Origin: Beverwykella pulmonaria
Taxonomy: Eukaryota > Ascomycota > Dothideomycetes > Pleosporales > Melanommataceae
NCBI GenBank assembly: GCA_001599595.1
Contig: BCHH01000001.1
Span: 850,305 to 914,304, forward strand
DNA length: 64,000 nucleotides
Direction: 5' to 3'
Within the stretch, counting starts at the first letter, position 1; each line of letters starts with the position of its first letter. The position numbers and the translations under genes were made by a program. The notes beneath the pieces are model-generated. The model was not told where the DNA came from. It searched no databases and saw only the letters and a program-made list of their open reading frames with translations. This document shows, in pieces, positions 1 to 64,000 of this stretch.

Positions 1-40
1 GGTGTCAGTGATAGGTTTGGTATTAATTCTAATTCACATA

Positions 41-1460
41 TCAGAAATGCCCTCTAACGACGGTACAGTTGCCAAAGACTTTGAACATCTGTCCGACCAC
101 CACAAATCCTCCAATGACCGGTGCAAATGAAACAAAGATTAGCACATGCCGAAATACATGAAGAATACGAGATGAAGCAGACGGAAGGTCAAGTGAAGAC
201 GACGAATCTAGTCGGGGCTCCAACATGGAGAAGATCCCAATGATAGTCGGGGTAAGCACGCCGACCGCAATCCATGAAATAATCCAACCTCTTTCCGCCT
301 GGGTACTATTGCCTGCACTAAGTCTCGTCAAACCTGCAAGGATTACGAAAGGTACCAATCCAAGTAGAACTAGCAACGAAAGCATGACTGAATATCCCCA
401 TGGTCTCATAGGGATGTTATGCTTCCGGGCGGCTAGTGCATCAAAGTCGATCTCACCCACAATGCCATCAAACACACCATTGTCACACTCTTCAAGCTCG
501 GAGGTCCATATAGTATACAGAGTCTGATAGGTTGGTGTCAAACAATTGCCGACGAGGTTCATCAACGACATCCATGCATAGGGTAGGACTGTTAGTCCGA
601 AGGCAGTGAAGCCGTAGATGTCGATCTGGTTACCTTGAGCTCGATACAATGTGGCGGTTGCCCACGCTAGTTGACAAAAGCTGATGACTATCCGGGGAAG
701 ATCATAACTGCTTGATATCTCTATCTCGGGATGGTGAGCAGGCACTTCCTCTTCGTGCCTCGTAGGATTCGATGCAACCCGATGATCTTTCTCTAAATCT
801 TCATTCTGCGGTTCAGATTTAGAGCCTGGATCCGTGTTTTGTCGACCATTAGACTTGATATTTCTCATACGAACTGGTGTATTCGGTGGGACTATATATC
901 TGGCATATGTCGTTGGTGGATGGCAGCAACCGTGAATAGATGTGTCTTGGCTGCACATGACAAGGCGACCATCCCACCACTTTGAACGCGAACGTTCAGA
1001 TGGACTTGCTCTCAACGTTAGCTCTAGGGGCTGGAAATCTGAACATGCATACTCACGGCTTGCTTTCATGCTCCTTTGGGTCAACGTTTGTTCCGCATCC
1101 ATCTTCGAGTTGATTGCTATTGCTGACCTCAAGATTCATCACATCATCAACCTTCTTAACCATACATAGAGCCCCCGCTCGCGCCGCCTTTTGGAGGGCA
1201 TCTTTAACAAATATTGGCCGGAGGGCGAAGACAGAGACAGCTCTTGCCATCCCATACAACGGAAACGCCAGAGCCAGTATGATCTGAGTGACCTTCTCAC
1301 CCGTTGACTGGCCTGGCGTTGTCATGATGGTCGCCGCATGAGCGAAATAGTTCCCGACGTAGAACGTGATATAGTCGGTCCAGATAGGTGGCACGCAAAG
1401 GAGCCTCGGGTTTCCATGGTTTGTGGTCCCCTCTGGGACAGGAATGGTGATGTTTGGCAT
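41..1460 (-). CDS. Multi-pass integral membrane protein, fungal, function unknown
   Basis: Two exons join in frame: 1460-1057 and 1004-41, with a 52-nt intron (donor GTGAGT, branch GCTAAC, acceptor AAG), giving about 455 residues. An alternative acceptor near 1011 is also in frame but leaves the branch point too close. The N-terminus starts MPNITIPVPEG. About seven hydrophobic segments are visible: two in exon 1 and five in exon 2, separated by a charged, Ser/Pro/Glu-rich loop (roughly residues 165-215). The last hydrophobic stretch ends about ten residues before the stop. I recognise no catalytic motif, and it resembles lineage-specific ascomycete membrane proteins only in general character. 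It is divergent from the NLR-like gene at 1948, with about 490 bp between start codons, so co-regulation is possible but unproven. Confidence 0.65.
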
Positions 1461-1947
1461 CGTTGAAGCTGGGCATGGAGTTTGTCAGGGGGCAATGAAG
1501 GGTTGAGATGGGTGAAACCAAGGGAAACAAATTTTGCGGCTGAATAACGACTCACACGGCTGTCCAATGGGGCATTGTGCTGGAAGTGACTACAGCAGCA
1601 GGGTATGTGTGCCATTTTCGGTTGTGCCAACACAACACCAATTTGCATCTCAGATAGATCCACGCTATGTAAGAGGATTCGATAAACTAGATTGACAAAC
1701 CTGCTTTTGACATAGTGAGAACCTTCAGGAATCCTAGAAAGCTTGTAGCATGCCAATTGCAGAAAAGAGAGTTGCAGATACGGAGCGGGGTCGAGTGGCG
1801 CGCTTTTGCTTTTGTGAATACGGATAAGAGCTGCGTAAGTGTATCAGCTTGGCGTCACACCCACTAACGCTGGAAAGCTTCACCACATCACCGTAAGGCT
1901 ATGTGAACAGTCATATCTCGTTGTCTCCCAATCACTTTTCTAGAGCA
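1461..1947. promoter_or_regulatory. Divergent intergenic region, membrane protein / NLR-like gene
   Basis: This 487-bp gap lies between two divergent start codons and must carry both promoters. Short open frames on the minus strand here (up to 1756) have no family resemblance. I could not identify specific binding sites. Confidence 0.4.
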
Positions 1948-4900
1948 ATGGAGAGGGATATTGAGCAACATCCACATATACTTAACCAAGAAGGAAGCCT
2001 CCATGAAGCCGCCGCGCTTGAGTTAGAGAATGAAACCGAAAGACAACAAGAACTAGTTGCAACTGCCGGGCAGTCTCAATTGCAGAGACCTGGAGCGATC
2101 GTGAGTTTTCCTGAAGGTGTTATTAAAGCCCGAAGCTCTGGTGACCTGGATCTCTCACTGTTGTTTCTGTCTATAACCAATGTAATCGATGACATCTTGT
2201 GTGCGACTACCTGGCCAGGGTGGCCAGAGAATCGTTGGGCCATCGCTATACCACTTTATGGATCAAATCTAAAGCTCACAATCTGGGAACGGGATCTTCG
2301 GAATGAATGGGGTCTAGGCTCTCTCGACGAACTGGAGAAAGACGAATGCTTCTGCGTTCTTGCGGAAGAGATCTATCTCCGCTTCAGCATTATCCAATCA
2401 CAGCTAAAACTCTTCTCTAAACGGTCTGGTTGGGGACAAATCAATGGCCCAGATGGACAAGAGGATACCGGCGACGTAGAGTTTCTCCAATTGTCTGTGG
2501 ATGCGCTCATTGCTCAATGCAAGAAACTCGGCAATGAAATCAATGAGGGTTCCATTCTTGCTCGACGATGGGGTATTGGAGTAAGCGCAGTACTGGATAG
2601 GGTGAGCTCCTTACGGGGCAGATGCGGTAAAGTGAACTTATTAAACCCTCAGAACTCGTTGCTAATTCTCTTAGAACTTGACAGTCAATTTCGAGAAGGA
2701 CTTATAGAGCCCGAAAAATTCATTCGGTGGCGGTATCCTAAGATGAATGAGATGACACTTCGGCGACTGTGTCATTCGTTTGAGACTAAATACAACGTTC
2801 TTTTCTACTGGAAGCAGCATCAAGTAATCTTAAGCAAGGATAGAACCGAAGAACCAACGGTCGCAGCTGAAACGAACGAAGCTCCTACACAAACCCTCAA
2901 AACAGCCCACGTACCCGCAAAACTATCGACCAAAAAACTTAAATACGTACCATCCGAGACTAATCCATCTAAGTATAATTCCTCATTTAAACCAACAACA
3001 TTCATACCACTGGCACCTTCTGTAGCGTCAAAAGTGACGTCTATGAGCTTGCACCTTGGCGAAACCTTCGACTTCCCACCTCCAGCGTGGAACGGTACTA
3101 TACATACTTGTTACATATGTCAAACAACATTGGATATTAAATCATGGCCGTGAGTCTAAAACACTTGAACAAGTCCAATCATTTGCTAAGATAATATTGA
3201 GCGCCCATTTGCAGGAACACATTGAACCGTATTGCTGCTTTGTCAATGATTGTTCAGCTTTCAACAGAAGCTATTCGAAACCAGCAGACTGGGTTGAGCA
3301 CATAGAGAGTCATTCGTTGCAATACACCAACAATGAAGTCGAGGAACATATGAAAGCCCTTGCTACTTCGGAGATTGCACGGTTCGAAAACTTGAAACAG
3401 ATGGCCAGATTCTGGACCAGACGGAACTTTCTATCCTGTCCGTTCTGTTGGCAAGGTCCGCTGGAGGGCGACATCACTGCAGTACATTGGATGTATACAC
3501 AACCGGCTCACATTGCCAATCATTTCGAGGCATTGTCACTAACGCTGCTCCCGTTATGGGAGTTTACAGATGAGATAATGTTGAGTGATAATGGGACAGG
3601 TGACGAATTAGAAAGCAAAATGTCAGACCGAGACAGTCTCCACGACATCGACCTCGATTTCTCTGATGAGGGGCAGAGAGTAGAAGACGGCTATAATGCC
3701 GAAATGATCGAAGGTCAACCAGAGGTTGAAATGTGGAATGAAATTCCAGGCTACTTGGGTCGGGACAGGCAAACCCCCGATCCTTTGGATCCAGTACTAG
3801 CGACCTTCGCATGGCATGAACGTAGACAAGGTATGACACCTTACTTTCATCGCAATTAATCACTGAATTGTCCAGATGTCGACGAAATTGATTCAACTTG
3901 GAATAACATTCCCAATACCATCGGCCCAAATTCAATCAAAGATATGGTGCCCCGACATCAGGTGCTTCATGAGATTGACGTCCTTTTCCGGGATTCTACG
4001 TCAAAGAAGCCCGTACTCCTCTATGGACCTAAGGGGATAGGCAAGACGTCTATAGCACTGGAATATTGCGACCAGGCAAAGCAGAACTATGATACTATGT
4101 TTTGGATCGATGCTAAGAATCTGAAAAGCATTGAAGTCGATGTGAATAATATAATACACATGATAACCCGCGAGAAGGTGGCCCTTTCAGCATCTGATGG
4201 TATGGATTTTCTAACAAACCATATTTCTGGACTGCATCGACGCTGGCTTTTGGTCCTGGATGAAGTAACCGATAATACCCGGCATATTTGCAAACAGCTG
4301 CTGCAGTTGGGTAATGCAGGCTCCGTTCTCGTCACAAGTCGTGATTTTAGGCTGCAAGCTGGATTCAACTCCGTCGAAGTGCCCATCCTCACTACAGCTG
4401 AGAGCTTGAGTATTCTTGAAAAATTTGGCAACTACACTTCGGAAACAGACCATGCTCGACTCGTGGAAATTGCGATAAAATTAGATCACCGACCTGTATT
4501 GCTTTATCAAGCGGCAAGATTCATGGTCGAAAAGAGTGTCTCCGCAGCACAGTTTCTGAAAGAACTTTCGAGTTGGGTAGACGAAGCGGTCGAGGGCAAT
4601 TGGCCAATAGCAAAGCCGCTAACATCAGAGATGCAGCCGCAGGTCGCTGAAGCGATAAAGTCAACTAACTCGTATCCGAAGACACGATCTAATCTCGGTG
4701 AAGGCGTTATTCCCGTGGCGGGGATGGTTCTTCACGATGGGGGAGGGAGAGCCTCGGCCCCAGAAGTTTCCCTATCTGAACTTCAAACGCTACGAGAAGG
4801 CGAAGGTGATTCTTCAACTAATAATGAACCTACGAAGGATGACAGCAAACGGAATGCGGCCAATGTTAATGCGATCATTGTAAAGGCAGAGGCACGTCGA

Positions 4901-5011
4901 GAGAAGACACTCTTCATCCAAGCTTTCAAGACGATGGTTTCTGATGGGAAAGCTAGTGTTAGAAGTTTTGCACGCACTATGGATAGGTCAACGAGGCTGA
5001 AGTTTTATTGA
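1948..5011 (+). CDS. NLR-like (STAND) protein: N-terminal helical domain, C2H2 zinc-finger region, NB-ARC ATPase
   Basis: Three exons (1948-3149, 3202-3830, 3876-5011) close in frame to 988 residues. The open frame extends 15 codons upstream, but the first ATG is at 1948. Residues ~60-190 form a helical region that loosely resembles the HeLo-like/prion-inhibition N-domains of fungal NLRs (weak). Splicing of intron 1 completes a C-x2-C-x11-H-x3-H finger (C388, C391, H403, H407), followed by a Cys/His-rich segment with a CPFCW motif. The NB-ARC starts near residue 634: P-loop GPKGIGKTS (661-669), Walker B WLLVLDEV (734-741), and a GSVLVTSRD sensor-like strand (759-767). A short winged-helix-like region may follow, and the chain then ends in a charged tail. 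There are no WD40, ankyrin or TPR repeats, which is unusual for this class. By family knowledge, such proteins act in heterokaryon incompatibility or innate immunity; the role here is inferred. Confidence 0.8.
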
Positions 5012-5874
5012 TTTAAGCTAGCACGCATCCGCTGCGTCCTCTTATTAGGAGTGTTGCTCGTGTCTTTAGCTGTCACAGGGTCCGCCCACAATCACTCTTG
5101 ATACTCCACCTCCTTTACACAGACCCTGATCGACCGCCACGAGTGGATCACGAGAGAGTCGAAATTCCCTTGAGCTCAATCCCTTCTTTTTTTTATTGAC
5201 TTCCTCATCACATACCTGGTTATCACTTGATTCCTCTATCATCGCCGCAATAAGTCTCAACACTTTTTTCAAGGCCCAGCGATCCTCATAGCGTGTCTTC
5301 GTTTCATCGCAAGCCACATCTTGCGACTGCGAGAGGGCCTTCAGCGGAGGTAGAGGAACCATAAGAATTGATACGAACTCCCTCTCTGCTGCTACGATCA
5401 AGGCGCTACAACTATATAAGAATTGACCGCAGAGGTGTGTAGTCTGCAGTCAATTGAACAACCTCTCCTGCCCTATCTTACCGTTACGTCGGAGTTGTAA
5501 TGAAACGTATGGGCGTAGGGAAAATTCTGAAACGGTACGTTTACACTGCGTAGCATCCAAATAATTCATCACTAATGTACGAAAGTAGCAGGATCTTTGG
5601 AAATTTACGTGTCGGCGAAACGAGACGTATTACGTATCGTTGACTGTGTTAGCTGGGATAGAACAGCGTTCTCTGTCGGCGTTGTCATTGGATTTGGGGA
5701 AACTTTTTCCCAAACGGCACACTGAACTCACAAAATGCGCGTCCCATTCCGGACTAGCGAAATAGAGGGGTACATGTACTCTACATCCCGCCTCTCTCCA
5801 CCACGCATGTATAACCATTCTCCTTTCTTTCTCTCAATATCAAAAAACGGGCCTACTCGTCTAATATCTACACC
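5012..5874. other. Intergenic, NLR-like gene to RidA-like gene
   Basis: 863 bp without a supported gene. A minus-strand open frame (5401-5066) starts at TTG and has no recognisable domain. The last 150 bp are pyrimidine-rich and lead into a good CACCATGG start context at 5875, so they probably hold the RidA-like promoter and 5' leader. Confidence 0.4.
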
Positions 5875-6333
5875 ATGGCCGACTCACACTCCAACAAGCC
5901 CACCACCTCCAATCCCCCCACAGTCTACCAACCCCCACCAACATACGACCAAATCGCCGTCACGCCCCTCCTCCCCACTTCCCGCCTAATAACCCTCGCC
6001 GGCATGGTCGGTGTCTCCACGTCCCACGAACTCGCCCCGGACTTCGATTCCCAAGTGCGCCTCTCTTATCAAAACATCTTGAACGCCTTGAAATCAGTGG
6101 GTGCGACCCCGAGGGACATTATTCATGTGAAGCATTACATTGTAAAAGATTCCGGAAGAGTGGGCGTGGAGAGTGAGGAGGAGTTGACAAGGGTCTGGGG
6201 ACATCATTGGATGGAGTTTATGGATAAGGAGGGGGAGGGGCACAGGCCACCGGATACGGTGGTGGGGGTGGCGTGTTTGGCAACGAGGGAGCTATTGTAT
6301 GAATGTGAGGTTTGGGCTATTGTTCATGGTTGA
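5875..6333 (+). CDS. RidA/YjgF/UK114-family protein
   Basis: A single exon of 152 residues starts at a strong Kozak site (CACCATGG). After a Pro/Thr-rich N-terminus of about 25 residues, the chain follows the YjgF/YER057c/UK114 fold: a strand LITLAGMVGV, a helix with DSQVRLSYQNILNALKSVGA, the segment DIIHVKHYIV, then TVVGVACLATRELLYECEVW near the end, which corresponds to the conserved terminal strands. Family members are small trimers that hydrolyse reactive enamine/imine intermediates released by PLP enzymes. The canonical arginine of true RidA deaminases in the C-terminal strand is not obvious: an Arg is present in ATREL but its alignment is uncertain. Deaminase activity is therefore unproven, and the protein may belong to one of the other Rid subfamilies common in fungi. 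Confidence 0.85.
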   Translation: MADSHSNKPTTSNPPTVYQPPPTYDQIAVTPLLPTSRLITLAGMVGVSTSHELAPDFDSQVRLSYQNILNALKSVGATPRDIIHVKHYIVKDSGRVGVESEEELTRVWGHHWMEFMDKEGEGHRPPDTVVGVACLATRELLYECEVWAIVHG

Positions 6334-7597
6334 GTGGGGAGGGCGAAATCAGCTGGGCTGAGCTTGTGGTACGCTAATTGTTCACTTAGAATTGAAAAGT
6401 TGTGCAAATATGATGAGAAATCTAGTCGTACGCAGTATTGGGAATGGTGAAGCACTCTTCATACAATTAATATGCTGTTTACAACTTGTAAATCTCAAAA
6501 ATGCTTCCTTCCTTTATACTAGTACTTTGCTCACCAGGTTTACACGTCCATATGTCTATGCGTTTCATAATATATCAGCTATTCAAGTTCTCTGGGTCGC
6601 CAAACCACTCAATCCCAAGTTTTGTTAACTATTCATAGCTATTTCCAGGATCGTTAAACATTGCCTGTTTCTCCCAGTCTCTTGCTACTAGCCCCCGGAC
6701 AATAGTCCCCAATCCCATTCTTGTGTCGCGCTATGAACCGGGCTAAATTGTCTTCTAGGTGGGGAGGGCAGCATTAACACTATTTCCAAGAAGCGCCCCT
6801 ATTTTTTCAGAAAGCATGCACTGACTGTGAGCATATTGACCTTGGTTGGGTTGTCCATATTCTGTAAATGACTTCTTGAAAACTCATTAATTGATCTTCG
6901 CTCCGTACTTCACTTATCCATAACTTCTGGTCTATTGTCACAGGTAGCAGCGAATCGTAAAAATATAGCTTGGACTTCAAACCCGGCATCCATTGGATCG
7001 TGCCCCTCATTGGTGTCGTGCTCTTCCAGGGCGTCGCATGCAGATCATGAACTCTCAGTTCGCCTACATCGCCAACATATACCCTAAATACGCAGCTCCG
7101 CCTTTGCCGCAAATACCGCGGCCCGCAGTTTGTCCGCAGGATGACCAATATTTCTCTCGCAACCCATGTTCGTGCAGCTCGGCATGGGGAAAGGTGTGAG
7201 TATATGGGTTAGTATTATGTCACTATGTTCGGGACTACTATCTGTCTTGTACTTTACTGGAACTGTGTTGAGGAAGAGGAATAGGTTATTTTCTACCAAA
7301 AATGAAAGATAGCGCTGTTTTTATTCTTTAGATCTCATTCTGCTTTTTCATATCATACATCGATGGGTTACTATTTTTCAGAATCAGTATTCAAACTTTC
7401 AGTCTTGTTCAAGTTGGTTCGAGTAAGTTTTCAATATCATGTTGCTAATAGAAAAACACTGGAGGATATCTACTTCATTTGATCGCACATTTTATGAGAT
7501 AGAAGTGGAAACGAACTGTGATGAGAGCACATTTATTGCCACCGAGTAGAACAGGAGCTCGCAGGTCGTCCCTTAAGCAAACCAATGCAACATTAAA
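6334..7597. other. Intergenic, convergent RidA-like and cutinase genes
   Basis: 1.26 kb between two gene 3' ends. It is relatively AT-rich, with only short open frames that show no domain resemblance. I see no repeat or RNA gene. Confidence 0.4.
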
Positions 7598-8395
7598 TTA
7601 TACCTTTCCTGCCACAAAAGCCGCCGCGGTGGGTGCATCATCCTGGTAATTGAGATGAGCAGATGTGATTAATATGCCTCCCTCACAAATATTATCACCA
7701 GTGTGACAAATGGTAAGCGTATTCGATGTGGCGATGCTGCCGAAAGACTGGCCTTTCTTAGGGTCCCCGAAGACAACGACTAACCACGTTAGCAAGTTCT
7801 GAATGGTGAATATGGTAAATAGTGTCGTACCAGCTGCGACCCTTGCAGCGTTAGCCGCCGTAGTCTTTTGTGCTGCGTTATGTACAAGTTGAGCTCCTTG
7901 GCTGTAGCCTGCTAGGACGATCTTAGTTGAAGGACACTTAGAAGCTGCCTATTCATCTCACAAGTTAGCGTCTGTAGTTCTTGTGTACGTCGTTGAACTT
8001 GCCATAGAAATCAGATTCGTCATTGTGGTGCTTCCTGCAGAATCACCGCCTGCTAGGAAACCGGCGATACTAGCCGAGTATGTAACACCCTGAATAGCCA
8101 ACTGGCTCGTTCCACCAAGATCCGAGGCCAGGTTATTGAAGAACAAGGGACCGACTGCCTCAGCATCACCAACATTTCCGTCCTGGTTAGTTCCACGAGC
8201 GTAAATAACAGTGACAGGACGGCAGGCGGTACCGTCGGTAAGCTGGTTGTACGTGTCTCCGGTGAATTGGCGTTTAGTAAGAAGATATTCTTCTGGGGTC
8301 AGACTGGAGCCCTCGATTTCTCTTATATTGAAGGTTGGGGCGGCGGTGGTGCAGGAAATGAGCCCCACAAGAGTTACAATGAATGAGGTCTTCAT
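7598..8395 (-). CDS. Secreted cutinase (CE5 family)
   Basis: Three exons (8395-7999, 7944-7831, 7779-7598) close to 230 residues. The second intron is textbook (GTACGA...GCTAAC...TAG). The first requires a weaker GTTCAA donor. Residues 1-19 form a signal peptide (MKTSFIVTLVGLISCTTAA), followed by a short propeptide ending at a Lys-Arg (41-42) that could be a Kex2 site. The cutinase triad is intact: Ser147 in GYSQG, Asp199 in CHTGDNIC and His212 in AHLNY. Cys58/Cys136 and Cys195/Cys202 match the two family disulfides. Cutinases hydrolyse ester bonds of plant cutin outside the cell, which suggests a plant-associated or litter-decaying lifestyle. The start at 8395 was preferred because it gives a clean signal peptide, although the frame is open upstream. 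Confidence 0.9.
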
Positions 8396-9496
8396 GATGA
8401 GATGAGACACACTGTAATAATCGACAAGGGAAATGGAAGTGATTGAGGTGGGGTAAAATCTACTTGTGAGACTATATCCGCAACATAGGTACACGAGCCG
8501 GGTATTTATACAAGAAGACCACCATCCTACTCTCTCGTCGAGCTTTACCTTAGCTTCCTGCCCCTCTTTGCCTTCTTTGCCATATGTAAGCTGTTTCCCC
8601 CCTTCTTCGGCGCCTTTGCTCATAAAGAGCATTGTGACCGAATCCTGTCTTATACTGTCACTTGATCCGTTCGAACAGCTTCACTGTAGTCTAGAGGCAT
8701 ACCGGATGCATCCCAAAGCAGCAGAAATGGCGGTGGGATCTGAAGGCTTCATTCACAAGCCATGACCTCGGCTAGAGTCTGTTTCAATTGAAGTTTTTCA
8801 GTACATGTTATGGCTTGGACGGCGCATTGGCGCATAATGTTAATTATGTTAGTGGCGGTTGACTTCCTGTTCGGAGAGAGTGCATTGACCACCTTCTATT
8901 TTGGGTTAGTGAAAGCTGGGGTACCGCAAGTTAGTGAACACGTGGGAAAGCATAGCGTTTGCGGGGTTCATACTAAGAGAATTAATTCCGTTACCTGGGA
9001 GGCCTCGGATGCACTGCTGGAGAGCTGGAGAGGTTAGGCAACTGCCATGGACCCAGCAATGAGACGAGAAGTATAAAGGTTTCAAAAGATATGAGACACG
9101 CGGTTTTCATACTTGGTAGGAAGGAATGGTGATATTGGAAGGGCTTTTCGGGCACCAGAATATACGTACTTGGTCAGGGATGGGAGTCTAAGCACCAAAA
9201 TGAATAGTTCGTCGTCCCTGAATTTCGATCATCAAGATCGACAGCATAGGAGATGGCTCGGAGAAAGTTGACACGGAAGAGCCGACACCTTAATTTTGTT
9301 TGAAGAAAATCCGGATGTATTTGAATTTTCACAGAGTCGGTGGGGATGCTTGTACGTGAAGTATAAGGTTCGACGTAAAACGGATTCCGCGGGGGCAGAT
9401 CTCCCTTCCGGGACGTGAGTAGCTTGAGTGGAGAGCCCAGCTCTATGAAATACCCGCATATGCTCACGACATAGCGCTTGGGGGAGGGCTCTAAAC
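8396..9496. other. Intergenic, cutinase upstream region
   Basis: 1.1 kb that holds the cutinase promoter. Several open frames of 60-110 codons on both strands show no family resemblance. I could not assign regulatory motifs with confidence. Confidence 0.35.
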
Positions 9497-10540
9497 TCAC
9501 AGCACAAACTTGACCAAATAAGCAACATTCTGTAGCAATGACTCAGACCCCAGCTCCTCAGCAATCCTCTTCCCCGCAAGCCGCCCAAAAGTCAACGATC
9601 TGAGCGCCGATGTAGCCAGTGGATATTCTGCACTCAATTAGTCAGCTCTCTTCCTATTCATCTCACAAGCGTCATACATACTATTATAAAATAACCTCAT
9701 CATCTCACCCGCAGCGTACTGTCTCTGAATCGGCACATCATTCGTGCCCAGCACCCTCGCATCTGTATCCGTCTCGACGCCTCCATACGTGAACGTCAAA
9801 TCTGCCATAACTGGATATCCATAGAATGTGGGCGTCACAATCGGATTCAACCAGTTGGATTTATTCGGAAGGAGACTTATCGTCGCTTTCTCACCGAACT
9901 TCATAAGATCAAAACTCCTCATCGTTGCACACAGCGTTGAACTCCCGTATCGTCTTCTCAGCTCCTCTGAGTCAATGCGTAGCTTTATCGCGAAGTTGTG
10001 GATTGTGTCTGCTTTCCCGGGCTCCTGGTATGTAGTGTCATACACCCACCTGGGACGGAACCGCTTCATGACCGGATCTCGCGCGAATTCGAGAGCGATC
10101 ATCTTGGAGCTAACGAAGAGGTGTCGTTTCCCTTCTTTGACGTCGAGGGTTATGTTGATGCCTGCACCGACTCATCATGATACACAAACTTGTCCCATTC
10201 AACTTGGACGTAACGAGCGCTGTTTTGCGCTTCAGTTCTAAGCTCCTGGCAGTATTCCATGTCGGCTTCACCCTTGGACGCCATTTTTATTTCGGCCTTC
10301 CAGTCCTCGTCGAAGGGGCAGCTCCTAGTCGAATTGGAGGTACGCCATGGTCCAGCGAGAGGCGTTGTAGCACTCGTCGGGCTTGCTGACTTCGATGAGA
10401 GCGACATGTCCACTCTGGTTGAGCTTCTTGCACGTCTCAAAGAAGTTGAGCGTTGCCATGAAGCAGGTAAAGCGTGATTCTACGAAAATCATGCCGTAGG
10501 TATCCTTTATTGGTTCGTTAGATAAGAAACGCGTTCTCAA
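9497..10540 (-). pseudogene. Decayed FAD-dependent dehydrogenase (FAD_binding_2, TcuA/tricarballylate-dehydrogenase-like)
   Basis: The C-terminal half (10120-9497) is clearly of the TcuA/fumarate-reductase flavoprotein type. It has PKSNW-like and FYGYPVMADLTFTYGG segments, the hallmark TDTDARVLGTNDVPIQ then YAAGEM, and after a normal 58-nt intron the terminal RLAGKRIAEEL helix. The upstream part is broken. A segment with FDEDW and a helix up to YHDES lies in one frame (10440-10150), the more N-terminal HVALIEV strand lies in another (10540-10325), and a stop separates them. The GxGxxG dinucleotide-binding motif is unrecognisable, and several hundred central residues, including the catalytic part, are missing: about 300 family-like residues against roughly 500 normally. 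I infer a pseudogene. A strongly diverged gene with unusual introns is the less likely alternative. Confidence 0.65.
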
Positions 10541-11182
10541 GGAGGTAGATGATGAGTTAGAAGGTGGGAGCTCTGAGCAGGCGTTCGTAATACATAAGTA
10601 TCGAACTGGCCACGGACCGTTGCTTCCTACGGCATGGAGAAAGGTGGGGAAGACGATTTTAAAGGATTTCGTAAATGCGGGGATTCTATATCATATTTTT
10701 GGGATTAGATGATGTTAAAGGCGACGGAGAATACTGACAGCTGTTAGTTCACCTCTCCTTCCGAACAGTGATCAGAGATGTACCTTTACCTCAACGCGCT
10801 CCACTCCAGTAGAAAATAAGTCATTCCTCGCTCACAAAACACTCGCTGTTTATGAGGCAATTAATCAGCTCGAGCAGGGTATAAAACTGTGCAAAACCAG
10901 AGAATACACAAAGCACACAGTAAGATGCCACAAAGACTGTCCGAGGAAAAAAACAAAAGTCCATAGAACCTATGCAACCAAAAATACCCAAGCGAGCTTA
11001 ATCTCGTAGCTATATTATAAGCCCACGAAACCATATTTTATCGTCTCGAAATTGGAACACGCCTCCTAGATTCCAACCACCACTCCTCTACCCGCAGCGT
11101 ATTCCGCCCGGCAAACTATGCACAGTCTACCACACCCTTCAAGCATGTATACTCTCTCCTCCCTTCACTCGACACCATTCCC
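10541..11182. other. Intergenic, pseudogene to GH17 gene
   Basis: 640 bp without a supported gene. The part next to 11182 is the 3' flank of the GH17 gene on the minus strand. No clear repeat. Confidence 0.35.
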
Positions 11183-12213
11183 CTAGCACTTGAGATCAAA
11201 CTTGGCCACACGATCGGCGGTGAACGCGCCCCAAGTGGTCTCATCAGCCGCCTTTCCGTTATCACCGATGGAAGCAGGCTTCCATGGCTCATCAAAGGCC
11301 TCGAAGTAGAAAGCGTTGAAGCCCCAGTCGAGCAGAGAGCAGAAGCCGTTCTTGAAGAAGTTGGCAGCGTTGTCTTTTCCGCCCTTGGCAGCGTTGAAGT
11401 CGGTGCCCACTATAAAAAAGGTCAGTCTCCATGCTTGGATGTTTGCGGTGTGGGTGTAGACATACCAGCAGTGGGCCATCCGGTCTCGCCGTTCCAGATC
11501 TCAGGCATCTTATCCATTCCCGCAATCTTCTCGATGTGGGTGATTGCTTGAAACATATCATCCAAGTACACCTTGGTAGCATTGTCCCTCGACGCGCCCT
11601 GCCAGAACGCAAACGCGTTGATAAGGATAATGTCCGCCGTGCCGATGATAGCATCGCCCGTTCCATCAGCGAACTTGTTCCACGAGTCGGCGGTTCCGAC
11701 CTTGATGCCGCTGGGAATCTTGCCCTTCACCGTCTGAATCTTCGCCTTGAGCTCATCGCCGGTAAAGTTGCCGCGGTAGAGGGTCTCTGAGCCGACCGTC
11801 ACGGCGTAGATGGTGTCGGTGTACGTCTTCGCGACGCTGACGATGGCGTTGAGGTCGTTGTTGAAGGACTCGTCGACGTCGGGCCTGCAGATGATAGTGA
11901 GTGGATGCTTCCCACATGATAACACAGGGGCTGGCTGTATGGCTCACCAGATGCCCAACATGACCTGGAAGCCCTTCTTCTTTGCCGCGGGGAGAACCGT
12001 CTGCGCAAACTTGCAGTCGGCGGCCGCGTATCCACGGACAATCTTCGCCGCAGACGCCGCAGAGATGGCATCGAAGTCGGCCTCGTAGTCGGAGCCAGCT
12101 TTGCACTCTCCGCTCGCCAGCTTGGTGCCCAGCGCAAAGCCCATGGATCCAGCAGCAGACACGATGGCGGGCGCGGCCGCAAGCGCGGTGGCCGCAACGG
12201 TGGAGAAACGCAT
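11183..12213 (-). CDS. BGL2: Cell-wall glucan 1,3-beta-glucosidase / glucanosyltransferase, GH17 (Bgl2 type)
   Basis: Three exons (12213-11948, 11884-11466, 11409-11183) close to 303 residues. Both introns are canonical (63 and 56 nt). Residues 1-19 form a signal peptide beginning MRFSTVAATALAAAPAIVSA. The chain then has MGFALGTK, the TIYAVTVGSETLYRG strand with the acid/base Glu122, and the nucleophile Glu222 in WNGETGWPT, followed by FYFEAFDEPWK near the C-terminus. There is no GPI signal or Ser/Thr-rich tail, which matches Bgl2 rather than the Scw or Eng2 branches. By family knowledge the enzyme is secreted into the wall, where it cleaves and re-joins beta-1,3-glucan. An upstream in-frame ATG at 12240 would mask the signal peptide, so the start at 12213 is preferred. 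Confidence 0.92.
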
Positions 12214-12500
12214 GTTTGTGGTGTTGATACTCGGGTCCAATACGATTAAGGAGGAGGAAGCCGGGCTGTCAGGATAGAAGCGCTTAGATACGCGGGTATA
12301 AAGGTGAGGTGTAAAGAGTGACTAATAATAAAAAGCAGCAGGAGCAAGGAGTGACAGTACACAAGTGTACGAGCGACGTGAAGTGGAAGTGAAGTGGGCG
12401 AGGGCAAGGAGGCTTAAGGTGAGGAGGGTGAGCCGCGCTACGGCGAAACGAACGTGGTCCGAGCAGCCAATGAGGACCCTTGTCTATTCTCCTATTCTTA

Positions 12501-12527
12501 CAAAGGGCAAGGCTCGGTGCAAAAGCA
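12501..12527 (+). repeat. Left terminal inverted repeat of the Tc1/mariner element
   Basis: 27 bp matching the reverse complement of 14195-14221 at 24 positions; preceded by TA. Confidence 0.85.
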
Positions 12528-12660
12528 TTCCGTGGGTAATTCTGCCGCTTTTCAGTAGCTAGTTCAGCCAATGGGAACATCTCGCTTAGAGGGCGGTGAG
12601 AGAACTTCAAAACTTCAACCTCTGCCAAATTGTGAGATTTATCAATTCAACTCACATCAT

Positions 12661-14100
12661 GCCCACACCACCCACCCATCCACGCCCTAAAGGCGCTAAA
12701 GATTATCCTAATGAGCTTCGTAGTGCCGTAATTACTCTTAGAAAAATCGCTGAATTTTCCTATGCAGATATTGAGGCTAGAACTGGCGTTGAAGCTTCAC
12801 GCGCGTGCTGTATTTACAATGACGCAAAACAACAAGCCAACGACAAGGATTTACTATCTCTACTGCGTACAACCACGACTACAAACCGCCCAGGGAAGAA
12901 GCCAAAGGTTAAAGATGGGAGCGATCTATCGCGTTAGATTTGCAAGGAGATAATGGACTATGGAAACTACCCACAAGTTGACGCTGTGAGCGACCTACTT
13001 AAGGCTAAGGGCGTCACCCTAGGACAACAGCAGATTAAGAATATCACTTACAAGCACAGAGATCCTGATTACAACTATGAAATTATACGCTAAGTACGTA
13101 CTTATAAACCTGCCCTCAAACCTGAGCACCTTAATTTACGCATAGATTACTTGTACTAGCTTATAGCTTAGTGTATCCTCCTTCTGCGCATTGTCTTTGT
13201 CTTGTATAATAAGACTAGCAAGCACTTTGGAGGACGCAACAACTAGGGTGGGAAGGCTAAGTGCTCTGCTCCTTAAGGAGCTGACGCCAACAAGTTTGCT
13301 ATTTATAAAGACCCACCTTTATTTAAGCTTATAATTTGTGCCGCTACTTCAACTAATACCTCTGTGGACTACAAACAGCCCTGTCTTGTGTGGGTAAAGG
13401 ATACAGAGAAGGAGAAGCAGGAGCTTTAAAAAAAGGTAGTTGCTGCAAATAAGGAGGATTTACTCTACGTTTAAGAGCAACAGTGTTGAGCTTAGGAGCC
13501 TAGCACAGAGGAGTACAAGAAGCTTCAAGAAATTAACACAAATATTACAAACAACAACGCTAAGTTAAGACACTAAGGGAGAGGCGTACCTAAAGGTTTT
13601 AGGCATAAAATAAAGCCTGCGCAAGTCTTCAAACACAAGCCATTTACGTACACTAAAAACAAGGGCATGAACGCTATTTAGTACACAGAAAACATACTTA
13701 AGCCACACATTTTTAAGTACTACAAGGCTGTACAAACTAACAATCCTAGCGCAGAGATCTACTTGATTAAAGACAACGTTCAATTACATTACTTAGCTTG
13801 TTGTTATCTACGCCATAAGATTGCAAAGGATAATATAATCTTTGCTCCACACCCTCTATTTTCGCCAGATCTCCACCCAATTGAGCGCTGCTTTGGCAGG
13901 CTAGAGGGCTTCTTAGATAGCTTTGAAATTAAGTTAGCCTCAAAGGAGAGCAAAAAGATTGCTTAAGATGAGGTTGTTTGCATCTAGCAAGAGGATCCTG
14001 AGATGGCTGAGTATATAAGACAAAAACTCCACCTATTGTACTTTGTAAAGATTGCAAAGCTCTGCATCAAACATGAGGGCAATAACAACTTTACAGCATA
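12661..14100 (+). pseudogene. DDE transposase of the Tc1/mariner element, stop-riddled
   Basis: One frame can be followed from the ATG at 12661 to about 14100 despite roughly a dozen stops. It starts with a helix-turn-helix segment (RKIAEFSYADIEARTGVEAS), then a second DNA-binding part (VSDLLKAKGVTLGQQQIKN), and ends with the catalytic region: YLIKDNVQLH carries the second Asp and FSPDLHPIERCF carries the third acidic residue. At the expected first Asp the sequence reads VLYNKTS, so that residue appears lost. Most stops are TAG or TAA where family members have Gln, as produced by C-to-T change at CAG/CAA. This is the signature expected of repeat-induced point mutation in fungi, though I did not compute RIP indices. 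No activity is expected. Confidence 0.8.
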
Positions 14101-14194
14101 GTCGTGGCGCCAAATTTGAGCCAATTTGGGCCAAAATCCGATTTATTTTGGCTGTTTTACGATGTGCTTCAATTTTGATGTTCTCGCACGTGAT

Positions 14195-14221
14195 TGCTTT
14201 TGCAACGAGCCGCGCCCTTTG
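14195..14221 (-). repeat. Right terminal inverted repeat of the Tc1/mariner element
   Basis: Partner of 12501-12527; followed by TA at 14222-14223. Confidence 0.85.
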
Positions 14222-14473
14222 TAGTTCTCCGGTACCTTAAACGCTGAAACACGTGCAAAAAGTCCGAAGAGACATTCACTGTGCAGGCTGTGTAGGTTGG
14301 AAGGTCATTGGAGGTGTTGATGCATTTATGTATTGATCATGATGAATACAGTCTCTACCACAGAGAAGAAACTTATGAATACTCTAGGAATAACAGCTGT
14401 GCTTGCTTCACCCATGCTTGCCAGCGCCAGACTTGATGCCTTTTTTAAAATGAACTCGGGGTACAGTGCCATA

Positions 14474-16252
14474 CTAACCACTTGACAACCTAAATGGATG
14501 CGCCTCAGTATTCAGCACAAACTCATCCAAACTTATCAACCCTGTGTCTGCAAAGCACAGATAGAAATACTTCAATGTCTCCGCCATCCAAAAGCTCTCC
14601 ATATAATCCGTCTGTTTGCTCCCCTTCACCGTCACATCCTCAATCGCCGCATTCGCATACGGTGTATCGGTCGCGTCCCTCACGGCTTCAAACATTTGCC
14701 AAGCCGCCTCTCTAAACTCTTCTTTGCCCGTGATCCGCCAGAGGATGAAGACCGACTCGATGGCTTCGGGGCGCAGAATGTAGCGCGGGTCTTTGGCGGT
14801 GGTGAAGCCTTTGGGGAGGTGCGGGCGGTATTCTAGCCGTTTGGCGCGCTCGCTAATCCAGACATTTTCGTCCCATTTGCAGGACTTGGTACTCGGGCAT
14901 TTGATCATGTTGTAGCGCTCTGGCATGATACCAGACGGCATGGATCGGTACGCGTACATGCAGCCCCGGGTCAACTTGGCACCCGTGTCCAGGTATTGGT
15001 CATTTTCGAAGAGCCTTCCTCCCAGCGCGTAGAGACCTCCAATAAAGCAGGCCAGGTGCTCGCTCTCGGGGTCCAGGCGCGGGCCATCGTCCAGCACGTC
15101 GCAATTCCCAGAAATGAGGATGTCTTCGTTGCCAGGGACCATGGGTCTGAAGAAAAGGTGCTCCATCGCCGTGTCCATGAAAGTTCTCGACATCGTCTCG
15201 AACTTGGAATCCCTCGATCCAAGCAGTGCGTGTGCCTTAGGAAGGTACTCGTACAGCGAATCTGCATTCCCCGCAATCGTGAACTGGTATCCACTCACCA
15301 CATCCTTCCTCCTCATATGAACCATCATCGGCCACATGCCCGGCAACTTCGTCTCGTTCTGGTGTTGGTGAAAGACGTCCATCAAATTCGACACCGCGGC
15401 GTAGTACTTGGAATCCCCCGTAATCTGGCTCAGCCTTGTAAACTCGAGCGTAATGGTCCCGGGGCTCGCAGACACCACACTGTCCTCAACGTGCAACCCC
15501 AATCCCTCCTTCGCAGGTTCAAACCCAATGAAGTCAACCGGCATTCCATTTTCCGTATTAAACCCCGCATAGAGAAGTTGCCCGACCTCGACCGCCTTCG
15601 CCTTCAGCACCTCACTCCCACTCAAATCGTACGCCGCAATCAAGCCCCCCAGATACCGAATACACGTCTCGAACATATTCACCGTCCCCGACGTGCTTTT
15701 CCCAAAATCAATGGTAGCAACCGCCTCCACGGCGCCCCAGAACTCGGCGCGCATCCCCATTATCCACAGCGTGTCTAGACTATCCACCAGCGTCGCAGCC
15801 CAGCCCGAGAACTGGTCGACGTACTGTCCCGACAGCGGTTTCAGTGCGTCCTTCATCCATGCCTGCGACTTGTACGACGCCCAGCTCTTCTCGAACACAC
15901 GCTTGACTTCCAGCCGCCGTTGTTCTTGTATGGCTGCCACGGACGCAGTATCCGGTACGAACTGATGCTGGATTCGAGGCCGAGTCGTAACGGGCGGTGG
16001 TAGTGTGGGTGTGCGAGGAGGTGGGTACTGGAACGTGACTCGGCCCCAATCGAAGGAGCTCGCTGCCGCAACGATTTTAGGAACATATTTCGGATCGTTC
16101 ATATATTTCGCGAGCACACGTGTTGCCGACTGTGGCACTGGGTATTTCCCACCCGTGTCGAAAGGTCCCGGATTCTGGCTGGGAATAAGGTGGTAAATGA
16201 AGATGAGGAAGATTGCGCAGAACGTGATATACCGTACGCGGAAGCGCACCAT
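14474..16252 (-). CDS. Class I alpha-1,2-mannosidase, GH47
   Basis: A single exon of 592 residues. A short basic N-terminus (MVRFRVRY) precedes one hydrophobic anchor (ITFCAIFLIFIYHLI, residues ~9-23), giving a type II membrane topology with a Pro-rich stem of about 80 residues. The GH47 (alpha/alpha)7 domain runs from FEKSWASYKSQAWMKD to the end. Visible signatures are SGWAATLVDSLDTLWIMGM, GLHVEDSVVSASPGTITLEF, and the C-terminal LNTEAHPF whose Thr coordinates the catalytic calcium in the family. These enzymes trim alpha-1,2-mannose from N-glycans in the ER or Golgi. The anchor and stem suggest a Golgi or ER-resident form rather than a secreted one. The minus-strand frame is uninterrupted, so the long antisense open frames in this interval are shadows. 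Confidence 0.93.
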   Translation of the reverse strand: MVRFRVRYITFCAIFLIFIYHLIPSQNPGPFDTGGKYPVPQSATRVLAKYMNDPKYVPKIVAAASSFDWGRVTFQYPPPRTPTLPPPVTTRPRIQHQFVPDTASVAAIQEQRRLEVKRVFEKSWASYKSQAWMKDALKPLSGQYVDQFSGWAATLVDSLDTLWIMGMRAEFWGAVEAVATIDFGKSTSGTVNMFETCIRYLGGLIAAYDLSGSEVLKAKAVEVGQLLYAGFNTENGMPVDFIGFEPAKEGLGLHVEDSVVSASPGTITLEFTRLSQITGDSKYYAAVSNLMDVFHQHQNETKLPGMWPMMVHMRRKDVVSGYQFTIAGNADSLYEYLPKAHALLGSRDSKFETMSRTFMDTAMEHLFFRPMVPGNEDILISGNCDVLDDGPRLDPESEHLACFIGGLYALGGRLFENDQYLDTGAKLTRGCMYAYRSMPSGIMPERYNMIKCPSTKSCKWDENVWISERAKRLEYRPHLPKGFTTAKDPRYILRPEAIESVFILWRITGKEEFREAAWQMFEAVRDATDTPYANAAIEDVTVKGSKQTDYMESFWMAETLKYFYLCFADTGLISLDEFVLNTEAHPFRLSSG

Positions 16253-16677
16253 GATTGCGAGAGCTCAGGTCTTGAAATGTGAGTCCGGGAAATAGGTCCA
16301 TATCATTGCCAAGTGCGAGGGCATCGAACTATGGGGTTTGGAGGAGTGGTGAGGTGGGATGAGGGTCTAATCTATGCTGATGTTCAAGGGTTGATCCATA
16401 ACTGCTAGCGGCATGTTTTATGTTAGCTTAGCGCATGAAGCGCTTAGTCAGTCTTGTTAGTAATGGACAAGTGCAAGACGTCGTTCCAGTTCCAACAAAC
16501 GTTGTGTATACAAACGAAATATTACTATTGCTCGAGCATAAAGATGTAACCATCTATGCAAAACCAGGTATCAAAGGCTTTTCCCGCCCCGACCCGCACC
16601 CCGCACCCCGCTCTAACGCCCAAGAAAACCAAGTCGACATCCAAGCTCTCGAAACCTTTCCCATTTCATCATTGCGT
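16253..16677. promoter_or_regulatory. Intergenic: GH47 promoter / 3' flank of transporter
   Basis: 425 bp between two minus-strand genes. It should hold the GH47 promoter and the transporter terminator region. No specific motif identified. Confidence 0.35.
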
Positions 16678-18813
16678 TCACTGCCGACTGCTCGCCCTAC
16701 CCAAACCCGGCCTCAGATTACTATCTGCCCGACTCCTCGCGCCGTTCCTCCCCACACTCCTGCTCCTGCTCCTACTCCTACTCCTCCCGGCAACTACAAA
16801 GCTATCCCTCGTATTAACCCGATCGATATCATAAGGATTGAACTCCTCCTCGTTTACCGTTCTCACTGACCTCTGGCTCCTCATCGTCTTCCCACTGCGT
16901 CCCGTCCTGACCTTCTCCAGCCCATTCTCCCACTCACCACCAGCCTTGATCTCTTCAAACCTCGGCTCGTGCTCGTCCTTATATGAGTAGTCAATAGCTT
17001 CTTGCTCGTCCTCTTCTTCAGTGCGCATAGAGGCAGTGTGAGAGCTAGAGTCAGATTCTGAACCAGCTGGCTGAGGACGAGGAACTTGGCCGCGAATGCG
17101 TTCCATGAAGGCTGCGGATTGGGCGGCGTATTTGCACTTCTTGCGGATAACAGCGCCGTACTTGTAGAGGAGGAAAGGGAAAGGCAGGCAGGCAAGAGCC
17201 AGGAAGGCGGGAATTGTAGAGGCCCAGTGGACGCCTAGATACCGTTAGCTTTGACAGATGCTGTAGGGGACGGGACTTACCAAGATTCGAGTACATCTGC
17301 ATGGTGAAAAGAGGGAATGCGGCACCAAACAGAGAACGCAGAACACCATTGCCCGCCAGAACTGATGCAGCAAAGATGGTGTAAGCATCGATGAGGTAGT
17401 TCATGATGCTCAAGAATATAAGCACCATGCCGAAACCGAACGGAATGGCAGCGCACACGCTCGCCGCCCACGGGAACGACGGGTAATTGGTCCACGCGAA
17501 CCAGAATAGTCCAATAGGCAGCACCATGCCTCCGAGCATGGCGGGCGGTAATCGATCCTCAGGCGCCGCAAAGCCGGTTGCAGACTTCTTGATGCAGTTC
17601 AGGTAGCGGTTGTTGTCGTAGAAGATGGTATAGGCCAGGGCAGCGAGCATGCCAATGGCGACGCCGATGAAGGGGAGGCCGCTGACGCCTTCATTCCAGC
17701 CGTATCCCATGCGATATACGATGGGGAAGGCGCCGAAGAGCATATACAGGGTTCCATAGATGATAGCCTATTTGGGTGTTAGTATCTCTGTCTTCGAATG
17801 TGGCAAGAGTCTGTGGGGGTACTCACCATGTAGATGGAAAGAATCAGCACAATCGGCTCGCAGAAGAGCAGGATCCACGGTCTCTTCAGACCAGTCGAGA
17901 AGGCTTCTCCAATTGTCACAGTACCTTGGTCGATATCGCCTCTCGACATATACACCTTCCCAGTCAACTTGGACAGGGCAGCCGCGCGCTTGCGGAGCAA
18001 AACAGGCGGGTACGTTTCAGGAACCACAAAGATAGCGACGATGAAGATGACGCCGGAGAAGATAGCCATCAAACCTTGAACCCATCTCCACCCCTCGGTC
18101 ATACCCAAGAAACCACCAACGATTGGACCCAGTACAGGACCCATGAATGGCGCAACACTAAACACGCTCATCGCAAGTCCTCGCTGCTTGGCGGCGAACA
18201 AGTCCGCAACAACGCCTCCGGCATTGGTAAGAGGACTAGATCCAAAGGCGCCGCCGAAGAACCGCAGAACGAGGAGCGTCCAGATATTGTGAGAGCCAGC
18301 GGCGCCTGCGTTGAATATCACGAAAGCGAGAAAGGTCCCAAAGAAGACGACTTGACGACCGTAGAGCTCACTAAAAGGCGCCCATAGAACTAATCAAAAT
18401 CAGCAGAATGCAAGAGGCAGAAGGGGGTGATACATACGAGGACCGAGAGCAAATCCTAGAACGAAGAGCGAAATGCCCAGCGTGACAACCTCCTGGCTAG
18501 TATGGAACTGCACCATAATCTGCTGGATACCTCCCGAAAACGCAGAAGAGCAAAACGATACTGTGAGCGTAGCAAACGCCATGGCCAAACACATGACCCA
18601 TTTCTTCGTATTATTCCACGTCATAGGATTCCTGGGGTCATTCTGAATCCACTCCACCACATATGGATCCTCTTCTGTTCCTGAACCTTCATAATCCCAC
18701 TTTACGATGTCGTTTGTGAGGGGGCCGTGTACGGTGATGAGTTTCCAGTGGGGGATGCCTTGTTTGCCGGACTCGATGTCTGCACCATGGTTATCCTCGA
18801 ATGTTTTCACCAT
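16678..18813 (-). CDS. MFS drug:H+ antiporter (DHA1-type) with an Arg/Ser-rich cytoplasmic tail
   Basis: Four exons (18813-18438, 18389-17827, 17767-17281, 17234-16678) close to 660 residues. Intron 2 has a perfect TACTAAC branch site. About 75 N-terminal residues are cytoplasmic and acidic. Twelve membrane segments follow, with [11 protein letters not shown] in the motif A position, [12 protein letters not shown] in the motif B area, and [13 protein letters not shown] in helix 5, the antiporter motif C of 12-helix DHA1 carriers. The pattern resembles fungal multidrug and polyamine exporters, but the substrate cannot be told. The C-terminal ~140 residues are unusual: acidic, then basic, then a run of alternating Arg-Ser around residue 635 ([14 protein letters not shown]), encoded by a simple hexanucleotide-like repeat at 16750-16790. 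This tail may be regulatory or a repeat-expansion product. Confidence 0.9.
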
Positions 18814-19905
18814 TGCGGCAAGGAAAGCAGCTGGGGCGTTGCCAGGACGGAGGGGAGAAAAGTAGGAACGGGAGAAACAAGAAGATCAGAAGTAGATACT
18901 ATTAAAAATGAATAACCAATATCGCCCACCCAGCACGGCGGCACCTGTGATGTCTAATATCCCTTCCCTCGATGACAGCATCTCGTCGTTCCCAGGATCT
19001 GGTTAGCCTCTATCCTCGGCCGAGCCTACATCAGCCTCACGACGCCAAACTGCATCTCAACCAATTATGTAAGAGGGAAAATTGGATGCCGCCAGCACGT
19101 TGTTCACGAGGATCGGAGGCGTCATGGGCAAAAGACACCCTGGTGAAGATCCTGTAGCCCGATTGGGTGGGAACCTCGGTTTATCAAAGGAATAAAGGCG
19201 TGGTAGCGTCAACGGACGACATGAGGCAGCGGAGGGTCGGAGATGAGCGGGCTTTAGAGGGTGATAAGCGGATTTGGATATCTTTACTGTATGTATGAAA
19301 GGAGCATGGTGCGCATGATGCAGGTGTCAATGGAGCACCTTGAGCAAGGCCGTCAGCCAGTGGATACGATTTGTAAGGACAGTGTCTCGCCCTCTAAAGC
19401 CAAAATGCCTCCTGACGTCCAAAAAAACCACAGACGACCGCCTAAAAGATGAAGAAGGGCTGAAGAGTGGAATGCAAGTCGTTCGACCAAGGATGTGCAA
19501 TAGTCTTGACGGCGCGCCGGCTCGGGACGTCTCACCTCTTCCGGTACGTGTTTGGGCACGTCAACCCGGAACCTCAATCGCGCCAAGCCACGGCGCGACC
19601 GAAACTGTGGGACTGATGGGAACTAGTGTTCTAGAAGAAAAACATGTGCCGAGGTTTTGGGAGGCTTAGATATACATAGATAGGGGCTTCGCAACGGTAA
19701 CTTCATGGAGAGCGCCCTCCGTTGGGAACTGGAAGGTCTGTGTTGTGGCGATCATTAATCATAACTGCATTAGAGACTGCTATGGCCTGGATCCTATGAA
19801 CAATCTACACCAGCCAGCAATACTCTCCGAATACCGATAACCTAAGATGCGAACTTTTGCATGCCGCTTCATTGGCGTTGAGCTTCGATCCGGTGCAGGA
19901 GCCTC
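18814..19905. other. Intergenic: transporter promoter / P5CDH 3' flank
   Basis: 1.09 kb. It contains the promoter of the MFS gene (right of 18813) and the terminator side of the P5C dehydrogenase gene. Short open frames have no family resemblance. Confidence 0.35.
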
Positions 19906-21873
19906 CTACACCTCATTACTCGGATACAGCACTTTCTCCGTCGGAATAAACTCCTCCTTGATAGCCCTCACATTGACAAACCTCGAGAGCAGATTCGCAC
20001 TTCCGGCTTTATCGTTGGTGCCACTCGCCCTCGACCCGCCAAAAGGTTGTTGCCCAACGACAGCGCCCGTGCACTTACAGTTTATATAAAAGTTACCTGC
20101 AGCGTTGCGCAGTGCCTCTTCGGCAAAACGGACCACTTCTCTGTCCTTTGCGAAGACGGCTCCTGTCAAGGCGTACTCGGAGGTCTCGTCAATCTGCTTG
20201 CAGATCTTCTGGAAAGCTTCTGCCGGCGCGCTCGTATCGTCGTAGACGTACACCACGAGGATTGGGCCAAACAGTTCGTGAGAGAGAAGGGGATGGTTAG
20301 GGTTGGTGGTTTGGTAGATGGTGGGGTGGATGTAGTAACCTTGGCTGCTGTCGTACTTGCCGCCGAAGAGCAGTTCCAGTTCACTGTCGTTCTTAGCCTC
20401 GTCGATGACACCGGATAATTTCTTGAAGCTAGCTTCGTGGATCACCGGCCCGATGAAGTTGGAGAAGTCTGAGGGGTCACCGATCTTGAGAGCTTCCGTT
20501 TCGGCAACGAGTCGCTCTTTGAACTGCGGCCAGACAGATTTAGGGACGTATGCTCGTGAGCACGCGCTGCACTTCTGGCCTTGGTATTCGAAGGCGCCGC
20601 GCACTGTCTGTATGGCCGCGTTGGAGATGTCGGCTCCGCTGTGGACTAAGTGGAAGTTCTTGCCTCCAGTCTCGCCGACAATGCGAGGGTAGCTCTGGTA
20701 CTTTCCGTTCGCAACGCCATCTGCAATCTTCCCATACAGTGACCGGAACACAGCAGTGCTCCCGGTGTAATGGAGCGCTGCAAACTGCCGGTGGGACAGC
20801 ACTACCTTGGTAACCTCCTCTGCGTCACCGGGGATAAACTGGATGACATTCGGGGGAAGACCGGCTTCGATAAGGATCTGGTAGATGAGCCAGTTCGAGG
20901 CAATGGCTGATGGGGATGGCTTCCACACCACGACATTGCCCATGAGAGCCGGGGCCGCAGGGAGGTTTCCACCGATAGCTGTGAAGTTGAACGGCGTGAC
21001 GGCGTACACGAAGCCTTCTAGGGGGCGGTACTCAACTCGGCTGCGCAGAATTAGAATCACACTCAGAGGTCAATGGCAAGGTAAGGACGTACTTCCACAC
21101 TCCCGGTGAGTTGTGCGACGGCTGGGTTCCATATGTAGCCTCGGCGTACTTGACGTTGAACCTGCCCTGAATTAGCACATGCACCATTCACCACAATCTA
21201 GAGCTATTACATGCCTTAGGAAATCACACAACTCTGCCGCAGCGTCGATTTCAGCCTGCCACACATTCTTGCCCTGTCCTACCATGGTTGTCGCCATTAT
21301 CTCGTATCGGTACTTGGTGGAGATCAGATCAGCCGCCTTCAGAAAGACGGCCGCACGGTCAGCGAAGGGCAACGTTTCCCATGCCAGCTTGGCGGCCAGC
21401 GCAGAGTCTATGGCCTTGTTGACTTCTGCTGTGCTAGCGTTGGAGTACTTCGCTATCACATCGGCGTGGGAGGAGGGGTCGTGTTGTGTGAGAATGGACG
21501 AGCCCTTGATCTATTCAAAGTTAGATGGATGGCCTCAGAGCCTACAGAAATGAGGGGCCTCACATAGTGCCCTGCTACTGCGAGTGGAACGTCGAGGGGA
21601 GCTTGCTTCTTGAGTGCTGCAATGGCATCTTGGAGCTTCTGTCTCTCCATAGATCCTTTGGCATAATGTTGCTGTATCTCCATGTTAGCTTGACAATGAT
21701 AAATGACCTGTTCTAAACTTTACATTGGGCTCATTGTTGGTCGTGGGGACCTTGAAGTTCGCGATGGTTGCAATGGTTCGCTTTGAAGCTATGTGCGAGC
21801 TGGCAAAGGGTGTGGACAAGGATCTTGAGATTTTGCACAAGGGCTGGAAACGCGTTGACCAACCCATTGGCAT
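19906..21873 (-). CDS. PUT2: Delta-1-pyrroline-5-carboxylate dehydrogenase (ALDH4 family), mitochondrial
   Basis: Five exons (21873-21724, 21671-21564, 21510-21211, 21166-21093, 21040-19906) close to 588 residues. The N-terminus (LCKISRSLSTPFASSHIASKR) is basic, Ser-rich and free of acidic residues, as expected for a mitochondrial presequence. The ALDH domain follows: NNEPNQHYAKGS across the first splice, EYRPLEGFVYAVTPFNFTAI, VVWKPSPSAIASN, GETGGKNFHLV with the general-base Glu, and EYQGQKCSACSRAYVP with the catalytic Cys. The ending FVNVRAIKEEFIP is typical of P5CDH. The enzyme oxidises P5C/glutamate semialdehyde to glutamate with NAD+, the second step of proline catabolism. The exact intron 3 boundary (44 nt) is less certain than the others. 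Proline oxidase is not in the window. Confidence 0.92.
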
Positions 21874-22487
21874 TGAAGGTTAGAAGTGGATGAGTTTTGG
21901 AAAGCTGTGTGAACAAAGTGTATATTTGTAGGTGACGGAGCTTTCGAGTTCTGTCGGCGCTAAGCCGATGGAAGCCGCGCGAGATGCGGGGGTGTGAGTG
22001 AAAGGCGTTTTGACGCAATTCCATCCGATATCGCTGGAATACTCGACCGCTGCAAGCCGACCAGTGTTCAGGACGTTAAATATTTTCTCTAGCTTGCTAT
22101 TAAATCTAAACTCGACTATTTGAGAGGTTAGTACGAAGGAACTAGTATCTAGCGAGAAAGGCCCATGCTGGCTATTCTACGAGGATAGTAAAACGGACAC
22201 TAAAGCATTGGAAAGCCCTACTGATCAGCTGGAGGTAGCTAAACTTCGTCGTCAAAGATTGCTAGACCATCCTTAATACACACTAATTCCTTCGTAGGAC
22301 GATTGCCATATATTGATCAAAAGCGTGTGGGTAATGGGCTAAGGTATGAATGAGTCTCTATAATTCATGACTACATATGGTATCTCGGCTGCCGATATTC
22401 GTGAATGGCAAGAGACCCAGTCTTATCCCCATGTAACGCCGTTTTCGCCATACCAGACCGTGAGCCTACTCTCCCACACAATGATAC
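21874..22487. promoter_or_regulatory. Intergenic: P5CDH promoter / NUG1-side 3' flank
   Basis: 614 bp to the right of the P5CDH start and left of the NUG1 stop. No gene seen. The proximal part must hold the P5CDH promoter. Confidence 0.35.
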
Positions 22488-24266
22488 TCATGTCTCCATA
22501 GCATCAACAGCGGGAATTGCATCATCTCCCCAGAGACCCTCGAGCTTAAATTCAGCGGCCCACTCCTTCACAATCTCCTTTTGATCCCCAACGAGACCTG
22601 TTGATGCAGGGGCGGATTTCGTACTGGTTGACTTCGCAGAGGCAGTGTATTTGGGCGGATCTGTCCATCCTTGTATCCTTCCGTCCCGCCAGTCTGTGAT
22701 TACGCTTTGGGCCGCACCGTGAAGGTTAGGAATGCCTCCTTTTCCAAGGCGGCCCCTCTTCCTGGCAACTTGAACGAGAAAGTCGGTTGTGGTATCCCCA
22801 TTGATGGCATGCAATGGGGGTATGCCGTACATCTCTACTAGTTTCGCGAAAAGCTCGGGTGCTGATGATAGCCTCTTCAAAAGCAGGTTGACAGCCGGGA
22901 TAGGGTCGCTGATTTCTTTCGGTGGGATGGCATTGAGGAGGATAAGCCTGGCCTGCTCCTCAATTTTACTCTTCTTGGACTCGTCCGAGGTATTGGGAAA
23001 CACAATTCCAGGAGAATCGAGGAGCTTTAGTTTGTTGTCCAATTTGACCTCACGCAAGCTGGTTGTGACGCCAGCCTCGGCCCCCACCGGGCAAGCTCCA
23101 GACCTGCCTCCCATTCTCAACGTGAGAGCGTTGATAACGGATGATTTCCCGACGTTGGGATAACCGATGATTCCGACTTTCACTGACCGTTTGAGCTGTC
23201 TCGATTCCGCGAAAGTCTTCAACGCCTTGAACAGGGTCTCGGACGTTCCTTTGATGCTTAGATCTTTGTGGTCGAAAGTCTTTGCGTTTGGCGCTGGTTT
23301 CGAGGCCCGGAGGGGCAAGGTGGGAAAGGATCGGCGCAGGTAAACGAGCCATGACTTTAGAACTGTTGGGGGCACAAGATCGATTTTGTTTAGGATGAAG
23401 ATCATGCGCTTGCTTCCGCCGTCCGCCGCCATGACCATGTGTTCCACCTCTTTTGACCTAGTCCCTTCTGGATCCCTCGCATCAAGCACGTAGAGCACGA
23501 CGTCTGCGGAGTCTACAACCTGTTTGTATACCTTGTCGAATGCTCTTCTTGAAGACTCTTTGCGTACGTTGATAGCGGACACGCCTTCGTCGTCCTCGAG
23601 GTCGAATCTTTCGAAGTCGTCCTCTTCGTCATCGTCCATTGCATCTTCATCGTGTGTCACTTTCTTGTCGTACTTGGCTGCCCGAGCTTGTGCGGACGCT
23701 AAAAGCGCTGCCATGGGGTTTAGGTCGTCCTGTTCATAGCGTTACCATTAGCCACAGGTATCTAATGCATTTGAGCAAGTGTAGCTACTAACCACTTGCA
23801 TAGAGTCATTAATTTCCGAGTCAAGGTCAAGCAGATGGTCGTCGTCGTCTTCGGCAGCGTCCTCGTTGTCCACCATGGCATCCGCTGACGCTTCTCCACC
23901 AAGACTCTGTGCTTTTGCAAGTTCCCGACGGCGTGCAGCCTCTTCCTCTTTCAACCTCCGCTTCTCTTCAATCTCCGCCAGGATTTTGTCCTTGTAGGGA
24001 AACAAATTCGGGATTCCGGGGTCTTTCTTTAGCTTCGATCGCCATTCCGGGTTCTAAGGCAGCGTCAATATGACAGATAGGCTGAAGAGCTAAAATCCTT
24101 CACCTTCTTCCCTAGCTTCTTCGCTTTTCGTTGCTTTGCGGCGGATGATTTCTCAATCGAGTGCCGCAGACGCACAGAGACGCGCTTCGATTTGGGCTCT
24201 AGGATGTCCTGTCAGCAATACTTCGGAGGTTTCTGAGAGAAAATAACACCTACTTCCAACCTTCAT
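22488..24266 (-). CDS. NUG1: Nuclear/nucleolar GTPase Nug1 (60S ribosome biogenesis)
   Basis: Four exons (24266-24254, 24198-24104, 24053-23793, 23729-22488) close to 536 residues. The first exon is only 13 nt. The N-terminal GN3L domain is strongly basic (RVSVRLRHSIEKSSAAKQRK), followed by KNPEWRSKLKKDPGIPNLFPYK, a Glu-rich coiled coil and an Asp/Glu patch. The GTPase domain is circularly permuted: G4 NKID (237-240) precedes G1 GYPNVGKSS (312-320) and G3 DSPG (361-364), which defines the YlqF/Nug family. GTTxxxxG-like VTTSLREV is the G2 region. Nug1 acts on pre-60S particles in the nucleolus and nucleoplasm. Assignment to Nug1 rather than Nog2 rests on the GN3L-type N-terminus and on length. 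Confidence 0.93.
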
Positions 24267-25444
24267 GTCTGCGGGCTGGCGGGCGGAGATGTTGTATTAG
24301 CGACGTCAAAATTTCCGGGTTGAAAATTAATCCTAGCCGCGCCAAGAGTTCGAGTTCAACGCGGTCTGGAGCGGCAGTATCGGCTCCATTCGCGCTAGCT
24401 TCGTTGAACGCACCATGGATGTGAAAGCACATCAACGCCATTCATCGCAGGTCACGATTCCTGACCTTCTCGAGACTGAACATTCATTCCTTGAAATCCA
24501 CTGCGGGATTAGGTTTGAAGACGTGTACACATGAGAATCCTACCTATCCTGTCAGAGCATGCTCGGGGTCTGACGGAGCCTTGCACTTCAGGACGTCAAA
24601 GAATATTTGCCCGTTTCTATACGAGGCCTTGATTATGAATTGCGGAAGATTCAAGATTCTCTATCGGCTTCTTTTTGGGTGAGCTGGACTTCAAGTGTCA
24701 TTTCACCGTTCTTCACAATATTCGGACGAAATTCTCTACGGACGAAATCCTTACACGACACTGCTAAGTCCAACGTCGAGGTCTTCCTTAGGGATCTACA
24801 CAAGAAATGTCCGTTTTACTATTAGTCAGTTCGCATTTCACACGAGCCGAGTTCGGAGCCGCCTGTGTAAGCAGATGGTCAGAGGTCGGGACGAGGCGAA
24901 CCGTTTCTCCGTTCTACTTTCGAGATACACTAGCCTACCTTGGATATACTGCATGTTTCTACGTCTGAGGGGAATCACAGGAATGGTATACAGATGAAGG
25001 AAGAGAGCAAGCGTATCAAATTCATCCTACTAAATACTACTGTTGCTGCCAGTACGCCTTTTACAACCTCCAAGCGATTCTCCAAGACGCACCGCTGTTG
25101 TTCTCCTTGGACGTGAGAACATACAGTACGACGTTAACCTACAAGACAGAAGAAGAGGATGCTTACATGCGATTGATCCTGCATCGCGGGTTTCCCCAGA
25201 AAGGGGATAGTATGGCTGTGCGGCTCTCAGAGCGGCGAAGTTGTGGCCTCAAAGCAACCAACCCTTCGGGTCCGGGTTGGAGGTTAACGCCGCTATCCCA
25301 CAATCATCATTTGATGATTCTGCATGATTGTAGCCAGTTCCCAAAAATTTATTCCATAGCTGATTGAATAAATTCTTCGCAACTCAGCATGTGGTTTGTT
25401 ATGCAGAGCACTTCTTGCCTTCTGTTATCAAGTTTCAAGTCGTC
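24267..25444. other. Intergenic, divergent NUG1 and esterase genes
   Basis: 1.18 kb between divergent starts, containing both promoters. A few short open frames show no family resemblance. Nothing else seen. Confidence 0.35.
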
Positions 25445-27224
25445 ATGATGCTTTTTCACTGCCTAGTCATCATTTCTCTTTTGAGTTTGCTATCTTGTTC
25501 GACTGCGAGTCGTATCCATGAATCAAAAGGAAACCCTGTACATGATGCACTGAGAGCCACTCCCACGGCCATAATCGATGCCGGTGTCATCTTAGGAACC
25601 ACGACAACCATTGAAGGTGCCACTGTCGCCGTCAACAAGTTTCTCGGTATCCCTTTTGCAAGTGCCCCGACCGGGGCTGCACGATTCTCTCCTCCCACTC
25701 CACCTGCAGCTTGGGATGGAACATTGAATACGACAAAGTTCAAAAGTTCTTGCATCCAGGTTTTCCGTGAGTCCACCTAAGATTCGGTATGAAATGGCGA
25801 TTTAACTTGGAGGTAGATACTCAACTCCAAGGCGAGTATCTCGAAGAGATATTCGGAGGCCCCGAAGAACCCGAGAGCGAAGACTGTCTCTACCTCAACG
25901 TTTTCACGCCCAAGAAAGCATGGGACGTCTCGAAGCCCTATTTCCCTATCCTCTACTGGCTTTATCCCGGCGCCTCAACTTTTGGAAATGCTGCTCAGCC
26001 CATGTACGACGGATCTCACTTTGCCGCCCTCGAAGACGTGATTGTTGTCACCGTCCAGTACCGTATGGATGTCTTTGGGTTTCCTCAGTCACCAGAAATC
26101 CACAATCTCACCGAGCGGAACCTTGGGTTGTTGGATCAGCGCGCTGGTTTGGACTGGATCCACAGGAACATTAAAAATTTTGGGGGGGACGCCTCCAAAG
26201 TTACTGTCTTCGGTGCTTCATTCGGCGGCCTATCCACAGATGCCCTCGTGACTAGCTATTCGCCAGATGTCAAGCCCCCATTTCACGCTGTTATCTTGAT
26301 GAGCGGAGGCTACGCTTGGTTCGCATATCCACAATGCAACGACAGCGACTTCACCTTTTGGAACACCTTTGCAGCCGCACTGAACTGCACCTCGCTGGAC
26401 TGCGTAAAGGGTACGTCTTCCGCTGAGATCAGAGCCGTCAGATCCAATCAGCCCTTCTTTTTTGGACAAGCATGCGACAATGTCACATATGTCTCGGATC
26501 CGCGTCTGCGAAAGAAAGTCGGAAAGTTTGCCCAGGTGCCCGTTATGCTGGGCTCGAGTACTAGCGATGGTAGCTACATGGTTGCTGTGGCCGGAACTGA
26601 TGTTGACGCCTACTTTGCGACCTTCCTGCCCGGTCTATCTGATTTGAAGGCGAAGGCCTTGGCTGCATATCCGATAGGCTCTGAAGGCCGAGTGGACAAC
26701 TTTACGCAGTTGACGCAGATCCACACTGATTTGAATTTCCGCTGTGTAGGCTTACCCATCTCCCTTCCTTTCAGCAAATGAACTGAGCTGACACACGACA
26801 GCCGACTCTATTCAATGCCCAAGACTCGGCAATATTCGTTCCAACCTATCGCTACATCTACAACGCCACATTCCCCAACACCCGCCAAACAGACCCCAAC
26901 ATCACCGCCTTTTGGCCTCTGAAATATCAAGGAGCATGGCATACTAGCGAGCTCGCTGATGTCTTCTCCACCTACGCCGCTGCATATCCCTCAGTCTATG
27001 CGACGGCTGCAGAAAAGGCACTGTCGAACGTTGTGCGGGGCGCTTGGGCAGCCTTTGCGAGGGATCCAGAGAAAGCGCCAGTAGAGGGGTGGGAGCGGGT
27101 TGGCAATGCGGCGAAGGATGCTTTTGTGCTTGGGGTGGATGGGGGTAGTGAAGTTGGAAGCGTGAAAGATGAAGGTGAGAAATGCGATATTTGGAGGGAG
27201 TATCTTGAGGCCAATCACTTGTGA
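25445..27224 (+). CDS. Secreted type-B carboxylesterase/lipase with altered active-site surroundings
   Basis: Three exons (25445-25766, 25817-26745, 26802-27224) close to 557 residues. Residues 1-22 form a signal peptide. The alpha/beta-hydrolase signatures are present: FLGIPFASAPTGAARFSPP, the type-B motif EDCLYLNVFTP, and the nucleophile elbow FGASFGG with Ser242. The catalytic His is in GAWHTSELADVF. Two positions deviate from the family: the oxyanion loop, usually YGGG, reads LYPGAST, and the acid position, usually Glu in GSNxxEG, is Asp358 in GSSTSDGS. The elbow has Ala-Ser-Phe instead of Glu-Ser-Ala. The protein may be catalytically changed, perhaps with another substrate. Cys and N-glycosylation sites fit secretion. 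Possible substrates are esters or lipids outside the cell. Confidence 0.85.
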
Positions 27225-27637
27225 TATTCTTCATGGAAGATTATGACTGAGCAAGTACTGCATATTGCCACCTCCGAGGAGAATAACAGGGGCTTGTCAG
27301 CAGACCTCTAGAAGGATGTAGAAACCCTGCTGGCAGATACAATAGGATTTAGTAGGGTAAAATTATTCTTGTTGTCCTCTGCTTGCATGGTACCACTCCT
27401 GCTACTCTCCTCGGACGTAGGAACATATCGTAGAAGAGCTCGCTTCGTGATGCAGAAAATTAGGAGGCCTGTCGTTGTAGCCGGAAGGCCTGCCAGATAT
27501 GGTTAGCAGCGGCGACTGTGACTTCCTTATAACACCTGAGTCGCTCACCTCATCTGCACTGAGCATCCCGTGCTCTTGTTTATATTAATACTACGCCTCC
27601 CTTACGGTCACAGCCTCAACCAGGCCGGCCTATCACA
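27225..27637. promoter_or_regulatory. Intergenic: HAD phosphatase promoter
   Basis: 413 bp between two plus-strand genes. It should carry the esterase 3' flank and the promoter of the next gene. No motif assigned. Confidence 0.35.
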
Positions 27638-28583
27638 ATGACGGTACCGGAACCGTCGTTTTCGGCCCCTCCGCAGACAGTAACATGCCATGGACTTGTA
27701 AGTGACTTCACGCAACGCACAGCCAAGACTATACCTGACAGACTTCCCTGCAGCTGTTCGATATGGAGTTTGTACCACCAGACCAGCGAGAGGTAGCATC
27801 AGGATTAAGCTAACGCCGACTGTGCACAGTGGCACGATAATCGACAGTACAGAGGCTGTGGTTAAGAACTGGCAAAAGGTATGGCAACCCGAAGGGACAA
27901 CCTCATTCGCTAAAGCCATCAGATAGGCAACGAGATCGGCGTGGACCCTGAAGTGATACTGGCCACATCGCACGGCCGCAGGTCCATTGACGTCCTTCAA
28001 ATATACGAGCCGAAGCTTGCCAATTGGGAATGTAAGTCGCCCCGTCGCCCCGTCACCCCACCGCATACGTGAGTTGCTAAATGGGTGTACAGACATCAAC
28101 CGCGTGGAAGGCTTGATTCCCCAGGAGTTTGGTGCCGATGCTGTTGAGATACCTGGGTCCCGAGCGCTACTCGAGCAGCTGGAAGAGAACTCCATCCCGT
28201 GGTGCATTGTGACTTCTGGGACGAGGCCTCTGGTGACTGGATGGCTTGATATCATGAAGCTAGCCCACCCTAAGAATCTCGTTGTCGCGGAGAGTGTCAA
28301 GAATGGCAAGCCAGACCCTGCATGTTACTTACTTGGTGGGTCAAAACTCGAACTTCCTCACATGGATCCTTCTATCATTGTGTTTGAAGATGCTCCTGCG
28401 GGGGTTCGTTCAGGAAAAGCAGCGGGATTCAAGGTCGTTGCTCTAAACACAACACATTCGATCAGTCAACTCGTGGAAGCCGGCGCAGACTGGGTTTGTA
28501 AAGACATGCAGAGCATCACACTCAAGGCCTGGGACAAAACAACTGGAGAGGCACAGATCGAAATCACCAACGCCTTAGTCTAG
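27638..28583 (+). CDS. HAD-superfamily sugar/glycerol-3-phosphate phosphatase (GPP/DOG type)
   Basis: Five exons (27638-27697, 27754-27767, 27830-27878, 27923-28031, 28093-28583) close to 240 residues. Exon 2 is a 14-nt microexon that encodes the catalytic strand: the nucleophile Asp23 and general acid Asp25 of LFDMDGTIID straddle it and the next splice. Motif II is IVTSGTRP, motif III uses Lys in VKNGKPDPACYLLG, and motif IV is IVFEDAPAGVRSGKAAGFKVV. Cap-domain segments GVDPEVILATSHGRRSIDVL and VEGLIPQEFGADAVEIPG match yeast Gpp1/Gpp2 and Dog1/Dog2. The likely reaction is dephosphorylation of glycerol-3-phosphate or 2-deoxyglucose-6-phosphate in the cytosol. The substrate cannot be decided from sequence alone. 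Confidence 0.9.
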
Positions 28584-31050
28584 CAAGCAGCTTCAGCACA
28601 TCAATCGAACTTTGCATGGTCGAAGACCCAAGGATACTTCGAGTCTCACCCTACAGACTAATCATGATGCTCAAGCTAACTGTCGCTTTTTATAGGCGCA
28701 TTTTGGTTGTCGATTACTCCAAGGCTGTGTGTGTGTGTGAGTCTGTCTGCATTACGAATCTTTAAGCGAACAACCACTTCGTATCGGTGTCCGAATCCTT
28801 CGGCAATGCACCCATGTTCGTGCCTACAACCCCAGCTCGCGGTCAAACGACCTGCAGTTCTTCCCGGGGTGGTTTGCATTCGGAGCCTAACCATGGTCAA
28901 ATCAGCCACCATGGCCATCAGAAACCATGCGCGTTGAATCCCATTCGGCGTGTCCTCTGATCTTGTCGTCCAACGGTAGCGCAAGAATTGTGGGGGTTTT
29001 CAAGAAGCTCTTCTGATATTATCCGCACGGTGTGTTGCAGCGCATGGGGTCCATTTCTGTGAACAGTCTGAGCCACTGTGAGCGATGCTTCCAATTTCTA
29101 GAACGGTTACAGGTTACAGTGCATGGTCGAACAAAACGTCATTTGCAACACAAGAGCTAGCCCCGAATCTTCTCCTTGCTCTAAAACGCACCGTCACTCT
29201 GGTGCGACGAGGCGATTTACAACGGCGTGGTCTCAAGCGATGGTCGCGCAAACCCTTTTAACAGTCCAAGTTTCAAAGCGTCGAAAGTGCAGGACGAGAG
29301 GCGGTGCTCCCTTGCCGTGCGACGAGTTCCTGGCCTGAGTCCATTCAGCTGGCCGAGCCCAGCTTGGGCCATGGCGGATGGTGTTGGCACAGAGTGCAGC
29401 ACACCTGGAGATAATGTCTTTGGAGCTAACCGCTAACGTTGGGCCCGAAGTGGCCAACTGCGAACTTCGTAGGACTAGCCCAACACCGGTTTGAGTTTGT
29501 CCTGTAGCACCACGACGGAAGTGGATGGATGCTGCAAGGTACACTGTGGAATTGATACCAAGCATCCGCTTTCCGAGCACCAGAGTCAGACGGGAGGCGC
29601 TATCTGCCCCTTCATTGTGCAGTTGCGCAGCTCGGTGGAGAGTAGATGTCGCACCAAATGGCCGCTGTAGCCCAGAAGGAAGTGCAATCTTGGCCGACGA
29701 GTGGTGGAGTGCAGACGGCGCCAGGCGAGACGAGTAACGACGTCGCCAACGCGCAATGGAGAGTAGTCGACGACATGGCCGGCATGGGGCGCGGCGCTTG
29801 ACGTGAGGTGAGGTGAGGTTAGGATGGGGGGGATAGGCAGATTTTGGGGCCTGTAGGAGAAGCGCCGCACCCTGCTCGTTCATCCTTTATGCCCGCGAGC
29901 GGCGGTTGCGATAGCCACAGCCTGCGGATCTCCGGTCTGCACCTGCTCCCAAGGGCGGCATTGGGGTGAGGGGTGCGGACGAGGACGCTCAGCAGACATC
30001 AGCGGCCTCTGTGTGGATATTCTCCGATGGCAGAGGGCCCATGCCCGTCGTCGTTGCTCTCCATGTGCGCATCGCCCGGATTAATGTTATGACGCGACGC
30101 CCAAGGCTATCTCGATGGGAGGCTCGCGTAACAAAAGGAACAGCGCTGGAGTGTCCTTCTGAGGCCAAGCTCATCACCGTGGAGCGATCAGCCGCCTCCC
30201 CCCAGTTCTGGCCCAATGACGAGGCCGCTGGCGGTGCAGCCCCTGCACCGCACGAACCGCACCCACTGCACGCACCGCACGCACCGCCCACAAGTGTCGA
30301 CGCCCGCAAGCCTCGGTCACTCTGGGACGGCGCTTCGCGAATGGGGTGATGGGGGACGGGGGATGGGCTGGGTCATGAGCTTCGCGGGCAGCGGACCGCA
30401 ACACTCTCACGCCCTCGACCAGCTGCAGCGCGCTGGGCTGCTGGACTGGCCCTCCGCGCGCTCCTTCACCGCGCCCAGCACATGCGTCCATGCGATGATG
30501 CGCGTGGGGTTATTTTGGGATGCCAGCATGTCTCTTTTCGACCAGTCAAAGCCAGTTGGGACGGCGGGCGCGCCCACCAATCACGCGCGCCCTGCTAAGC
30601 CCTCGGCCACCATGCCTGCAGGCCCATCGTCCGTCCCGCTGCGCTCTCAAGAAGAAGCTGGTGCGCCTCCGGACGCTTCTCCTGATCTTTCGCTCGCCTT
30701 GCCTCACCCACACACTCGCTTCTGGCTGCTGCTTGCTGCCCCTTCATTGTTGCTGCGTCGCGCCTCCATTGTTCATTGTCATGTTCTAACAGTCGTTCGT
30801 TTCCCAGCTCACTTCCGCCGACCGCCAACGTGCCTGCCCGCTCATTTCCGCGTCCCGTGCTCCACGCCCGCCTCGCCTGCACCTGAACCTGCATCCCGGC
30901 CATCAGCTCCCATAGCCGCGAACTGCTCTACCGGCTTCGATATCTAGAGCCTCGCTGCCCACGCGCTGCCTCTTCCCTCGAAACCACCACCGCACCTCTA
31001 CGCATCGCACCCACGACCGTCTTCTTTGCGGCGCGCCGAGGTCCCCCGGC
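28584..31050. promoter_or_regulatory. Long GC-rich region upstream of homeobox gene
   Basis: 2.47 kb without a supported gene. From about 29200 onward it is GC-rich and produces long open frames on both strands (up to 243 codons), all compositionally biased, mutually overlapping and without family resemblance. Short tandem patterns occur: GAGGTGAGGTGAGGTT near 29803 and repeated CGCAC units at 30250-30290. A long 5' region like this is typical for fungal developmental regulators, so I infer promoter plus long 5' UTR. Confidence 0.4.
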
Positions 31051-33437
31051 ATGGACCGCTTTGGCTCCCACATGCCGTCGTTCACGAACAACGGCGAGGG
31101 CGCTCCCCAACGGCCCCAGTCGCAACCACAGCAACCACCTGGCGGCCCTGGGAAGCCCCCGACGGGCACGCCTGCAAAGCATCACAATGGCTGCGCCGAT
31201 GTGAAGCCCCGCCTCACAAAGGAGCAACACGACATTCTCGAGGCCCACTTCCAGACCCAGAACAAGCCCAGCACCAGCACGAAGAAGGGCTTCGCCGAGA
31301 CCCTCAACGTTCCCGTAGATAAAATTAACGTCAGTGTCGCGCCCTTCGCCATGCGCTTTCGTCCCGTAGCTAACGTAATGCGTAGAACTGGTTTCAGAAC
31401 CGCAGAGCAAAAGTCAAGCAGGACCACAAGAAAATGATCAATCAATATAACATGAACATGGGCATCTATGGGCCTCCGCAAATTCCCATTGTCACCTCGC
31501 AGTTCCCGCCGCACCCAGAGCAACCGCAGCCTTCAATGTCCCAGGACTTCTACACGGTAAACGCTGACATCAGCCCTACATGTCTCCCTGTCGAGAGCAT
31601 CGAGCGGCCGTCAGCCCTAGACCTGGGATCCCAGATCTCACTTCACCAGCCTTTCGACATACACCACTCGCTCCGCTCCATCCCAGAGGCCGACCGGTCC
31701 ACGTCGTATCACCCGAACGCTGTCATGGAGTCCTTCATGGCCGCGACAGCTGGGGCATCCTCGTACATGCAGAACAACCCTGCACCACTGGCTCCCCAAG
31801 AATCCAATTTTCCGTACGACGCGAGCGGCCTACCAAATGCGTTTCCGAGCGACATGGCCTTCTCTCTGTCCAATGACAACCCTTCGCTACAAGATCCCTT
31901 TCAAGGCTTCTCAGACTTCAGCACCTTGGATTACCCTTCGCTCACCAACATAAACACGTCAACCTCAGCTGAAGCGCACAACAGCACTGGATCCATTTCG
32001 TCCGAGCCTTCACCCTTCTCCGGTGCCCAATCGACGGCCACGAGGCAGTCTTCAGGCGGTCCCAATGCGTCTTCGGTCACGTCGATTGTCTCTGCGTACT
32101 CGGGCTGGACGGACGAGCAGAACAATGGGTCCGACATGAAGCCGTCCACCCAATGCGATGATCCGTTTGAAAGTCCTTATAACCTGCCCCAGGCTTCGGC
32201 CTCTGAGCAAACATTGCCGTTCTGGGGGTCAAATGGACATGGCCAATCGTTTTCACAAGCCGACTTCTATCAGCACCCCAACGCCTCTGCACACGCCGTG
32301 ATGGCTTCCCCGGGCCAGAGCGAGCGGAAATTGAGCACAGGCCCTCCGGACTTTGGAACTCCACCTGCATTTGGTGACGACGCATTTGCGCGAAGGAACT
32401 CCTCAACGACTAATCTGGCCAACAATATCGAGGCCATTCACATCCAGAACGGCACCCCAGAGGACTTCAAGCAGCCCAATCAGTCGTCTAGTATTGCTGC
32501 AAGGAGACACAAGAGGCCAACGGCTCTCAACTCGAACACCTTGAGGAGTGCATCGTACAGCGGTGGCATGCCTTCTCCGGGAGGAAACAGCGAACACTCT
32601 CTCCGTAGGATCAGATCCTCGGGGATTGCCAGTGCTGCCGGGCGTATCCAGAAGCCCACTCCGGGATCTGCGCAACGCTCACCCATGACTTTGACCTTTT
32701 CAGCAGAAGCTGCAGCATCGCCAAAGTTTGCGAGGGCGTTTTCCTCCTCGAGTACTGCCACAATTGGACAAGTTGGTAGTCTGGCTCCTCCGACTCCTCT
32801 CACGCCCAACGGATTCCCTTACTGGCAGAGTAACACTGTCATCAGAAGCCACCAGCCCGTGCCTGAACACAGTAGTCCGGAGAGTCTCAACGTGCAATGG
32901 TCTGCAGAACCTCAGTCGGCTGGAGTGTACCCAAGCGCCTCGTCGCCACCATCAACACCGCTAGACCTGGGACAGCTGAATCAAGCGCGTCTTGCCAACG
33001 ACTTGTATCGTGATACACCACCACAATCAGCACCAGCTACACAGCAGTCGTTCCCTCGCACAACACTCATGCATCCACCGCAGATGAGATCTGGATTCCA
33101 CTCGACCTCTGACCTTACTATTGTGCAACCAAAACCATCTCACTTCAGAAGGCCGTCGCTACCTGACGCAGGCCATGCTCCATTAGAGGAATCCCATATG
33201 CAGTACCCTGTACAGTATGGAGACTATCAATACGATCACTACAAAGACCTGTCTTTGGAAGGCATCACTCACAACGTTCCGTTCGCACCTCCCATCGCCA
33301 TGCCGGAGTTCCTGGTGCACGAATACACACCGCCGCATGGCATCGGCCCACATTCACACTTCATGCGGCGGACCACGGAGCCGGCGCCAAAGCAGTTTAT
33401 CTTCGCTAACCAATCGCAAAAAGACTTCCGGTCATAG
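31051..33437 (+). CDS. Homeobox transcription factor
   Basis: Two exons (31051-31329, 31386-33437) close to 776 residues. A Pro/Gln-rich N-terminus leads to a homeodomain at about residues 52-105: PRLTKEQHDILEAHFQ (helix 1), NKPSTSTKKGFAETLN (helix 2), then recognition helix VDKINNWFQNRRAKVKQ. The 56-nt intron (donor GTCAGT, branch GCTAAC) sits between Asn93 and Asn94, just before the invariant Trp95. W95, F96, N98 and R100 are all conserved. The remaining 670 residues are low-complexity, Ser/Pro/Gln/Asn-rich and contain no second domain, as in other fungal typical-homeobox regulators of conidiation and development. DNA binding is secure, but targets and orthology to a named fungal factor are not. 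A MKFP-like or zinc-finger module is absent. Confidence 0.92.
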
Positions 33438-36400
33438 CGCTACCCTCTCGGAGTCTTTTAAGCTTCGGCGTTCCTGCGTCTCATTCATCTTCATATTCGG
33501 ATTCATGGTTTCTGTTGGAATATACCCGGTCTCACCCGCTTCGAGGAACTGAGAACCTACACTGCGCTCTTCTTATTATTCCTACACCTGTCACGCTGGG
33601 CCCATCACTCTTATCCGCCACATCGCATCGTTTATCTTCGAGGAACTGGAATGCTACATGGCTCCTCTCATAAATGTCTATTGTCTGGTGTTTGCGAACA
33701 GTCACTGGTTCGGGGTCGATACACGATTACATGCCCAGGTTATTACCACCCAATCCCCGCTACTAATTCTAATACGCCGTTTTCTATTTTCTGTTTCATC
33801 ATTGCGTGGGCGTGGAAAATACGGATCTTTCACTTGGATGTATGGGCCGGTCACAGGAGACTATTTGTTTTCAAGGGCGTTGTTTCTTTTTTCACGCGCA
33901 TATCATACTTTACGCTCCTTTGGATCTGGAGATGGAACTTTCTCATTACCTAATGTTTTGGGAGTGAATAATGGTAGCTACGCTCCCGATAATGTCTCTC
34001 TATTCTATATATCTTGGATGTGGGAGGATGATTAGATACTAAGCATGGAAGAAAGGAAACGATGATGGTTGGGGAATTGCATATGTAGGAGTAGGGGGTG
34101 GATGGATAGATGAACACGCGCGGATCTAAAAGGACGCGGCTGAATTGAATAGGTGGCAGTGGTCATTATGGTGACGCTGTTGCACTTGTTATTACTGTTA
34201 CACTTTGCCTTGGTGGTTGTTTCTTGGGTGCAACGGTGAGAATGACAGCCATGTTATCGTGTGCCTTGCACTGTCAGCTTCAGCTCATGCTTCCCCTTCA
34301 TCAACCTATTCCCTCGATCCGGCATTGTTCAGCTCATCTCCACACAACGACACCGGCGAGTTGCTTTTCCCGCTGAGCCTGAGCGGTCAACAACGGTTTT
34401 CTTTTGCCGCCGAATTTTGGCTCCGACACCGTTTTTGCTTGCGAGTAATATCCCGCTGTCACGAACATGTTGGCTCGTCCTTCTCCGATCGCGGATGTCT
34501 TCACCGCTTTCGCTTGCGACTAGATTCCGAATCCGGCCCTTATCTCTCCCGTCTCCCGGATAGATAGCAAGGCAAGCGTTGATATCGATGGGCTTGTACG
34601 AACATGCAAAATGCCATCAAAGCCACTCAACAGATTCTAAAGTAGTCGGTCAGATCAGACTAACTTAGCGGTAGTGGTGGTGGTAGTGGTGTTGACTAAA
34701 TTTTAGCTCACCCGTCCCGATGATGGCGTTGAGCTCGGAGTGTGTGGCTTCCGAGTTAAATTTCTTTTTCTTTGTGCGAAGGTTTGAGATTGGCTGCGTT
34801 GTCTTGCAGTTGAAGGGATTGGCTGGGTGGGGATAACATGGGGGATAGTCAGGGGTAGATCTTTGGAGGTTGCTTTTCAGGGGGGACACAGCCACTTGCG
34901 GAAGTGAGAGAAGAGTGTGATTGGGTGGACTGTTGGATGTGTTGATGCTTTTTGTGATGGTGACGTCTTTAAAAACAAATTAGGTTTGGAGAGGGGCAAT
35001 GGGTGTGATAGCTGTTGTTGCGTGGTGGTATCTGTGTGGTGGTTTGGCGATGGTACGATGGGAAGGGAGATGCTCCCGTGAGTCGCCGACGCGTTGATCA
35101 TAATCATGCCACTCGTCGTGTAATTGTGACGTTGGTACTCACATCCGAGACGCGTGAGAAAGCGGTGAATGAGCGAGTACACAACCACAAATGAAATACT
35201 TCTCACCTTCGCATGCCACCCATCCATTGATATATAATAACCAGCCCTACCGGCTCTCTTCCTCTCCTCACACAAACTGTCCAGCTTTCGGGCCACCGCG
35301 GGAACAAAAGGGCGAAATCTAATTTTGGTTTATTTTATCTCAGGGTTGGCTGGCTGGAAGATCTTGGGGGCTAAGGACGAACTCCACTTATGGAATGGGA
35401 AGTCCGTCCAGTAATCAATCTACCAAAGGACAAACGGAGCTCTTCATGGAGATCTTTGGGAGTAGAAACTGCCATCAGGAAACGTTATGGAGAGATGTGT
35501 CTAGCAATCTCATTGAACTGAAAATCTAGCCTAAAATGAACTACTCGCATATGATGAGAACTTTAGTTCATCGCACGGCTTGCAGACTTGCACAGTTTGT
35601 GAGCTATGGGCTATGTGAAACCCGGTGAAATACCCATGGAGATACAGGGTCAACTTCTACTCTGACATAAGTAACCTAGCAAAACAACCGAGTAAGGAGA
35701 ATCATGTGTTAGCACTCATGGTGCACAAAAGCGGTATCGGATTTTCGAATTCTGGACTGCTCCGGAAGTGTTTGAGAGAGTCCAGGTCGCCAAAATTACT
35801 CGTGCCCTGTTGTCATGCTTCCGTTTTAGGACTCGGGGTTGTACCTCATGTGCCCGACGTAGAACTAAGACGACGGGATTTTAAATCAATGGAGTGAAGG
35901 AGAAACACCCTATAGCTTCACAAGGCAGCTCTCTCAAGCCTTTTCGTATAGCTCTACCACTCATCTTCCTAAAGCATATAGACTCTACTCGTGAGATCGA
36001 TTGATCTCCATATCCGATACTGTTTTGCTTCAATACCTATCAAAACCAGAGTTGGACATGGAGGATCCGGATTTCAAAAATATACTACTTCCTGGTGTGA
36101 GAGATTGAATTGACCACAAATTGTTCGCGTACGTCTGGCGCTTGGGCTACCGAAATTCCCGTCCTTCATTAATCATGGCATTTTCTGAATCTGACGGACT
36201 ATATTTATGTACATGTATATAGTCCGACAGAATCATATCAGAAATATTCATAAACGCAACCTATGGAGGACACAACTTCAGGAACATAACCATCCTAAAA
36301 ATGAGTCTAGTACACTCCTGATGAATGTTTTGCCCTTAGGGTCACACAAAAGCCAACAACGAACATCGTATGGAGGTCCTTGAGAACAGGAACCGATCAT

Positions 36401-38467
36401 AAAACCAAACATGGGAACCCCGGTTCCAGAGACACAAACCAGCAGCGAAGATGAGATTCCGGGCTTAGCAAGTTCCTTAGAAACAAAAGAAAAGGGAAAC
36501 AGGCATGTGAGGATAGGCTTCGAAGACCAATAGATATTGCATAAAAGGGAAAAAGTGAGCTGACTGCGTTGTATAGAGAACGTATCTTACAACTGAGATA
36601 ATAAAAGACACGACGACGAATTCTGGTAGAGACTCTTGGTTCCCAAGAGCGCACAATTTTAGAGTATATTGAGATGCTAAGCCTGGAATGAACGCTAAAC
36701 CTCGGGTATGAGATACAGGGGTAGCAGAACTCTAGACAGCGTGTGCGTGTTATTTCTATATTCTACTGCATCCCATTATATGTTTGTTTCTGGTGCTGAA
36801 AGGTAAATTAAAAGGCACTGTGCGGGTTGCGTCTGAAAAATTCTATACGTGCATGCACAGGGACTCTGTCTAGAAAGACAATGAAATAGCAATAATTCTG
36901 TGCACCGGGAAGCTGGAATTCAAGTCATGTAGTTGAAGCTCCATAGGATTCCTTTGCTCATGTCTGCTTCCCAGGCTTAGATTTGCAAGGCTCTACTGTT
37001 TCCTTCCACCCTACTTATATGCAGAGCGCGTATATCAGTTTTGATGTCTAAAACCCCAACAATGGCGACCAACCTAAGGGGTACTTTGAGTCTAAATTAA
37101 GATGCCGACGTTGAATGTGGAAGTGTCTGGGGAGTAGAACCTAATAGCTAAAAAGTATCTCTGCACCCGGCTGATCGTAACTGTGAAAATTGTGCATTTC
37201 AACACTTAGAGACGGCATCCAGCGTGCAACCGAATCTCCTCTCGAGGACATATGAACTTCTTCTAGCTCCTCATTCCTATTCGCACACGCTAAGCACGTT
37301 ACTCTGAGAGTCTAAAAGGTGCCTACGTCATCAATAACGTGGATTCCCTGGTGTCGAAAAGATTGGGACATTTCTTCCATGCAGATCTGTTCTGAAAAGG
37401 ATCGAACGGTCTACTTATGTGAAACTCGGTGTTTAGAATGAAAGCAACCACTTTCGATGTGCGTTGCTTTCGGTGACTAAAACCCAAGCGACTGAGCTTC
37501 GTGGCAGTGTCTCCGTGGCGTACAAACCTATCCCAGCTTATCATTTTCTCCCCACTTTATTCTTAACTCTGAAGTTGAAAACCCAAACATAGTGGAGGCT
37601 TTTTGGCATTGAAATGGTTCTCTGTTCCCTTCCATGCGGAGTTTCCTTCAGCCTTTCAAACTTTGATTTTGGAGGAGTGAGTGTCTAAAGACAACGCAGG
37701 TCCTAACCATGTGTACGTCTTTAGGGGAAATAGAATTCACACTGGATGATGACGATGCTGGACTTGTCCGAAAGCGGGAAAATGCACCCACTATGGGGGT
37801 GCCTTCTTCGTTTCATGATACAAGGTCCATTCCGAAAGAGGAAATGTTTGTTTGCTCTCAAGGATCGAGATCGACAAATATTGTAGGAATAGTCATGGTC
37901 CAGCGGAGATGATGTGTGACTACTAGTACGTACGCATGACGATAAGGGATTTTATATGCCAAGTTATTCATCCTCTTCTTTGGGGATAGAAATTTCTTGC
38001 CCTCTATTTTGCCTTCGTCTCAAATACAATGCGGCTGGATTCGAGCCTCTAACTGTATTGTACAGAACTCGGATGGAGGGTTCTGGGGACTTAGGATAAA
38101 GAATGTGTTCAATCTTTGTGGGGTCCTGAAACAAAAACAGCCCCAAAGAAGAAACGAGATGGGAATCTTGCGCTTCTAAACTCGTAAGACTAAGTTCTGA
38201 TGTCGCTGTGCACTTGGGAGCTGGAGGTAAATGAAGCATGAAGTAGAACCATGCTGGCCGTGGCTTATACGGGAGGTTCTGTGATGGTGATGACCGGTTT
38301 GCTGCTTTTAAAACAATCAGTAGGGTCAACATATGAATGCGATTATGCTTGCCAGATACATGCATTCTTGACACCCTCCATATTGCCATTCTTGAGATGA
38401 TTTCTTTTCTAAAGTCCGTGCATATCCATGATCAGCCAATCAGCCTCCCATACCCATTCCGTATACT
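33438..38467. other. Gene desert, about 5 kb
   Basis: No supported gene. Open frames up to 141 codons are short, start at non-ATG codons or lack any family resemblance. 33438-34600 looks like the 3' UTR and flank of the homeobox gene. 35300-38400 is AT-richer. A perfect-looking hairpin sits at 36190-36231, and a fragment resembling the start of a Zn2Cys6 domain is read at about 35825-35880. The region may be decayed sequence or host unannotated non-coding RNA. Confidence 0.4.
36190..36231. repeat. Inverted repeat / hairpin
   Basis: Arms 36190-36204 (TCTGACGGACTATAT) and 36217-36231 pair at 14 of 15 positions around a 12-nt loop that itself contains ATGTACAT. TTCTGA lies just outside both arms with a small offset. 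It could be the remnant of a short inverted-repeat element or a structured RNA. No gene end is close. Confidence 0.6.
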
Positions 38468-39287
38468 CTAGTACTCCAAACCCCTGCCATCCGCACTACT
38501 CAACTTCAACAACCCCTTCGCATCCAAATAATCCACAATCTCCCTTACCGCCTCCTCGACGCTCTTCTGATCGCTCCTTATCCTTATCTCCGGATTCTCG
38601 GGCTTCTCGTAGGGCGCACTGATGCCCGTAAACTCCGGAATCTTGCCCTCACGAGCCTTCTTGTACAGGCCTTTCGGATCGCGCTGCTCGGCAATCTCAA
38701 TCGGGATATCGACGAAGACTTCGATGAAGGCGAGCGGCTCGTCGTCCGGGTGCGTGACGGCTGCGGCGTGGAGATTGCGGGCGATGGCGCGGTCGGCTCG
38801 GTACGGCGAGATGAAGGATGTGATGGCGATGGTGGAGCTGTCGGCGAAGAGTTTAGCGACCTAGAAGTGTGCCAAGTCAGTTTTCTTTTCCCCTTTCCAC
38901 CGCGCTGGGCGCATCGCGTGCTCGACTGCCGCAATGCCGCAATCGCACGAACGCGTGGGGTAAAAGTGGCATACCTCCGCTATCCTACGAATATTCTCAT
39001 TCCTGTCCTTCTCAGTGAAGCCCAGATCCTTGTTCAGCCCGAACCGCACGTTGTCGCCGTCGAGACGATAGGCCGCGAGACCGAGGTGCAGAAGGTGCTG
39101 CTCGAGCGCGGTCGCGATGGTGGATTTTCCCGAGGCGCTGAGTCCCGTGAACCAGATTGTGAAGCCGCGCTGCTTGCGGAAGGTGTTGCGCTCGCTGCGC
39201 GAGAGGGACGGGTGCCAGGTGATGTTGCTGGGTTTCCTGTTAGTGTTTGGGGTTGATTGAGGGGTGTGGAGGGGAATACGTTGCCAT
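38468..39287 (-). CDS. MET14: Adenylylsulfate (APS) kinase
   Basis: Three exons (39287-39280, 39236-38975, 38860-38468) close to 220 residues. The start exon is only 8 nt (ATGGCAAC), followed by a 43-nt intron with CTAAC. The N-terminus [14 protein letters not shown] is characteristic of fungal APS kinase. P-loop GLSASGKST spans 34-42, followed by [25 protein letters not shown] and, after the second intron (114 nt), [24 protein letters not shown]. The C-terminal [20 protein letters not shown] lid is intact. The enzyme phosphorylates APS to PAPS with ATP, the second step of sulfate assimilation, in the cytosol. Starting at an in-frame upstream codon would add intron sequence, so the short first exon is preferred. 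Confidence 0.93.
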
Positions 39288-40470
39288 TGTGAAGAACGTT
39301 TGTTCTTTGAATACTGGTAGAAAGAGAGAAAAGAGAGAATTAAAGTAGAAAGGAATTGCGGGGTATTGAAAGTGGTATTTGTCAATAATAAGGACGCGCA
39401 TCCGAAGTCGCAATGCTGTGGGGATATTGCAAAGATATTAGCGCCAGATGACGTGCTATGCGGTGGCTTGCAAGGGTTTCATAGGGCTGAGTCGATCCCT
39501 AGCACTCAACCTCAAACCTCCATCGTCACTTCAAAGTAAAGTTTCGCGTAGTAAGTGGCATCTATGCAGCTTAATCATGAAAATTCGAACTTCCAAACAC
39601 GGTAAGGAATACTGTGTATCATTCAATGAACTGTGATGTTCAGATTTCATCGTCGAATAAGCGCCACACGACAAGACGAAGCATACTCACGCAACGAAGA
39701 ATTTGATGTCTAGTAAAGAATACCGACACGGGTAATCCTAGGACGAGGGGAAAAGGTTCGACCTAGCTTTAGAAAGTGCTACTATATTTGCCAGAGGTCG
39801 TTTTACCGTGCTGGAAAAGAGTAGCTTGGGTATTCTTTACTACATACTAGTTCCTCCATGTAGTGAGCTACATTTCTAAAAAATTGGTCGCTTTAATGGG
39901 AGCGTCGTGTTCTTGAAGAGCAAGAATACCGGATGGGTTTAAGGGAGCACATTTAGAGGTTGCGAAATGGCCATACTTGAGCAGTGCGGCTTGCAATTCT
40001 GTCTTAGGTGATACATCAACCATTCTGCCTTCTGCTGTATATCAGAGCTCCCCACTGCTCACGTGTCTCTATTCAGACAGTATGAAAGATATACAAGTTT
40101 TTTAAGGCACAGCTATGATGATGTATCATATAGGCCTACAATGAACCGCTTGATCTGTTGCTAGATCTGCGATTGAAAAATGAGAAATAAAGGCTTCGTA
40201 TTGGATAACATCACACCCTCAGTCGTGCGATATTAGAACCTAAATCGTCCAAAATACATATGCAGTCACTCGAAGCAATTATGAGACATTTTCCAGACTA
40301 TGAATACATCGTAACTGGATATGGTAGGTGTATTTGTGGCCCTGTGTAAGATTTTGACTACAAAAAAGCAGTGAGAAATAAACATACCTCGCAAATATAT
40401 TTGAAAATGATATTTGGAAGGATAAAAACACTCCCACGTCTCGATAAGTGCCGATGCCTGGCCCTCACGC
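39288..40470. other. Intergenic: APS kinase promoter / DUF4419 3' flank
   Basis: 1.18 kb without supported genes. The part next to 39287 must hold the APS kinase promoter. Otherwise AT-rich with short frames only. Confidence 0.35.
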
Positions 40471-41601
40471 TTACAGAGGCTTCCTCTCATCCTCCAACAT
40501 CCACCAACCAGATACTGGTTGCGTCGTCGTTCCCTCCCCAGTAAGAGACATGCCCACAGACCCAGAAACGATCGTGGTCTCGATCTTCATTCCCGAGTTG
40601 TAGTCCTTGATGAAGAGCGGGACAGATGCAACCCCCTTTGGAACCGATTTCTGACTCACGATAGGGAATTTCAGGCCATCGAGCTCCACAACAGTGTGGC
40701 CTTGGGAATTCCAATTGCTGGTATTGAGGCGCTTTCCATCGCTGTTCCAGTACATGAAAGCCGTGAGCCAGCCAGTGAATACGTCCGTCTGGCCGCTACC
40801 AGCACCGCGTTCAGAATGGCATATCTGCTCGTAGAAGTCTTTGAGCTGCTGGTCGTCCGGGGTGTCGAAGGTGGCGACGAAGCGCGTGAGAATTGACGTC
40901 AGAAGCTGGGCCCAAGCCTTGGGCTCATCGCCGAAAGTTTCGAAACGCTCTAGGCGCGAGAGGAGGCTCTCCCAGTCTTCTTTTTCGCCCAGCAGGGTCA
41001 CCGAGGGCAGGCTGCACATGGTGCTGACGCCATAGGAGAAGTATGCCTGCATTGTGGACATCATAATCATTGATGCGACGGCCCGGTCGTTGTCAGTCGT
41101 GGTGGAAAACTCGGGGACGAGCCATTCTCGAATATCAGGGTCAACGAGCTTCTCCTGGATCAGGTCTGCCATGCGTTCCGCGACCCAGTCCACTTTCAAC
41201 GACTCCACACTAGCTGCGGCGTTCTCAATGAACAACTCTTCCTGGCCTTCATGGTCGACGAAGAACTCGCGCAGTTCTTCGGCGTGCGCATTGACGTAAA
41301 AGCTGAACTGCGTAACAATTGAGAGCCAAACATCGTCCGGTCGTAATCTGAGGTGGAGATCCTGAGCGAAGGCGCGGATGCATCCATGCACGAAGCCATT
41401 GCTGTAGGGGATGATCGGAGGAGCGTCCTGAGGGAGGGCGGAGAAGGAGGTGTGGAGGACTGGTCGGGCCTTTCTCTCGCGCCAATTCTCTGTATTCCAA
41501 TCCTTGGTCGTTTCATATTGGTCAAGAATGACCAAGTGATCAGCGGTGGGATCGGTATTGCGGCCGACCTTCTCGGGCGATGGTGTGATAGTGACAGGCA
41601 T
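40471..41601 (-). CDS. DUF4419 domain protein
   Basis: A single exon of 376 residues from the ATG at 41601 (MPVTITPSPEKVGRN). The open frame extends upstream, but only from a non-ATG codon. The DUF4419 core is clear: SNGFVHGCIRAFAQDLHLRLRPDDVWLSIVTQFSFYVNAHAEELREFFV, then a central helical part (STMQAYFSYGVSTMCSLPSVTLLG), and DVFTGWLTAFMYWNSDGKRL near the end. No function is established for the family. These proteins are expanded in fungi and often lineage-variable. There is no signal peptide or membrane segment, so the protein is likely cytosolic. Neighbouring genes give no hint. Confidence 0.88.
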   Translation of the reverse strand: MPVTITPSPEKVGRNTDPTADHLVILDQYETTKDWNTENWRERKARPVLHTSFSALPQDAPPIIPYSNGFVHGCIRAFAQDLHLRLRPDDVWLSIVTQFSFYVNAHAEELREFFVDHEGQEELFIENAAASVESLKVDWVAERMADLIQEKLVDPDIREWLVPEFSTTTDNDRAVASMIMMSTMQAYFSYGVSTMCSLPSVTLLGEKEDWESLLSRLERFETFGDEPKAWAQLLTSILTRFVATFDTPDDQQLKDFYEQICHSERGAGSGQTDVFTGWLTAFMYWNSDGKRLNTSNWNSQGHTVVELDGLKFPIVSQKSVPKGVASVPLFIKDYNSGMKIETTIVSGSVGMSLTGEGTTTQPVSGWWMLEDERKPL

Positions 41602-42400
41602 GATGGAACTGCTTTGTGTAATGGATTGTGCGGGTTTGGAGGAGAGAGGCGGGTTTAAGTAGCTGATCAAAGGGGCTGAAGTGGTTGCCTGGCAGATGCA
41701 GCTCTGAATGCGGGGTTGCTGGGCGGGTCGTGTGCAACCTTTATACACTGCGAGTGAGCTCACTGGACAGGGAGCGATGGAGGAAACTTTGGATTTTTGT
41801 TATCATACAAAGGAGTTCGAGGACTCGCTGCAAGTCAGCAGTCAATGCAAGATTGAGGTTGCGGGTGCCCCCACGCAAGTCGCGCGTGCGCACAGACCAC
41901 ACACCGGTGAAAGGGTAGTCCGTATTCACGCTCTTGGCATCATGTGTAGCCCGCGAGTAGCTGTACTGCCGGTTTTAACAGCTAAGGAGAATAACGGGGC
42001 GGCGCAAATGTAGGCAGATGGCAAGATGATTAAATTTCCCTAACTAAGCCCCACCGTATCTACTAACAGGCCTAGTGCAACCCTTTAGAGACCCTCTTGT
42101 TTTCTACCCCTGTCTTTCTCTCGGACGTGGAAACAGGCAATACTGTAAAAGGATGCGTCTGAATCTAGATCACTGCTTTGTACACCATGTAGTCCTATCT
42201 CTTGGCCAGTTGTGACGCATCCATGGGTTTAGATCACAATGTTCAGTTTGGTGTAGAGCCATGTAGTTGGACACCCACACTGTCAATCGGCTAGAAGAGA
42301 AAGTTCCAAATTGGAATGGTGAATTAAAGACTAAATTCGTGCAAATTATGCTCGATTGATACTGCTGCGAGCCTTATCCGGAAGGACAACGATCCTACAC
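41602..42400. promoter_or_regulatory. Intergenic: DUF4419 promoter / transporter 3' flank
   Basis: 0.8 kb. The promoter of the DUF4419 gene lies to the right of 41601. An antisense-looking frame at 41708-42013 has no family resemblance. Confidence 0.35.
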
Positions 42401-44174
42401 TCAGCCCGTCCTCACTGTAGCCGCTTTCCCATCATCACCCAGCTCGACAGTCTCCAAATGCGCATGGTGGGCATCTTCCGCACCCACGATCTCAGCTCCC
42501 TTCTCTACATGATTCGCCCCACCAAACAATGTGTCAATCTCCTCCATGCTGACCTTCTTCGTCTCAGGCAGGAAGAACCAGACAAAGACCGCCAAGAGAG
42601 CGTTGATGCCTGCGAACATGTAAAAGGCGTAGAAGCCACAGTTGTTGAGGAAGGTAGGGAAGAACTGTTGGACAATCGAGTTCGCAACGTTCTGTGTCTG
42701 CGAACACATGCCGACGGCTTGCGCCCGAACGTTCATACTGAAAATCTCCGCAGTGTAGATCCAGACGGTGGCGCCCCAACTGGGTTTGTCTGGGTGGGGT
42801 ATTAGCTATACGGATAGAGGCATGATTGGAACGGTAGGAGACTTACAGAAGAAGGCAAAGAGGAACAGCAGAAAGACGATCGATATGCCCACCGGAAGCG
42901 ACTTGGCCCCGTCATATGTCGGAGTCTGTGTCTCCACGGTGGCAACAATCAGCATGCAAATCGCCATGCCAATGCCTCCAGTGATAAACAGGAACTTCCT
43001 GCCGAATCGGTCTACTGTCCAAGTCGCGTTCATGGTTGCGATAATTCCCCACGTAGCATTGAGCGCGTTGATCAAGGCAATTTGAGCGGGGTCCTTGAAA
43101 ACCTTCTTGTACACGATGGTGCTGTAGCTGTTGAGCGTGCCTTGGCCAGTGATCTGTTGTCCGGCGTTGATGATCATAGCGAGATACATGCGCTTACGGA
43201 CGGACTTGTCCTTCCATAGAGCCGAGTAGCCGCTGGAGATGGCTTCCTTCTCGAACTCAATAGCCTCTCGGATGATGAGCAGCTCGTCTTCGACTTCTTG
43301 ATCGCTGTCTCGGACTCTGTGGAGGGACTTGCGGGCTTGGTCTAGCTTGCCGTGTTGGACGTACCACCGGGGTGACTCCGGGATGAAGAAGATCTGGGAG
43401 AGGATAACAACGGGCATAAGGATCTGGAATATGACGACCATCTTCCAGTCCCACTCGCCCAGCTTCTTGGGGTTCTTCTGGCAGGCGTAGTTGACCCAGT
43501 AGCTAGTCATGTCAGTCTTGTCCATCGAACCAGATAAGGAGGAAGCTCACGCAATGAACGATCCCACGCTGTAAAACATCTGCCAAAATGACATGATCAT
43601 TCCACGAATCTCTGGCGGCGCCAACTCTCCAATGTAAATGGGACCAGCAGCTGATTCAAATTAGTCACGCACTTTTTCCCTCGGCATGAGATGACTTACT
43701 GAGAGCAAGACCTTGTCCAAAACCGATAATCACACGGCCTCCAATGAAGCAGCCGATATTTCCCCGAGGAGAAAAACATTGCATAAATGTTGCGATGATG
43801 ACAAGTACAGCTCCAACGGCCATACCGATGCGTCGTCCAGCGTAATCGGCTAGCGGACCTCCGAAGAAAAAGCCCGCTACGACAGCTCCCACGGTGTAAG
43901 CGGTGTTCAAAGAACCAATCGTGTTGGGGTTCTGGAGGAGGTTAGTATGAGATGCTGTGACTGCGATGTGGTAGTCATACAGGTTTGTTGAAGTAAGCAA
44001 CCCAATGCTTAGAACCTTGGACGGCATTGAAGACAGAGGCATCGTATCCGTAGAGCACCATGCATGATGCTGCAACGAGGGATATGTACCTGGAGTCTGT
44101 GTCTTAGCTGGTGTGATCTGGGAGATTGTGAACGACGATATATACCAATTGTACGCCCGCTTTCCGGTAACCAT
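42401..44174 (-). CDS. MFS sugar porter (SP family)
   Basis: Six exons (44174-44146, 44089-43981, 43931-43700, 43650-43551, 43502-42847, 42789-42401) close to 504 residues. The N-terminus MVTGKRAYNWYISLVAAS leads into the first helix, which has YGYDASVF. Sugar-porter signatures are visible: GGPLADYAGRRIGM between helices 2 and 3, GRVIIGFGQGLAL in helix 4, YIGELAPPEIRG, PESPRWYVQHGK after helix 6, NAGQQITGQGTLNSYS in helix 7, DRFGRKFL, and PETKKVSMEEID at the C-terminus. The tail is acidic. The pattern resembles fungal hexose, lactose or quinate-type permeases, but the substrate cannot be fixed. All five introns are 48-58 nt and canonical. Confidence 0.92.
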
Positions 44175-45428
44175 GATGATAGCTTTCCTCTGACGTTCCT
44201 TGATGATACCGAGTTGACGGAACTGTATAGGCCAACTGAAGTGCCCAAACAATGAAGACCTCGTGGTTTCGCAACCCAAAGGTGTGGAGACGCTCACAAT
44301 ATATACATCTTGACCTAAATGATCTCCCTTGGCCTCCTGCCGCAAATGCAAGAACCAGGTTCCGGGGCCCAAGCGCAGGCCCAAAGATATCACACGAATG
44401 AAATTGATTTCTGCACCTCATGGCTCACTCCTGGAGATTCGACTAAGTGCTTAGTTCCGATATTCCAGAATCCGGGGCATTCTGGGGCCCCAGGATGCTC
44501 TCGACGCGTCGTTGCCCGTCCACATTGTGTTCAAGATGGCGGGTTTACTAGAATGTGTTTGCGGAGTAATTATTCCGCGAATGAGATGACAGGATGGAGT
44601 GGACGAGATTCATTGTTTTGGGGAAAGCTCGTACGTTTCTTAGGGCAAGCTTGTACAAAGGACGGCCCACTAGTGACTTACTAGCCGCATACCCGCCGAG
44701 CGAGACCTGGGTTCGCGGAGGATGTGTACAGGTTAGGTAACTTCTCCTGCCTGAATGCGCATGGCTTCCATGAGTTTGTTGTCACAAGCTTTGCGAATAC
44801 CAAATAGCTTGCGGTTGTGAATCTTGTCTTCACCTCGAGTGTTGGTATAACAGGGTTCGTGAGCCTTGACAACAGGCTGGACAGTTCTAAGTACCACCCC
44901 TTGCCCCACCGCTTGCGTGTATGATATTGGGTGGTCTTTCTCGAATTTCTTGATCAGACCCAGGCATCTAGTAAAACGGCATGTTCGCCGCTGAACGGCC
45001 TAAGCGAAGATGCATTTCCATGCCTCGAGACATCGGCGCTTCCAAATGGACAGGCCGGGGGAGGCGTACTTGTGCCTTGAATCAGCACACCGTAATCCGC
45101 TAGCTTGTCTTCGAGTGTCCTGGTGGATTGAAGTGAGTCGGTGTACATGCAATCATCACGCGTTGACTGCGAAATGGGACCATAAACATGAAACGAAACG
45201 AAACGAAACGAGATAAGGCCGAGGGTTGAAGGTTGGATTGACGCCTGGGGCAGAAAAATGTGTGCACGGCCACAATTCACTCGCCACACACGTGCCCTGC
45301 CATCCCACTTTTCAACCCAGCGTGAGCCCGCTCACTCTTCCGCAAGCGCCCCTCCAACCTTCAACTTTCCAACCTCATACCACCTACACAGCTACATTCC
45401 TCCTACGAACCTCACATACACCACCACC
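44175..45428. promoter_or_regulatory. Divergent intergenic, sugar porter / TMA7
   Basis: 1.25 kb between divergent genes. It contains a GAAAC microsatellite (about four units, 45189-45209) roughly 220 bp before the TMA7 start. The 150 bp before TMA7 is C/T-rich, as is common in promoters of highly expressed translation genes. No supported gene. Confidence 0.4.
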
Positions 45429-45893
45429 ATGCCTTCAGGACAAGGAGGTACGTCCGCGTTCCCTCTCAACCCCTCCACGATTCGCGATACGCGGCGAAGT
45501 GGAAGGGCTCATGGATGCCTGATAGAAGCTGACAAGTGGACATCGCAGCCGGCACGAACCCGATCCACAACAAGAAGCCCAAGAAGGCAGCCAAGGAGCT
45601 GGACGAGGATGAGCTCGCATTCAAGGCAAAGCAACAGGCCGGTTCGTGATACCCACTTTTTAACCTTCTGCGACGCCAGACTACCGGCGATGCATATCGC
45701 TGGGAGAGAAGGGCGGAAAAGAGGACCAACAGGACGAGGATAACAGGAAGGAATAATTTGCGGTTAGAGGCTTGCACGTCGCTAACTCAGTACCGCAGAC
45801 AAGAAGGCCCGCGAGGAGATGGCCGGTAAGGCCAAAGGCAAAGGTCCCCTGAACACGGGCACGCAGGGCATCAAGAAGTCTGGCAAGAAATGA
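45429..45893 (+). CDS. TMA7: Translation machinery-associated protein 7 (TMA7)
   Basis: Three exons (45429-45447, 45549-45641, 45799-45893) close to 68 residues. They are too short to stand out as open frames, but the family match is clear: MPSGQGAGTNPIHNKKPKKA, then DEDELAFKAKQQADKKAREE, and the invariant ending GIKKSGKK. The second intron has a GCTAAC branch point. Yeast TMA7 (64 residues) co-purifies with ribosomes, and its deletion mildly affects translation. The protein is highly charged and probably disordered. The first exon is 19 nt, ending in the GQG motif, a placement seen in other tiny start exons of this window. Confidence 0.9.
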
Positions 45894-46312
45894 GCGCCTG
45901 CCTATGCCGAGTGACGATAACGACACATTGCTACTATTTGAGATTATGCATGCACATGGATACCACGGGCTAGGAGTACGGACGCGCCCATGCTGTGGCG
46001 CATAGCCTAGGACGATGCACACGAAATGATAGACACATGAACGATATCGAATTCGCGATCTAATCAAATGCAAGAGAATCGTTAGTGATAATGAACGTGG
46101 GTTATAAAACACAAACCAATCTACCACTCTCGGTACTCCAAACCGTTCCACCGTACAACCTCTCTCACGTTCCCATTGGTCATACGCTCCCTTTACTCCC
46201 CACCCACTTCGTCTTTCAGCACCCCTCCTACCACTTCGCCATCCTTCTCTTTCCCCGCTCCACCCATCCTCAGCCTAAATAACCACACCATATTCCCCCA
46301 AGCAATCCTCTC
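45894..46312. other. Intergenic, convergent TMA7 and amidohydrolase relic
   Basis: 419 bp between the TMA7 stop and the terminal stop of the pseudogene on the minus strand. Pyrimidine-rich in its right half. Nothing else seen. Confidence 0.35.
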
Positions 46313-47100
46313 TCACTCCTCCCTACTCACAATCCCACTGTCCCTCGACTTGTTCATCACCGCCCTCCCGCTCTCCTCCCACGGATACCCACCCACTGTA
46401 ACATTATATCCATAGGAGTCTGTCCCAACAGCAACCTCATACTCTGCAAATCCAATACATCCGCCTTTGTAATACAAAAGTTGCGCTGCCAGACATCCAA
46501 GAAACTGGGAACAGGCTTGCGGTAAGGCGGTAGGAGGGAAGAGTCGAGCACTAGGGATACGAGGAAGTAGAGACGGGATGGAGTGTCCGGACTGTGAGAG
46601 AATGAGGTGAAGGTTCGGGTACCGGTCGAAGTGGCTAGAGAGGTATAAACGCCGAATCAGAAACGGAGACGTTGCACGATGAGCGTGGAAATTCGTAAGA
46701 AGCGGCCCGACAAGGGTATCTGGGTATGCGCCTGTGAGCTCGGAAATTTAACTCTAATCAGCACCGACGCAAAACTCCAAGCCGATCACTTACCTTCTCC
46801 CGTGACGGAAAAACAGCCCGCAACGCAACCGGGACCCTAACCTCACGGCGACCGCCCAACCCCTCGCCCTCACTTCCACCCACTCCACCCCTCCATACCA
46901 CCACCACCCCTGCCACAAACCTATACTTACTCGCATACCCACTCGACTCCTTTCCCGCCTCCCTGCCCTGAGCTGGCAACATCGCGAGCGCCGCGAACCG
47001 ATCGGGGGTTGTGTGCGTTTGAAGCACGCATGTCGCGGACGTGGGAGGGGCTGAGAGTTTTAAGCTTGGAGAGCGTGGGCAGCGGGATTAAGGACAGGGC
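46313..47100 (-). pseudogene. Frame-broken amidohydrolase (ACMSD / dihydroxybenzoate-decarboxylase-like)
   Basis: Family-like sequence runs right to left but changes frame. 47060-46760 encodes TTPDRFAALAMLPAQ and YRFVAGVVV. After an intron-like gap (donor GTAAGT, about 46 nt) comes GPLLTNFHAHRATSP and RYPNLHLILSQSGHSIP. Then the match moves to another frame (46551 to ~46415: FLDVWQRNFCITKADVLDL, QTPMDIML) and returns to the former frame for GYPWEESGRAVMNK until the stop at 46313. These segments correspond to the middle and C-terminal parts of the ACMSD-type amidohydrolase barrel (purported decarboxylases of aromatic acids). The N-terminal HxH metal-binding strand is missing. Two shifts plus an absent N-terminus argue for a pseudogene, although assembly indels could mimic the two shifts. 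Confidence 0.6.
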
Positions 47101-47877
47101 TGCTTTAGAAGGGGGGACGTGGATGTGCCATAGGAGATTAGAAGCAAGAGGTAGGACTATTCAGTTGCGATGAGCGGGCACGTGGTCATGATTGTCGAGG
47201 TGTGTTATGGGTTAAGAGCGCTGGCGATGATGCTGGGTGTTTGGAGTAATAGTGTCTAGGGAAAAGGGAGTTTTAGGATCGTGGAAACAGGCACAATGGG
47301 TGGATGCTTAAAGCTCCGAGAGAGATAGCAAGTATGAACTGCGGGCAGTGAGGAAGGCGTATTGACAGTCCTAGCAATGGGGCAGTTCACATGTTGAAGA
47401 ATGTTGGAGGTACATCATTAAGAATTGTAATTAACATGCTACTTCTGACTCGCTCTATCGCTCTATCGCTCAAACGCTCAACTAGTAACTGAAATTGAAA
47501 CGCGCTAGTGCTGTTCGCGATAACAGTGACATATGGATGCTCTCCCCACACACATACTCTTCCATCTAACGGCTCTGCCATGCTCTCTGGGGCGGGACTT
47601 GATCGATTGGTGTTGCTAATAATAGTGGTGCGGGATGTGACGACGGGGTGCTCGGAGCGACGCGTCATTAGACGAAGTGCTTTTGGTGTTGGGCAGCGGG
47701 CGTTTGATAGACGAAGGTGTCGTCGGCTTAGTTGGCCGGATGATGGTGGGATGCGATAACGGTGGTGGCGAATGACTCATGCTTTTGTCACTTCCAACGC
47801 TTGGTCGTGAGGGTTGCTTTTGCTGGTGGGGTAATCTTGCTTCGACTTCCCCTTTCGAATCATCGCGCTCGTGATGC
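47101..47877. other. Intergenic
   Basis: 0.78 kb between the relic and a small minus-strand gene. It contains a short degenerate repeat (CTCTATCGCT twice, 47450-47470). No supported gene. Confidence 0.35.
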
Positions 47878-48129
47878 TCATCGTCCTTTCTTGCTTCCGA
47901 GGGTGAATGCTCTTCGCCTGAATATGCTGGCTTTGCTCTCTTCGGTGGGAGATTTAGGACTGTAGCTTCCTAACCGAGAGGTGCTAGATTGAGAGCTCGA
48001 AGATGAATGGGAAGTAGATCGTTTACGGCCCTCTTCGGCGAGGATGTCCTCTAGAGAGACGTTGAGGTGGGGGTGTGAGTACGCGGGGGCTTCTGAGGGC
48101 TCGAGGAGTTCGACGAATTTAGAAGTCAT
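47878..48129 (-). CDS. Small hypothetical protein, Ser-rich
   Basis: 83 residues from the ATG at 48129 (MTSKFVELLEPSEAPAYSHP). The open frame continues upstream, but that part is low-complexity and probably 5' UTR. A conserved-looking motif NVSLEDILAEEGRKR precedes a Ser run, and the end is basic: IFRRRAFTLGSKKGR. No domain is recognised. The composition (acidic N-part, Ser-rich middle, basic tail) suggests a disordered protein that could be phosphorylated. I am moderately confident that it is a real gene, because the motif pair SLEDIL / RRRAFTLG does not look random, but I have no family name. Confidence 0.5.
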   Translation of the reverse strand: MTSKFVELLEPSEAPAYSHPHLNVSLEDILAEEGRKRSTSHSSSSSQSSTSRLGSYSPKSPTEESKASIFRRRAFTLGSKKGR

Positions 48130-49641
48130 GGTTGTGTATGGTGTTGGGATGGACTTGAACGAAGTCGATATTGGCAGACTCGACGGAATGGATGTCTGAA
48201 CAAGAATCGAGGTACTCGCGGGGTGAGGGGTCAAGGATAAGATATATGTATCAACAGGTATCCTTGTCAAAAGATTGCCCAAAAGGTTCCGCGGCGGTGC
48301 AAACAACGTCGTTCAGCGTTCTAGACTCCGTAACGTCTTGTGCGTGGTCGAGAAGGTGCGAATAACAAATTTAATGGAACGGAACTGTTGAACAGCTAAT
48401 GGGCTCTGTGGGAAGTAGGGGGGGACGGCTAGCAATGCAGGGGAGGAGGCAGACTTTTAAGCTTGGGATGGAGGAGCACGCGGACAATCCACACAGCGGG
48501 ATTCAGGGTCCAGGATGGAATTAGCCCACTTGTGTGTCGATCGCATCTCGAACGCATAAAGCCGGGGTTCAAGGGCAGGGATGACGGCAGGTGCATTCTG
48601 GGCTGTGGCACAGGACCCGCTGACAAGTGGCAGTTTTTCGACACGGACAGAACCGGTTGAAGGAGCGTGCTGGTCCCGCTGTGAGGTGCCAGAAATAGCA
48701 ATGCCTGCGGCTGTCATCTGGCGACCGTCGCCGAAACGTTCAGCAACAACGACGCCGACGACGACGCCGAAGGCGACGGCCGAACAGCATGGCTACGAAT
48801 GAACCGACCCCCTCTCTTGACCACACTCGTCTCCTCCTGCGCCATCCAATTCTTTGCGCCCGAACAAGGCGTCGAATAAGATTGCCACGACGGTTTTACC
48901 CAGCCGTCTCCAGTTAATGCAATGGTGTGGAGCACAGAGCGAGTCGTCGTCTACCGACGGTCCGCAGCAAAAATTGCACGGGGTTTTGCCACACTCATTA
49001 CTGCTTTCGCGTGCGCAAGGAGTCACAATCGATAACCCTCAGAGTACCACGAATGCGATCGGCGGCGATCAGCGCGATGTGCGACACAACACCACAACTG
49101 CCGTTTCGTCTCGAGTTTTGGTGTTGAAACAGCCTTCACAGCATCCTTTGAAAGAGTGCAAAGGATACTTTCGGCTTCGGTTTACCAGTCCTTGCCCAAA
49201 GTTTACTTGTTTTTGCTGCGCGCACGAGATCAATGTCCGTATCCACAGCCAATGACGTATTTGGCGAGCAGCCACCACACAGCCGTCGCCCTCCTGACCA
49301 CTGCTTGGCCGATGTCCGAATTCCTCCTCTACCCGCAATGCAGCGGTTTGCCGGTTGTTCTTGCCAGCTAATCACCCATTTTGAATGCGCCGGCGCACTC
49401 GCTGTACGCGCCGTTCTGTCCAACGACATCATAGTGCGTTAGGTCATCAACTATCCCAACGAAACCCTGCGTAACGCCACGACAGCCATATTGCGGAACC
49501 CTCGGGCTACCAAGAGTGGGAAATAGTGCGCTGCAACTACCGTGCAGCAGGCATTCCTATTGTAGGTTATGTTGCCTATTTCGTCATGTTTAATATTGAT
49601 GTGTGCTGCACACGCAGCCTTGGTCGGCACTTTCCACTAAA
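48130..49641. other. Intergenic, 1.5 kb
   Basis: No supported gene. Overlapping short frames on both strands, none with family resemblance. It contains the promoter of the small gene at its left end and the DBR1 3' flank at its right end. Confidence 0.35.
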
Positions 49642-51407
49642 TTATTGACCACGTCCACGGCCTCGTCCTACAGGTGCGTGGTTGGGGTTAAACCCTCCAC
49701 GAAACCCTCGACCGCCACCACGACCGCGTCCTCGCCCTTGCCCTCGACCTCTGTATCCGCCTCGTTGTCCACGACCGCCCCCGCCTCTATCGGCCCATTC
49801 CGACTCTCGCCGTGGACCCTGTTGCATCCTCTGCATTCGTTCTTCGTCTGACGCGTGGAAAGCATTCGGTATCTGTATCAAGTCACAGAAAGTTTGCGTA
49901 TGCGGGTTGGTGTACTCTTGCGGTGAACCATCGACACGAATGCCCAACGCAGGATCGTATACGTGCGCAGTTTGCTCAAAATCGTCCGGGATCACCATTC
50001 TCCCCGCCTTGACAAGATTTGCTTCCACCCATTCCATCTCTTGCTCAATCCGTGGTCGGTAGAAAGTATCGCCCTTATCCTCGGGTACTTGAGCATCAGG
50101 GTCCCCGACTTGTAAGTCCTTGGCAAAGACACGGGTGATTGCAAGCCATTCCGTGTCGTACTCTAGCCTCAGCGGTCGTTCGAAATCAGCCGGAGAATGT
50201 GGAGTGATTTGCAGAAGCTGCAGAAAGTGTCTGTTCGGTAAGCATTTGTCCAGTGCTAGAAACTTGGTGGTTTTATTCGTTATTTCCGAGGGAAATGGTA
50301 ATGTTTCTGTCATGTCGGTTGCCGGACGTGCAAACGACTCAGGCAATAGGTCTCGAATATTTTGTGGTACTTGTTCGGATGCACTGGTCACCCCATTCTG
50401 TTTCTCGCGGTCCATCGTTGTTTTCTTTTGCTCCGGCAATGCAGGCTGTGATGCAACATCATCATCCATATCAAGGTCGAGGTCAATTTCCTCTTCGTTC
50501 TTCGCTACTAGCGTGGGCTGAACACCATCCATATCGATCTCAACCTCATCAGCGTTCTTTAGGGTTGTAGAAACATCATTCGGGGCTGCAGGATTCGAGC
50601 TTTGTACATCTTGGTGTTCCCATACTGCAGCATATTTGACATGCATGTGTGCACTAAACCAGTGTGCAGGTCGAAGCCTCTCTAAGACCTTCGCAGCGGC
50701 CACGCTTCCGAGCGTGCCGTCTTTCGCCTCCTGTTCGAAATGCGACTTGACCCGGAAAAGTTGTTGATGGTTTCCTTTCCACACCACGCTGCGCGGCCAG
50801 TCATGGCTGATCCCGATGTCAACTTGGGAGCGAATTTGTAGAAGCTTGCGAGTGTCAAGCTCTCTAACATGATAGATGCTTCTTACATCACTGTCATTGT
50901 ATGGAAGACGTTCGTAGTGCGGCTTCTTGTAGTTGTAGCCCTTCCAAATGCCAGAGAGACCAGCGATGCGGAGCGGGCCAAGTCGAATAACATTTGCAGC
51001 CCCCATATAGTAGATGTTGGGTGCAGCCCAACCTCCATAGTATAGTTCCCACATATAATTGCTCGCCTCGTGGTTGCCCCCGACAAACACTGTTAGATAA
51101 GGAGCAGTCCGGGTCCCGGAGTAGTACTCATGAAAATCATGCATGGCATAGTACTTTGCTGGCATGGAGACGGCTTTGAGGTCAAGCGCGTTGCGGACGG
51201 CCTACCCAGTCAGGTATATGTCCCTAGAAGAAAGACTTGAGATCTCACCTGGAAGTCTCCGCCAATAATCAGTAGATCTACGCCTTCCCAGCCCTTGAGC
51301 TCACAGGACTTATTGATGGATGCATAGATATCATGCAATGTGCCATGGCCACAACCTTCTACGGCTATGCGCAGGCCTTCTTTTATGAGTAATGCTGGCG
51401 ACGCCAT
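49642..51407 (-). CDS. DBR1: RNA lariat debranching enzyme
   Basis: Two exons (51407-51249, 51201-49642) close to 572 residues. The metallophosphoesterase core is complete: RIAVEGCGHGTLHDIY (first metal motif), IIGGDFQ across the splice, GGNHEASNYMWELYYGGW, GISHDWPRSV and SAHMHVKYAA. These are the Dbr1 signatures, including the Cys in the first motif that separates Dbr1 from other phosphoesterases. A variable acidic linker (residues ~280-350) separates it from the C-terminal Dbr1 domain (FLALDKCLPNRHFLQLLQI). The last ~50 residues are a Gly-Arg repeat tail (RGG/GRG). The enzyme hydrolyses the 2'-5' bond of excised intron lariats. It is divergent from the RNase P/MRP subunit gene, with 288 bp between starts. 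Confidence 0.95.
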
Positions 51408-51695
51408 GCCTTGAACTCCCAACCCAAGCTGTGATATTAGTAAAAAGGCGAGCACAGTCGTAGTCAAGAAACCGTCGATACTGGTGCAGCAATTAGTCGA
51501 GTAACGTTTAGACGCGATTAATTGAAATGTGTTTGAGGGGAGTCCAGAGGTGACTCAAGGAATTGTGGTTGGTCGTCGACGAATCTTTTGAGCGAGTTAG
51601 CGTCGGTAGTCGGCGTTTAGCAAACGAACACGTGAAACTCTAAGCAAAAGCACCTGAGCAATTCACGCTCTTCCCCTTCGCAAGAATATACATCA
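51408..51695. promoter_or_regulatory. Shared divergent promoter, DBR1 / Rpr2-family gene
   Basis: 288 bp separate the two start codons, so both promoters must overlap here. No specific element identified. Confidence 0.6.
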
Positions 51696-52286
51696 ATGGC
51701 CAGAATCGACCCTCTCCAGTCGAGACTAGACTTTCTTCAAAAAGCAGCACATCTGCTCACGATTCCGTCTCCAACAACTTCGGCAACACTTGGAGCGGCA
51801 CGCGACAAGCTTTTCCAGGAGCAGGATGCAGATTTGGGGGCGTCGAAGAAAGAATGGAATGCTTTACGCCGCGGAGTCTGCGGTGCCTGCGGAAATGTAA
51901 TGATACCTGGAAGGTCATGTAGGGTGTCACATCGTACACGCCCGGGCAAAGTTGGTAACAGGAGGAATGAGGAGACGCTGAAGCCATCAAGCAGTCCAGA
52001 AAAAGATCTCGAATATTCCTGCTTGAGATGCAATCGCAGTACCATCCAGGCCCTGCCACCTCGACCCTCGAGACACATGAAGCAAAAAACGCGTGGAAAT
52101 GACATTGGAACCATTATTGACGCGTCTATCTCTCGGGAAAAGGCTACAGAAGCCACCAAATCGGCGAATGCGAGCAGCAAACAGAGGAAGAAAACTCGAA
52201 AAGGTGGACTCCAGGCGCTCCTTGAAAAGAACAAGACGCAGACGTTGGGATCTGCAGGACTTGATTTGATGGATTTCATGCAGTGA
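51696..52286 (+). CDS. RNase P/MRP subunit, Rpr2/Rpp21/Snm1 family
   Basis: A single exon of 196 residues starts at MARIDPLQSRLDFLQKAAHL. The N-terminal two helices are followed by a zinc ribbon: C62-G-A-C65 (GVCGACGNVMIPG) and C-L-R-C (residues ~107-110), the four-Cys pattern of the family. The C-terminal third is Lys/Ser-rich and ends GLQALLEKNKTQTLG...DLMDFMQ. In yeast, Rpr2 belongs to RNase P (tRNA 5' maturation) and Snm1 to RNase MRP (rRNA processing). The basic C-terminal extension and the GLQALL motif favour the Snm1-like side, but I cannot separate them without alignment. Confidence 0.85.
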   Translation: MARIDPLQSRLDFLQKAAHLLTIPSPTTSATLGAARDKLFQEQDADLGASKKEWNALRRGVCGACGNVMIPGRSCRVSHRTRPGKVGNRRNEETLKPSSSPEKDLEYSCLRCNRSTIQALPPRPSRHMKQKTRGNDIGTIIDASISREKATEATKSANASSKQRKKTRKGGLQALLEKNKTQTLGSAGLDLMDFMQ

Positions 52287-52464
52287 AGGACTCAGCGTTG
52301 TAAGTGCAAGGCTGAGAAGCGACTAGAATGACCCCGCCATTGGCCGCGGGGCTCAAAAACTTTCTGACGTTTCGTCACTGTGCACTCGAACTTTTTACAA
52401 CAACACAACCACGCTCTATCAACACATCCAAAGACTACTCCAAACTATCCTAACAACGTTAAAC

Positions 52465-54047
52465 ATGGCACAGCAGAGTCTCGCCAAGGACCTCTTCGAG
52501 GATATGGGCCGGAAGGTTGCAGAGACGAGCGCGCAAGAAGGCGACGATGACATGAAAGTTGTCGATGTAATCGAGAGTTTGTGCATGAACTGCCATGAAG
52601 ATGTACGTTATTCACAGCGATGACAGGCCTATCAACAGCTGACCTTTAGTAGGGCACCACTCGTCTACTCCTCACCAAAATCCCATTCTTCCGCGAGATT
52701 GTAATTATGTCCTTCGACTGCCCACACTGCCACTTCAAGAATGCCGAGATCCAGTCAGCTGGCGAGATACAACAGCAGGGAGTCAAATATACTTTCAAGG
52801 TTGAAAAGCAGGAAGATTTGAGCCGGCAGGTCGTGAAGAGCGATACAGCCGTCTTCAGGATCGAGAACATCGATTTGGAGATTCCAGCAGGGCGAGGACA
52901 ATTGTCGAACGTAGAAGGAATTCTCAGCATGGTTGCGCAAGACCTTGAGCAAAAGCAGGAAGAGCGCAAGCAAGTCATGCCTGAAGTGTACGAAAAGATC
53001 CAAGGCATAATACAGACCGTGAAGCAGATGTCGAATGCGGAAAAGCTGCCCTTCACAATCACGATCGACGACCCAGCTGGAAACTCTTCGTTCGAGCCAT
53101 CCCCAGACGACCCCGCAGGAAAATATGCCAGAATCGAGTACAAGCGAAGTGCTGCAGAGAATGAGGTTTTGGGTCTTGGAGACACTACAGGGGATACCGC
53201 AGACGATGTAACAGGCAAGACTACGGGAGAGGCGCCAGCAACCGAGATACGCCCGGAATACCACGCTGCGCAGATGTACCCAGCCATGCCAACTGAACAG
53301 ATGGTGAACAACGTCGATGAGGACGAAATCGTGGAGAACCAAGTGTATTCATTTCCTGCAACATGCCCCGGATGCACGAGGTCCTGCACGACAAACATGA
53401 AGATGGTCAACATTCCACATTTCAAGCAGGTGGTGCTTATGAGCACGGTCTGCGAGCACTGCGGTTGTAAGTCATGTTGGTGTGCTGGTTAACAACGCGA
53501 TCGCTAACACATGTTAGATCGGAGCAACGAGGTGAAAACTGGAGGCGAGGTCCCAGAGAAAGGCCGCCGAATCACTCTAGCCGTCAACACCAACGAGGAC
53601 CTTTCGCGCGATATTCTCAAAGCGGAATCGTGCGCCATGTCATGTCCGGAACTCAACCTCAGTGTCGAGCCCGGAACCCTCGGCGGACGGTTCACCACGG
53701 TTGAAGGGATCCTCACTCAGGTTCGCGATGATCTCCACTCTTCCATATTCGATACTGGCGATGGAGGCGACTCGATGGAGGCAGCGGCCAAGGGGAAGTG
53801 GGATTCTTTCTTCGACAAGCTGACCGAGGCCATCAATGGCAACATCAAATTCACCATCATTCTCGAGGATCCTCTTGCAAGCAGCTACGTCCAGAGTTTC
53901 ACGGCGCCAGAGCCAGACCCGCAGTTGACGCTGGAGGAATACGAGCGGACTAGCGAGGAGGAGGAGAACTTGGGTCTGAATGATATCAAGACGGAGGGGT
54001 ACGAACAAGATGCAGAGGCAAACGGCGTCACGACCAACGGCACGTGA
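52465..54047 (+). CDS. ZPR1: Zinc finger protein ZPR1
   Basis: Three exons (52465-52602, 52653-53466, 53518-54047) close to 493 residues. The tandem ZPR1 architecture is complete. The first C4 finger has C40-x2-C43 and C69-P-H-C72 (SLCMNCHED...FDCPHCHFKN), followed by a beta domain with EDLSRQVVKSDTAVFRIENI and GQLSNVEGIL. The second finger (TCPGCTRSC and CEHCGC) is followed by a repeat of the same domain (NEDLSRDILKAESC, GGRFTTVEGIL). A Glu-rich C-terminus ends the chain. ZPR1 assists folding of elongation factor eEF1A and binds it in yeast and animals. The 178-bp gap upstream holds the promoter. Introns are about 50 nt. Confidence 0.95.
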
Positions 54048-54213
54048 GAAGGCATAGCTTTCTGATTTCCTTACTTGCATTTTGGATTGGGTTGGCCGGT
54101 AGATACCAGGCTTCGTCGGCCATATAGAGCAGCATCTTTCAAAAGCTTCATGATGCATTCAGAAAGCTTATAGACTCTTTCCCTTGTGCACTCGAGTGAT
54201 TACCTGGTCCAAC

Positions 54214-54930
54214 TCATCCAGCCAGAGGGTTTGCATGTATGATAACATTCGTGATCTCGACTCGCTCCTTGGGCCTTGACTTCTTGTCCACAGGGATCTT
54301 CTCCAGATCATCCAGCACCTCTATGCCCTCTATGACTTTGCCGAAAACTGTGTTTTTGCCGTCCAAATGCGGGGCAGGCGCAAACGTGATGAAGAACTGG
54401 CTACCATTAGAGTCGGGCCCTTTATTCGCCATGCTGACAATCCCCCTGGCATTGTGCCTGAGCGCTGGTCGTATTTCGTCTTCGAAGAGCCCGTTGGGCG
54501 TGTCGTAGATGGAGGTGGAGCTCTTGGACTTTGGGTCGGACGCAGGGCTGCCGGCCTGCGCCATGAAGTTGGGGATCAGGCGGTGGAAGGGACTGCCATT
54601 GTAGAAGCCGGAGGCGCAGAGCGCGAGGAAGTTTTCGGCCGTCTTGGGGACAGACTCGCAGAAGATCTCGATCTTGATCTCACCGCGCGAGGTGTAGAGC
54701 TGGCGTGCGGGTTAGCCAGGAAGCAAGCACGCGGCGGAGAGTCAGCGTGGCCATGGTAGTAGATTATGCAGTCAGGCCGAGTGTGTTTGACACACGTCTT
54801 GCTGAGCCGGCAGGGCTGTGGTCGGAGAATTGGGAGCGCTCGGACGCGGCGCATTGTGAAGCTGTGCAGATGCTGTGCGAGGGCAGGGAGACGGGAAGCA
54901 AGGTACACAGATACTTACCGTGACAGACAT
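54214..54930 (-). CDS. Cyclophilin-type peptidyl-prolyl isomerase, PPIL3 (Cyp10) type
   Basis: Two exons (54930-54919, 54699-54214) close to 165 residues. The first exon is only 12 nt (MSVT), and the intron is long for this genome (219 nt). The domain starts LYTSRGEIKIEIFCESVPKTAENFLALC with no N-terminal extension, as in PPIL3/Cyp10. Active-site segments are FHRLIPNFMAQAG, GIVSMANKGPDSNGSQFFITFAPAPHLDGKNTVFGKVIEG. The conserved Arg of FHRxIPxFMxQ and the QFFIT motif are present, so isomerase activity is expected. PPIL3 proteins are associated with the spliceosome in animals. The frame is uninterrupted to the stop. Confidence 0.93.
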
Positions 54931-55667
54931 GGTGCGCGCGCAGTTCGTCGCGCATTACGGAATTTGCAGGGCGCCACTGCTTGCGAGAGAGGGGAGGAGC
55001 ATTCGCGGTGGTGGTGGCTTTGCGCTCTGCGCGAGTGAACTCGGTTCTCAGCTTCACGCCCCCAATCCGCATTGCCTGTCTGTCCATTGAGTGGCCCAAC
55101 TCCGACAGACCAGCAACCCCCGACCCGGCCCACGCCCCTTGTGTCTGTCTTTTCTGTCCCGCCGCCAGCGCGCTCGCTGTTACATCGTTCGCAATCCACT
55201 ATTCTTCCCCGTGGTAGCTGTGGTACTAGCAGCCGTCGCATGTTCATCCCGGCCCAGACCCCAGCCTATCACGACAAGACTCTCCCGCTGCCCACGACGC
55301 TCCACCCCAGCCCTACGAGCAACATCAACCACCGCACCCGCCCTCGCTCTCTTTACAGACTCCCCCGCCCCGTTGTGCCCTCGACCGCCTGCCTGTGCGA
55401 CCGGCTCGCTGCCGTCTGTACCCCGCCATTTCAGGATTCCTACGGCCGCATCGCAACCGCAACCGCAACCCCCCACGTCCCGCAACCGACAGGCTACGCA
55501 ACCCGCACAGCACCTGACGGTCTGCCCAGCGCAACATCCTGGAGTCCCCCGAGGCCCTCGAGCGCCAGTTGGGGAGGCGATAGAACAAGAGGAGGCCACA
55601 ACCTCGCCCATGCGGCTCTCTCTGCCATCCCAGGCCAGCGCCGACCATCCCGTCGTTGTGAATCATC
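54931..55667. promoter_or_regulatory. Divergent GC-rich intergenic, cyclophilin / arrestin-like gene
   Basis: 737 bp, C-rich on the plus strand. Two long overlapping frames on the plus strand (205 and 268 codons) are low-complexity Pro/Arg/Thr and have no family resemblance, so I treat this as promoter and 5' UTR. Confidence 0.4.
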
Positions 55668-57057
55668 ATGGCGGCCTTTGTGCGGGTCTCAGGACCGCCA
55701 AACAGTAATTTTTTGGTGGGATATCCGGGCATATCAGCGACACTGGTACGAATCTCTACACTTGATTTCTACGGATAGGGTCCAGCGCATCGTATTCTTG
55801 GCTGGAACGGGACATGAGCTGACACGTCCTTATTCGGTTAATGGATACATATATGTATATGTGCTAACCACCATGTAGCCACGCATAGAAGGCAAAGTCG
55901 AAATCCGGCCGCTGGTCGGAATATCTGCCCCAGTCCTCGTCTCCCTCGTCACAATCGCCCTGCAGCGCCGCGAAACAATACACCCCTCCGCCGACTCGGT
56001 CACCAAAAAGCATCTGGCGGCCCCGCGCAAGGAAATCACCGACATTGTCGGAAAACAGATGCTTCTATTCCAATGTCCGGCTGGAAAGGAATACGAAAGC
56101 GTGCTGTCCATGGACCTCCCCTTCGTAATATTCATACCGTATGGTCGTGGGGGCGAAGAAGTAGCGAGAAGGGTCCCGCCGGCAAGCTTACAGCTACCGA
56201 GTCGGACGGCTGAAACATTTTATGAGCTCGTCGTGACGGTTCAGCAGGGACATACAGAGCAAAAAAAATATTCATTTCCAGTCCCCATATCAAGATACGA
56301 CACCCTCTCCACATTTGGCATGTACAACCGACCGGAGAGCGCGGAGCGGGTCACCGATCACCTGGTCACGCTGGGGATTAGTCTGCCGCGATGGAGTTAT
56401 GGCCCCTTGGATCCGGTGTCAGTGTACATCAAACTGAGTCCAAATCCGGACTGGTTGTCCAAAGCCAAGAAGGTTACCATTCAGAAAATCACCGTCGGTA
56501 TAGATGAGGAGATCATTTTTAATCATGAAGGAGACGAACCCACGAGGAAGGTCAAAACATTAGCGAAGACAACGCAGGCTGTTGGTGTTAAGATGCCAGA
56601 AGCCGGATACTTCACAAATCTTGGCTTAGTGTTCCCGGCAAAAGATCTACGAGACTCAGAGGGCATCATTCCGAGGGGGAAGAAGGAGTTTCCCATGTAT
56701 GCTGTTAACGGGTTCACGACCACTGGTACACTTTACAAGATCGAGTACTATCTGACAGTTAAGGTTCGTTGGATAAGAGCATAACTATATTGGCATCTTC
56801 TTACTTCTATATAGGCACAAATGTCATCAGCAAGAGACATCCTCCTACGGCAGCCCATCGTTGTCTGCCCCTTCGATCACGCCGGTTGCAAAGAAGAGAT
56901 GGAAGCAATAGAACAGGCAGCCAAGGACGCCGCACACGTCACTCCCGACAACCCCATGCTACCGGCAAGCACCATCATCCGCGCAAACGAGTCAGGAGGA
57001 CTGAAAGCTCTGGGCATCGCCATCGTCGGGGGAGTACGAAAACCCCTCATCGAGTGA
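55668..57057 (+). CDS. Arrestin-like fold protein, fungal
   Basis: Three exons (55668-55745, 55879-56763, 56815-57057) close to 401 residues. The first exon encodes MAAFVRVSGPPNSNFLVGYPG, with the in-frame continuation PRIEGKVEIRPLVGISAPVLVSLVTIALQR, which resembles the first strands of arrestin-N domains. Later segments KEYESVLSMDLPFVIFIP, FYELVVTVQQ and VSVYIKLSPNPDWLSKAKKVTIQKITVGIDEEI fit alternating beta strands of an N- and C-arrestin sandwich. The end has IVVCPFDHAGCKEEMEAIEQ. Fungal arrestin-related proteins usually act as ubiquitin-ligase adaptors, but no PPxY motif is evident, so that role is uncertain. An earlier 133-nt intron ends in TAG after GCTAAC. Confidence 0.75.
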
Positions 57058-57814
57058 GGGGCTGATATGGCGGAGACTGGATCGATATAATTTTCGGAAC
57101 GAGCGACCGCGCTTGTTTTCGCGCTATATACCACCATTTCTCACGGACCGCGCAGAAGTATAAACAGCATTAGCATGCGGTGTTTGTTAGGCAGCGTTAA
57201 ACATCTGGGAAGGATCATTCACCACCGCAAGCAATTGGACATGGGAAAACTACGAGTATGCTGGCGCGGATATGAGGCACGGAATATACGGGCGTACAGG
57301 TGCTAGAGACGGGTCGGTCGAAACAGGGCACGCTTATACCATATCTGAATATCACAGCACTGGAGCTTGGAGCTTGGAGCCCGGGTTGCATGGATTTGCC
57401 ATTCTTTTGAATGGGTGGACTGGAAGGGATCTGGGTCGCATTTCTGTGGAGTTTTTGGCCATGGGATGGAATGGTGTGTGGAGAGGCCTTTATGACCGTT
57501 CTTTTTGAATTCTAATAAGGAGATTAGGGTGGATTGGGTGATGTAGGGTTGTAAGAGGGCAGAGATCAAGGAATGTGCACACAAGAGGATGTGAGAGACC
57601 AGTTACATTTAGAAAAGGTAACCCCGGTCGGGTAGTGCGACGAAGTAGTCAATGCCATCATATCTTTTCCATGACTCCATTCATCGAATCACTTCAGCAG
57701 CTCATCCCTTTGCTTCCTACTCATTCATGAACGGGTTTCCACTCGATCGGACTAATTCTTTCGGTGCCCGGAATCGTACGTAAGCCCCCCACCGCGCTCA
57801 TCCACTTCATCCTC
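57058..57814. other. Intergenic, convergent arrestin-like and small gene
   Basis: 0.76 kb with only short frames. No repeat or RNA gene seen. Confidence 0.35.
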
Positions 57815-58526
57815 TTACTGCCCTTTCACCCGAAACACCAGATTCCCACCCCACGTCTTTGCACCACCTTCGTTCCCATCTTGCGTCTTCTGTGCTGAAG
57901 CTTTCTCTGCGGTTTTAGCAAGATGTTCGGAGATTATTTGTGTAATGGTGGCGTATTGTACGCTTGAGGAGCCGAAGGTGTAAAGGGCATTGCGGAGGGA
58001 GGATTGTAGCTGTGAGGGTTAATGGGTACATGAGAGAGGGTGAGTGGGGGGAGTGAGTGGGGGAAATCGATTTGAAAGGAGTGTCGGGATTCGGGTTGGA
58101 ATTGGGAAAAGATGACCTTTGGGATGGGGATCATAGAAGCAGGTGTATTGTGTACATGTGAGAGGACGTGTTGAGGATTCATGGGGAGGTTGTTTGTAAT
58201 GTGCAAACAACTGCACATCCCCACCTCTAAGAAGAGTTACAGAGGTAATAAGTATATGCTGGCAGAAGGCAAGGTTAAGGTTCTTTGCCCTGCTAAGCTT
58301 TACAATGTCTCCCAACATCCCTTTTGTACCCTCCTGCGATGCTCTTCTATCATTCTTCTTAAAGGGTGGGGATATACAGTAACAGAGAATGAACGAACGA
58401 ACGTGCGTGAAAACTAGTCACGACTTGGGGGAGGGACAGGTGCCGTTGAATACGGCATGAGAGAGGGAATAGCAGCGCAAGAGAAAAACTTACTGAAAGC
58501 AGAAGGTCGTCTTGTTGATCCGACAT
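57815..58526 (-). CDS. Small hypothetical protein with a long intron
   Basis: Two exons (58526-58494, 58009-57815) join in phase to 75 residues: MSDQQDDLLLS, then LQSSLRNALYTFGSSSVQYA, ISEHLAKTAEKASAQKTQDG and an ending GGNLVFRVKGQ. The donor is GTAAGT and the acceptor is preceded by TTAAC...CAG. The intron is 484 nt, far longer than the usual 45-60 nt here, so an internal exon may be missed. The exon 2 frame is clean and codon use looks coding. I recognise no domain. The helical, charged sequence could be a subunit of a complex. Confidence is limited by the intron length. Confidence 0.45.
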
Positions 58527-58942
58527 CTTGACGCGCGCGGAGACAGTAATTTGATAACGTGGAGGTTGACGGTCGGCGTGCTTCTGTGTTTGACAAATGT
58601 AGTAGTTGAGTAGTGCAATTTTATGAGAGCCGTTTTCCGTAGCTTCAAAGTTTATATTTAGTACCAGTAATATTAGCCTTGCGCTTTGGCATAAGTAGAA
58701 AGAGACCAATAAAAATTGCGGCAAAGCTCGCCAAAGTAACCAATTCACTGCTACACAATTTTCCCTACTTCACATTCGAACTCCGAGTGAACCAAAAGAC
58801 ATTATGGCACGTCTTTGCACCTTCAATTCCTTTCTACTGCACTAATTCTATTTTGGTTAGTCGAGAATAACGTGTGCCTCTGGCTCAGCTGTTACTTACA
58901 CCTGACCTACCCCTCTTCTAACATGTTCCCACAACTCTAGCC
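58527..58942. other. Intergenic: small gene promoter / tRNA 3' flank
   Basis: 416 bp without a supported gene. The left part must contain the promoter of the small minus-strand gene. Confidence 0.35.
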
Positions 58943-58951
58943 AAAAAAAAA
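58943..58951 (-). terminator. RNA polymerase III terminator of the tRNA-Leu gene
   Basis: Nine consecutive T on the minus strand, beginning 7 nt after the discriminator base of the tRNA. Confidence 0.8.
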
Positions 58952-58957
58952 TAATGC

Positions 58958-59104
58958 TGATGAGGGTGGGATTCGAACTTCATGGGTGTTAGTAAGGTTC
59001 AGTGACATAGAAACGGTGTACTTGCCCCACGCGGTTTCCCACTGCGGGGATTCAAGCTATAGAGCAGCCTAAACACAGCGCCTTAACCACTCGGCCACCT
59101 CACC
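58958..59104 (-). tRNA. tRNA-Leu(UAG) with an anticodon intron and a second insertion in the T-arm
   Basis: Read on the minus strand from 59104: acceptor GGTGAGG (pairs with CCTCATC at the 3' end, one G-U), A-box/D-arm TGGCCGAGTGGTTAAGGC, anticodon stem CTGTG with loop TTTAGG (anticodon TAG). A 20-nt intron (59067-59048) sits after position 37 and contains CTA able to pair with the anticodon. The 3' stem CGCAG, a long variable arm TGGGAAACCGC (type II, as for Leu) and T-stem GTGGG follow. Then 48 nt (59025-58978) interrupt the gene between T-stem and T-loop, followed by TTCGAAT, CCCAC, CCTCATC and discriminator A. Without both insertions the cloverleaf is complete (79 nt, T-stem perfect). B-box sequence AGTTCGAATCC is retained, and a T9 terminator follows. 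This supports an expressed gene, but maturation is unproven. Confidence 0.8.
58978..59025 (-). other. 48-nt intron-like insertion in the tRNA T-arm
   Basis: On the minus strand it starts GCAAGT, contains TACTAAC 13 nt before its end, and finishes with AAG. This is the anatomy and length of a GC-AG spliceosomal intron of this genome. Its removal restores a perfect five-pair T-stem and a seven-base T-loop. Confidence 0.7.
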
Positions 59105-59774
59105 GATATGTTTTTTGGACAATTTGGACGATGTTTCGGTTTAATTTATATATATTGTATTCATTAATCACTACAGCGAAGTAATGGATGATGATGGGGG
59201 ATTTCTGGCAGTTAGCAGGTCACACAACCATGGGATGGGCCTTGGCATACTATGGGGACTTTCCCAAAATGGTAAGGCATCGGCCAAACTTCATTCCGAT
59301 GGTCAGACTTCCGCTCCCATGAGCTTACAGAAAGAGGGCGTAAGGCAGTAAGGCCCCGGAAACAGGCTTAGAGTATATCTAGGTCCTTATTTTCAAGATC
59401 TTCACCTACAAAGTCATAACCCATTCCCTCTGAGTAAGTCAGTGTACTGCGTTTTCAACATGATCTTAACATGTTTCTAGGCCATCGAGCTCTTAAAGTC
59501 TTCAAAGACAAGCACTGTTTTCTAGCCAGGCTCTCCAATTTGAACGTGAGCAGCTGGAACTACAAAAGGAGAGATTCCAATTTGAAAAAAGAAAAATACG
59601 CATTTGAGAAAGAGAAGAGAAGGCAAATATAGAACATGTTTTAGATTAGCTTGCTAAGAATATAGCTACGATCCTGATTAGTGCGTCAAGAATTTCCCCC
59701 GCGTATATAAGCTAGGCTGCCCGTATCTCGTTCTAAACACGTTTCTTCCGCAATCTTGTCACAACTTATTTGCC
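59105..59774. other. Relic coding fragments upstream of orphan gene
   Basis: 670 bp. 59480-59640 encodes, in frame with one interruption, a coiled-coil of the type QALQFEREQLELQKERFQFEK, resembling the C-terminal tails of fungal transposon-associated or Myb-like proteins. It is preceded by an intron-like GTAAGT...TCTAG (59433-59481). Stops and frame changes show that it is a remnant. 59700-59774 is AT-rich and may be the promoter of the next gene. Confidence 0.4.
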
Positions 59775-60446
59775 ATGGGTAACAAGACTATGCTGACGAA
59801 GGTTTGTATTCTTTTTTGTGTTTTAAACGTGTTTTAATTGCGTTCTAGCCTATCTACAAGCAGTATGTTGCCCTCGAAAATCTCCCTGCCATAACTCCAG
59901 AGTTTCAACCTGAAATGGCCAATCCTGGCTACTGTATTATCTACCAAGGTGAACTCTTTTGCCGGGCACTTTGGGAGAAGGGGGATATATTGTCTATGTG
60001 TGGGGTTAGTTGTTTCTAAAACGCGTTAGAAATGGGTTCCTAATCTCTGTTAGAAAAAATTTAGTGACAGAGGTGCCCTTGTTCACCACGTCAAGACCTT
60101 TCAAAAAGATTATGCTATATCCTCTACCCAGACCGGTCGCTCTACCCACGTTTCTGAACAAGCCGCCCTACGGTTCTATAGATCTATATTGTTTCCTGCA
60201 GATGCTGTTCCAAACGCATTGCCAACATGTTTAGCTGAACATACCCAACCTGAGGTTAAAGAACAGCTTGAGGTCCAGCAGGTGGAGGCAGAAGATGAGA
60301 CAGTGAGCAGAGCAGCTGAGGAAGAACGTGTTACAAACCCGTTAGCAACAGGTTCTACTCCGCCTGTCACACAGACCAAGAAGCGCAAGAGGGGACCCTC
60401 AACAAATGCAAAGGCAGCAAAAGTGGCCAAGGAAAAGCCCTTCTGA
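59775..60446 (+). CDS. Orphan protein with basic nuclear-localisation-like tail
   Basis: Three exons (59775-59801, 59849-60004, 60054-60446), all splices phase 0, give 191 residues. The start is MGNKTMLTKPIYKQYVALEN. The middle contains CGKKFSDRGALVHHVKTFQ, which resembles the second half of a C2H2 finger but lacks the first Cys pair. The C-terminal third is Glu-rich, then basic: TKKRKRGPSTNAKAAKVAKE, a probable nuclear localisation signal. Beyond the stop (TGA at 60444) the frame stays open for about 20 residues up to another intron-like stretch, so the stop may be a recent mutation of TGG and the protein once longer. No family recognised. It lies in a relic-rich area and may derive from a mobile element. 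Confidence 0.5.
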
Positions 60447-61504
60447 TTCCCATTGTACCAATCTAACAACCCTAAGAGGGGCCAATTCAAAAATCAAGCA
60501 AGTAACCTTCCTAAGGACATGTTCTAAACGCGTTCAAATCAACTCTTAGGTTGATTATAATGAGGGTCGTCGGATTTGGAAGGCAAGGGGACTTCCTGCG
60601 ACGCGTCGTAATTGCGCAAAGGGTGGATTTAGCTTTTTTCAGTTTATTGCCGCCGTGATCTCGACTGCAAACCATACAAGGAACAGTCTTGCCCTACAGC
60701 CTCAATAGCCGGCTCATGTTGGTGAGGAGAAGCTGGAAAACGTTCAGATCATTTTTTAAGGGTTTTACTTACGCTGCCAGTGTGAACACCACCCTGGTGG
60801 CGGACGGGATCCAGAAGTTTTCACTACCGCCATGTTAATGAATTTGGAGTGCAGTAACACCGGCATGATTTATGAATACAAGACATGTATCTCTGGATTT
60901 CTTGGGCATCATCTTTGTCACTGTTCTACGTTGGAAGATTTATGAGCACGATGTTTGATACGATGTACGACTCAAATTTACTAAGATACAGAGTTAACTG
61001 AGCAACTATTATCTACATCAACATTCACCAGAATTGGGACGTCACATTCGGTGTTTGTGGAACAACAAACTTTTAACTGAACCATGTCATCCTCGCATGA
61101 ATTTCTGCCCACTTTCGAGGGCCTCCCTATTGAAATCGTTGTACAGAGACTAAACGGGCAGAACCGATCGACATCTTTGTGTCGAATCTACTAAAATAAT
61201 GATACAATTGATTTCACTATGCCTGACCCTCTAACATTCTCTAAGTTGGAAATAGCACTTCAACTCGTTTCTAGCAATTTAGATCTTCAAATGCTGCCTG
61301 GGTATGCGATTTGTGCGGTGAATCACTGGGGTCCTCGCAGCCATCTTTTATCAAATACCGTAAGGAAGCCTTACAGCAAACGGCTGACAAACCGTGATAC
61401 ACTCTCTTTGACACTACCAGCTCTATACTCACTAGTGGCTCACTCCATGTCATATTAAACAATCACCTAATACACTTAGTCCTAGTGACACTTGGGAGAG
61501 CGCG
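60447..61504. other. Intergenic with possible former coding sequence
   Basis: 1.06 kb. 60447-60501 and 60550-60700 read like continued coding sequence of the preceding gene (VDYNEGRRIWKARGLPATRR in one frame) separated by an intron-like 48 nt (60502-60549), but the phases do not match, so it is probably decayed. A further frame from ATG 61084 (FEGLPIEIVVQRL) ends quickly at a stop. Confidence 0.35.
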
Positions 61505-62132
61505 ATGCTGCTATACAATTATCTGCATTTACCAGATATCCTCCAAACTTCACTTCGTAGGTCTACTTATCCCTGATTGAGCACCTAAACTTCATATCTA
61601 CTAAATCCACCACATCTATGTAGGAATTGCTAACATATATTTAGCAACGGCCTCGTCAACACCGATGATACTGCAGTTGCACGTGTAAAGCGCCCTTTCT
61701 CTGTCTTTGAAGATACAGAAGCCATATATGAGGTTCCTCATGCGAGAAACCTCAAGAGAGCACCATTCACCCATGGAGTGAGTCCACCAGTAAATCCTGT
61801 GCGAGACCAAAATCTTACCGAGTGACCAATTAATTAATACGAGCTCTGCATAGGGCCCTGAACTGGTCGTGAGGCCCACAGAGCAACGACTAAGCCCCGA
61901 TTCTTCCTCATTCATGAATGTTGTCCGGGAATTCGCCTGCGGGCACGCAAGCTACGTGAAAGTTCAACACGGCAAGGACTCAATAATGGAGATATTTCGC
62001 CTGGTGCTGAAGACCCGCAAGCAATCAGGGCTCGGGTTCATTGAGAATCATTCCTGTTCACCTTTGGACGAAAACCAAATAAGTCACATCAATGCAAAAT
62101 TATTCAGGCTCTATGTTCCGGCCAAAAGCTGA
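61505..62132 (+). CDS. Hypothetical protein, three exons
   Basis: Exons 61505-61560, 61645-61777 and 61854-62132 join in phase to 155 residues. The second intron boundary pair (GTGAGT...ATAG) is canonical. The first has donor GTCTAC and a GCTAAC branch before TTTAG. The protein begins MLLYNYLHLPDILQTSLRSN, has KRPFSVFEDTEAIYEVPHAR in the middle and FACGHASYVKVQHG, ENHSCSPLDENQISHINAK near the end. Cys and His in CGH and NHSC could bind metal, but no domain is recognised. An upstream start exon is possible. The phase agreement across three exons supports a real or recently functional gene. Confidence 0.45.
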
Positions 62133-63320
62133 GTGCCCATTTGCCTCTAGCATAATTGTGTTAGAGGCAATTCACGTTAAAAAGCCAACCGAAATTATAG
62201 ATTAATTCCACTGTGAACCGGAGCAGCGGCGCTTTGTTAGCACGGATGTGACTCCTAAATGTACTTGCATAGACATTCAACTGGGTAAGTGTGTCATCGA
62301 AAGCCACCTTCTCATCTTTGCTGCTTTAGGCTGACTCCGTATGAGGTATTCTCTGAGTGTTCACTATCTCAAAGACCTTAGTTATGGTTGTTTATGCTCA
62401 GGAGTTGAGGGTGGCTTCCATTTTCGATCTCTTCAACTTCCATGCGTTTCTAATTGGACAGACGTACATGGACATGGCGTAACGTAGCTAGGCAGACGCC
62501 CAAAGTTCCTAGCATAAGCTTTTTTATCACAAAAAAGTATTGGTTCTACAAAAGAAATGGTAGCTGCATCACAAGTTTCTTGTGTGCTGATGAAGGCATT
62601 CTCTAGCTTCGGCGTCGGGTCCTTTCTTCTCGTGTCAATCCCAATTCCACAAAATAACTTATCCTCCTACACGTCACGTTTCGAAGTCTTCCCGCTTGTT
62701 CCCTTCCAGTATCTGTCTTCGGACGGTCGGTTCCTGATATTGGATCAGCGTCGAGCCCCTAAGTCTCCGACTCAGTACTCCTGATTGAACACCCGACAGC
62801 TGGCCCCTCTCTCTCTCGCAAAGCCCCTACTGACATATACGACGGGGCATCGTGTAGGTCAATTGATCCATTTGGTCCTCTGCCAGAATAGGATTAATAG
62901 TCAAGGTAAGGAGAGTGGCAATTAGGTCTATCGAGAGAGAAGTATGCCTAGGGATGGATTCTGTTGTGGGCTTCTACTCTACCCCATTGGGTCTGCATAG
63001 GATACTAGGATCCTATTGCACTAGAACGAGGTAGAGAGTCACTAATTTCGAAGTGTCATCGAATTATTGCTTCGCCGTGGAGGCATCGCGCCATCCGAAG
63101 ACCTGAACGCCAAGCGAAATGCCCCTATGAACAATATGATGCATACGACTCAAGTGTCTGGAGCAGCTTCAACCTACCTCGATCGCGCTATCCGAAGAAT
63201 ACAGTAACTGGTCAAAAGTTTTAAACCATACCCTGCAGACTAGGCGCTTGCAGAGAGGCGAGAGGCTGGCATACGAAATATTAGCACCTGATCTTCAATA
63301 TTCACACATTTTATTGCTCT
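62133..63320. other. Intergenic, 1.2 kb
   Basis: No supported gene. Only short frames (75 codons at most). No clear repeat seen. Confidence 0.35.
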
Positions 63321-64000
63321 CTATTTGATACTACGGTGCGGTTTGGTGGGTGGTTGCAATATAGGTTTTGTATGTTGACGTTTGGAAATGGGGGCACGGG
63401 TTAACACTTTTGGCGAGTTACTGGACCCACTCATTCCCATAGTCGCCCACTCCTTCTTTAGCGTCTCCCTCACATACTCGTCCCTGCTCTCGGGTGTCCG
63501 CAGCGATTCCCACGCGCAATCTTCTCTTATCTTATCACGCCTCATCCTGACCCATTTACCAGAGCCCGCAGGGATTGTAGGATTCATGTGCATGAGCAGG
63601 AGCGTGTGCGCCGGGATCCGACGTTTTAGCGCTTTGGGCGTACTGTCGACTAACATGGCGTGGACGAGCTCCTTGCGCGCTAAAACGTCGGGCTCGGATA
63701 TCATAGTCGTGTTCGTGCCATGACAGAAGTACGTGCCGACGGTGAGCGGGGGGAGGTTCGGATGCAGCGCGTTCGGCGTGAAGAGGTCGAGTTTCGTGAG
63801 CTGGTGCTGCGTAACGGCCGTGTGCATGGACTGCGGGGAAAACAAGTCAGGACAACCGATGCGGGCGAGCTGATTGAAACCTACCATTTTAGGAAATGCG
63901 TGCCTATCGCAAGCTGGGCAGCATGTCAGGGTTGGGTCTAGGATCGCCTTGCGGACGCTCTTTTTTTTGCAGAGTTGACACGTGCTGTCGAGCCACTTGA
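63321..64000 (-). CDS. Partial protein with C-x2-C zinc motif, 5' end outside the window
   Basis: An open minus-strand frame runs from the window edge to the stop at 63321 (about 226 residues). Near the edge it reads STCQLCKKKSVRKAILDPTL then CCPACDRHAFPKM, a C-x2-C-x17-C-x2-C-like arrangement that occurs in many fungal F-box proteins after the F-box. FNQLARIGCPDLFSPQ and a Ser/Pro-rich, basic C-terminus follow (KPILQPPTKPHRSIK). No F-box is visible because the upstream part is missing. The ATG at 63887 is internal to the open frame and preceded by coding-like sequence, so it is probably not the start. Confidence 0.6.
   Translation of the reverse strand, partial: KWLDSTCQLCKKKSVRKAILDPTLTCCPACDRHAFPKMVGFNQLARIGCPDLFSPQSMHTAVTQHQLTKLDLFTPNALHPNLPPLTVGTYFCHGTNTTMISEPDVLARKELVHAMLVDSTPKALKRRIPAHTLLLMHMNPTIPAGSGKWVRMRRDKIREDCAWESLRTPESRDEYVRETLKKEWATMGMSGSSNSPKVLTRAPISKRQHTKPILQPPTKPHRSIK

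Follow-up and report, generated by a model that had tools for sequence, protein, structure and literature searches.

The window analysed here, a stretch of 64,000 nucleotides from contig BCHH01000001.1 of Beverwykella pulmonaria, carries on its minus strand a tRNA-Leu(UAG) gene with two insertions, one in the anticodon loop and one in the T-arm. The gene and its flanking elements are as follows.

58958..59104, minus strand: whole tRNA-Leu(UAG) gene; length 147 nt with both introns, 99 nt once the 48-bp intron is removed and 79 nt after removal of both
59026..59104, minus strand: exon 1, from the acceptor 5' strand to the T-stem 5' strand, with the anticodon-loop intron inside
59047..59066, minus strand: ordinary anticodon-loop intron, 20 nt (ARAGORN register; a 1-nt shift is possible)
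58978..59025, minus strand: GC-AG spliceosomal-type intron, 48 nt, at tRNA position 53/54
58988..58994, minus strand: TACTAAC heptamer, putative branch site, presumed branch A at 58989
58958..58977, minus strand: exon 2, with T-loop, T-stem 3' strand, acceptor 3' strand and discriminator A
59087..59097, minus strand: A-box TGGCCGAGTGG (sequence reading)
58969..58979, minus strand: B-box rebuilt over the 3' splice site from intron AG and exon 2 TTCGAATCC (sequence reading)
58943..58951, minus strand: Pol III terminator, T9
59145..59154, minus strand: TATATATAAA element upstream of the gene, at about -50 to -41

What we take to be the A-box and the B-box of this gene (58958-59104) were assigned against consensus sequences. 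The B-box has A for G at position 52, a base contributed by the intron.

ARAGORN found no tRNA in the unaltered window. Alignment of the minus strand of 58958-59104 to the Rfam tRNA family gave 25.8 bits against a cut-off of 29, with two unaligned stretches, one of 23 nt within the anticodon loop and one of 55 nt separating the two strands of the T-stem. When 59025-58978 was removed from the window, ARAGORN reported tRNA-Leu(TAG) with a 20-nt intron. The initial annotation had placed a 48-bp insertion precisely at the border between T-stem and T-loop, in addition to a 20-nt anticodon-loop intron, and had claimed that its removal gives a perfect T-stem. The ARAGORN call shows a tRNA after the removal and bears out the 20-nt intron, and the Rfam gap inside the T-arm agrees with the position at 59025-58978. 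The insertion is laid out as GCAAGT...TACTAAC...GAAG. Its start and the heptamer were described correctly; the branch distance, given earlier as 13 nt before AAG, is 11 nt from the branch A to the 3' end. The A-box, the B-box and the T9 terminator (58951-58943) are retained, as originally read.

As a control for chance, each stretch of 40-79 nt in the window that fits G[TC][AG]NG...AG was removed singly, with no branch site demanded. The 5394 candidates (2601 on the plus strand, 2793 on the minus strand) yielded one junction-spanning tRNA, the Leu(UAG) gene at 58958-59104. A stricter set of 246 window candidates, 44-75 nt long and with a branch site, again gave only Leu(UAG).

Four mRNA introns in three genes of the window, a small comparison set defined by protein alignment, measure 47, 52, 53 and 56 nt. 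All four have GT...AG ends and YTRAY at 8-12 nt. The likeness in length between the tRNA insertion and neighbouring mRNA introns was thus upheld (48 nt vs 47-56 nt). From the P5C dehydrogenase alignment, two clean introns of four gaps were used; the two further gaps, at 21165-21663 on the minus strand, have unclear splice sites, and one is perhaps another GC-AG intron. A gene for DBR1, the lariat debranching enzyme, lies at 49642-51407 on the minus strand and has a 47-nt mRNA intron at 51202-51248. Its position about 7.5 kb from the tRNA gene is probably a coincidence. The window homeobox protein is 75% identical to that of Pleomassaria siparia, and the P5C dehydrogenase and DBR1 are 96% and 82% identical to those of Melanomma pulvis-pyrius, each the closest among the named matches; both species belong to the Pleosporales.

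Interrupted tRNA genes in the genome

The genome (45.6 Mb, 31 contigs) was searched for tRNA genes by a tRNA family scan, by a B-box plus terminator pattern, by an A-box pattern and by Rfam on fetched loci, followed by reading of the candidates. The family scan scored 63 of 1174 first-look candidates, so that tRNA gene totals are lower bounds. At least 48 nuclear tRNA genes were located, and at least 17 of them carry at least 21 spliceosomal-type introns outside the anticodon loop. The insertions lie in the acceptor stem, the D-arm, the variable region and the T-arm, and two genes have three each. Intron sites, assigned by eye in standard tRNA numbering, are listed below by gene and contig position.

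Leu(UAG), window 58958-59104: 53/54
Ser(GCU), C2:1142273-1142402: variable arm
His(GUG), C2:1771969-1772111: 53/54
Lys(CUU), near C12:408500: 53/54
Leu(CAG), near C2:256350: 10/11
Leu(AAG), first gene, near C10:295900: 6/7
Leu(AAG), second gene, near C7:2320700: 6/7
Arg(UCU), near C4:852400: three introns, at 3/4, in the D-stem and in the variable region
Thr(UGU), near C10:425300: three introns, in the D-loop, just 5' of the anticodon stem and at 53/54
His(GUG), other gene, near C14:886950: 52/53
Glu(CUC), near C16:666700: 11/12
Gln(CUG), near C19:228800: 53/54
Trp(CCA), C1:357704-357839: 53/54
Cys(GCA), near C10:494100: 58/59
Ala(AGC), first gene, near C1:2554500: 58/59
Ala(AGC), second gene, near C14:149300: 58/59
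Val(AAC), near C3:1019500: 52/53

The commonest site is 53/54 (6/21 introns). The 17 genes were reached through the tRNA family (10 genes) or the B-box pattern, neither of which demands a 5' splice site or a branch site. The B-box pattern does demand AG or GG before TTC, and the 3' end is therefore partly prescribed for the 53/54 introns of the Lys, Thr and Gln genes, which were found by the pattern only.

Several candidates were set aside. Loci L063, L064, L067-L071, L109, L111, L120-L123, L125-L130 and L132-L136 are chance matches in which no tRNA was seen on reading; 14 of them had no tRNA match at E up to 5, and L122, L123, L128-L130 and L132-L136 were rejected by eye alone. L071 (G000:C27:46400-47100) has a reading frame resembling a Ty3-type reverse transcriptase, judged by eye. 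Two tRNA-like sequences on large contigs, L112 (G000:C17:711640-711830) and L131 (G000:C11:307420-307640), are organelle-type or degenerate and were left out of the counts. L066/L105 was considered as Leu(UAA); ARAGORN gives Leu(AAG). A DNA search with nine fungal tRNA queries had no matches and carries no weight. The genome searches, which give lower bounds and included patterns aimed at some of these genes, did not find genes for Phe, Tyr, Pro, elongator Met, Gly(GCC), Leu(UAA), Ile(UAU), Arg(ACG), Ser(UGA) or Val(UAC). These may be more heavily interrupted, or may simply have been missed. In 40 fetched loci and the window, Rfam found no 5S, U6, SRP or RNase P RNA at gathering score.

Removal of the introns gave a tRNA in ARAGORN for 17/17 genes, including the triple-intron Arg(UCU) and Thr(UGU). 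The anticodons of the spliced forms agree with manual reading in 16/17; Val(AAC) was parsed as Thr(AGT). From the unspliced forms ARAGORN reported nothing in 15/17 cases, a false Leu(TAA) for the Ser gene, and Leu(CAG) with its intron taken as the 5' half. A scan of the fetched loci with removal of 1106 candidate introns produced as extra output an edge artefact at L018, and labelled Arg(UCU) as Pro(TGG) when one of its introns was removed.

Some of the interrupted genes could be compared with intron-free copies. Spliced Lys(CUU) equals an intron-free gene (L019) in every letter, including the 29-nt anticodon intron, and both spliced Ala(AGC) genes equal the intron-free L008 in every letter. 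Spliced Ser(GCU) differs from an intron-free copy by 1 base. These pairs fix the inserted length without any splice-site rule. Five interrupted genes (Lys, both Ala, Ser and Gln(CUG)) have an intron-free counterpart with the same anticodon, and loss of function is possible for those five.

Splice signals, exon conservation and promoters

All tRNA insertions (21/21) have GT/GC...AG ends, GC-AG in the window gene. The register of each intron was picked by the analyst among those that the flanks permit; with all flank-permitted registers allowed and equal base frequencies, the chance of such ends in all of the first 20 introns is about 10^-37. A YTRAY branch site with its A 9-13 nt before the 3' end is present in 18/21 introns; the Leu(CAG) intron and two of the three in Thr(UGU) lack YTRAY in this region. 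The introns measure 47-58 nt, a single one of 72 nt excepted, and the median of the first 20 is 52.

Ordinary anticodon-loop introns of the same genome served as an internal control. They are very common, with 29 in 47 ARAGORN tRNA calls, for example in Asp, Glu, Gln, Asn, Cys and His genes, and often occur together with spliceosomal-type introns in one gene. They are 7-34 nt long. GY...AG ends were found in 0/29 and CTRAY in 0/29, with TTRAY left out of the count; for at least three of them (L022, L029 and L102) the ARAGORN parse departs from manual reading, which makes their ends doubtful.

Exons and introns were compared in genes that share an intron site. The two Ala(AGC) genes, both interrupted at 58/59, have identical exons (72/72), and their introns are 61% identical, where shuffled sequences average 51% and reach 62%. 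The two Leu(AAG) genes, interrupted at 6/7, have exons 99% identical and introns 60% identical (shuffled 55%, maximum 63%). In these pairs the exons have been held, and the same-site introns differ almost like random sequence with their signals kept. Old shared introns that have drifted and two gains at one site would both fit. The two His genes are not copies of one another (exons 68%; introns 49%, as in shuffled sequence). Among 20 tRNA introns the best local score was 26 in 190 pairs, against 27 in 950 shuffled pairs, with equal medians. The tRNA introns are no repeat family. Near-identical copies, as expected of introners, were absent both for the window locus across the genome and for the 20 tRNA introns against each other.

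Copy number was checked for two isoacceptors, Leu(UAG) and Trp. In the genome a spliced Leu(UAG) query had the window locus as its sole match, split into two segments, and the sole match of a spliced Trp query was C1:357704; the search detects close copies, and the Leu(UAG) query missed the other Leu genes. The CUN leucine genes found are UAG, CAG and AAG twice, and all four are interrupted. Both His genes found are interrupted as well. Trp has a single codon, and its tRNA is indispensable.

In 8/21 introns, those at 53/54 and 52/53, the 3' splice-site AG abuts TTCRANNC or GTTCRANNC, and the B-box is thereby rebuilt in the DNA. The 58/59 introns of Cys and both Ala genes interrupt the B-box at its 3' end, which argues against full promoter strength in those three. 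TATAWA occurs upstream of 9/11 intron-bearing genes for which 60 nt or more were available (the count omits five with less than 60 nt, and Val), in comparison with 15/28 other genes and 2.5% of random positions in the window. A run of T4 or longer within 30 nt downstream is present in 14/16 intron-bearing genes (Val omitted; the two without it had just 13 nt fetched), 26/28 others and 8.7% of random positions; its frequency is partly a matter of choice because the B-box pattern itself demanded T5.

Proposed spliceosomal removal and its alternatives

Removal of nuclear tRNA introns is usually ascribed to the tRNA splicing endonuclease, and the spliceosome is regarded as acting on Pol II transcripts, except for U6 and rDNA. 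The initial annotation offered three readings of the 48-bp element: spliceosomal processing, cleavage by the tRNA endonuclease, and silencing of the copy by an inserted element. The mRNA-type signals in introns of at least 17 tRNA genes across the genome lend good support to the first. Judged from these sequence features, the 48-bp element would be a genuine U2-type GC-AG intron of the spliceosomal class, located in a nuclear tRNA gene that Pol III transcribes, and would belong to a set of at least 21 in at least 17 genes; we put the probability of this at about 0.9.

Could the interrupted genes instead be dead copies, in which intron-like elements inserted into redundant tRNA genes that are now pseudogenes? 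According to PMC4090602, a eukaryotic tRNA gene with an odd insertion is usually just one among many synonymous copies and is regarded as a pseudogene, and the intron-free genes of the same anticodon for Lys, Ala, Ser and Gln(CUG) fit such a history. For genes with no intact counterpart, the intact spliced forms, exon conservation, copy number and promoters all argue against it. ARAGORN accepts all spliced forms, terminators and upstream TATA elements are retained, and in the Ala and Leu(AAG) gene pairs the exons are identical or nearly so despite widely different introns. The silenced-copy reading is also weakened at the window gene itself, as no close second Leu(UAG) was found, nor a close second Trp, and the other three CUN Leu genes found are interrupted too, like both His genes. 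As an explanation of the whole set, death of the copies is improbable.

Cleavage of ectopic introns by the tRNA splicing endonuclease at a bulge-helix-bulge, as in archaea and Cyanidioschyzon merolae, appears less probable still. It is favoured by position: the C. merolae tRNA-Ile(UAU) introns at 12/13, 37/38 and 53/54 (from the accessible part of PMC9602550) include the site that is commonest here. The motif itself was missing, as the 4/4 central helix was found in 0/20 introns (0.4 expected by chance; Val intron left out) and a relaxed helix also in 0/20 (1.5 expected; Val intron again left out). Nor does this mechanism predict the GT/GC...AG ends and branch sites of the insertions, signals counted in 0/29 anticodon-loop introns. 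Introners are known from Dothideomycetes, and a mobile repeat family of that kind, or an assembly artefact, would be a further source of insertions. A 261-bp query with the window intron matched only itself in the genome, where the initial annotation had considered a repeat, and the intron pairs score no better than shuffled ones. An artefact across 17 genes on many contigs, complete with splice signals, is not credible, and the two possibilities together have a negligible chance of being right.

If the introns are spliceosomal, Pol III would transcribe the whole gene from the A-box and the B-box rebuilt at the 3' splice site (AG + TTCGANNC) to the T-run terminator. The nuclear spliceosome would then recognise the 5' site, the branch site and the AG and excise the intron, and the T-arm and tRNA body would fold only after excision. 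The spliceosomal step probably precedes the action of RNase P, of tRNase Z and of the tRNA endonuclease that takes out the anticodon-loop intron; for the endonuclease this order is suggested by its published ruler recognition. The same order is assumed for C. merolae, where D- and T-introns are thought to be removed before the anticodon intron (PMC9602550, in part). The introns were probably gained singly, as proposed for U6, by reverse splicing or another route.

Relation to known introns and possible consequences for translation

The U6 snRNA gene of Schizosaccharomyces pombe is interrupted by a spliced mRNA-type intron (Tani and Ohshima 1989, 1991, as related in the available portion of PMC10484740). 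The initial annotation was right to cite U6 as a parallel from a Pol III gene, and the same portion reports that the position of the intron close to the U6 catalytic bases led to the proposal of reverse splicing. The tRNA genes here resemble S. pombe U6 in that a Pol III-made non-coding RNA has an mRNA-type intron, whose splicing in the tRNAs is probable from sequence. U6 is itself a part of the spliceosome. Here, in contrast, the introns interrupt many tRNA genes, and two of these combine an anticodon-loop intron with three spliceosomal-type ones. Spliceosomal introns are also known from the rDNA of lichen fungi, and in budding yeast they were spliced out of Pol I transcripts (PMC8527467); PMC11889510 discusses rDNA introns of Pleosporales together with older records of spliceosomal introns in rDNA. 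The ascomycete rDNA introns described there, one of 57 bp, are likewise of spliceosomal type in a structural RNA (parts of PMC8527467 and PMC11889510), but they reside in Pol I rRNA repeats and not in Pol III tRNA genes with internal promoters.

Outside nucleomorphs and C. merolae, introns of eukaryotic tRNA genes at sites other than 37/38 are described as rare, and genes with such insertions are presumed to be pseudogenes (PMC4090602). The ectopic introns of C. merolae, nucleomorphs and archaea are similar to those found here in that there are several per gene, in D-, anticodon and T-arms, and 53/54 is a site in both; they differ in having bulge-helix-bulge motifs and being attributed to the splicing endonuclease, and those of the Guillardia nucleomorph are 3-24 nt. 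GT-AG ends and branch sites are unmentioned for them in the available portions of PMC9602550 and PMC4090602, from which this comparison is drawn. Canonical nuclear tRNA introns (37/38, tRNA splicing endonuclease) are present in many of the same genes and differ in length and in the 0/29 count of GY...AG ends or CTRAY. In a literature search, with subscription papers and preprints outside its coverage, none of the listed titles and abstract openings described tRNA genes with spliceosomal introns.

It is likely from the gene set that a large part of the tRNAs, probably including those from sole genes for essential isoacceptors, can be made only via the spliceosome. The dependent set would comprise Trp, perhaps Cys, both His genes and the whole CUN leucine set; splicing would be obligatory if the CUN Leu, His and Trp genes found are the only ones. 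Some pre-tRNAs would need three spliceosomal cuts and an endonuclease cut. tRNA gene finders can miss many genes in genomes of this type. Access of the spliceosome to Pol III RNA, intron gain in structural RNA and the order of two splicing machines on one molecule become testable. If the spliceosomal reading is true, translation capacity would be coupled directly to mRNA splicing capacity.
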